Shown: in pieces, positions 1-33,109 of the stretch | Numbering within the stretch: position 1 is the stretch's first letter | Layout: the number at the start of each line of letters is the position of its first letter | From: Bacillota bacterium | GTDB lineage: Bacteria; Bacillota; UBA4882; UBA10575 | Direction of reading: 5' to 3' | DNA length: 33,109 nt | Assembly: GCA_012727535.1 (NCBI GenBank) | Contig: JAAYGU010000049.1 | Location: forward strand, 1-33,109 | Made by a program: the position numbers and the translations under genes | The notes under the pieces: model-generated | Seen by the model: only the letters and a program-made list of their open reading frames with translations | Told to the model about the DNA's origin: nothing | Database searches by the model: none

Positions 1-397
1 CCCCTAGTTCCATCAGAGCATCCAAGACTAATTGGTCGCAGACCTCACCACCTGGTTCCGCCCGGTGATCTCCCCGCACATGAACATAATCCACCCCTAA
101 TTCCGCCGCCAGTTTAATATAAGCCTTGACCTCTTCGCTGTACGCCTGCCGCTGTTCGGTCTCTTTCGAGTGCAGCAAGGCTCCAGTCGAGAAAGCGGAG
201 ATCTGTAGACCAATCTTATCCAACTGCTCTTTCGTCTGGGACAAGCGCTCAGGGATAAACGGAGCCGCGGCCGGAAGAAAGGTTTCGTGCTTCAACCCGT
301 GGAGTTCGACTCCCTTATAACCCAGTTCAACAGCGGTCGCTTGCACTTCCGTCCAGGTCCAGTCTGGACAAGCCAGGGTAGAAAAGGTTAACTTCAT
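1..397 (-). CDS. Sugar phosphate isomerase/epimerase (TIM barrel), 3' part missing
   Basis: The first 132 codons run off the left edge of the window. The protein begins MKLTFSTLACPDW and continues with ELGYKGVELHG, a segment near QISAFSTGALLHS and LAAELGVDYVHVRGD. This is the early beta/alpha repeat pattern of the xylose isomerase-like TIM-barrel (AP-endonuclease 2) superfamily. Members isomerise or epimerise sugars or inositols using a divalent metal; the substrate cannot be told from this part. The start is ATG at 395-397, preceded by GGAGGG with about 6 bases of spacing. A longer reading frame on the same strand through 327-581 is a shadow in another frame. Family confidence is good, specific function unknown. 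Confidence 0.8.
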   Translation of the reverse strand, partial: MKLTFSTLACPDWTWTEVQATAVELGYKGVELHGLKHETFLPAAAPFIPERLSQTKEQLDKIGLQISAFSTGALLHSKETEQRQAYSEEVKAYIKLAAELGVDYVHVRGDHRAEPGGEVCDQLVLDALMELG

Positions 398-465
398 CAA
401 GATCCCTCCGGTATTCAAGCTTTTGTGTTGGCTCTCTACCTAAATATCCCGCTACAATCGTGATT

Positions 466-493
466 AATATATTGTATTGGGAAAACAACACAA
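466..493 (-). promoter_or_regulatory. Possible sigma-A promoter of the isomerase gene
   Basis: On the minus strand TTGTGT (488-493) is followed after 16 bases by TATATT (466-471), about 70 bases upstream of the ATG at 397. The match is moderate and the region is AT-rich, so this is a suggestion only. Confidence 0.3.
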
Positions 494-527
494 GAGCAAC
501 ACAAAAAGCCCCATCGTGTGGTTGCTC
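494..527. promoter_or_regulatory. Inverted repeat abutting the putative -35 element
   Basis: GAGCAA (494-499) and its complement TTGCTC (522-527) flank further complementary CACA/TGTG bases, giving about 10 pairs with one bulge. It lies immediately upstream of the proposed -35 of the isomerase gene. It could be an activator or repressor site or an RNA hairpin. The rest of the 398-592 region shows no gene. Confidence 0.35.
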
Positions 528-592
528 CCGGTCAGTCAATTCGTTAAAATCTATTTTAACTTTTTCCCCTGGTGGATGCAAGGCTCAACCAC

Positions 593-620
593 AAAGAGAC
601 AGCCAAAAGGCTGCCTCTTT
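593..620 (-). terminator. Hairpin terminator after the SASP gene
   Basis: AAAGAGACAGCC and GGCTGCCTCTTT form a 12-base stem with one mismatch and a 4-base loop, 29 bases beyond the SASP stop codon. The T-run after it on the minus strand is short, so termination may be imperfect. Confidence 0.6.
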
Positions 621-648
621 GCAAAGCTAACTTGTTAAGTAGAGTTCT

Positions 649-978
649 TTAATAATGTTGGTTTAAGTTGTTGAGATTTAAATTCGGATTAGTAGTATTC
701 TGCTGGTTCGATCCCTGCTGAGCTATACCGGCGCGGAACCCGGCCTGCACATTGGCGACCGCCTGCTGAGAAAGGGTTCTCTCCGCAGCCTCAATCATCC
801 GTTTCACCATATGCCCCCCGATCGCACCACAATCCCGAGCCGTCATATAGCCCCAGTAATCACCCTGAATCGGAGAAGTATCGATATTTAATTCCTTCGA
901 GATCTCATACTTCATCTGATCAAGGGCCTTCTTTGCCTGGGCATAGACTAATGTATTTCTTTTCTGTCCAGCAGCCAT
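649..978 (-). CDS. Small acid-soluble spore protein, alpha/beta type
   Basis: These proteins coat DNA in the dormant spore, protect it from UV and chemicals, and are degraded at germination by the protease GPR. The 109-residue product carries both family signatures: KYEISKEL, which resembles the GPR cleavage site (cut expected after Glu), and the segment YWGYMTARDCGAIGG followed by HMVKRMIEAAE. The Asn/Gln-rich tail (GSNQQNTTNPNLNLNN) is longer than in typical 60-75 residue members. I chose the ATG at 976-978 because AGGAGG precedes it with 7-8 bases of spacing. The upstream in-frame ATG at 1011 falls in the -10 element of the predicted promoter. The gene is monocistronic, with a terminator after it. 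Confidence 0.93.
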   Translation of the reverse strand: MAAGQKRNTLVYAQAKKALDQMKYEISKELNIDTSPIQGDYWGYMTARDCGAIGGHMVKRMIEAAERTLSQQAVANVQAGFRAGIAQQGSNQQNTTNPNLNLNNLNQHY

Positions 979-1010
979 TGTTTGAGCCTCCTTTCTAAAT
1001 GCTCTACTCA

Positions 1011-1040
1011 TAATTTCCCCAGCTAAATAAGGTTATAAAC
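1011..1040 (-). promoter_or_regulatory. Sigma-F-like forespore promoter of the SASP gene
   Basis: On the minus strand GTTTA (1036-1040) is separated by exactly 16 bases from GGGAAATTA (1011-1019). The Bacillus sigma-F consensus is GYWTA-N16-GGHRARHTX; only one position deviates. Transcription would start near 1003, giving a leader of about 25 bases with the Shine-Dalgarno inside it. Forespore expression is what a SASP gene needs, although sigma-G is the usual factor. Confidence 0.6.
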
Positions 1041-1174
1041 AGTTAATTCTTTGGAATTGCGGTTTATGCTACCGCCGCTACCAATGCCTGTTTTTCACAA
1101 CCCTTTGTCCTTAGACATAAAATGGTTTGCGACAAAGTAGGGATTGCCTGATTAAGTTTTTAGGAGGCGAGTAG

Positions 1175-2587
1175 ATGAACAATTGGCACCATCTGGCTCA
1201 ACAGGAAGTTGTCGGACTTCAGACCAAAGTCCCCCTACTCGATGGTAGGCTAATCCGCTATATAAACCTTGATAACGCGGCTACTACCCCACCATTGCGC
1301 GCAGTAGCCCAGGCGGTTCAGTCTTTTCTCCCCTGGTATTCCAGTGTCCACCGGGGGTTTGGTTATAAATCACAACTCTGCACTGAACTTTACACCAGAA
1401 TCCGGTATCTGATCCTCAATTTTTTTGGCGCCGATCCAGAAAAATATACGGCTTTATTTGTCAAAAACGCCAGCGAAGGTCTGAATAAACTAGCCCACCG
1501 TTTACCAATTGCTGAACAAGAGGCTCTGTCCAGTTGGATGGAGCATCACTCCAACGACCTTCCCTGGCGTCTCCACAAACAGGCAAAATTTATCGAACTC
1601 ACCCCGGAGGGCACTTTAGACCTGGGCGATTTGGAGACCAAATTAAAGACCAGTCGTCCCCGGATTAAACTCATCACCATCTGCGGGGCTTCCAACGTCA
1701 CCGGTGTCGTCAACCCCCTGCAGACCATTACGGAACTCGCCCATTATTATGGGGCGCAGTTAACGGGCGACGCTGCCCAATTGGCTCCGCACTTTCCACT
1801 GCGACTGGCCGGTCCCCGTGCTGCCATCGACTATCTTGTCCTCTCAGCCCATAAAATGTATGCGCCTTTTGGCTCGGGTGTCCTGATCGGCCCCCGCGAG
1901 ACCTTCCGCACCGGAACACCGGCCGAAGTAGGCGGCGGAACGGTCCTGGCCTGTTCCCGAGAGCAAGTAGTGTTTGCCCCACCCCCGGATCGTGACGAAG
2001 CCGGCACGCCCAATTTGATCGGCGCCTATGCCTTTGCTGTTGCCCTCCAATGGTTAGCGCAGAACAACCTAACTCGCCTAGCCAAACACGAGGACCAACT
2101 GACCCGTTATGCCTTTACCCGCCTCCAAACCGTTCCCGGACTCGTCCTGTACGGCCCTTCTCCCCAGCGTTATCCGCGCATCGGGGTGATCAGCTTTAAC
2201 CTGGAAGGAATACCACATGGTTTGGTCGCCGCCTATCTTTCGTTTGAAGCCGGAATTGGCGTGCGCCATGGTTGCTTTTGCGCCCGTCCTTATGTCCATC
2301 ATTTATTAGGATTAACCAAAGCCGAAATAAGTTTTTATGAAAGTCTAGCCAAAACCGGGAAGAAATGCGAACTCCCCGGGATGGTCCGGATCAGTTTCGG
2401 CTTTTATAACACCAAGGAGGAGATTGATCTGCTGATTGAAGCCCTCAAGACCTTAAGGGCAGAGGAGAAGAGAATAAAAAACCGGTACCGGATTGATCCG
2501 GTAACCGGTGAATATCTACCTACAAGCGGCAAAGTCAAAATGTTCATTGCCCAACATACCGCCGACCTGTTTAATCTTCGGGCTTAA
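1175..2587 (+). CDS. Class V aminotransferase, cysteine desulfurase-like
   Basis: A 470-residue PLP enzyme of the NifS/SufS/CsdA fold. It shows LDNAATT (32-38), SSVHRGFGYKS (56-66), MEHHSNDLPWR (122-132, like the SufS EHHANxxPW motif), GDAAQ (198-202, Asp for the PLP nitrogen) and SAHKMYAPFGSG (Lys227 as likely Schiff-base lysine). The loop that carries the catalytic Cys in desulfurases reads GVRHGCFCARPY, with Cys367 and Cys369 as candidates. The last 40 residues (YRIDPVTGEYLPT...) extend beyond the usual end. AGGAGGCG lies about 5 bases before the ATG. No iscU or sufU lies next to it, so its sulfur acceptor, or even a different substrate, is open. The 3' end overlaps pgsA by 17 bases tail to tail. 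Confidence 0.85.
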   Translation: MNNWHHLAQQEVVGLQTKVPLLDGRLIRYINLDNAATTPPLRAVAQAVQSFLPWYSSVHRGFGYKSQLCTELYTRIRYLILNFFGADPEKYTALFVKNASEGLNKLAHRLPIAEQEALSSWMEHHSNDLPWRLHKQAKFIELTPEGTLDLGDLETKLKTSRPRIKLITICGASNVTGVVNPLQTITELAHYYGAQLTGDAAQLAPHFPLRLAGPRAAIDYLVLSAHKMYAPFGSGVLIGPRETFRTGTPAEVGGGTVLACSREQVVFAPPPDRDEAGTPNLIGAYAFAVALQWLAQNNLTRLAKHEDQLTRYAFTRLQTVPGLVLYGPSPQRYPRIGVISFNLEGIPHGLVAAYLSFEAGIGVRHGCFCARPYVHHLLGLTKAEISFYESLAKTGKKCELPGMVRISFGFYNTKEEIDLLIEALKTLRAEEKRIKNRYRIDPVTGEYLPTSGKVKMFIAQHTADLFNLRA

Positions 2588-3098
2588 AAATCCCGCTCCA
2601 TTTGCGTAAATAATCGATTCCAGAGAAAACAGTAAAGAAGACTGCCGTATAAAGCATTATTTCCGCACCGGGGAGCGAAAGTATGATCATAATAATGGCG
2701 ATAATCTGTGTAAAGGTCTTGATTTTACCCCAAATTCCGGCACCGACGGAAATTCCTTTCTTCTTCGCCAGAGGGCGGAGAATGGTAATCAGAATCTCCC
2801 GGCCAAAAATCACCAACACCACCCAGCCGCTCACCTTGCCAAGCATAAACAGACTATAAAGCGCACTCCCAATTAAGATCTTATCGGCCAGGGGATCAAA
2901 TGATTTCCCAAAGGGAGTCGATTCATTCCTTACCCGGGCAATATAACCATCTAGCCCATCAGTCAAAGCGGCTAAAATAAAAACTCCCGCGGCAATCCAT
3001 TCCCGGTGGGCAATCGGTAGAAAAAGAAAAGCAACACAGACTGGGGTCAAAATAATCCTTAAGAGAGTCAGATAATCCGCCGGTTTTAATTTCATCAT
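2571..3098 (-). CDS. pgsA: CDP-diacylglycerol--glycerol-3-phosphate 3-phosphatidyltransferase
   Basis: Makes phosphatidylglycerol phosphate from CDP-diacylglycerol and glycerol 3-phosphate in the membrane. The 175-residue protein has the CDP-alcohol phosphotransferase signature D-G-x2-A-R-x8-G-x3-D-x3-D at residues 50-72 and several hydrophobic segments. The first two codons are both ATG; GGTGAG lies 3 bases from the first and 6 from the second, so the start may be 3095. It lies 59 bases downstream of rimO, a frequent arrangement in Bacillota. The family also includes other alcohol phosphotransferases, but length and context favour PgsA. Confidence 0.92.
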   Translation of the reverse strand: MMKLKPADYLTLLRIILTPVCVAFLFLPIAHREWIAAGVFILAALTDGLDGYIARVRNESTPFGKSFDPLADKILIGSALYSLFMLGKVSGWVVLVIFGREILITILRPLAKKKGISVGAGIWGKIKTFTQIIAIIMIILSLPGAEIMLYTAVFFTVFSGIDYLRKWSGIFKPED

Positions 3099-3157
3099 TA
3101 GCTCACCACATTTAATATAATGTCTTACCTTATTTCGACGTCAACTAGCGTTTTCCT

Positions 3158-4498
3158 TTACGAATCTCTGATTTGCGCATAAGTCTCGTAGGTATCCGCT
3201 CCGGTAACCACCGCGCGCACAAACAAACCGGGTTGAAGCCTGCTCGCCTCTTCTGGCTCCAGCTCCAGTTTGATCAGACCATCAATCTCCGGCGCTTCTC
3301 GGTAGGAACGACCGACCCAACCGGCGTCGTCTTTCTTTTCCAACAGCACCATGATTTCCCGGCCGATTAGCTCCTGGTTTTTCTGTAAAGAGATCGCCTG
3401 TTGCTCCTGGATCAATATCCTCGCCCGCTTTTTGCGCGTCCCCGGGTGAACCTGGGGCTTGATTTTAGCCGCCGCGGTTCCTTCTTCCCGGTAATAAGGA
3501 AAAGCCCCTACCCAATCCAAGCGGTATTCCCTTAAAAAGGCCAGCAGTTCGTTGAATTCTTCGTCCGTTTCCCCCGGGTACCCCAGAATAAAGGTCGACC
3601 GCAGGGCGATGTCAGGAAGATACTCCCGAATCTTCTCGATTAACTCCTTGATCTCCCCGGTCGTCGTTTTACGGCCCATCCCGCGTAATACCCGCTCACT
3701 AATGTGTTGTAGCGGGAGATCCAGATAGTGGCAGATGTGTTTCGCCTCTTTGATCACCGTCAGCAGGCGGTCATTAATCCGGGAAGGATAAGTATACATG
3801 ATCCTAATCCAAAACTCCCCATCCAGCTTGTCCAGGTTGGAAAGCAACAGCGGCAGATCAAATTCCCCTCCAGAATCAATCCCGTAAGCCGTAGTATCCT
3901 GCGCCACCAAGTTAATCTCCTTCACCCCTCGGGCCAAGAGCTGTTTAACCTCAGCTTCAATCGCTTCCGGCCGGCGACTACGGTACCCGCCCTTCAACTG
4001 CGGGATAATACAATACAAGCAACGGTGGTCACAGCCCTCGGCGATCTTAACATACGCCAAATAAGGGGGTGTACTGAGTGGCCGTTCTTTATACTCGGGT
4101 GGTAGCCAACCACCCAGGGTCTCGGCGAAGAAATTACCCTCCGACTTTTCCTCGAGGGCAGCGGCGATCAACTCCGGGAGCCGGGAATAATCCCCCGTTC
4201 CCAACCATAAATCAACTTCCGGGATGGCCTCTGCCAGTTCCTCCTTATATCTTTGGGGCAAACAACCGACCACGACCAACAGTCGGCACTGTCCTTTTTT
4301 ATACTGGGCAAACTCCAAAATCGTCTCGATCGATTCCTGCGTCGCCGGTTGAATAAAGGCGCAGGTATTGATCACTAAAACCTCGGCTTCTTTAGGAGAA
4401 GAGGTCAGGGTAAACCCCGCCTCATTCATCAAACCAATCATATAATCAGTATCCACTTGGTTCTTGGGACACCCCAACGAAATCCAACCAATCTTCAT
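3158..4498 (-). CDS. rimO: Ribosomal protein S12 methylthiotransferase RimO
   Basis: A radical-SAM enzyme that adds a methylthio group to an aspartate of ribosomal protein S12. From the start used here (446 residues), the N-terminal MTTase domain has SLGCPKNQVD with Cys10, Cys46 and Cys79 for one Fe-S cluster. The radical SAM motif CDHRCLYC (Cys156, 160, 163) binds the second. A TRAM domain (about 375-446) ends the protein. The sequence GCPKN and the length point to RimO rather than MiaB. I chose the ATG at 4496-4498 because MKIGWISLGC is the conserved N terminus; the nearest GGAG is about 11 bases away, so initiation looks weak. Confidence 0.95.
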   Translation of the reverse strand: MKIGWISLGCPKNQVDTDYMIGLMNEAGFTLTSSPKEAEVLVINTCAFIQPATQESIETILEFAQYKKGQCRLLVVVGCLPQRYKEELAEAIPEVDLWLGTGDYSRLPELIAAALEEKSEGNFFAETLGGWLPPEYKERPLSTPPYLAYVKIAEGCDHRCLYCIIPQLKGGYRSRRPEAIEAEVKQLLARGVKEINLVAQDTTAYGIDSGGEFDLPLLLSNLDKLDGEFWIRIMYTYPSRINDRLLTVIKEAKHICHYLDLPLQHISERVLRGMGRKTTTGEIKELIEKIREYLPDIALRSTFILGYPGETDEEFNELLAFLREYRLDWVGAFPYYREEGTAAAKIKPQVHPGTRKKRARILIQEQQAISLQKNQELIGREIMVLLEKKDDAGWVGRSYREAPEIDGLIKLELEPEEASRLQPGLFVRAVVTGADTYETYAQIRDS

Positions 4499-4631
4499 TC
4501 TTTTAATCACTCCGCCTATCCAACAGTTGCCATCCCAGCTCAGAAGCTGCACAAACTGCCAGCAAATCCTGGCCGTCCGTTTAATGCTTCATCCGGCATC
4601 AATTTGCTCAATTTTAGCTATATGGATTCTC

Positions 4632-5198
4632 TCAATAAAGATAACGATAAAGGTAATAAGTGCGCATAATTTTCGTCACGTACCGCCGGGTCTCCAAATA
4701 GGGAATCCGGTGCAGATCATTGACTTTTCCTTCCCAGGCGCCACTCGCCAACCACTCTTTTACCTTGGACCATCCGGCATTATAAGCGGCCAGGACCAAC
4801 ACCCGGTCTCCGTCAAACTCCCGGAATAAATAGGCTAGATACCAGATACCCAGTTTTAAATTGACCTCCGGTTCGAAAAGTTCGTCAACCTGATGGCTTA
4901 ATCCTTTTTGCTCGCTTACCCATAAGGCTGTCTCCGGCATCAATTGCATTAATCCTCTAGCCCCACGGCGCGACTCTGCATCAGGCTTAAACTTGCTTTC
5001 AACATAAATCAGAGCAGCCACCAGTTGCGGGTCGACCCCCGCAAATTCGGCGTTCATCTCAATTATTTCCCGATAGGGAAAAGGATAAAGTAAACGGCCG
5101 AACGGTTTATGAAACAGCAATCCTCCGCCGATCACCACGACCAGCAGTAGGAGCAGAAGCCGGCGTTTACTGAGGAAAATAATAATAGCGCTCACCAC
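4632..5198 (-). CDS. Lytic transglycosylase, SLT domain
   Basis: Cleaves the MurNAc-GlcNAc bond of peptidoglycan to leave 1,6-anhydro ends. The 188-residue protein has an N-terminal membrane anchor (about residues 13-30) and then an SLT domain: the catalytic Glu67 in IYVESKF, the GLMQLMPETA motif, LKLGIWYLAYLF and AAYNAGWSKV. It resembles the small membrane-bound transglycosylase often found after coaE in clostridia. The start is uncertain. The frame opens with two GTG codons (5196-5198, 5193-5195) without a clear Shine-Dalgarno, and the GGTGGTGAG they form could serve a downstream ATT start. Confidence 0.9.
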   Translation of the reverse strand: MVSAIIIFLSKRRLLLLLLVVVIGGGLLFHKPFGRLLYPFPYREIIEMNAEFAGVDPQLVAALIYVESKFKPDAESRRGARGLMQLMPETALWVSEQKGLSHQVDELFEPEVNLKLGIWYLAYLFREFDGDRVLVLAAYNAGWSKVKEWLASGAWEGKVNDLHRIPYLETRRYVTKIMRTYYLYRYLY

Positions 5199-5246
5199 CC
5201 GAAGACTTTACTTTTCACCATTTTATGCTGGAAAAACAGTAATATA

Positions 5247-5846
5247 TCAACGTCTCCGGCTTTTCAGTAAAGTCTTCACCTGTCTTCTTAAGTCGGCGAT
5301 CGTCCCTTCATTGTTAATTACTACATCGGCCCGGGCACACTTTTCGGAGAGCGGCATTTGCGCCTTGATCCGGCTCTGTGCCTCAGCCGGGGTCAACGCA
5401 TCTCGCTCCATTATTCGCTGCAGCTGCCTAGGAGAAGAAACCGCCACCACCCAGACTTCATCAACCTCTCCTTCCATCTTCGCCTCAAACAGTAAGGGTA
5501 TTTCCAAGACAACATCTTGCCCTTTTGCTCTATAGCTTTCGACCTCCGCCCGGATCTGCGCCTTAATCGCCGGATGCGTAATTCCCTCTAACAATCGCCT
5601 TTTTTCTGGGTCATTGAAAACAATCTTCCCGAGTCTCCGGCGGTCAATCTCCCCATCCGGTTTTAGAATATCCGGTCCGAACTCCGTCAACACCTGCCGG
5701 TAAACCTCCGTCCCCGGTCTGAGCAGTTGGTGGGCAATCCGATCGGCATCAATGATCTTAAGCCCCAATTCCTTTAGAATTGAAGCCACAGTCGATTTAC
5801 CGGTCCCAACCCCTCCGGTCAGCCCGATCACCAAACTCTTCCTCAT
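5247..5846 (-). CDS. coaE: Dephospho-CoA kinase
   Basis: Phosphorylates the 3' hydroxyl of dephospho-CoA, the last step of coenzyme A synthesis. From the ATG at 5844-5846 the 199-residue protein begins MRKSLVIG, with the P-loop GLTGGVGTGKST at 8-19. It then has DADRIAHQLL, THPAIKAQI, VLEIPLLFE and the lid segment RDALTPAEAQSRI. AAGGAAG precedes this ATG with suitable spacing; the 14 extra codons upstream (MLKHEDERRERKNP) come from a repeat-like region and are unlikely to be translated. The gene sits between mutM and the transglycosylase. Confidence 0.95.
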   Translation of the reverse strand: MRKSLVIGLTGGVGTGKSTVASILKELGLKIIDADRIAHQLLRPGTEVYRQVLTEFGPDILKPDGEIDRRRLGKIVFNDPEKRRLLEGITHPAIKAQIRAEVESYRAKGQDVVLEIPLLFEAKMEGEVDEVWVVAVSSPRQLQRIMERDALTPAEAQSRIKAQMPLSEKCARADVVINNEGTIADLRRQVKTLLKSRRR

Positions 5847-5880
5847 CGGGTTCTTCCTTTCTCGCCGCTCGTCCTCGTGT

Positions 5881-5962
5881 TTAAGCAAGCCTTTGATTGC
5901 CTCGTCGCTCGTCGCTGGTCCAAGCCATGTTCAAGCAAACCGTTGATTGTCTTGCTCGTTCT
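5881..5962. repeat. Two imperfect 50-base-period direct repeats
   Basis: AAGCAAGCCTTTGATTGCCT (from 5883) recurs as AAGCAAACCGTTGATTGTCT (from 5933), exactly 50 bases later. It is interspersed with CGTCGCTCGTCGCT-like runs. It lies in the 357-base non-coding stretch between mutM and coaE. The frames reading through this stretch show no recognisable protein. Confidence 0.6.
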
Positions 5963-6052
5963 TTTATGTACAATACTGCATCTAAACTAGCGAACCAAAC
6001 CCCATTTAACATTACAAGAAAACCTTACGTTCTCTACCAACCCCATCCCAAG

Positions 6053-6080
6053 CCCGGCGCTACTACCCAGACGCGCCGGG
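6053..6080. other. GC-rich hairpin in the mutM-coaE gap
   Basis: CCCGGCGC (6053-6060) and GCGCCGGG (6073-6080) are exact complements around a 12-base loop. Neither side has a T-run, so it is not a standard terminator. The rest of 6081-6203 is a purine/pyrimidine-skewed stretch with no gene that I can see. Confidence 0.5.
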
Positions 6081-6203
6081 GAGCACCCTTGCCGGATGGT
6101 CGGCAGCTAAACTTGCAGATTCGACTCGCGGCGGGAGAAGCAAGGAGAACAAGGCGCGAGGGAGGACGGAGCGCAGTTTTTCTAGCACTTGCTCCTTACC
6201 AGT

Positions 6204-7025
6204 TTAACTCTGACAGTTCGGACAGTAGTGAGTCCCGCGCCCGGCCACTCTCGTATAGATCAGCTCCGTGCCGCACTTCCGGCACGGCTCCCGCTTCCGC
6301 CCATAGACCTGTAAGTACACCTGGTGATACCCCGGCTCACCAAGCCCATCCACATAATCACGCTCCGAGGTCCCCCGGTGCTCGATACTGTCGTTCAACA
6401 CTTTAAGCATACTCTCGTAAATCTTCTCCCATTCCGCTGCACAAATCCCATTTGCCGGCCGCTCCGGCCGTACCCCCGCCAAAAACAAAGCCTCATCCAC
6501 ATAGATATTCCCCAGACCGGCCAGTACCCGCTGGTCCAGAAGCATCCCTTTGACCGGTCCCGGCCGCCGGGCGGCTGCAGTCTGCAAGCGTTCCAGCATC
6601 TCTGCTTTCGGAGTTGTCAGCGGTTCCGGCCCCAATGTACTTAGACCAGCCGGGGGTTCCGTCGGCGCATGGAGCACTACGGTTCCAAATTTCCGTGGAT
6701 CAACAAACCGCAAACTATTCCCATCCGTAAACTCAAGCGTCAGCGTCGTATGCTTTTCTAACGGCGCGGAAGCGGGCATAAATACTAATCTCCCGGACAT
6801 TCTAAGGTGAATAGTCACCCACTGCTCGTTATCCAATTGTATAATCAGATATTTACCCCGGCGTTTAATATCCATAATCTCCCGGCCAATTAGGCCGTCC
6901 CGCACCGCTTCGGGGGAAGGTTTCACCGCTTTTTCCAAAAAAATTTGGGCTTCTTCGATTTTCTTGCCGGGTAATAAAGGCAAGAGGGAGCGTCTAATCG
7001 TTTCTACTTCAGGTAATTCCGGCAT
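6204..7025 (-). CDS. mutM: Formamidopyrimidine-DNA glycosylase
   Basis: Removes 8-oxoguanine and other oxidised purines and nicks the abasic site. The 273-residue protein starts MPELPEVETIRR, giving the catalytic Pro2 and Glu3 after Met removal. It continues with IKRRGKYLIIQL (the conserved Lys), HLRMSGRL, GLGNIYVDEALF and the H2TH region. It ends with a complete zinc finger (CRKCG...CPNC, about 248-271). It overlaps the polA stop by one base (TAATG), which suggests translational coupling. The polA-mutM-coaE order is common in Bacillota. Confidence 0.96.
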   Translation of the reverse strand: MPELPEVETIRRSLLPLLPGKKIEEAQIFLEKAVKPSPEAVRDGLIGREIMDIKRRGKYLIIQLDNEQWVTIHLRMSGRLVFMPASAPLEKHTTLTLEFTDGNSLRFVDPRKFGTVVLHAPTEPPAGLSTLGPEPLTTPKAEMLERLQTAAARRPGPVKGMLLDQRVLAGLGNIYVDEALFLAGVRPERPANGICAAEWEKIYESMLKVLNDSIEHRGTSERDYVDGLGEPGYHQVYLQVYGRKREPCRKCGTELIYTRVAGRGTHYCPNCQS

Positions 7026-9703
7026 TAAGTCAAGTCCCCCCAGTTTTCGCCAGATTTCACATCAACCCGCAAGGGAACCTTTAATTCATAGGCCCTTTCC
7101 ATCTCCTCACGGAGAATCTGCGCTGCCTCGGGTAGGGCTTCCCTTTCTACCTCAACCAATAATTCATCATGGACCTGGATCAATAGCACAGCCGGGATCT
7201 TTTCCCGCTGTAATCGCTCGTACACTCGGACCATGGCCAATTTGATCAAATCGGCAGCCGAACCCTGAATGGGCGTATTCCGCGCCATTCTCTCGGCAAA
7301 GGAACGCCGCTGAAAACTCCGGGCCGTCAAATCCGGCAAATAACGCCGGCGGTTCATAATCGTCGTAACGTAACCATCCTCCCGGGCCTGGTTGATTAAA
7401 TCATCCAGATAGGATTTGACCCCTTCGTACTTCCGGAAATAGGCATTGATAAACTCTTCGGCTTCCTTCCGCGTAACCCCAGTACCCTTGGCCAGCCCAA
7501 AACCGCTAATCCCATAAATAATCCCGAAATTCACCGCTTTGGCCCGCTCTCTTAATTCTTCACCGACCTGCTCCGGAGAGAGATTAAAGATCTCCGCGGC
7601 GGTGCGCCGGTGAATATCTTCCTCGGCATGGAAAGCAGCGATTAATTTTTTATCCCCGGCTAGATGGGCCATGATCCTTAACTCAATCTGGGAATAGTCA
7701 GCAGATAAAAAGACCCGTTCCCGGTTTTCCGGGATAAAACACCGTCTAATCTCCCTGCCTTCCTCCGTCCGGATCGGAATGTTCTGTAAATTTGGTTCAG
7801 CACTACTCAGCCGGCCGGTCGCGGTCACCGCCTGATTAAAGGTGGTATGAATCCGATAATCGGGGGGATGAGCCAAGTTCAACAGGGCTTCCACATAGGT
7901 GGAGTTAAGTTTCATCAGCCCTCGATAATCCAAGACCTTTTGGACTAACGGATGTCGATCGGCCAGTGCCTCTAGAACCTCGGCATCCGTTGAATAACCG
8001 GTCTTTGTTCTTTTTTGCACCGGCAAGCCCAAACGTTCAAAGAGAATCATCCCCAGTTGTTTTGGGGAGGAAATATTGAATTCTTCGCCGGCTAGAGCAT
8101 AAATCTCCGTCTCCAACTGGGCCAGCTTCTGCGTGTACTTCTCCTTTAAAGTATGTAAATGTTCTGGGCAGACCTTCACCCCAGTTTTCTCCATGGCAAA
8201 AAGGATCGAGAGCAGTGGCATCTCTACCTGATAAAAGAGGTCCGCTACCCCTTCCACTTTGATCCGCTCCGCCAAAAGCGGAAATATTTTGATTAAGGCC
8301 GCAGTACGTTGGCCGCCAACGGTGGCAAGAGTGTCAGACGACCACTCCGCCGGTAAGGAATAAATGCTCTTCTTTTTTCCTTTCTCATCTACCAGTTCGG
8401 GGATCTCCAACCCACCAACCACGGCGGCGGCCCGTTCTAAACTGGCAGGACCCTGGCCGCCGCTTACCAAATAGGTACCGAGCATCGTGTCGAAGTTCAG
8501 TCCGTCCAGCCGCGCCTGGTAATGATCGGCCAGCATCATTTGGGTTTTTCCATCATGACAAACCTTCGGCGCCTGAGCATCGGCCAACCACCGAGTCAGG
8601 GGGGCGGGAAGAGACTCTCCGTCCGGCGCTAACGGGAGAAACCAATGCTCGGTCGGTGATTTGGAGAAGGAAAGCCCAATAACCTGCCCCTTCTCCCAGT
8701 TAGCAGTGGTAGCCAGCAATTGTAAAGCTACCGGTGCCTCCGTGTTCCCTTCCAAGCAGGCCGGCAACTCCTCCGCGTCGATCATCCTGACCTCAGGCTG
8801 GAGCTCCTCCCCAACCTCGACTCTGGTTTCGGCCGCGGCAGGAAGGATTTTCCGCAGTAAACTCTTGAATTCCATTTTTTCAAAGAACGGCACCAATCGT
8901 TCCGCATAAGACTCAGCCAGCCGGCAGTCTCCGGGGGCGACCGGCAGTTTCAGATCACACTTGATGGTCACCAGATCCGCCCAGCGTTTGGCCTCCTCGC
9001 GGTGGGTCTTGATTAAGTTTCTCACTTTCGGACTACTAATCTCCTCCACCCGCTCTAAAATCTCTGCTAAGCTGTTAAATTTTTGCAGTAGACGGCTGGC
9101 CGTCTTCTCGCCAATCCCCGGGATCCCCGGAATATTATCGGCCGGATCTCCCCGTAAGGCCTTAAAGTCGCGCCATTGTGCCGGGGTCAAGCCATATTTC
9201 TCCTGCAAATAAGCGGAATCAACCTTTACCAGATCAGTAATCCCGCGCAGGGTATAATAGATGCAAACCCCATCGGCGACTAATTGAAATGAATCCTTAT
9301 CTCCAGTCACCACGCAAACCTGGAAGCCTTGCTCCTGGGCCTGGCGCGCCATACTCCCGATCACATCGTCGGCCTCATACCCGTCCATGCCCACCACTGG
9401 TACGCCGAGCTGTTCATAAAACTCCTTGATATAGGGGAGTTGGAGCCTGAGATCATCATCCATCGGTTTTCTGGTTCCTTTGTAATCCGCATAAGCTTCA
9501 TGCCGGAAGGTCTTCCCCACATCCTCGGCTACCACTAAATAATCTGGTTGCTCATCCTCGATCAGCCGCAGGACCATCATCACTACACCATAAATGGCCC
9601 CGGTCGGAAGACCGCCGGATGTACGAAAATCCCGTTGTTTCAGTGCGTGAAAAGCACGATGGGCCAAACTATGCCCATCAATAATGAACATCTTTTTCTT
9701 CAT
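7025..9703 (-). CDS. polA: DNA polymerase I
   Basis: Fills gaps and removes primers. The 892-residue protein has a 5'-3' exonuclease domain (about 1-290, with VTGDKDSFQL and GDPADNIPGIPGIGEKTA). A central 3'-5' exonuclease-like domain (about 305-475) follows, in which the usual D-x-E pair is replaced (VALQLLATTANW); it is therefore probably without proofreading, as in Bacillus stearothermophilus Pol I. The polymerase domain has motif A ADYSQIELRIMAHLAG (near 668), motif B RAKAVNFGIIYG and motif C QVHDELLVEV. I chose the ATG at 9701-9703: AAGGGGG lies 9 bases upstream, whereas the in-frame ATG at 9712 directly abuts it. The start lies within the end of the preceding gene. Confidence 0.96.
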   Translation of the reverse strand: MKKKMFIIDGHSLAHRAFHALKQRDFRTSGGLPTGAIYGVVMMVLRLIEDEQPDYLVVAEDVGKTFRHEAYADYKGTRKPMDDDLRLQLPYIKEFYEQLGVPVVGMDGYEADDVIGSMARQAQEQGFQVCVVTGDKDSFQLVADGVCIYYTLRGITDLVKVDSAYLQEKYGLTPAQWRDFKALRGDPADNIPGIPGIGEKTASRLLQKFNSLAEILERVEEISSPKVRNLIKTHREEAKRWADLVTIKCDLKLPVAPGDCRLAESYAERLVPFFEKMEFKSLLRKILPAAAETRVEVGEELQPEVRMIDAEELPACLEGNTEAPVALQLLATTANWEKGQVIGLSFSKSPTEHWFLPLAPDGESLPAPLTRWLADAQAPKVCHDGKTQMMLADHYQARLDGLNFDTMLGTYLVSGGQGPASLERAAAVVGGLEIPELVDEKGKKKSIYSLPAEWSSDTLATVGGQRTAALIKIFPLLAERIKVEGVADLFYQVEMPLLSILFAMEKTGVKVCPEHLHTLKEKYTQKLAQLETEIYALAGEEFNISSPKQLGMILFERLGLPVQKRTKTGYSTDAEVLEALADRHPLVQKVLDYRGLMKLNSTYVEALLNLAHPPDYRIHTTFNQAVTATGRLSSAEPNLQNIPIRTEEGREIRRCFIPENRERVFLSADYSQIELRIMAHLAGDKKLIAAFHAEEDIHRRTAAEIFNLSPEQVGEELRERAKAVNFGIIYGISGFGLAKGTGVTRKEAEEFINAYFRKYEGVKSYLDDLINQAREDGYVTTIMNRRRYLPDLTARSFQRRSFAERMARNTPIQGSAADLIKLAMVRVYERLQREKIPAVLLIQVHDELLVEVEREALPEAAQILREEMERAYELKVPLRVDVKSGENWGDLT

Positions 9704-10760
9704 CGCCAGCATCCCCCTTCTCTCCGCTCATCTGCCCATCCCGGGCCAACAAGGCTAAGCCCACGGCATTATCCGCTGATAACTCGGGTTTACCGTAGTA
9801 AACCTGAACTTCCGGAGAAACGGCGCGGAAACGGGCCACAAGTTCGCGTCGGAAATAGGTATTGGCCGCCACTCCGCCAAAGAGAAGAATCTTCTTACTC
9901 CCCGGTGCCTGGCGTTTAACCTTAATCCCGGCCTGCAACAAGCGAAAGATGGATTCCACCAAACAGTCAAGAACCGCCAGCGCCAGGTCTTCCGGAGGGG
10001 GCTGCCGGTCCAGCAGGCGCAGAGCAGCTGAAGTCGGTCCGGAAAAACTCACTTCCAACCCGCGGGTCGCAACCGGCAAGCGCAGGGTGGGTTCTCCTTT
10101 TGAGGCCAGCTGTTCAAGGTGTGGCCCGGCCGGAAACGGTAAACCCATGGCCACGCCGACCCGGTCCACCATTTGACCGGCATGCAGATCGGTCGTCCCG
10201 CCCAGCAGTTCGACACTGAAACCGGCCCCGGTCCGCTGGAGATACAATAGCTCAGTCGTCCCACCAGAAAGATGAACGCCCAAAAACTCCCTATCACACA
10301 AACCCGAGCCGTACAGTGCCGCCCGAATATGCCCTTCTTGGTGCGAAGAGACCAACAACGGAACCTGGGCCGCCGCCACCAGCGTCCGGGCAAAACCGGC
10401 ACCGGCCAGAAAAACCGGGAGATATGATCCACTCACCGGTCGCGGTCGGGCGGCATAAGCTACGCCCAAAAGCGGGCTAAAAGGTGCTGCCTCTTCAATC
10501 AGGTCCGGAAGGTTCTTTAGATGCTGGAAAAGGGCTTCCGATTGACGAAGCCCTTTTTCTCCAGGTTTTACAGTTAAAATCCGCCGTAGATCCTTAACGA
10601 TCTTACCCCCGGTATCCACCAGCCCTAACGAAGTTGTATAACAACTGGTGTCAAGCCCCAAAAAATATCCGGAGCTGTCCGGGGGAGCTCCATACTCATC
10701 CCACAAACTCTCCACCTCAAACTTGACTAGGTAGCCACCCGGCCACAGCCCTCCAGGCAA
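9678..10760 (-). CDS. TsaD/Kae1-like paralogue (peptidase M22 family)
   Basis: A 360-residue ASKHA-fold protein of the TsaD/Kae1 family, which normally makes the t6A modification of tRNA. Recognisable parts are FLGLDTSCYTTS (33-44), SSHQEGH (the metal-binding HxxxH, His140 and His144), LSGGTTELLYL, GLPFPAGPHLEQLA, FGGVAANTYFRREL and SADNA (Asp330). The TsaD segment AGEAFDK is changed to AGQMVDR, so the enzyme is a diverged paralogue rather than the housekeeping TsaD. Similar genes occur near nusB in clostridia. Its start is unclear: the frame opens with TTG without a Shine-Dalgarno, and homology begins only near residue 31. It overlaps polA by 26 bases. Its function is not established. Confidence 0.8.
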   Translation of the reverse strand: MPGGLWPGGYLVKFEVESLWDEYGAPPDSSGYFLGLDTSCYTTSLGLVDTGGKIVKDLRRILTVKPGEKGLRQSEALFQHLKNLPDLIEEAAPFSPLLGVAYAARPRPVSGSYLPVFLAGAGFARTLVAAAQVPLLVSSHQEGHIRAALYGSGLCDREFLGVHLSGGTTELLYLQRTGAGFSVELLGGTTDLHAGQMVDRVGVAMGLPFPAGPHLEQLASKGEPTLRLPVATRGLEVSFSGPTSAALRLLDRQPPPEDLALAVLDCLVESIFRLLQAGIKVKRQAPGSKKILLFGGVAANTYFRRELVARFRAVSPEVQVYYGKPELSADNAVGLALLARDGQMSGEKGDAGDEEKDVHY

Positions 10761-10799
10761 AATAAGGAAAACTAAAGCCGGGTGAGTAGCAAAGCTAAA

Positions 10800-11252
10800 C
10801 TAATCTTCATTCTCCGATCTTGCCTCGGTCGCGGTCTGAGCCCCGGCCAAGTTGCGGAATTCATTAATAATCGTGCCCAGGACCCCGTTGACAAACTTCC
10901 CGGAATCTTCTTCCCCGAAGCGTTTCGCCAGTTCGACGGCTTCGTTCACAGTTACTTCCACCGGAATATCAGACCGGTATAATAACTCGTAAACCGCCAA
11001 ACGCAGAATATTCCGATCCGTACTGGCCATCCGGAACAGAGGCCACTCCACTGAATAATGGGTTAGAACCCGATCCACCTCTGTCCGGTGTTGCAGTGCT
11101 CCCCGGACGAGCTCAGTCAAAAAACACTGTGCATCGGCTGAGAGTTCATTCTCCGCCATAATTCTCTCCAATGCATCCTCCCAGGGGACACCCCCCAGGT
11201 CAACCTGGAATAAGACCAAAAATGCTAATTCCCTTGCCTGTCGTCTACTCAT
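10800..11252 (-). CDS. nusB: Transcription antitermination factor NusB
   Basis: Binds boxA RNA with NusE/S10 to support rRNA antitermination. The 150-residue all-helical protein begins MSRRQARELAFLVLFQVD and has FLTELVRGALQHRTEVD and LRLAVYELLYRSDIPVEVTVNEAVELAK, followed by FVNGVLGTI near the end. All are typical of NusB. GGAGG precedes the ATG with about 9 bases of spacing. It follows the Asp23/AmaP/DUF2273 group in a layout widespread in clostridia. The C-terminal tail (GAQTATEARSENED) is slightly extended. Confidence 0.96.
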   Translation of the reverse strand: MSRRQARELAFLVLFQVDLGGVPWEDALERIMAENELSADAQCFLTELVRGALQHRTEVDRVLTHYSVEWPLFRMASTDRNILRLAVYELLYRSDIPVEVTVNEAVELAKRFGEEDSGKFVNGVLGTIINEFRNLAGAQTATEARSENED

Positions 11253-11287
11253 TCGGGATTACCTCCGGCGCGAACCGGCGCGCCCAC

Positions 11288-11527
11288 TTACTTAAGTCGT
11301 TGCCGGAACAAGTGATTCTTAAATTTACCGATGAAATTGTCTTCACCATCCGCTTTCCTTCCCACGATATATCCTACCACCACGCAAAGTAAAAAGGATA
11401 AAGCCTTTATCCAACCCAGCCAGAGCACAAAGAGTCCAGTAAGAAAGCCGAGCGCCGTCCAGCAGATCCGGCCTTTATAGGTAAGCAGTAAGGTTAGTAG
11501 TTGATGTTGAGGTCTTTCTTCCATCAT
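11288..11527 (-). CDS. DUF2273 small membrane protein
   Basis: A 79-residue protein with two hydrophobic segments (about 22-38 and 42-53) and a basic C terminus. The sequence pattern YKGRICWTALGFLTGLFVLWLG and GYIVGRKAD is that of DUF2273 proteins, which accompany AmaP and Asp23. It may help anchor the Asp23 complex in the membrane, but its role is not established. GGAGGGTGG precedes two consecutive ATG codons. Spacing to amaP is 10 bases. Confidence 0.88.
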   Translation of the reverse strand: MMEERPQHQLLTLLLTYKGRICWTALGFLTGLFVLWLGWIKALSFLLCVVVGYIVGRKADGEDNFIGKFKNHLFRQRLK

Positions 11528-11537
11528 CCACCCTCCT

Positions 11538-12071
11538 TTATTCTACCCGCGCGCGCGGCTCAGCTGTAACCCGCACCACCGTTACTTCGGTTTTGCTGAC
11601 CGGAATCCCGATGGTCTCCCGGATATAATTGCTCAACTGCTCCCGAATCTCCCGGATCAACTGGGGAATATTCAAATCCGGATTACTGATAATCTCAACT
11701 TGAAATTTCAACCCTTCGGTTTCAGCTAAGACATCAACCTCCGCTTCTTTCACCCCGTTAATCCGTTTAACCGCCCGTAAAGCTAAAGCCTGAACGGCAT
11801 TGGTGGCAATTCTAATCTCACCCAGTTCGGTCTCATGAATAATGGTGGGCAATAATTTTTTAGTATGGATACCGGCCATCCAGAGCAGTAGGAAGAGGAG
11901 GAAAAAGAAGAGAAACCCCACAAGTTTTGCGATCTTAGCCTCTTCCGAGTCGGTCAAGAGGGAAGTAACTCGTAAAAAGTCTTCACCCAGCAATAAACCG
12001 AAGAAGACAATGGCAATCAATAACATTACCAAGGAACCAAAGATCGTTACCAACCGGTAAGAAATCCTCAT
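11538..12071 (-). CDS. amaP: Alkaline shock response membrane anchor protein AmaP
   Basis: Two N-terminal membrane helices (about 8-30 and 48-66) are followed by a cytosolic Asp23-like domain (GEIRIATNAVQALALRAVKRINGVKEAEVDV). The 177-residue size and order match AmaP, which tethers Asp23 to the membrane in Staphylococcus. It is downstream of the Asp23 gene and upstream of DUF2273, as expected for this envelope-stress cluster. Confidence 0.9.
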   Translation of the reverse strand: MRISYRLVTIFGSLVMLLIAIVFFGLLLGEDFLRVTSLLTDSEEAKIAKLVGFLFFFLLFLLLWMAGIHTKKLLPTIIHETELGEIRIATNAVQALALRAVKRINGVKEAEVDVLAETEGLKFQVEIISNPDLNIPQLIREIREQLSNYIRETIGIPVSKTEVTVVRVTAEPRARVE

Positions 12072-12097
12072 TTCGTTCTTCCCTACCTTTCACTCGG

Positions 12098-12511
12098 TTA
12101 TTTTACTCTTTTCTCCTTTTCGGTGGGGGCGGGCAACTCCTCCTGGCGAAATTCGACGCCTTGAATATGTATGTTCACCTCAACAACACTCAGTCCGGTC
12201 ATACTTTCAATCGCCCGTTTTACATTCTCTTGGACTGCAACCGATACTTCGGGGATTTTGGCTCCGTACTCCACGACAATATAAAGATCGACCGCCGCTT
12301 CCTTCTCGCCAACCTCAACCCTAACCCCTTTGGCGAGGTTTTTCTTCTTGAGCAGCTCAGTGATGCCATCAACCATCCCGCCGCTCATCCCATAGACGCC
12401 TTTAACCTCCATCGCTGCCAAACCGGCAATTACACCAACCACTTCATTGGCAATGCGAATTGAACCGTTCTTCTCATTCCACTCATGTTGCGGATATAAA
12501 TCCTTGGCCAA
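12098..12511 (-). CDS. Asp23/Gls24 family envelope stress protein
   Basis: The protein (about 137 residues) has the Asp23 core: GSIRIANEVVGVIAGLAAMEVKG, the segment VYGMSGG, VDLYIVVEYGAKIPEV and VQENVKRAIESMTGL. These proteins form membrane-associated assemblies linked to cell envelope stress. Start choice matters here. The frame also has GTG at 12518-12520, but that codon is part of the Shine-Dalgarno itself (GGAGGTG). The TTG at 12509-12511 lies 5 bases after this Shine-Dalgarno and is the better start. Confidence 0.9.
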   Translation of the reverse strand: MAKDLYPQHEWNEKNGSIRIANEVVGVIAGLAAMEVKGVYGMSGGMVDGITELLKKKNLAKGVRVEVGEKEAAVDLYIVVEYGAKIPEVSVAVQENVKRAIESMTGLSVVEVNIHIQGVEFRQEELPAPTEKEKRVK

Positions 12512-12556
12512 ACCTGGCACCTCCCCCTCATTTATTCGAATTTGCTTTTTTTAAAT

Positions 12557-13912
12557 CTATTCAGTCTGTAGCTCTTTTATCAAGTTATTGATAAAATTCG
12601 TACTGACCTCTCCTCTCCGGAAAGCGGGATCGTAAAGAATCTCCAAGTGAAAAAGGATGGTTGACGGGATGCCGATAATCTCGAACTCTTCCAACGCCCG
12701 GATCATACGGGCAATTGCTTCCTCGCGGGTCTCACCCCAGGCAAGTAACTTGGCGATCATCGAATCATAATTCGGGCTGATCTCTGCTCCGGAGTAAGCG
12801 GCACTGTCCACCCGGATCCCTGGCCCGCCCGGCGCATGGTAAAACTCAATCACGCCGGGATGGGGAAGGAAGTTCTTCTCCGGATCCTCGGCATTAATCC
12901 GGCACTCAATCGCATGCCCGGAAAGAACAATATCCTCTTGTCGGAAAGCAAGCGGCTGGCCGGCCGCAATCAGGATCTGCTGTTTTACAAGGTCAATCCC
13001 AGTAATTAACTCCGTGACCGGATGTTCCACCTGAATTCTGGTGTTCATCTCCATAAAGTAAAACTGATCATCCTCATCCAACAAGAATTCCACCGTACCG
13101 GCATTAGTATAACCCACCGCCCGCGCTCCCTTCAGCGCCGCCTCCCCCAAGGCCCGGCGCAGTTCTGGCGTGACCCCGGGTGCCGGACTCTCCTCGAGGA
13201 TCTTTTGGTGTCGGCGCTGTAAGGAACAGTCTCTCTCGCCTAGATAAACCCCGTTGCCGTGCTCGTCAAAGAGGACCTGAATCTCAATATGCCGGGGATT
13301 TTCGATGTATTTTTCCATATAAACCTCAGGTTGGCCAAACGAGGTCTCCGCCTCCATCTGTGCGGTCTGAATCGCTTTTTTCAATTCCGCTTCCTCGTAA
13401 ACCACCCTCATCCCGCGACCGCCGCCACCGGCCGCCGCCTTAATAATCACCGGGTAACCAATCTGCCTGGCTAGCCGGGTCGCTTCTTCCAATGAAGTTA
13501 ACGGGCCGTCCGAACCCGGAATCACCGGAAGCCCGTGCTCCTTCATCAACTTTTTGGCCTGGGCTTTATCCCCCATCATCTCCATGACCTGCGCCGTAGG
13601 CCCGATAAACTTAATATTATGGGTCTCGCAGATCTCAACAAAACGCGGGTTTTCTGCCAAAAAGCCGTATCCCGGGTGAATCGCATCAACGCCGGTGAGC
13701 GTCGCCGTACTGATCAAGTTAATAATATTAAGATAACTCTTACTCGGGGAGGCCGGACCAACACAGACGGCTTCGTCGGCATAACGGATATGTAACGAAT
13801 CCCGATCGGCCTCCGAATAGATCGCCACTGTGCTAATGCCAAGCTCTTTACAGGCCCGAATAATCCGTAAAGCAATTTCACCCCTGTTAGCTACTAATAT
13901 TTTTCGAAACAC
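12557..13912 (-). CDS. accC: Acetyl-CoA carboxylase biotin carboxylase subunit
   Basis: Carboxylates the biotin on AccB with ATP and bicarbonate, the first half-reaction of malonyl-CoA synthesis. The 451-residue length is normal. It starts FRKILVANRGEIALRIIRAC, has the ATP-grasp glycine loop KAAAGGGGRGMR (159-170), the segments YMEKYIENPRHIEIQ and FYFMEMNTRIQVEHPVTE, and the C-terminal biotin carboxylase domain. The start is GTG at 13910-13912 with GGAGGTG 6 bases upstream. It is 24 bases after accB. No carboxyltransferase genes (accA/accD) are in the window. Confidence 0.97.
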   Translation of the reverse strand: MFRKILVANRGEIALRIIRACKELGISTVAIYSEADRDSLHIRYADEAVCVGPASPSKSYLNIINLISTATLTGVDAIHPGYGFLAENPRFVEICETHNIKFIGPTAQVMEMMGDKAQAKKLMKEHGLPVIPGSDGPLTSLEEATRLARQIGYPVIIKAAAGGGGRGMRVVYEEAELKKAIQTAQMEAETSFGQPEVYMEKYIENPRHIEIQVLFDEHGNGVYLGERDCSLQRRHQKILEESPAPGVTPELRRALGEAALKGARAVGYTNAGTVEFLLDEDDQFYFMEMNTRIQVEHPVTELITGIDLVKQQILIAAGQPLAFRQEDIVLSGHAIECRINAEDPEKNFLPHPGVIEFYHAPGGPGIRVDSAAYSGAEISPNYDSMIAKLLAWGETREEAIARMIRALEEFEIIGIPSTILFHLEILYDPAFRRGEVSTNFINNLIKELQTE

Positions 13913-13936
13913 CTACTACACCTCCGGCTGCTCCAT

Positions 13937-14422
13937 CTAGATTTTTTCGATTAAAAACAGGGGTTGTCCATATTCAACCGGTTGCGCATCCTCTACTAAA
14001 ACTTCGAGGATTCTCGCCCGGACAGGGCTTTCGATCTCATTCATCACTTTCATCGCTTCAATGATACACAGAGTCTGACCAGGTTCAACTGTTTGTCCCG
14101 TCGCAACGAAGGGCTCTTCACCCGGAGCAGGAGCCCGGTAGAAGGTACCGACAATCTCCGCCTGGACGTACTCCTGGTTCGGACCCAGTTCCCGCTCAGC
14201 TTCTTCCGCTCGTTTTTCCGAGGTCGGCGGCTTAATCTCCACCGCTTCAGCCTTCGGGGAAGAGACAGGCGCCGCCGTCGGGGTGACAGTCACCACTGGC
14301 TGTACCGCTCCAGAAAAGCCTTTTTTTATCACAATTTTGGTACCGTTACTTTCCAAGTTTAGTTCGGTAATATCCGTCTCCACCAGCATGCACATTAATT
14401 CCTTAATATCCTTTATGTCCAT
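13937..14422 (-). CDS. accB: Acetyl-CoA carboxylase biotin carboxyl carrier protein
   Basis: The carrier that shuttles carboxybiotin. The 161-residue protein has an N-terminal region starting MDIKDIKELM, a Pro/Ala-rich linker (about 40-75) and a C-terminal biotinyl domain with the EAMKVMNEI motif, where Lys125 receives biotin. AAGGAGAGGAG precedes the ATG. It forms an accB-accC pair directly after spoIIIAH, an arrangement widespread in clostridia. A long imperfect palindrome lies in its upstream region. Confidence 0.97.
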   Translation of the reverse strand: MDIKDIKELMCMLVETDITELNLESNGTKIVIKKGFSGAVQPVVTVTPTAAPVSSPKAEAVEIKPPTSEKRAEEAERELGPNQEYVQAEIVGTFYRAPAPGEEPFVATGQTVEPGQTLCIIEAMKVMNEIESPVRARILEVLVEDAQPVEYGQPLFLIEKI

Positions 14423-14448
14423 GACTACTCCTCTCCTTAGCTAAGGAA

Positions 14449-14511
14449 TTGTATAATTCACTGCTTGACGATTTGACCGCCGTCAAATCGAGCTTCGAGC
14501 AGACTATACAA
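14449..14511. promoter_or_regulatory. Long imperfect palindrome upstream of accB
   Basis: A 63-base structure with three nested arms: TTGTATA/TATACAA (14449-14455, 14505-14511), CTGCTTGA/TCGAGCAG (one G-T) and a perfect 9-base stem CGATTTGAC/GTCAAATCG around the loop CGCC (14469-14490). Neither side has a T-run, so it is not an ordinary terminator. It lies between spoIIIAH and accB, 27 bases before the accB start, and could be a regulatory RNA element, an operator or a mobile repeat. A separate 12-base palindrome CCTTAGCTAAGG (14435-14446) touches the accB Shine-Dalgarno. Confidence 0.65.
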
Positions 14512-14652
14512 CTCCCTTCTTCTGGCAAACTTCGTAGATAAACCAGATGAATTATTTCACCATGCAACTACTATTTTCCTCTTTTTTCTTGATTAATTTC
14601 CTAATTGATCATAAACCCGGAAGAACTTCAGTATTCGTAAGCGCCCCGGGTT

Positions 14653-15153
14653 CTATTCCAGAATACGCAACTGTTCGGCCCGGTAACCGGTAACATTGGT
14701 AACTAACTCCCCCAGGTCAGCAACGAGCGCCGCATTCAACTCCCGGCCTTTAATAATAATGGTAATTGTCTCCGGGTAGACCGCTACTGCACTATAAGCA
14801 TACCCTTTTGCTTTCAACAGGTTCTCAATCTCTGCCTCCAAAGTCTGCCGTTTCATTAAGATCAGCAGCTCTTCCTGAAGCTTTCCCGTTTCTGTTTGGT
14901 CAGCAGTCGCCAGCATTGCTGTTAATTGCTCTTGCAGCCGGCTCCGCTCTCGATCCCTGGTCAGACGAAAATCGGCGATCAAGGAATCATACCCGAGCGG
15001 ATCCACTGCGACCACCGGCACTTCAAGCGGCGGAGCGGGTGGGCTTGCCGGGTCAAACCATGAATGAAGCAGACCGAAGAAGCCAATCAGAAAAAAAATG
15101 ATTAAGATAATAAGCACAGGAATAATTCCGGGCTGGAACGCTTTTAACTCCAC
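14653..15153 (-). CDS. spoIIIAH: Stage III sporulation protein AH
   Basis: Mother-cell membrane protein whose extracellular domain meets the forespore SpoIIQ to join the two cells in the feeding-tube channel. The 166-residue protein has one N-terminal helix (about 9-30), a proline-rich linker, a charged helical stretch (about 60-115) and the ring-building domain (YAYSAVAVYPETITIIIKG to the C terminus). The start is GTG at 15151-15153, preceded by GGGGGAAAGG. It is the last gene of the spoIIIA operon. Confidence 0.92.
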   Translation of the reverse strand: MELKAFQPGIIPVLIILIIFFLIGFFGLLHSWFDPASPPAPPLEVPVVAVDPLGYDSLIADFRLTRDRERSRLQEQLTAMLATADQTETGKLQEELLILMKRQTLEAEIENLLKAKGYAYSAVAVYPETITIIIKGRELNAALVADLGELVTNVTGYRAEQLRILE

Positions 15154-15211
15154 GACCTTTCCCCCTTTTCCAGTTTCTCCCCCTTTAAGGTTTCCCCGAC
15201 CGGCCCGTGGA

Positions 15212-15817
15212 TTATTTACCCCAAGGCAAAACCATTACCCGGTGGAGTGAAATCCCTAACAAAGTAGCAGCCGCTTCCCCAAGCGCCTGTTGAATCTTGG
15301 GATCCGCCCCTCCTTCGGCGACCACCAGGACGCCGGTAATGGCGGGCGCTTTTGCACTGATCCTGACCGGTGTCTCTTCTCCGCCGCTTTTACGCTGAAA
15401 AACCGGCTCCCTCAGTACTCTGGTTTCCCGCGATTCGCCCCCTTCCTGTGGCAGCAGTCGTTCTTCCTGTTCCTCCCGGAACAGCCACTGGACCTCCTCT
15501 GAGCCAGCCAACTGGAGAGCAACGACCACCCTCCCTGCCCCTTTTATCTGAGATAAGACCGCCGCAGTCTCCCGTTCCAGCCGCGCCTTTGACCATTGTT
15601 CCTCCTCTTTTTCGAGCAGAACACCGGCTTTAGCCGGGACTTCCGGACTAGGCGTCGCCGGTTTTCGGTCAATACTTCCACCCCAGAGCATTAACACCAC
15701 CCCGATACAACCGATAAACAGAAGGGTGAGAATAATATTCTTATACGCCACTGGAATATGCGGGAAAAGCCGCTCCTTACTTTTCATTAAAGCCCAGAGG
15801 GCGTTATTATTGTTCAT
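15212..15817 (-). CDS. spoIIIAG: Stage III sporulation protein AG
   Basis: Forms a large ring in the space between mother cell and forespore. The 201-residue protein has one membrane helix (about 28-45), a charged linker and a domain starting GAGRVVVALQLAGSEEVQW and ending ALGEAAATLLGISLHRVMVLPW, as in SpoIIIAG. The ATG at 15815-15817 overlaps the end of spoIIIAF by 11 bases. The 66 extra in-frame codons upstream lie inside spoIIIAF and are rejected. Confidence 0.92.
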   Translation of the reverse strand: MNNNNALWALMKSKERLFPHIPVAYKNIILTLLFIGCIGVVLMLWGGSIDRKPATPSPEVPAKAGVLLEKEEEQWSKARLERETAAVLSQIKGAGRVVVALQLAGSEEVQWLFREEQEERLLPQEGGESRETRVLREPVFQRKSGGEETPVRISAKAPAITGVLVVAEGGADPKIQQALGEAAATLLGISLHRVMVLPWGK

Positions 15818-16313
15818 CTGCAAACTCTTTTGCCACCTCCACCTGCTCGGGGCTGATCGCCAGCAGTTCCGCGACCAACCGCTGCAAAGTTGCGGGAGTA
15901 AGCCCGGGATCCGCGGCAAGAACAAGGCGAACCCGGGGCCCGCCCTGGCTACGCAGGGATAAGACTTCAACCCTGATCCCTTCCACACCAGTAATCCGCC
16001 GCAAGGCTTCCTCAAGGCTCCCGCGCCAGGCCGGGGCCATCATCGCTTCCACTTTATCCTCCCCTGCCTGCCTGAGTTTAAGCCCATCTGCCACCAAAGC
16101 CGCCGACTGATTATATCGCTTTGGCCATTCTGCCACCGTCAGCTCTGGATAGAAGACTACCTCTTTTTTTAAGACCAAACCAATTAGCGAACAGAGTACA
16201 ATCAAGCCCACAACCATACGCGCGTATTTCCGCATCCCATCTTCCGGTAACAATAACTCAAAAAAACCGGCCAGCAGGATCAAAGCCAACAATGCTTTAA
16301 TCCCTTCTTTCAT
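15807..16313 (-). CDS. spoIIIAF: Stage III sporulation protein AF
   Basis: The 168-residue protein has two N-terminal hydrophobic helices (about 5-24 and 31-47), the second in KYARMVVGLIVLCSLIG, and a small C-terminal ring-building domain (GIRVEVLSLRSQGGPRVRLVL and LVAELLAISPEQVEVAKEF). This fits SpoIIIAF, a component of the mother-cell side of the feeding-tube apparatus. AAGGGG lies about 12 bases before the ATG, which is rather far. Confidence 0.9.
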   Translation of the reverse strand: MKEGIKALLALILLAGFFELLLPEDGMRKYARMVVGLIVLCSLIGLVLKKEVVFYPELTVAEWPKRYNQSAALVADGLKLRQAGEDKVEAMMAPAWRGSLEEALRRITGVEGIRVEVLSLRSQGGPRVRLVLAADPGLTPATLQRLVAELLAISPEQVEVAKEFADEQ

Positions 16314-16441
16314 CTACTAACGCCCCTTCTATGGACTCCCCTCGCAGTTCGTCCTAGTCATTCGTCGTTCGCTGAATGACCTGCCTTTTCATCATTTACC
16401 TAACCGGGTAGAATGGTTATTATAGAGACTCGATCCTCCTC
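16314..16441. other. 128-base spacer inside the spoIIIA operon
   Basis: This gap between spoIIIAE and spoIIIAF is longer than other junctions of the operon. It contains the inverted repeat GTCATTC/GAATGAC (16357-16363, 16374-16380) around CGTTCGCT-like bases. These resemble the CGTCGCTCGTCGCT run in the mutM-coaE gap. I see no gene in it. Confidence 0.5.
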
Positions 16442-17614
16442 TTAGCGCACCACGGCGGTGAGGTTACCCAAGCCTACCAAGATCGTTAGACTAAAAAAAA
16501 ACATCAAACCCACCACCGCCACCGCGGCAAAGATGACCATGATCGTCTTGCCAATCTCTTGCAGTGATTCAGCCAACCGCTCTTGCCCCAGAGGTTGCAC
16601 CAGGACGGCCGCAAACCGATAGATAAAAGCCACCACCAAAATCTTAAAGGAGGGGTAGACGCAGATCAGAATCACCCCTAAAGCTCCAAAGACGCCAAGG
16701 GCATTTTTGATCAGCAACGAACACCCAGCGGCCAGATCTAAACTGTCAGCAACCGTCTTCCCGACCAAGGGCATCAGATTACCTGTGAGAAATTTTGCCG
16801 CCTTCAACCCAAGACCATCGGCGACCGCTACTGTTACTCCCTGTAAAGAGAGAAGCCCGAGAAAAATGGTGATTAAAAAACCAAGAATAACTACCGCCCC
16901 CTGGCGGGCAGTCTCTCCTAATTTAGTTACTGTAAAGCCTTCCGCGAGCCGCGACACCAGACCGATCATCCCCGCTAGCAAAATTAAAGGGAGAACCAGG
17001 TTTTTCACCAGGCTGATCACGAGGGCGGTTCCGCCCCACATCACCGGATGGCAGACCGTCGCCAAGGTCACCCCGCCCGCCGCCGCGAGCAAGGTAAAGA
17101 CCGGAGGCAGTAGGGCCAACACAAACCCGTTAATCCGGTCCAGGACCGCATTAGCCAACTGCAAGGTGGCCGTAAAGCTCTGGACCGCCAGCCCCATTAA
17201 AATGAGGTAAATAATATTGTAGACCAGATCCCCTAAACTCTCTTCTGCCCAAGCCTGTTGGAAATGGACCAGCACTCCGCCGATCACCGCTAGAATTATT
17301 AGTTTCCCCAATAAATGAAGGTTAATCAAGACCTCCCGGGAGAGAAACCCGACGACCTGACGGAGGATTGTCGAAAAGTCCAGTTTCAACCCTTCCGTGG
17401 CCCAACTACGCAGATTCCAGGTGGGCAGCAGCTCTTGCGTCTCCGCATCAAGATGGGAAAGGAAAGCTGTCAGCTCACCAAGTTTGAGATGGGCTAATTC
17501 TTGCTCGACGATGGAATACAGCTCCGGCGGATACTCATTTGACCACACAACACCGGAGGAAAGCAGCAGCGCCAGGCCGACAATGATCAACCTTATTAGT
17601 CCGGTTTTTTCCAT
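16442..17614 (-). CDS. spoIIIAE: Stage III sporulation protein AE
   Basis: Multi-pass membrane component of the SpoIIIA-SpoIIQ channel, essential for sigma-G activity in the forespore. The 390-residue protein has a Sec-type signal-like N terminus (LIIVGLALLLSSGVVWSNE), an extracytoplasmic segment of about 70 residues, and then roughly eight membrane helices. Conserved parts include GWxL-type segments, VCHPVMWGGTALVISLVKNLVLPL and NLMPLVGKTVADSLDLAAGCSLLIKN (given here in pieces of the same region). GGGGGCGG precedes the ATG. It is the longest gene of the operon, as usual. Confidence 0.93.
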   Translation of the reverse strand: MEKTGLIRLIIVGLALLLSSGVVWSNEYPPELYSIVEQELAHLKLGELTAFLSHLDAETQELLPTWNLRSWATEGLKLDFSTILRQVVGFLSREVLINLHLLGKLIILAVIGGVLVHFQQAWAEESLGDLVYNIIYLILMGLAVQSFTATLQLANAVLDRINGFVLALLPPVFTLLAAAGGVTLATVCHPVMWGGTALVISLVKNLVLPLILLAGMIGLVSRLAEGFTVTKLGETARQGAVVILGFLITIFLGLLSLQGVTVAVADGLGLKAAKFLTGNLMPLVGKTVADSLDLAAGCSLLIKNALGVFGALGVILICVYPSFKILVVAFIYRFAAVLVQPLGQERLAESLQEIGKTIMVIFAAVAVVGLMFFFSLTILVGLGNLTAVVR

Positions 17615-17635
17615 CTTCCGCCCCCATTACGCTCT

Positions 17636-18019
17636 TTAAAAAATCCGGAGAACCATTTCTAAAATCGCCACCATCACCGGCAAGGCAAAGAATAAAATAA
17701 TGATCTTTCCGGCCAGTTCCAGTTTGAGCCCTAACGCCCCTTCCCCGGCATCACGGCAAATCTGCCCCCCAAATCCAGCTAGATAGGCCACCCCCATTAC
17801 TTTGAAGATCGTTTCCAGATAAACCTGGCTAATCTGGGCTTGAGTTGCTAAATACCGAAAAGCGCTGATTAGTTCGGCCAACCGCCCGGAGAGCCGCGTC
17901 AGAATGATAATGCCAACGACCATCGAGAGCATAACCGCCAATTCTTGACGGTCCTGACGGAGAATAGTGAGTAACACTACGGCAACCAAGCACAGTCCAA
18001 GATAGAACAGGATTTCCAC
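17636..18019 (-). CDS. spoIIIAD: Stage III sporulation protein AD
   Basis: A small membrane protein of about 127 residues with three to four helices, including ILFYLGLCLVAVVLLTILR, LAVMLSMVVGIIILTRL and KIIILFFALPVMVAILEMVL, plus GVAYLAGFGGQICRDAGE, typical of SpoIIIAD. An ATG at 18023-18025 directly abuts GAGGGGG. The GTG two codons later (18017-18019) has 6 bases of spacing and gives the family-like N terminus MEI, so I prefer GTG. Confidence 0.9.
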   Translation of the reverse strand: MEILFYLGLCLVAVVLLTILRQDRQELAVMLSMVVGIIILTRLSGRLAELISAFRYLATQAQISQVYLETIFKVMGVAYLAGFGGQICRDAGEGALGLKLELAGKIIILFFALPVMVAILEMVLRIF

Positions 18020-18051
18020 ACCCATCCCCCTCGCAGCCGGCTGATTGAAGT

Positions 18052-18249
18052 CTATAAACCGAAGACCGCCCTCACTTCCTGGAAAAGACGATACAACAAG
18101 GGGATCACCATCAGCAAGACGATCACGACGCCGGCCAACGTCAATAATTGAGCCTGCTCTTCCTTATCCGCCTGTTTGAGCACCATATTCATGATTGAGA
18201 TCAGAATCCCCACTCCCGCAATTTTAATGATAATGCTTACATCAGCCAC
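18052..18249 (-). CDS. spoIIIAC: Stage III sporulation protein AC
   Basis: A 65-residue membrane protein with two helices (IIKIAGVGILISIMNMVL and LLTLAGVVIVLLMVIPLLY), joined by the polar segment KQADKEEQAQ, matching SpoIIIAC in size and pattern. I chose the GTG at 18247-18249 because GGGGAGGG precedes it by 5 bases. The longer frame from 18285 would put that Shine-Dalgarno inside the gene. The 114-base gap to spoIIIAB holds no visible gene. Confidence 0.92.
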   Translation of the reverse strand: MADVSIIIKIAGVGILISIMNMVLKQADKEEQAQLLTLAGVVIVLLMVIPLLYRLFQEVRAVFGL

Positions 18250-18363
18250 TTTTTCCCTCCCCTTCCGGTTCCCTGCTCGCGCCATTGACCTGAACGTTTA
18301 CGGCGGTGGCCTTGACGGCGATCGGGTTGGCGCCCTTCTCCGCTCAACTAGTAAACAATCTAG

Positions 18364-18879
18364 TCAGTAAAGGAGGATAACGATTAACGCACCCCCGGCC
18401 ATCCCTAAATAACGGTAGAGCCGCTCATTATTTTTCCGGAATGCCGCCGCCGCTTCTGCCTGCAGCTTTAGCTTTTCAAGTGTTTGCCGGATCGCATTTA
18501 ACTGGTGCTCACGGTCGGTACTCCCTAAGGTGTGGCCAAAATCCTCCAACACAGCCCAATCCTCCCCCTGCAGGGTTAACCGGTCCCGACACGCTGCTAA
18601 ACTCTGTTGCCAGGCTTCAGCGGCTGTTAGCCCCCGCTCTTCGTTTAACTCCGCCGCAAAACTGGAGAAGAGCATTCCGGTCTCTGGATCAACCCGCCGG
18701 CCAATCCGGCCGAATGCTTCCGCCAAGGTAACGTCAGCATAACCGACCTCTGTTTCCAGCCACTGAAAACACTGGATCAGACTGCACAAAATCTTCACCC
18801 GTTTCTGGAGAAGCAGGCTATAGAGCCAGCCCACCACAGTACCGGCGACGAATACCAGTATGGCGCCGATGTTTTTCAT
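18364..18879 (-). CDS. spoIIIAB: Stage III sporulation protein AB
   Basis: The 171-residue protein has membrane helices at both ends (about 3-22 and 155-171) around a cytosolic helical domain related to type II secretion F domains. Typical segments are KRVKILCSLIQCFQWLETEVGYADVTLAEAF (in part) and LTLQGEDWAVLEDFGHTLGSTDREHQ. GGAGGTG precedes the ATG, and the start overlaps the spoIIIAA stop as ATGA. Confidence 0.92.
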   Translation of the reverse strand: MKNIGAILVFVAGTVVGWLYSLLLQKRVKILCSLIQCFQWLETEVGYADVTLAEAFGRIGRRVDPETGMLFSSFAAELNEERGLTAAEAWQQSLAACRDRLTLQGEDWAVLEDFGHTLGSTDREHQLNAIRQTLEKLKLQAEAAAAFRKNNERLYRYLGMAGGALIVILLY

Positions 18880-19862
18880 CTCTGCACCTCCAAACGCCGG
18901 GCTGCAGACGATAAGGGCTCTTTAGTCCTTCCGTCCCAAACCCCCTCTAAAGTCCCTGGTCCAAGCCTCCGACTCAAGACCACCACCCGTTCCACCAGCC
19001 CCCGCGCCCAGAGCTTACGGAGGGAGGGTCGCGCCGAGAAATCAGTGGTGTCCCAGGCGTGCGCAGTCGTAAGAAAGCCTACGCCTGCATTCAGAATCTC
19101 CTCAATCATCTCCAGATCACCGGGGCGTCCGATCTCATCAGTGGCAATCAACTGTGGCCCCATTGAGCGTAATAATAAGAAAACCCCGTCCCGTTTGGGG
19201 CAACCGCTCAACAAATCAGTCCTGATACCGACGTCAAGCTGGGGAATTCCCCGGTAGCTTCCGGCCACTTCTCCGCGTTCATCCACCAGCCCGACTTTGA
19301 CCGGCGCCAGCAGATCTTCACCATTACTAAAGCAACGGATTAGATCCCGGAGCAAAGTGGTCTTTCCCGCTTGGGGCGGCGAAACAATGACAGTGCGCAG
19401 CGGACGGGCTTCCTGGACCAAATAAGGGAGAAGACCGCGCCCGATTCCCTTTAACTCACGGGCAATCCGAATGTTTAGACTGGTTATTCTTTTTAAGCGC
19501 AGCAAATGCCCCCCTTCAACCAGGCATTCCCCGGCCAAACCTACCCGGTGTCCGCCCGGCAGGGTCAGATATCCTTCCCGCAGTTCTTCTTCCAAAGTAT
19601 AGAGGGAATTACCCCCCATCAACTGTACCGTGCGGAGCACGTCCTCTGCCCGCACAACACATGCCGCCTGCGGGGCAACCGTTAGCCCGCCGGCTGGCGT
19701 AACGAGGAAGGATTGGCCCATCTCAACCTGAAGGGGTTGTTCCGACCGGAGGCGAATCTCCTCCAGCCTGGCCCAACCATCGGGGTGAGCTGTCTTCAGC
19801 TTCTCCAGGACCAAACGGAGCCTGGGAATAATATAAGGCAGCACCTTTTCAGCAAATGCCAC
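18876..19862 (-). CDS. spoIIIAA: Stage III sporulation protein AA, ATPase
   Basis: Cytosolic ATPase of the SpoIIIA-SpoIIQ apparatus, related to secretion ATPases. The 328-residue protein has the Walker A motif SPPQAGKTT (161-169), a Walker B-like region LIATDEIGRPGD (238-249) and LRLKRITSLNIRIARE upstream. The start is GTG at 19860-19862 with the weak Shine-Dalgarno GGGCGGGG. It is the first gene of the operon, about 80 bases downstream of the predicted sigma-E transcription start. Confidence 0.95.
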   Translation of the reverse strand: MAFAEKVLPYIIPRLRLVLEKLKTAHPDGWARLEEIRLRSEQPLQVEMGQSFLVTPAGGLTVAPQAACVVRAEDVLRTVQLMGGNSLYTLEEELREGYLTLPGGHRVGLAGECLVEGGHLLRLKRITSLNIRIARELKGIGRGLLPYLVQEARPLRTVIVSPPQAGKTTLLRDLIRCFSNGEDLLAPVKVGLVDERGEVAGSYRGIPQLDVGIRTDLLSGCPKRDGVFLLLRSMGPQLIATDEIGRPGDLEMIEEILNAGVGFLTTAHAWDTTDFSARPSLRKLWARGLVERVVVLSRRLGPGTLEGVWDGRTKEPLSSAARRLEVQR

Positions 19863-19922
19863 ATTAACCCCGCCCTTTTACTCATTGATACCCGTTTCTT
19901 CCTTCACCTTGGCTTCCGCCAT

Positions 19923-19966
19923 AAAAAAAGCCCGTCCCTTACTGTACATACTTATGGGGACGGACT
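19923..19966 (-). terminator. Rho-independent terminator of the CD1247-like gene
   Basis: On the minus strand GTCCGTCCC pairs with GGGACGGGC (9 bases, one G-U) around an 18-base loop, followed by seven T. It lies 60 bases after the stop at 20026 and upstream of spoIIIAA. Confidence 0.85.
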
Positions 19967-19977
19967 AAAAAATATGC
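19949..19977 (-). promoter_or_regulatory. Sigma-E-like promoter of the spoIIIA operon
   Basis: On the minus strand GCATATT (19971-19977) is followed after exactly 14 bases by CATAAGTA (19949-19956). The Bacillus sigma-E consensus is KMATATT-N14-CATACAHT, so the -35 and spacing fit and the CATA core of the -10 is kept. SpoIIIA is a classic sigma-E operon. The -10 lies in the loop of the upstream terminator. Confidence 0.65.
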
Positions 19978-20025
19978 TATCCTTTGTTACGTGCTATACT
20001 CTAAACCTCTCTTCTTCAGCCCTGC

Positions 20026-20289
20026 TCAGCCTTCGATCAGGTCTTCATCCTCCTCCATGTCCTCTTCTGGCGGATAATAAAGTTCTTCCAGATACCCCAG
20101 GTCTTCATCGATCGCCTCGACAAAGTCGTTCAGTTCGGCGTGATCATCCCGCATATTTTCAATTTCAAGCGAAATGAGGTCACAGATGTTCAACAGCTGT
20201 GTCCAGAGAATCCCATCCCGCTCGCCTTGAAATTCCTGGCCTTCAATCAGCCCGCGTAAATAGGCAACTTGTTCTTTTAACTCCATCAT
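20026..20289 (-). CDS. CD1247-like small acidic protein
   Basis: A protein of about 87 residues beginning MMELKEQVAYLRGLIEG, with a helical middle (LLNICDLISLEIENM) and a very acidic end (AIDEDLGYLEELYYPPEEDMEEDEDLIEG). This matches the small protein that often sits between efp and spoIIIAA in clostridia, known from the N-terminal domain of C. difficile CD1247; its function is unknown. I place the start at 20287-20289 because GGAGGGTGAG precedes it. The longer frame opens with GTG at 20355 without a Shine-Dalgarno and would span the predicted promoter. Confidence 0.78.
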   Translation of the reverse strand: MMELKEQVAYLRGLIEGQEFQGERDGILWTQLLNICDLISLEIENMRDDHAELNDFVEAIDEDLGYLEELYYPPEEDMEEDEDLIEG

Positions 20290-20316
20290 CTCACCCTCCA
20301 GTTCTGGTTCTCTTCC

Positions 20317-20346
20317 TAGTATGACTGGAGGATTAAAAGTATATCC
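20317..20346 (-). promoter_or_regulatory. Sigma-G-like promoter of the CD1247-like gene
   Basis: On the minus strand GGATA (20342-20346) is followed after 18 bases by CATACTA (20317-20323). The sigma-G consensus is GHATR-N18-CATNHTA; the -10 is exact and the -35 has one mismatch. The expected start near 20310 leaves a short leader with the Shine-Dalgarno. Confidence 0.5.
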
Positions 20347-20361
20347 ATACGCCACCTAAAA

Positions 20362-20401
20362 ACAAAAAGCTTTCCCTTACCAAGCAAGGGACAGCTTTTT
20401 T
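20362..20401 (-). terminator. Terminator after efp
   Basis: On the minus strand AAAAAGCTGTCCCTT pairs with AAGGGAAAGCTTTTT (one mismatch) around a short loop, and is followed by GTTTTTAGG. It ends the aminopeptidase-efp unit. The 87 bases between it and the efp stop contain another stem, GCCAGCG/CGCTGGC (20423-20429, 20443-20449). Confidence 0.85.
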
Positions 20402-20488
20402 CAAAAGAGCACTGGAAAGAGAGCCAGCGTCGCGTTCCATCCCGCTGGCAGCGGAACTTCACTTCGGGCACCACTCCGGAGTGGCAAC

Positions 20489-21049
20489 CTACTTAGAGCG
20501 CCGGAGGTACTCTCCACTTCTGGTATCGACCTGCAGAATATCACCAACTTCAATAAAGAGCGGGACATTAATGACGACCCCGGTCTCCAGTTTTGCCGGT
20601 TTGGTCCCGCCGGTCGCCGTATCCCCTTTGAATCCGGGTTCCGTCTCCACGACCTCCAGCTCCACCGTGTTCGGCAGCGAGACCCCAATCGATTCGTTAT
20701 TATACATCTGCACCATCACGATCATGTTTTCTTTTAAGTATTTCGTGCCGTCGCCGATCTTCTCTTCAGGCAGGGTCAGTTGGTCATAAGTACTGGTATC
20801 CATGAAAACGTAGTCTTGATCACTTTTATATAAAAACTGCATCTCCTTCGTTTCTACCCGAGCTGGATGGACCTTCTCCCCGGCGTTAAAGGTCTTTTCT
20901 ACTGTAAACCCGGTACGCAGGTTTTTTAGTTTAGTACGGACAAAAGCCGCGCCTTTTCCCGGTTTCACGTGCATGAATTCGACCACGGTATAAATCTGTC
21001 CGTCCAGTTCAATCGTTAGTCCTGTCCGAAAGTCATTAACTGAAATCAT
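20489..21049 (-). CDS. efp: Elongation factor P
   Basis: Relieves ribosome stalling at polyproline. The 186-residue protein has three beta domains and starts [20 protein letters not shown]. The loop [12 protein letters not shown] carries Lys32, the site of modification in Bacillota. The middle and C-terminal OB domains ([34 protein letters not shown]) are intact. AAGGAGGT precedes the ATG. It lies downstream of an M24 aminopeptidase, as in many Bacillota. Confidence 0.97.
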
Positions 21050-21134
21050 ATGATTACCTCCTTATGCCCCAGCGCGTAAAGCTCAATATTAACCGCCGGC
21101 GCCTTCATTTATTATCCCCCATCTTGAGGCGCTC

Positions 21135-22241
21135 TTATTTTACCATATGCCCATCCCCACTGTCGAGAGGGAGCAAGGATTTGGGACTGGTCGTGAAGTT
21201 TTCGATCCCGTCGGCGGTCACGACCACGACGTCCTCGATGCGGATCCCGCCCCAACCAGGGAGATATACCCCGGGTTCAACCGTAAACACCATTCCCGGC
21301 TCCAACACCGTCTCATCAGTCATCGCCAGTCGGGGGTCTTCATGAATCGCCAGCCCTAAACTATGCCCCAGACCATGGCCGAAATTCTCCCCATAACCGG
21401 CCTTGGTGATCACCTGTCGGGCAAGAGCATCGACTTCTTTCCCGGTCATCCCGGGGCGTATCCCGGCCAGGGCCGCCTCCTGAGCTTCCCGGACCAGGTT
21501 GTAGAGCTCAAGCTGGCGGGGAGTAGGTTCCCCCACTACTATGGTTCGGGTAAAATCACTACAGTAACCACCATAGAGCGCCCCGCCATCTACGACCACC
21601 AGATCGCCTGGGGACAACCGGCGGGCACCGGGTGCCCCGTGCGGCAAAGCGCTTCGCGGGCCAGAGGCCACAATCGTGGAGAAAGAAGCACCTTCCGCTC
21701 CTAACTTGCGTTGAATATACTCAAAAGCCGCCGCGATCTCCGTTTCCGTCTTCCCGGGAACCAACTCAGCGCTGAGTTGCGCCCAGGCCCGGTCGGTAAT
21801 CGCCACCGCTTCACGGATTAAAGCCAGTTCCTCCGGGGACTTTATCCGCCGTAAACGGTTGACCAACCTTTCGGTCGGCACCAGGCTGACCGCAGAGAGG
21901 TTTTCCCGCAGAAAACGGAAATCCTTCTCCACCAGATGGTCACTTTCAAACCCCCAACGCCGGTTTAGTCCACGACTAAAGGCTTTGATCTCCGCACATA
22001 CCGTCACCCAGATCTTCGGTTCATGCTCTTTAACCTCAAAACCACTATGCGCCGTCTGTTCACCAGCTTGTTCCAGATAGCGAAAATCGGTGTATAACAC
22101 CGCGCGCTGTTGATCGATGACCAATACCCCGGACGAACCGGTAAAACCACTTAAATACCTGCGGTTCTCCGGAGAAGTTACAATAAAACCGTCTAAATCG
22201 TTTTCTGCGATAAGCTTGCGAAACTTTTCCAGTCTTTCCAT
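21135..22241 (-). CDS. M24 family aminopeptidase (Xaa-Pro type)
   Basis: A dimetal peptidase that removes N-terminal residues before proline. The 368-residue protein has a creatinase-like N-terminal domain (about 1-125, NRRYLSGFTGSSG) and a pita-bread catalytic domain. Metal ligands are visible as Asp218 (VVVDGGALYGG), Asp229 (CSDFTRT), His293 (GHGLGHSLG), Glu322 (FTVEPGVY) and Glu336 (GIRIEDVVVV). His201 (LPHG) is also conserved. The close link with efp is common. A prolidase rather than aminopeptidase role cannot be excluded. The 111 bases upstream are AT-rich without a convincing promoter. Confidence 0.93.
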   Translation of the reverse strand: MERLEKFRKLIAENDLDGFIVTSPENRRYLSGFTGSSGVLVIDQQRAVLYTDFRYLEQAGEQTAHSGFEVKEHEPKIWVTVCAEIKAFSRGLNRRWGFESDHLVEKDFRFLRENLSAVSLVPTERLVNRLRRIKSPEELALIREAVAITDRAWAQLSAELVPGKTETEIAAAFEYIQRKLGAEGASFSTIVASGPRSALPHGAPGARRLSPGDLVVVDGGALYGGYCSDFTRTIVVGEPTPRQLELYNLVREAQEAALAGIRPGMTGKEVDALARQVITKAGYGENFGHGLGHSLGLAIHEDPRLAMTDETVLEPGMVFTVEPGVYLPGWGGIRIEDVVVVTADGIENFTTSPKSLLPLDSGDGHMVK

Positions 22242-22352
22242 CTCAACCCGTCCTGTTCTGCTTTTTCATTTGTGTATCTATATATTTAAAACAATTAAAC
22301 TGCGACTATTACGCCACCCCATTCTTCAGCGAATTTACGGATATTGTTCTGT

Positions 22353-23099
22353 TTAATAGTTAAACCGTAAACCCACGGAATAGAGTCCTGGATAGATTAT
22401 CTTCCCGAGCAGAGTGAAGGAGGAAATATTCACTCCGGCTTCGCCAATATAGAGCGGCGCGGAAGAAGAGCCGAAGAAATTAACCTCCCCGCGGAGAAAT
22501 AACGGTCTGGTCTCCAGTTTAGCTTGGAATTGGATGAAGTGTCCCGGCAGAGTTTCAGTGGCCACTACTCTATGGATAAATAGTTTGCTCACTCCACCGT
22601 ACAATTGTAATACTGGAAGCGGGTTCACCTCAATCCCAGCTTCAAGTTTACCCCCATTAACCAAGATTAAAGTATAGATGTCGGCATCCAAAACCACTTT
22701 AAACAGTTGCGGTCCTAACTTTCCCCCTAGGTTAAAGCGGGGTAGAGCGATTATTTTCTCGTCGTCAAATCCAAGAATCCCTCCGACACCGATGTAAAAA
22801 TCCGGAGTACCGGTTTTAAATGTCGCATTAAAAATTCCGCTCCCCAAATCAACATCTTCAAAAGCGGTGCCAAAAAAACCGTTGACCGTCAATAACGCAT
22901 CGGATTTCAGTGCTTGGTAACCAATGAAATTAAGAGCATTTTTCCCAAAAAGATTGAATTCAAGGCTACCAGTCTGCCTTTCCCGCGGCCACCATTCCGT
23001 AGAAAAGACATACTCGTCCAGTAAACCGGAAGCGGTCGCCGGTGTCGCCAGGCAAACAATGAACAGACAGAAGAAACAGGAGACCAGTAATTTCTTCAT
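22353..23099 (-). CDS. Secreted beta-rich protein, possible outer-membrane beta-barrel
   Basis: I do not recognise the family. The 248-residue product has a clear Sec signal peptide (MKKLLVSCFFCLFIVCLATPATAS, in two parts: basic start, hydrophobic core to about 19, small residues at 22-24). The rest alternates polar and nonpolar residues in short strands such as LLTVNGFFGTAF, NFIGYQALKS and FQAKLETRPLFLRGEVNFFG. It ends in SVGLRFNY, an aromatic-terminated strand like the beta-signal of outer-membrane proteins. That pattern is unusual for a monoderm spore former. The start at 23097-23099 follows GGAGGGG. It is a single-gene unit divergent from the LysM gene. Confidence 0.6.
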   Translation of the reverse strand: MKKLLVSCFFCLFIVCLATPATASGLLDEYVFSTEWWPRERQTGSLEFNLFGKNALNFIGYQALKSDALLTVNGFFGTAFEDVDLGSGIFNATFKTGTPDFYIGVGGILGFDDEKIIALPRFNLGGKLGPQLFKVVLDADIYTLILVNGGKLEAGIEVNPLPVLQLYGGVSKLFIHRVVATETLPGHFIQFQAKLETRPLFLRGEVNFFGSSSAPLYIGEAGVNISSFTLLGKIIYPGLYSVGLRFNY

Positions 23100-23340
23100 A
23101 GTTTTCCCCTCCATACAATATTATCGAAACTATTCCATATATAACAAGTATCGTAATAACAAGCATTAAAATTAACCAAGAAATGAAGTTGTCCCTCTTT
23201 TATTTATCTTCCGCCCTCCTTCCTTCTGGCCGAAACAGTAGCCCTATGCCTTTGCCACCGCGCACCAAAGACGAGGAAAGGTCATAAGATATCATACGGT
23301 TTTCCTTTAAATTTTACCATAAGCGGAAGGAGTAAGCATA

Positions 23341-23706
23341 ATGAGTATTTTTGCCCATGTTTCTAAGGCAGAAACTTTACCTTCTTTACTTGACAGCGAC
23401 GAACTGAGCTTCACAGTATTTTCAATCGATGATCTACAGCAACTAATCCAAGCCCTCGATCTGAATCCGCAAGAACTCTTAGCCAAAAACCGCCTCCGCA
23501 GGATTGAGCAGATCTATCCCGGGGCTCAACTGAAAATTCCGGGATGGACGATCATCAAATACATCGCCCGGGCAGGGGATACCATCACCGCACTGAGCAA
23601 ACGCTTTAATATACCCTTGTTTATCATCATGCGGCTGAACGGTTTGACCGCCGAGGCTACGCTCCAAACCAGACAGGTGCTTTATCTCCCGGAACCATGT
23701 CTGTAA
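23341..23706 (+). CDS. LysM domain protein
   Basis: A 121-residue protein without a signal peptide. Residues 74-117 (YIARAGDTITALSKRFNIP, then IIMRLNGL and LQTRQVLYLP) form a LysM domain that binds peptidoglycan or chitin-like sugars. Residues 27-68 (FSIDDLQQLIQALDLNPQELL to AQLKIPG) look like a second, degenerate LysM copy. Lack of a signal suggests a spore-coat or cytoplasmic role, as in SafA-like or spore LysM proteins, but this is inference. AAGGAG lies 8 bases before the ATG. The 241 bases between this gene and the divergent beta-rich gene are AT-rich near 23110-23170 and otherwise featureless. Confidence 0.8.
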   Translation: MSIFAHVSKAETLPSLLDSDELSFTVFSIDDLQQLIQALDLNPQELLAKNRLRRIEQIYPGAQLKIPGWTIIKYIARAGDTITALSKRFNIPLFIIMRLNGLTAEATLQTRQVLYLPEPCL

Positions 23707-23709
23707 AAA

Positions 23710-23726
23710 GCCGGAGGAGCTCCGGC
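23710..23726 (-). terminator. Hairpin after the LysM gene
   Basis: GCCGGAG and CTCCGGC are exact complements around GAG. The five A before it give a T5 tail only on the minus strand, so as a terminator it would stop antisense transcription. On the plus strand it could still act as a 3' barrier. Confidence 0.45.
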
Positions 23727-23811
23727 CAAAGGACAGCCACCGCTGAAAGAGAAGGATTTAAAGCCTAAAAAACATGGACAAGCTACTTTTCTTGCCAATT
23801 ACAAGATCAGC

Positions 23812-23841
23812 TTGACTTTACCAGGCTTTTGTGGAAAAATA
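23812..23841 (+). promoter_or_regulatory. Possible sigma-A promoter of the MATE gene
   Basis: TTGACT (23812-23817) is followed by 17-18 bases and then the A-rich AAAAATA. The -35 is good and the -10 poor; the leader would be about 25 bases. Confidence 0.3.
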
Positions 23842-23873
23842 CGTTTTAGTCCAATGAGTCAGGAGAGTACTTG

Positions 23874-25220
23874 ATGAAAGATTTAACACAAGGTTCCGAA
23901 GGAAAACTGATCTTTAATTTTGCCCTTCCCATGTTGATCGGTAATGTTTTTCAGCAATTATATAACACCGTTGACAGCATCATTGTCGGCAACACAATCG
24001 GCAAGGAAGCACTGGCCGCGGTGGGGGCCAGCTTCCCCATTATTTTTCTGCTCGTCTCTTTAATTATGGGGGTAACCATGGGTGCTACAATCCTGATTGC
24101 CCAGTTTTTTGGTGCCCGCCAAATGGACGAAGTGAAAAGAACCATCGATACCACTTACCTTTTTGTCTTCTTTGCCGCCCTCGGCGCGACCGCCCTTGGA
24201 CTCGCCACCAGCGGCCCAATTCTCAGGCTCTTAAAGACACCGGCTGAGATCTTTCCCCTGGCCAAAGAATACCTGGATATTATCTTTGCGGGCATTATCG
24301 TCATGTTTGGTTATAACACGATCAGTGCCGTACTGAGGGGACTGGGTGATTCCCTCACTCCGCTTTATTTTTTGATCATCGCTACCGTAGTCAACATCCT
24401 GTTAGACCTGCTCTTTATCAAAGTCTTTCACTGGGGAGTAGCTGGGGCAGCCTGGGCAACCGTGATCGCGCAAGGAGTCTCCTTCCTGCTTGGCCTGATT
24501 TACCTCCATAAAACGCACGAACTATTCGTCTTTAACCTAAAAAAAATCTCCTTTGACCGTCGGCTCTTTTTGGCCGGTTTAAAGATCGGCCTCCCTAGCG
24601 GAATCCAACAAATGCTTGTCGCCTCCGGGATGATGGCTCTTACCCGGATTGTTAATGGCTTTGGCACCAATGCTGTCGCGGCCTATACCGCTGCCGGCCG
24701 CATTGATTCCTTCGCCTCCATGCCGGCCATGAACCTAAGCGTCGCGCTCTCTTCCTTTGTCGGTCAAAACCTCGGCGCCAACAAACCGGAGCGGGTCAAA
24801 AAAGGCTACCTCGCCACTTTAGGGATGGCGACTTTAATCTCCCTTACCATTACCCTGACCGTGATCTTCTTCGGTCCTCAGTTGGTGGCCATCTTTAATC
24901 AGGATCCAGATGTGATCGCGATTGGCAGTAACTATCTGGTGATTGTCGGTTCCTTTTATATTATCTTCTCTACCATGTTCGTGACCAACGGTGTCTTAAG
25001 AGGGGCAGGTGACACTCTAATCCCGATGTTCTTTACCGTTTGCTCCCTCTGGCTCATCCGTGTCCCACTCTCCGCCTTCCTCGCGCAGCGGATGGACACC
25101 AACGGGATCTGGTGGGGAATCCCAATCGCCTGGACAGTCGGCGCCCTGCTCAGTGTCAGCTATTATCGCTCCGGACGGTGGAAACGTAAAGTAGTGGTTA
25201 AAATCCACCCCGCATCATAG
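23874..25220 (+). CDS. MATE family efflux transporter
   Basis: Exports drugs or metabolites in exchange for sodium or protons. The 448-residue protein has about twelve membrane helices in two homologous halves. It begins MKDLTQGSEGKLIFNFALPMLIGNVFQQLYNTVDSIIVGN (shown by the pieces FALPMLIGN and YNTVDSIIVG), which is the MATE signature. The second half repeats it with GLPSGIQQMLVASG and AAGRIDSFASMPAMNLS. AGGAG lies 8 bases before the ATG; the codon before it is TTG, a less likely start. It is monocistronic, with a strong terminator. Substrate unknown. Confidence 0.95.
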   Translation: MKDLTQGSEGKLIFNFALPMLIGNVFQQLYNTVDSIIVGNTIGKEALAAVGASFPIIFLLVSLIMGVTMGATILIAQFFGARQMDEVKRTIDTTYLFVFFAALGATALGLATSGPILRLLKTPAEIFPLAKEYLDIIFAGIIVMFGYNTISAVLRGLGDSLTPLYFLIIATVVNILLDLLFIKVFHWGVAGAAWATVIAQGVSFLLGLIYLHKTHELFVFNLKKISFDRRLFLAGLKIGLPSGIQQMLVASGMMALTRIVNGFGTNAVAAYTAAGRIDSFASMPAMNLSVALSSFVGQNLGANKPERVKKGYLATLGMATLISLTITLTVIFFGPQLVAIFNQDPDVIAIGSNYLVIVGSFYIIFSTMFVTNGVLRGAGDTLIPMFFTVCSLWLIRVPLSAFLAQRMDTNGIWWGIPIAWTVGALLSVSYYRSGRWKRKVVVKIHPAS

Positions 25221-25295
25221 TTTTCGTAGATAAATACCACGGTTAAAAAGATTGTTTTTCGCTAGCTAAAGCAGAACCGGGAATAACAATAACTT

Positions 25296-25345
25296 ACCAC
25301 CCCTTGCCAGCGTATGATGCTGGCAAGGGGTGGTTTTTGTTTTGT
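25296..25345 (+). terminator. Strong terminator after the MATE gene
   Basis: ACCACCCCTTGCCAGC (25296-25311) and its exact complement (25319-25334) enclose a 7-base loop and are followed by TTTTGTTTTG. A 16-pair perfect stem. Confidence 0.95.
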
Positions 25346-25422
25346 TTAGATTTTGTTGATAATCGTTTTTTAAAATTGAATATATAAGACCTAAAAAAGC
25401 AAATGGAGGTATTCAAAGTAAA

Positions 25423-25998
25423 ATGAAGCGACAGAAAGTTTTATTCTTTTCCGTGCTGGCCTTGGTTGTAATTGCCTTAATCTTCTCCGGCTGTGCCAAA
25501 TCGAGCGGAGGAAATAGTGGAAATGGCGGGAATAACGGAAACGGTGGCAATTCTTATGTCCCTGATTTTAACGCCTTTAAAGGGGTATGGAAGAGCCAGA
25601 ACATTACACCTGCTGTTGAAATTATGATTAGTGATCCAATTGAAGGCAGTGGTGACGAAGAGCGTTTATATTTCACCGGAAGGGTGACCTGTAATGTTTT
25701 TCGGGATGGAGGTTCGGAGATCGCGGAAACAGATGACTTCATTTTGGGTAAAAAGTACATCTTAGCAAGCATACTCAAATTTGGTGGGCTGATAACTAAT
25801 AGTATTCTTGTTAAGGCACATGAAGAGGATGAAGATGAATTTGGAGAAGAGGTTTGGAATGAGGTTGAATTGGACGGATATTTGAGTGATGCCAATACAC
25901 TTAAAGCCGCTAGATTGTATGTTAGGGAGAAAGATAAAGATAAAATTGATTTTGATCCGAAAGATGGTACTCTGTTTATAACCTTTAAAAAACAATAG
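25423..25998 (+). CDS. Lipoprotein of unknown function
   Basis: The 191-residue product starts with a type II signal peptide (basic MKRQK, hydrophobic core, IFSGC with Cys24 as the lipidation site). A Gly/Asn-rich flexible linker (GGNSGNGGNNGNGGN, about 29-43) and a domain of about 145 residues follow. That domain is rich in beta strands and acidic residues (HEEDEDEFGEEVW) and ends KDGTLFITFKK. I do not recognise the domain. Base use looks more AT-rich than in the conserved block. GGAGG lies about 13 bases before the ATG. It has its own unit between two terminators. Confidence 0.75.
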   Translation: MKRQKVLFFSVLALVVIALIFSGCAKSSGGNSGNGGNNGNGGNSYVPDFNAFKGVWKSQNITPAVEIMISDPIEGSGDEERLYFTGRVTCNVFRDGGSEIAETDDFILGKKYILASILKFGGLITNSILVKAHEEDEDEFGEEVWNEVELDGYLSDANTLKAARLYVREKDKDKIDFDPKDGTLFITFKKQ

Positions 25999-26011
25999 GT
26001 ATTGATGAAGA

Positions 26012-26051
26012 AAGGGGCTGTCTTAAGATTATTCTTGTGGGGCAGCCCCTT
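26012..26051. terminator. Shared hairpin between convergent lipoprotein and regulator genes
   Basis: AAGGGGCTG (26012-26020) and CAGCCCCTT (26043-26051) are exact complements. The 22-base loop can form a small inner stem AAGA/TCTT. The right arm lies inside the last codons of the regulator gene. TTTCTT follows it on the minus strand. Confidence 0.65.
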
Positions 26052-27624
26052 CTTGCTCCTGGATCAACTGGACATAAAGCAGCAACTCTTTACGAGAAGT
26101 GACGTTCAGCTTGGCGTAGATCCGTTTATTATGGGTTTTAATCGTGTTGATCGAGAGGCACAAGATTTCAGCGATCTCCTTCGCGGTGTAACCTTTCATA
26201 TAAAGGTTGAAGACAGCGCGCTCGGCAGGGGAGAGGGTCTCAATGTTTTTGACAAAATTTTGGAATAGGGTAGAGTTTATTGTCACTTCCTCCGTCCCCA
26301 AGGAAGGACTATCGGACGTATCGCGCGCGGCCAAAAAAGCAATCAAGTCATCGATCTCTTGAATATTCGTTTTTTCGTAGGTAGATACTTGGCCGTTCTT
26401 CACCATCTGCAGGGCACCGACCACCGGCGCCATTTGGCGGCGGCTGATTAAAGAGGCGGCACCCACGCTAAAGATGAGCAGCATAAGCAGTAAAATTAGA
26501 AAGCGGCGGTTTTGTTCCCTAATATTTACCACCAAATCCCGTTCCGGTATTAAAATAGCCAGTACCCATTCATCTCCAGAAAAGGCGGCATCCTTTGGGT
26601 AAATGTTTATTTTTTGGTGGAGGCCCGAGTACGCGGAGCCGTTCGACGCTGAATAACTTGATATCCCTTTATCCAACGCTTTGATCGACAAAGTACCACC
26701 ACTTTGTAAGGGAATAGCGCTGTAATTTCCAGCATACATCGCTTTTGAAGCGTCGAGGGCATTTCCTTGCACCGGTGCGAGCATGGTGAAGGCCCGGGTG
26801 TAGGTGGAGTTGGCCGGGGTATTTTGCAGTTTGAATAACATGGCACTGACTTCGAATCCGCAAACACCGACAATAAAACCATCAGAAGTAATGAGCGGTA
26901 CACAAAGTAACATGGCTTTTTCATAATTGCCCGCCAACGTACTACTCGGGTTCCAGTAATATAGGCGCGACAGTGGAAGATCACTACCCTTCGCCGCGTT
27001 TATGGTTGTGAAAAAAAAGTCGCCCGGTTCCACTTGGAACTCCATTTGCCATTGGGGCAGTAAATGAAGGTGTTTTTGTCGAGCAATGGAAGCGGGGCCC
27101 CGTAAAAAACGGATCGCCGGGAAAGCAAGGTTGATGACGTTGGGTTCCATGTTTTTCAAAAAAAGCCCAGCACGGGAAGTTTCTGCGGTGTCCAGCGCCG
27201 GATTGACCGTAGCATCCAGAACCAGAAAGGCACCACTAGACTTGTTCTTTTCCAGTGCTGCGACCAGCAGCTCAACGGATTCACTGAGGATTGGCTCTAA
27301 AAGATGGGGATGATTTTTTAGCTGAGAGGGGCTTAAACCATCTGCTTGCAGTCGGCTTTCGATTTGTTCGGTCAATCGCTTCGCCAGTGCAACTCCTTCT
27401 ACCGAGAGGACACCAAATTCCCGGGCAACATCCCCGGCGATATGTTTGAGTTCATTCCGTAAAAAGAGATGACACTCGTTAACCCCAACAGAAAAAGCCC
27501 CGGTGGAAAAGAGAATCAATAATAACCCCAACATAACGGCCGATAAGAAGAGGAGGAAAAAAGTAAAAGAACGTCGTTGCAGAGAAAGCCCGTTCTTCCC
27601 AAGGAAGAGAGTTGGCTTGAGCAT
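26029..27624 (-). CDS. Membrane-anchored LuxR-type regulator with extracellular sensor domain
   Basis: A one-component sensor of 531 residues from the start used here. Order: membrane helix at about 20-42 (FTFFLLFLSAVMLGLLLILF); an extracellular region of about 330 residues with Cache-like features (GAFLVLDATVNP, KAMLLCVPLITSDGFIVGVCGFEVS, WVLAILIPERDLV); a second helix at about 374-394; a short HAMP-like linker; and a C-terminal LuxR HTH (about 464-520: LSPAERAVFNLYMKGYTAKEIA, NTIKTHNKRIYAKLNV, shown in parts). I chose the ATG at 27622-27624 because GGAAGGTG lies 8 bases upstream. The frame extends to TTG at 27654, overlapping the upstream gene, but without a Shine-Dalgarno. It is 26 bases after the solute-binding protein gene, so the two are probably co-transcribed. 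Ligand and targets unknown. Confidence 0.85.
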   Translation of the reverse strand: MLKPTLFLGKNGLSLQRRSFTFFLLFLSAVMLGLLLILFSTGAFSVGVNECHLFLRNELKHIAGDVAREFGVLSVEGVALAKRLTEQIESRLQADGLSPSQLKNHPHLLEPILSESVELLVAALEKNKSSGAFLVLDATVNPALDTAETSRAGLFLKNMEPNVINLAFPAIRFLRGPASIARQKHLHLLPQWQMEFQVEPGDFFFTTINAAKGSDLPLSRLYYWNPSSTLAGNYEKAMLLCVPLITSDGFIVGVCGFEVSAMLFKLQNTPANSTYTRAFTMLAPVQGNALDASKAMYAGNYSAIPLQSGGTLSIKALDKGISSYSASNGSAYSGLHQKINIYPKDAAFSGDEWVLAILIPERDLVVNIREQNRRFLILLLMLLIFSVGAASLISRRQMAPVVGALQMVKNGQVSTYEKTNIQEIDDLIAFLAARDTSDSPSLGTEEVTINSTLFQNFVKNIETLSPAERAVFNLYMKGYTAKEIAEILCLSINTIKTHNKRIYAKLNVTSRKELLLYVQLIQEQEGAAPQE

Positions 27625-27650
27625 CTTTCGCACACCTTCCACCGAATTCT

Positions 27651-29012
27651 TCAAGGATTGACAAAGTCCTGATAAAGCCCTTCGCTCACCACAGATAAAG
27701 ATTTATGCTCCTGAAGAACAGTCGTCCTTCCTTCCAACATTATTTGTTTCACCTTTTTCTCATATTCTTTGCTTAACCTGTCTAAATGCTCATAGTTTGG
27801 CGGGGCCAAGAAGGTGTATTCCCCGTACATGTGAGCTGCGGCCTCCAACAGCTTCTTTAGATTCTGGGTTTTCGCCGCTGTGATCTCCTGTTTGATATTG
27901 TTTTCAAAGGCTTCTTTGGTGACGGGGAGATAACCCGTGGAAGAGACAAAGCGCATATTCTGCTCCGGTTGGGTGAACCACTTTAAAAATAACACGGCGG
28001 CATATTCCTTTTGGGGCGAAGAGCGTCGGACGCACATCCCTCCGCCGCGCTGTAAAGCCAATTTGGCCCCACCCTGAAAGGTCGGGTAAGGCAAAACGGT
28101 ATAAGTAACATCCTCTCTAGTATTATCCGGATAAGTAATACTGTCGCCATAAAAAAGGATTCCGGCTGTCGATCCGGTTGAGCAGACGATCTCACCGGTC
28201 CTGGACAGATCAGAGGAATAACCGTCCGTGACAGCATGACCGCCGGCCAAGGCGGGCAGAACACTAAAATTCCAGATCGGTCTAAAAAGTTCCGAAGTGA
28301 TATTCAGATGATTTGGGTAGATGAACTCGCCACCTAATTGAGCCATGCCGACCTGAGCAATATTAAACCAGGAATCGGCAGTAAAAAATGTCTTACCGTC
28401 GTTGGCCTTGTGGGGCGTGAGCGAATCCGTCCATTGGTAATATTTGACTGCGGCTTCGGCAATCCCCTCAAAGGTTGCGAGACTGTCCAGCTCAACACCG
28501 GTTGCTGCGGAAAAACGATCAAACAGTGTCTGATTGACAAATAAGACCTCAGTGGATTTAGCGATAGGAAAAACATAAAGCTTGCCGTCGGAGAGTCTGC
28601 CTTCTTCGATAAATTGGGGCAGATAAGCATCCAGTTCCTTACTGGTGAACTCATCGTCTAAAGGGGCTAACAGTCCTTGTTTCCATAGGATGAGGGCTGT
28701 TTTGGGGTAAGCAGTTACGAGATCGGGCATCTCCGGCGCACCGGGGTCGCCGGCAGCGATCATAAACAGCTTTTCTTGGATATCTTTAGAAGCCGAAATG
28801 GAAGTAACACTGATGATGACACCTTTCTTCCGCCCGATGGTGCTGTTAAACTCGTCAATCAGTTCGTCCATCGCGCTCTGCATCTGACCGCCATAGTTGT
28901 GCCACATGGTAATCGTCACTGGCTTTTTGGGATCAAGCTTTACTCGATCGCACCCCATGAACAAGAAAGCTGTCAGAAGACAGAGGAGCAGCAGGGTGAT
29001 CCTTTTCTGCAT
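27651..29012 (-). CDS. Extracellular solute-binding lipoprotein, family 1
   Basis: A 453-residue periplasmic-binding fold protein, probably for a sugar or oligosaccharide. It has a lipoprotein signal (MQKRITLLLL to FLFMGC, Cys21), then VTITMWHNYGGQMQSAMDELIDEFN and a MIAAGDPGAPEMPDLV segment. VFPIAKSTEVLFVNQTLFD and EYAAVLFLKWFTQPEQNMRFV follow, all typical of the MalE/UgpB-like family. GGAGGCGG precedes the ATG at 29010-29012. No permease or ATPase gene adjoins it. The only partner is the membrane LuxR-type regulator, which suggests a sensing rather than transport role. Confidence 0.92.
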   Translation of the reverse strand: MQKRITLLLLCLLTAFLFMGCDRVKLDPKKPVTITMWHNYGGQMQSAMDELIDEFNSTIGRKKGVIISVTSISASKDIQEKLFMIAAGDPGAPEMPDLVTAYPKTALILWKQGLLAPLDDEFTSKELDAYLPQFIEEGRLSDGKLYVFPIAKSTEVLFVNQTLFDRFSAATGVELDSLATFEGIAEAAVKYYQWTDSLTPHKANDGKTFFTADSWFNIAQVGMAQLGGEFIYPNHLNITSELFRPIWNFSVLPALAGGHAVTDGYSSDLSRTGEIVCSTGSTAGILFYGDSITYPDNTREDVTYTVLPYPTFQGGAKLALQRGGGMCVRRSSPQKEYAAVLFLKWFTQPEQNMRFVSSTGYLPVTKEAFENNIKQEITAAKTQNLKKLLEAAAHMYGEYTFLAPPNYEHLDRLSKEYEKKVKQIMLEGRTTVLQEHKSLSVVSEGLYQDFVNP

Positions 29013-29168
29013 TGGAACCGCCTCCATTATTTAATGGGCAAACTTTTCTTCAGGCGTCCTTAAGTTATGACGCCCTTTAAATATTTTGGGATTGGTTGGC
29101 TCACCCGTCTCTTCTCTAATGCCACTTCGGGCGTGGGCGGTAGGCGGGGGGAGCGACTTTAAAGAAAA

Positions 29169-29221
29169 ATCACCCCAAAAATCACCCTTGTTTTGTTGCT
29201 TTAATCACCCCTGGGGTGATT
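29169..29221. promoter_or_regulatory. Operator cluster with palindrome AATCACCCCTGGGGTGATT
   Basis: A 19-base exact palindrome with one central base (29203-29221) is preceded by two more copies of the half-site: ATCACCCC at 29169-29176 and ATCACCC at 29181-29187. Same-orientation half-sites start at 29169, 29181 and 29204, spaced 12 and 23 bases, about one and two helical turns. The cluster lies in the 354-base intergenic region between the divergent solute-binding protein and BTAD-regulator genes. A second small inverted repeat, GGCGTC/GACGCC (29053-29074), lies near the lipoprotein gene. Confidence 0.7.
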
Positions 29222-29247
29222 ATTATTAATGAATTATTTCGTATAGT
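29219..29247 (+). promoter_or_regulatory. Possible activator-dependent promoter of the BTAD regulator
   Basis: TATAGT (29242-29247) is a good -10, but 17 bases upstream only ATTATT (29219-29224) stands at -35. The weak -35 overlaps the right edge of the palindrome, as expected for an activator-dependent or autoregulated promoter. The leader would be about 130 bases. Confidence 0.35.
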
Positions 29248-29381
29248 TAAGGTGGAAAGACCCAATAAAATTCATGTTAAAAGAAGAAAGAAATCCCTCG
29301 CTCTTTTATTCTACCAATAAAAGCCACTAAGTCAATAATTATGGTAGATGATTCCATCAATTCGAAGGGGGAAAGACAGCA

Positions 29382-30572
29382 ATGGGTTTCCACCAATCCT
29401 CGGAATCAAAACTGAAAACTAATGACCTGGCTTATTTGGGGTTTATAAAACTTGACCGCTCATCCCCTGCCCATAACCACTTGGTCAATATCCGGGATCA
29501 ACATAGCGCTCTTGCTTTAGCCGAATATTATTTCCGGTGTGGCCTGGACGTTTTTCAACAGGTCGGCCACGACCACTTTTTTAATGCCCTCAACCGTTCC
29601 CTTTTGGCGTTAATCTATGCGCGGAAAGGAGAATGGGATGAGGCGTTAAAGATCGCGGAGGAAGCCTTTGATGATGCCTCGGCACAAGGCGGGGCACTCG
29701 CGCCGATTTGTGAGCTCCTCTTAAGTGCAATCCTCGTGGAGAGCGGAGCTCACCAACAAGCCCGGAGACGTTTGGCCAACTCGATGGAGTTATTAAGAAG
29801 AATGGAGGTTGAAACAACAGGCAAAGACTCCTCTCTCTTTCGAATACAAATGTTTGGGCCAATCCGGGTCTTCCATGGGGGGCAGGAGATTAATGCGACC
29901 CAGTGGCGAACGGTTAAATCTCGCCACCTTTTGGCCTACCTTGCCCATCAGGATAAGCCGGTCAGTACCGATCAAATCATCGAGGATCTATGGCCGGATG
30001 TTGATCCGGATCGAGCTTTAGCCTTGTTTCACACCACTCTTTATTATTTGCGCCGACTATTACACCAGTTTACGCAGGAAGAGATGATCATTCGCGGTTC
30101 CAAACGTTATCAGCTCCGGCCCGGAAGGATCTTAAGCGACCGTTTCCAATTTGAAAAAACTGCCCATTTAGCCTTGGAAAAAGAGATAACCGCCGCCTTG
30201 GCTGAGCAGTTGGAAGCCGCAGTATCACTTTACCGGGGTGACTATCTTGAAGATCTCGACTATCAATGGGTCATGCCGATTCAAGAAAAATTGAGAAGTT
30301 TAAATCTGGAATTAAGACAGAAGTTGGCAGTCTATTATCTGCAGAATAAAATGCCGGCCAAAGCTTTACTTCATTTGCAGCAATTGATTATGTTGAACCC
30401 TTACTCAGAAACAACCTTAAAACTATTACTAACCGCCTGCGCGGAAATGGGCGATCAAGCCGCTGTCATAAAACACTATGCGGCCTTTACCAAAAATATT
30501 TCGGAAGAGTTGGGCTTGCAACCGTCTTCCGAAATGAAAAAGTTCTTCGCGCACATATCAAAACAAAAGTAA
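29382..30572 (+). CDS. SARP-like transcriptional regulator (TPR, winged helix, BTAD)
   Basis: The 396-residue protein has an N-terminal TPR-like helical part (about 45-145: LNRSLLALIYARKGEWDEALKIAEEAF in pieces). An OmpR-type winged helix of SARP regulators follows (about 152-250: FRIQMFGPIRVFHGG, RHLLAYLAHQDKPVSTDQIIEDLWPD, TLYYLRRLL), and then a bacterial transcriptional activation domain (about 255-395: AVSLYRGDYLEDLDYQWV, LNPYSETTLKLLLTACAEMGD, YAAFTKNISEELGLQPS). Larger relatives carry an ATPase ahead of the TPRs; here none is present. AAGGGGG precedes the ATG at about 11 bases. It is divergent from the solute-binding lipoprotein gene. Confidence 0.88.
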   Translation: MGFHQSSESKLKTNDLAYLGFIKLDRSSPAHNHLVNIRDQHSALALAEYYFRCGLDVFQQVGHDHFFNALNRSLLALIYARKGEWDEALKIAEEAFDDASAQGGALAPICELLLSAILVESGAHQQARRRLANSMELLRRMEVETTGKDSSLFRIQMFGPIRVFHGGQEINATQWRTVKSRHLLAYLAHQDKPVSTDQIIEDLWPDVDPDRALALFHTTLYYLRRLLHQFTQEEMIIRGSKRYQLRPGRILSDRFQFEKTAHLALEKEITAALAEQLEAAVSLYRGDYLEDLDYQWVMPIQEKLRSLNLELRQKLAVYYLQNKMPAKALLHLQQLIMLNPYSETTLKLLLTACAEMGDQAAVIKHYAAFTKNISEELGLQPSSEMKKFFAHISKQK

Positions 30573-30594
30573 AAGCCGCTTTTAAAGCGGCTTT
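30572..30594. terminator. Bidirectional terminator
   Basis: AAAGCCGC and GCGGCTTT pair with a short T/A-rich loop directly after the BTAD-regulator stop. It also faces the CsgG-like gene that ends at 30635, so it can serve both convergent genes. Confidence 0.75.
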
Positions 30595-30634
30595 ACACTT
30601 CATGAAATTATCGTATACCCTCCAAGCTATACTC

Positions 30635-31585
30635 CTACTTTTGCTCGACCAGATCTCCAACCTCCGTTGTCAGGTCGCCGCTTAATCTCTTCAAAACCGT
30701 GCAGGTTGCAGAGCGCTCCTTAACCTCGGCCACTTTAATCTCGGCCACCGTTTCAGTGACTTCATCAATGACCTCCTCGGTAATTGGATCTTTTACCACC
30801 TCAAGTACCCGCTTGACGACAAAAACCATATCTGTTTTGACCCCGGTCGATGAACCGATATTAATGATTACTCTGTCCCCCGAAGCATAAGCAACAACAC
30901 CCTTTAGTTTCGCGGCTGGGGACACTTTCCGACCACTGCTGTAGGCTTGATCGGCTAACTGCTTAGCTGCTGAAGTCACCGCCTCACGCAAGGCGATCCC
31001 TAAATTGGTTGTCCGAAATTCATCGCTGCCAAGGGCGACCGTACTCCAATCCACGGCCACCGAAAGGTTGGTACTGCGTTTATCACCTCGACCGGTGGCA
31101 CTGGCAATAATCTCTGCGGTATTGGTATCAACCAGGCGGGCATCGATCGCCACAATCGCGTTGGTACTCTTGACCCCCAAACCAAGACCACTTTTGAAAC
31201 TCAAACCACTCACTTCGGTTGATTTGAGACTGAATTCGGTGACTCTGCCCATTACCAAGAAGTCAACGCCTAAGATTTTACCAATGTTCGCGGCTGTTTT
31301 GGCATCAACTCTTCCACTTTGACCAAAGTCTTGTTCTTCAAGGACCTTATCAATCTGTTCCCGTTCGATCAGCCTGAATCTTTTCGTCTTCAAAAATTCA
31401 GTGACGAATTCGTCGGAGATCCCTTTACCGACATCCCAATGGCCCTCATCCCACCAGCGATCTTGGATCGAACCGTCGTCAAAGGGGAGGACAGCAATTT
31501 TATAGAGTTCCTCAGCGCCCGCAGCTGGTAGGAGCAGAGCAGTAAAAGTGAATAACAACAACCATAAGACAAGTCTACGTTTCAT
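30635..31585 (-). CDS. CsgG-family secreted protein
   Basis: A 316-residue protein with a Sec signal peptide (MKRRLVLWLLLFTFTALLLP, then AGA and cleavage before EE). The CsgG/HfaB-like domain (about 25-220) has YKIAVLPFDD, GKGISDEFVTEFLKTKRFRLIEREQ, AANIGKILGVDFLVMGRVTEF and VDTNTAEIIASATGRG. CsgG proteins form outer-membrane pores or envelope assembly factors in diderms. Unlike E. coli CsgG it has no lipobox cysteine. The last 85 residues (GVVAYASGDRVIINIGSSTGV onward, in part) look like a small beta domain seen behind CsgG domains. GGAGGTGG precedes the ATG. It follows the membrane protein gene by 35 bases and is probably in its operon. Confidence 0.85.
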   Translation of the reverse strand: MKRRLVLWLLLFTFTALLLPAAGAEELYKIAVLPFDDGSIQDRWWDEGHWDVGKGISDEFVTEFLKTKRFRLIEREQIDKVLEEQDFGQSGRVDAKTAANIGKILGVDFLVMGRVTEFSLKSTEVSGLSFKSGLGLGVKSTNAIVAIDARLVDTNTAEIIASATGRGDKRSTNLSVAVDWSTVALGSDEFRTTNLGIALREAVTSAAKQLADQAYSSGRKVSPAAKLKGVVAYASGDRVIINIGSSTGVKTDMVFVVKRVLEVVKDPITEEVIDEVTETVAEIKVAEVKERSATCTVLKRLSGDLTTEVGDLVEQK

Positions 31586-31620
31586 TTGACCACCTCCAAA
31601 ATTTTTTATCCGGCAAAACC

Positions 31621-32721
31621 CTATTCGATCGTGAGTCCGATTAAGATGTCACACTCGGTCTCTTTGGGATTGATCGTGATTACGCCGGAGCGTTTATCTT
31701 TTTGAAAACTGATCATCTTCATCTCGACGAGGTCTTGGGGAGTGACACTCCAGCCTTTAGCTTCTAGGTTTTTGAGGTAATAATCGTAAATCTCACCGGC
31801 GGAATCCCCAGAAGTCAGGATCGTAGTGGAGCCCGATAACTCATCGTCTTTACCACCGATAAAACCGTCAATTTCAGCGCGGGGATAGACGGGAATATCC
31901 TTAGGAAAGTTCTCCGGAAGGCCGGAACCAAAACTCAGATCTCCTATCTTAAATCTACTACCCTTTTGCCCAAGCTCAATATCTTCTCCAGTAATGCCGC
32001 TGAGAATTTTCGAAGTTAGGTCAGTGCTCCGTCTAGGGGAAGAATTCCTTCCGAAGCCAAAGATCATACAAACGGCTCCAATAACCAGTAAGGCCGTTAG
32101 CGCAATCCCGGCTTTTTGCCGCATTTGTTTCTCCAGTTTAAAGGGGGGTGGTTCTTTGACAGAAAGCTGTTCATAGACGAAAGCCATTCCGATCATTCCG
32201 AAAGGAATAGTCAGGATAACACCGATCCCAAAAATGAGGGAGCCAATTCCGCTGATCACCATCATTGCCAAACTATAAAGCCAAAGCTGCGTCCATTCAG
32301 TGGCAAAACAGGCGATGCCACGTTGAAGCGCCTGGAGCGGTTGTCTTTTCTGTTCGACGATGAAACCGATGGTCAGGAAATACAGAAGAAATAATACCGG
32401 ACTAACAATAAGGTTGGTTATCCAGCCGATTACCGGGATGACTCCGATAATATAAAACACGATGCTTGCTCCCCAGAGCAGAAGTGTCGCCACTAAGGTA
32501 GGGAGAAACTGATCAAAATGAGCAAAGAGCTCATTTAGTTCTCCCTTTTCCCCGCGGATCAGCTTTAAGCCAAGAACCAGAAGGCCGCCAATCATAGGAC
32601 CGGCTAGAATACCGAGGGAAACAAAGGTGATTGCCCCCGCGATTAAAGAAGCCAGGACCAGCAGGCCGAAGTTCTTTAGGTATAAATTGAAACTTTCTTG
32701 GATGTTATTAATAAGATTCAT
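31621..32721 (-). CDS. Multi-pass membrane protein with C-terminal soluble domain
   Basis: I do not recognise the family. The 366-residue protein has about seven hydrophobic segments (two within 19-53, then 74-94, 98-122, two within 145-185, and 203-223). A linker and an extracytoplasmic-type domain of about 95 residues follow (LPENFPKDIPVYPRAEI, GEIYDYYLKNLEAKGWSV, ISFQKDKRSGVITI). The first part resembles polytopic proteins of DUF975-like type. The C-terminal motif of a proline-rich start followed by YYLKNLEAKGW is seen in lipoproteins of Bacillota. AAGGAGGCG precedes the ATG. Confidence 0.75.
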   Translation of the reverse strand: MNLINNIQESFNLYLKNFGLLVLASLIAGAITFVSLGILAGPMIGGLLVLGLKLIRGEKGELNELFAHFDQFLPTLVATLLLWGASIVFYIIGVIPVIGWITNLIVSPVLFLLYFLTIGFIVEQKRQPLQALQRGIACFATEWTQLWLYSLAMMVISGIGSLIFGIGVILTIPFGMIGMAFVYEQLSVKEPPPFKLEKQMRQKAGIALTALLVIGAVCMIFGFGRNSSPRRSTDLTSKILSGITGEDIELGQKGSRFKIGDLSFGSGLPENFPKDIPVYPRAEIDGFIGGKDDELSGSTTILTSGDSAGEIYDYYLKNLEAKGWSVTPQDLVEMKMISFQKDKRSGVITINPKETECDILIGLTIE

Positions 32722-32800
32722 TTTGTCGCCTCCTTAACGGGCAAAATCTTGATTAATTATAGCTCAATGGTTCTAAACAAATTCTAAACAAACTGGTTCA

Positions 32801-32848
32801 AAAAAAATTACCCCCTAATTTGCTTGAGGGCAAATTAGGGGGGGTAAA
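32801..32848 (-). terminator. Strong minus-strand terminator between CRISPR array and membrane gene
   Basis: CCCCCTAATTTGC (32811-32823) and GCAAATTAGGGGG (32830-32842) are exact complements around a 6-base loop. The A8-type run before the stem becomes a T-run on the minus strand. It is correctly oriented to end transcripts arriving from the CRISPR array at its right. Confidence 0.88.
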
Positions 32849-32885
32849 GAAAGGAAGTTGACATGGAGAAATTACAATCTACCAT

Positions 32886-33109
32886 GTTTCAAGCCACGCT
32901 CCTATGTGAGGAGCGACCGCGTACCGGGTGCCAGCGTAGGTGCACGTCTCGTTTCAATCCACGCTCCTACGTGAGGGGCGACGGTTACAGGGAGTGTGTG
33001 TGGACGGACTATGATTGTTTCAATCCACGCTCCTACGTGAGGAGCGACACAAGTAATCCCGGCAACAAGAAGAAGGTCGTCTAGTTTCAATCCACGCTCC
33101 TACGTGAGG
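32886..33109 (-). CRISPR. Type I-C-like CRISPR array, trailer end, continues past the window
   Basis: Three complete 32-base repeats (32886-32917, 32951-32982, 33017-33048) and a partial fourth (33084-33109) are separated by unique spacers of 33, 34 and 35 bases. Read on the minus strand, the repeat begins GTCGCTCCT, forms the stem CGCTCCT/AGGAGCG and ends GGATTGAAAC, typical of type I-C. The ATTGAAAC end supplies the crRNA 5' handle, so transcription runs right to left and 32886 is the trailer end. The outermost repeat has two substitutions and the second one has one. No cas gene is in the window; they and the leader should lie to the right. Reading frames across the array (for example VAPHVGAWIET) are repeat artefacts. 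Confidence 0.97.

Follow-up and report, generated by a model that had tools for sequence, protein, structure and literature searches.

Can a solute-binding lipoprotein (SBP) that is encoded beside a membrane-bound transcriptional regulator, with no permease gene next to it, serve in sensing instead of uptake? The question arises from a locus in the window, that is, the whole stretch of 33,109 nucleotides analyzed here. A preliminary description had placed an SBP gene, a membrane regulator with a C-terminal LuxR-type helix-turn-helix (HTH) and a divergent BTAD regulator side by side, and the open reading frames fall where it had put them (Table 1). The regulator starts either at a TTG at 27654, which overlaps the SBP stop by 4 bp, or at an ATG at 27624, and the 26-base gap that had been described between the two genes holds for the latter start but not for the former. 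The small lipoprotein gene on the far side of the regulator is possibly an accessory component, a weak case.

Table 1. Features of the locus (window positions unless stated as residues, aa).
Feature	Position	Strand	Basis and remarks
Small lipoprotein gene	25423-25998	+	Convergent with regulator; in 5 loci
Membrane LuxR regulator	26029-27654	-	ORF, Pfam, fold model, hydropathy
Regulator domains	TM1 ~aa 17-50; TM2 ~aa 372-396; GerE/LuxR HTH ~aa 463-517		Short cytoplasmic N-terminus, TM1, dCache-like ectodomain, TM2, linker, HTH; aa counted from ATG 27624
Lipoprotein SBP	27651-29027	-	Directly 5' of regulator, same strand
Two extra half-sites ATCACCC	29168-29187 (29169-29175, 29181-29187)	.	Direct repeat at 12 bp; spacing to palindrome conserved
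Palindrome with flanks, TAATCACCCCTGGGGTGATTA	29202-29222		Further half-sites at 29169 and 29181
Predicted LuxR operator	29203-29221	.	Perfect palindrome AATCACCC-CTG-GGGTGATT; kept in 27/31 loci
Palindrome, ATCACCCCTGGGGTGAT	29204-29220		In the SBP-BTAD gap
TPR, weak winged-helix, BTAD regulator	29382-30572	+	Divergent; Pfam

The identity of the solute-binding lipoprotein was borne out by several lines of evidence. The protein is of the SBP_bac_8/SBP_bac_1 kind (SBP_bac_8, 4.9e-29 in Pfam), its lipobox cysteine Cys26 is invariant among homologues, and its confident structure model (pLDDT 89) matches SBPs of the PDB at 1e-22. The fold matches are SBPs of importers (dinucleotide, UgpB and maltose/oligosaccharide binders) at 14-20% identity. 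The regulator is, as described, a two-helix membrane protein with a C-terminal LuxR HTH (GerE, 5.6e-15, aa 473-527 in Pfam; residue numbers are otherwise counted from the ATG at 27624, and the TTG start adds 10), the hydrophobic segments TM1 and TM2 being consistent with transmembrane helices by hydropathy. Residues 236-259 are also hydrophobic by score, yet form a beta strand in the structure model. The Pfam scan of the regulator returned no domain besides GerE and other HTH-type models, and no kinase domain, and its NCBIfam matches are at the level of the HTH only. The extracytoplasmic region comprises ~320 residues. Its structure model is of moderate confidence (pLDDT 65, with a low-confidence distal part), contains a long helix (43-94), and finds its best PDB matches in the dCache domains of the chemoreceptors Tlp1 and PacA, at 3e-4 and with low TM-scores, PctA ranking lower. 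The ectodomain has no Pfam match, Cache models being non-significant (the best was dCache_1 at 0.17 in one relative). Thus, the Cache-like nature that had been ascribed to it is supported by the fold matches, but not by a significant Cache model.

A lipid-anchored SBP fold is one feature of SBP-dependent ABC importers and is present here; linked permease genes are another and are absent beside the pair. For the search, a permease model was made from the genome's own CUT1-type permeases together with those of two complete importer loci (L102 and L103), of which it strongly recovers the four importer genes, themselves members of the model. It found no match in the 33-kb window nor adjacent to the pair in any LuxR-type locus, and the Pfam model BPD_transp_1 has 0 matches on the contig versus 28 elsewhere in the genome, so that the absence of a permease that had been noted at the locus stands. 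A few loci have ABC-ATPase domains in the vicinity of the pair, mostly within exporters or unrelated systems. It had also been considered that homologues might mostly adjoin full ABC transporters; they do not, because the permease model matched, among the LuxR-type loci, only L037 (a partial gene) and L038, 3-4 kb or farther from the pair, and nothing on the contig. The SBP could still belong to an ordinary importer whose permeases lie elsewhere, with the regulator sensing the nutrient by itself and co-regulating its uptake, and both the 28 matches in the same genome and the resemblance of the SBP fold to sugar, dinucleotide and glycerophospho importer SBPs speak for it.

The distribution of the two genes bears on this reading. 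Among public genomes, 19 essentially full-length relatives of the regulator were found (39-86% identity), and the homologous SBP gene lies directly upstream in all 19. In a sample of 399 Bacillota genomes, an ectodomain profile identified 19 carriers belonging to many families, with one copy each; all of these matches had a best E-value below 1e-120, while weak or intermediate scores were absent, and one of the 19 genes is split by a frameshift. The SBP profile at E<1e-190 matches the same 19 genomes and one more (G126), where the SBP sits at a contig end; in another genome (G158), the SBP and the regulator lie at the ends of different contigs. Wherever the contig leaves room, the SBP is the immediate same-strand upstream neighbor of the regulator (31/31 loci, public and sampled, including a few duplicate species from the two collections, e.g., L036/L077 and L044/L078), and the other neighbors vary. 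The conserved neighborhood that had been suggested as a check is therefore found for the pair, and the ectodomain is well conserved among the homologues. The pairwise distances of SBP and LuxR proteins correlate with r=0.97 over 27 non-duplicate pairs, a value to which shared ancestry contributes. These data confirm, beyond a single locus, an SBP-LuxR two-gene unit spread patchily across the Bacillota. The closest relative, a member of the same genus, has its regulator ORF broken up into two overlapping frames (L045:5559-7194, also L014 and L019; G013), next to an SBP gene, an operator and a BTAD gene that look intact; an assembly error or decay may be the cause.

The next-nearest SBPs (E about 1e-108) are also encoded directly 5' of membrane receptors, in this case a 1316-aa hybrid histidine kinase (L100) and a 992-aa GGDEF-EAL protein (L101), whose N-termini are homologous to the LuxR-type ectodomain (BLAST, 1e-9 and 3e-11). 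These sister pairs lie at L100:1916-7316 and L101:6629-11166; the kinase of the former also carries a GGDEF domain, and one genome (G376) has a LuxR-type and a GGDEF-EAL-type pair together. At a greater distance (E about 1e-70) are the SBPs of the complete importers L102 and L103, with an ATPase and two permeases. In the SBP tree, the LuxR-type clade (support 100/99) is sister to the kinase/c-di-GMP clade (100/99), next to the ABC group. This topology suggests that the SBP of an importer was taken over by a sensor, and that the output domain of this sensor was exchanged. Such outgroup SBPs, being importer subunits, again fit the ordinary importer; against it stand the constant pairing at 31 loci, none of which has a permease next to the pair, the sister SBPs that pair with other receptor outputs, and the linked and predicted target genes (see below), which include envelope genes and regulators instead of uptake or catabolic genes. 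We thus disfavor an orphan importer SBP and consider this explanation quite unlikely.

A related possibility is that the ectodomain suffices by itself as a dCache sensor, and that the role of the SBP is limited to concentrating, buffering or competing for the ligand with no direct contact. dCache domains usually bind small ligands directly, and the top fold matches of the ectodomain are ligand-binding chemoreceptor domains. In the clostridial CuaD-CuaS-CuaR system, the SBP binds the kinase ectodomain and raises its sensitivity, and the receptor pathway perceives the ligand even without the SBP (PMC10384115), the latter being in line with a sensor that suffices by itself. However, SBP and receptor are strictly paired and have diverged in parallel, which argues against it, as does the SBP-receptor contact published for several SBPs encoded beside their receptors, and we regard a self-sufficient ectodomain as unlikely. 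Contact between the SBP and the ectodomain is the reading we retain, by which the SBP would hand the signal over to the regulator.

The gap between the SBP and BTAD genes had been described as palindrome-rich, and the palindrome is real: ATCACCCCTGGGGTGAT is the sole match at ≤1 mismatch in the 2.23-Mb genome, and 0.12 matches at ≤2 mismatches would be expected by chance in the window. The conserved form is AATCACCC-N3-GGGTGATT, usually with further half-sites, and it was found 5' of the SBP gene in 27/31 loci at ≤2 mismatches (25 at ≤1, shuffles 0). More than half of these loci share the two extra half-sites, at a spacing of about 23 and 12 bp. There are 29 exact sites in 24 carrier genomes and another one in the genome of the window, versus 0 in 25 genomes without the system (about 69 Mb). 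The presence of the site follows the recognition helix of the LuxR domain, as a site at ≤1 mismatch occurs in 22/22 loci with a THNKR or THSKR helix and in 0/6 loci with an altered one (THTKR, THNNH, THTRR or THNRR), in raw locus counts that ignore phylogeny; in L087, whose relatives have lost the site and the SKR helix, the two are still present. Since the palindrome sits in the divergent promoter of the BTAD and SBP genes, it might instead be the operator of the BTAD (SARP-type) protein or a transcription terminator, with the LuxR protein binding elsewhere. SARPs bind direct repeats, and the palindrome, with T-rich sequence behind it, scores as a terminator-like hairpin. However, the same site lies 5' of the SBP gene where no divergent BTAD gene is found (L044, L047, L081, L085, L087, L099 and others), and it thus follows the LuxR protein, the one DNA-binding protein that all loci share. 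Together with the lack of exact sites in the 25 genomes without LuxR and with the link to its recognition helix, this led us to reject a BTAD operator. The conserved direct half-sites, which cannot be a terminator, and the position between divergent genes make a terminator unlikely here, but possible at one off-locus site (L140). Taken together, this alternative is highly unlikely, and the palindromes are best read, from their sequence and distribution, as the predicted operator of the LuxR regulator because they persist without BTAD.

The divergent gene indeed encodes a BTAD protein (BTAD, 1.6e-18, above the cut-off, with TPR_12 in Pfam), in which Trans_reg_C (4.5e-4) matches at the expected place, below its cut-off. 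Within the system that had been proposed, it is not a core member: it is divergent only in the lineage of the window, AraC regulators or envelope genes being found elsewhere, and as it is absent from the distant loci, BTAD was rejected as a core component. It is predicted to be a target of the regulator in this lineage only. At three loci from another family (L084, L086, L088), the divergent gene encodes an AraC regulator; in other loci, the genes nearby or divergent encode zinc-ribbon proteins, DUF4870-like membrane proteins, an AIM24-domain protein and lipoproteins. At a locus that lacks BTAD (L042:3619-6206), two FGE-sulfatase/PEGA-domain proteins are encoded behind the same operator, divergently from the SBP. 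Convergent with BTAD in the window (30635-32721) are genes for a CsgG-domain protein and for a multi-TM protein whose C-terminal domain looks extracytoplasmic, a gene pair that is kept in 7 related loci and comprises possible BTAD targets.

A set of zinc-ribbon, DUF4870-like, AIM24-domain and small DUF6591-type lipoprotein genes recurs near the pair (L044, L046, L047, L049, L050, L079, L081, L083, L085, L087, L099, L105) and looks envelope-related; the literature found on the zinc-ribbon/DUF4870/AIM24 set consists of phage-shock surveys only. Exact sites away from the pair lie 5' of a DUF4870-like and lipoprotein operon on another contig (L131), which is the same operon as seen near pairs, of a DUF4870-like gene (L139), of lipoprotein genes (L137, L138), one with VWA domains, and, in G360, of another AraC regulator (L132). 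As these sites precede a gene set that is also linked to the pair, they argue for a real regulon with envelope-related functions, and the linked genes likewise point to envelope-related functions, not sugar uptake. Some off-locus sites may be non-regulatory; L140, for instance, falls on the 3' end of an Hsp33-like gene. In the family of the window, the sole exact match is the locus site, and the likely targets are therefore the regulator's own operon and BTAD, in a cascade.

Given the above, we consider it likely that the pair forms an SBP-gated one-component membrane transcription factor that regulates its own operon and switches a second-tier regulator, the contact between SBP and receptor, the direction of regulation and the ligand being inferred. 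The SBP and the regulator would constitute a two-protein receptor, in which the lipid-anchored SBP would bind a solute outside the cell and, with (or without) this ligand, dock on the dCache-like ectodomain. A conformational change may then pass through TM2 and the linker, and set the activity or the dimer state of the C-terminal HTH, which, held at the membrane, would bind the palindromic operator and the neighboring half-sites. In the genome of the window, the regulator would control its SBP-luxR operon and BTAD, because the only site lies between them, and in other lineages, the same sites may act on genes for AraC regulators or for the envelope (lipoproteins, DUF4870-like membrane proteins). 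The computed support consists of the gene pairing, the co-occurrence, the lack of an adjacent transporter, the conservation of the operator and its link to the HTH, and the partner swaps in the sister clade. The core of the preliminary description, in which the SBP gene serves a membrane regulator acting without a kinase, is hence supported by the absence of adjoining ABC transporters, the co-occurrence and adjacency of the genes, and the conserved ectodomain.

The closest known relatives of this arrangement are LuxP-LuxQ, XylFII-LytS, TorT-TorS and CuaD-CuaS, which share an adjacent SBP gene, a membrane receptor with an extracytoplasmic sensor and, as proposed here, an SBP dedicated to sensing. 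In contrast to such SBP-gated kinases, the receptor here ends in a GerE/LuxR HTH and lacks kinase, phosphoacceptor and receiver domains. The SBP-gated c-di-GMP enzyme STM1987-ArtI is alike in its periplasmic or surface SBP and dCache-type receptor, and the sister SBP clade has a GGDEF-EAL partner (L101), whereas the proposed output here is direct DNA binding. ToxR and CadC combine a DNA-binding domain and an external sensor in one membrane protein, and are comparable as one-protein membrane transcription factors. They differ in that their DNA-binding domain is an OmpR-type winged helix at the N-terminus, and we know of no SBP gating for them. DadR, HcdR and CadR of the Coriobacteriia are also membrane-embedded one-component regulators, LuxR-type HTH activators with 10-12 TM helices, in a text that does not mention SBPs (PMC9734109); the regulator studied here instead has two TMs by hydropathy and a large ectodomain, and an SBP gene is its obligate companion. 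The divergent BTAD protein shares the BTAD region of AfsR and FevR and, by a match below the cut-off, possibly the winged helix, but has TPRs N-terminal to its putative DNA-binding region and is a lineage-specific neighbor only; its full-model matches all score far below the equivalog cut-offs. The targets listed for SBP-dependent signaling are chemoreceptors, sensor kinases, diguanylate cyclases/phosphodiesterases and Ser/Thr kinases (PMC9602780, PMC11113362), and in the openly accessible literature, we found no SBP-driven membrane transcription factor and no pairing of an SBP with a membrane LuxR protein.

On balance, it is somewhat probable that the pair represents a Bacillota-wide class of SBP-gated, kinase-free membrane transcription factors with their own operator, derived from an ABC SBP through a sensor module with swapped outputs. 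If true, a direct DNA-binding member would join the known SBP-driven receptors, and the sensing of extracellular solutes would reach the DNA via two proteins with no phosphotransfer. Since the predicted operator is about 20 bp long and occurs as a single copy in the genome, the regulon is directly testable. Together with the sister clades, the pair would present one SBP-sensor module with three interchangeable outputs, namely histidine kinase, GGDEF-EAL and HTH.
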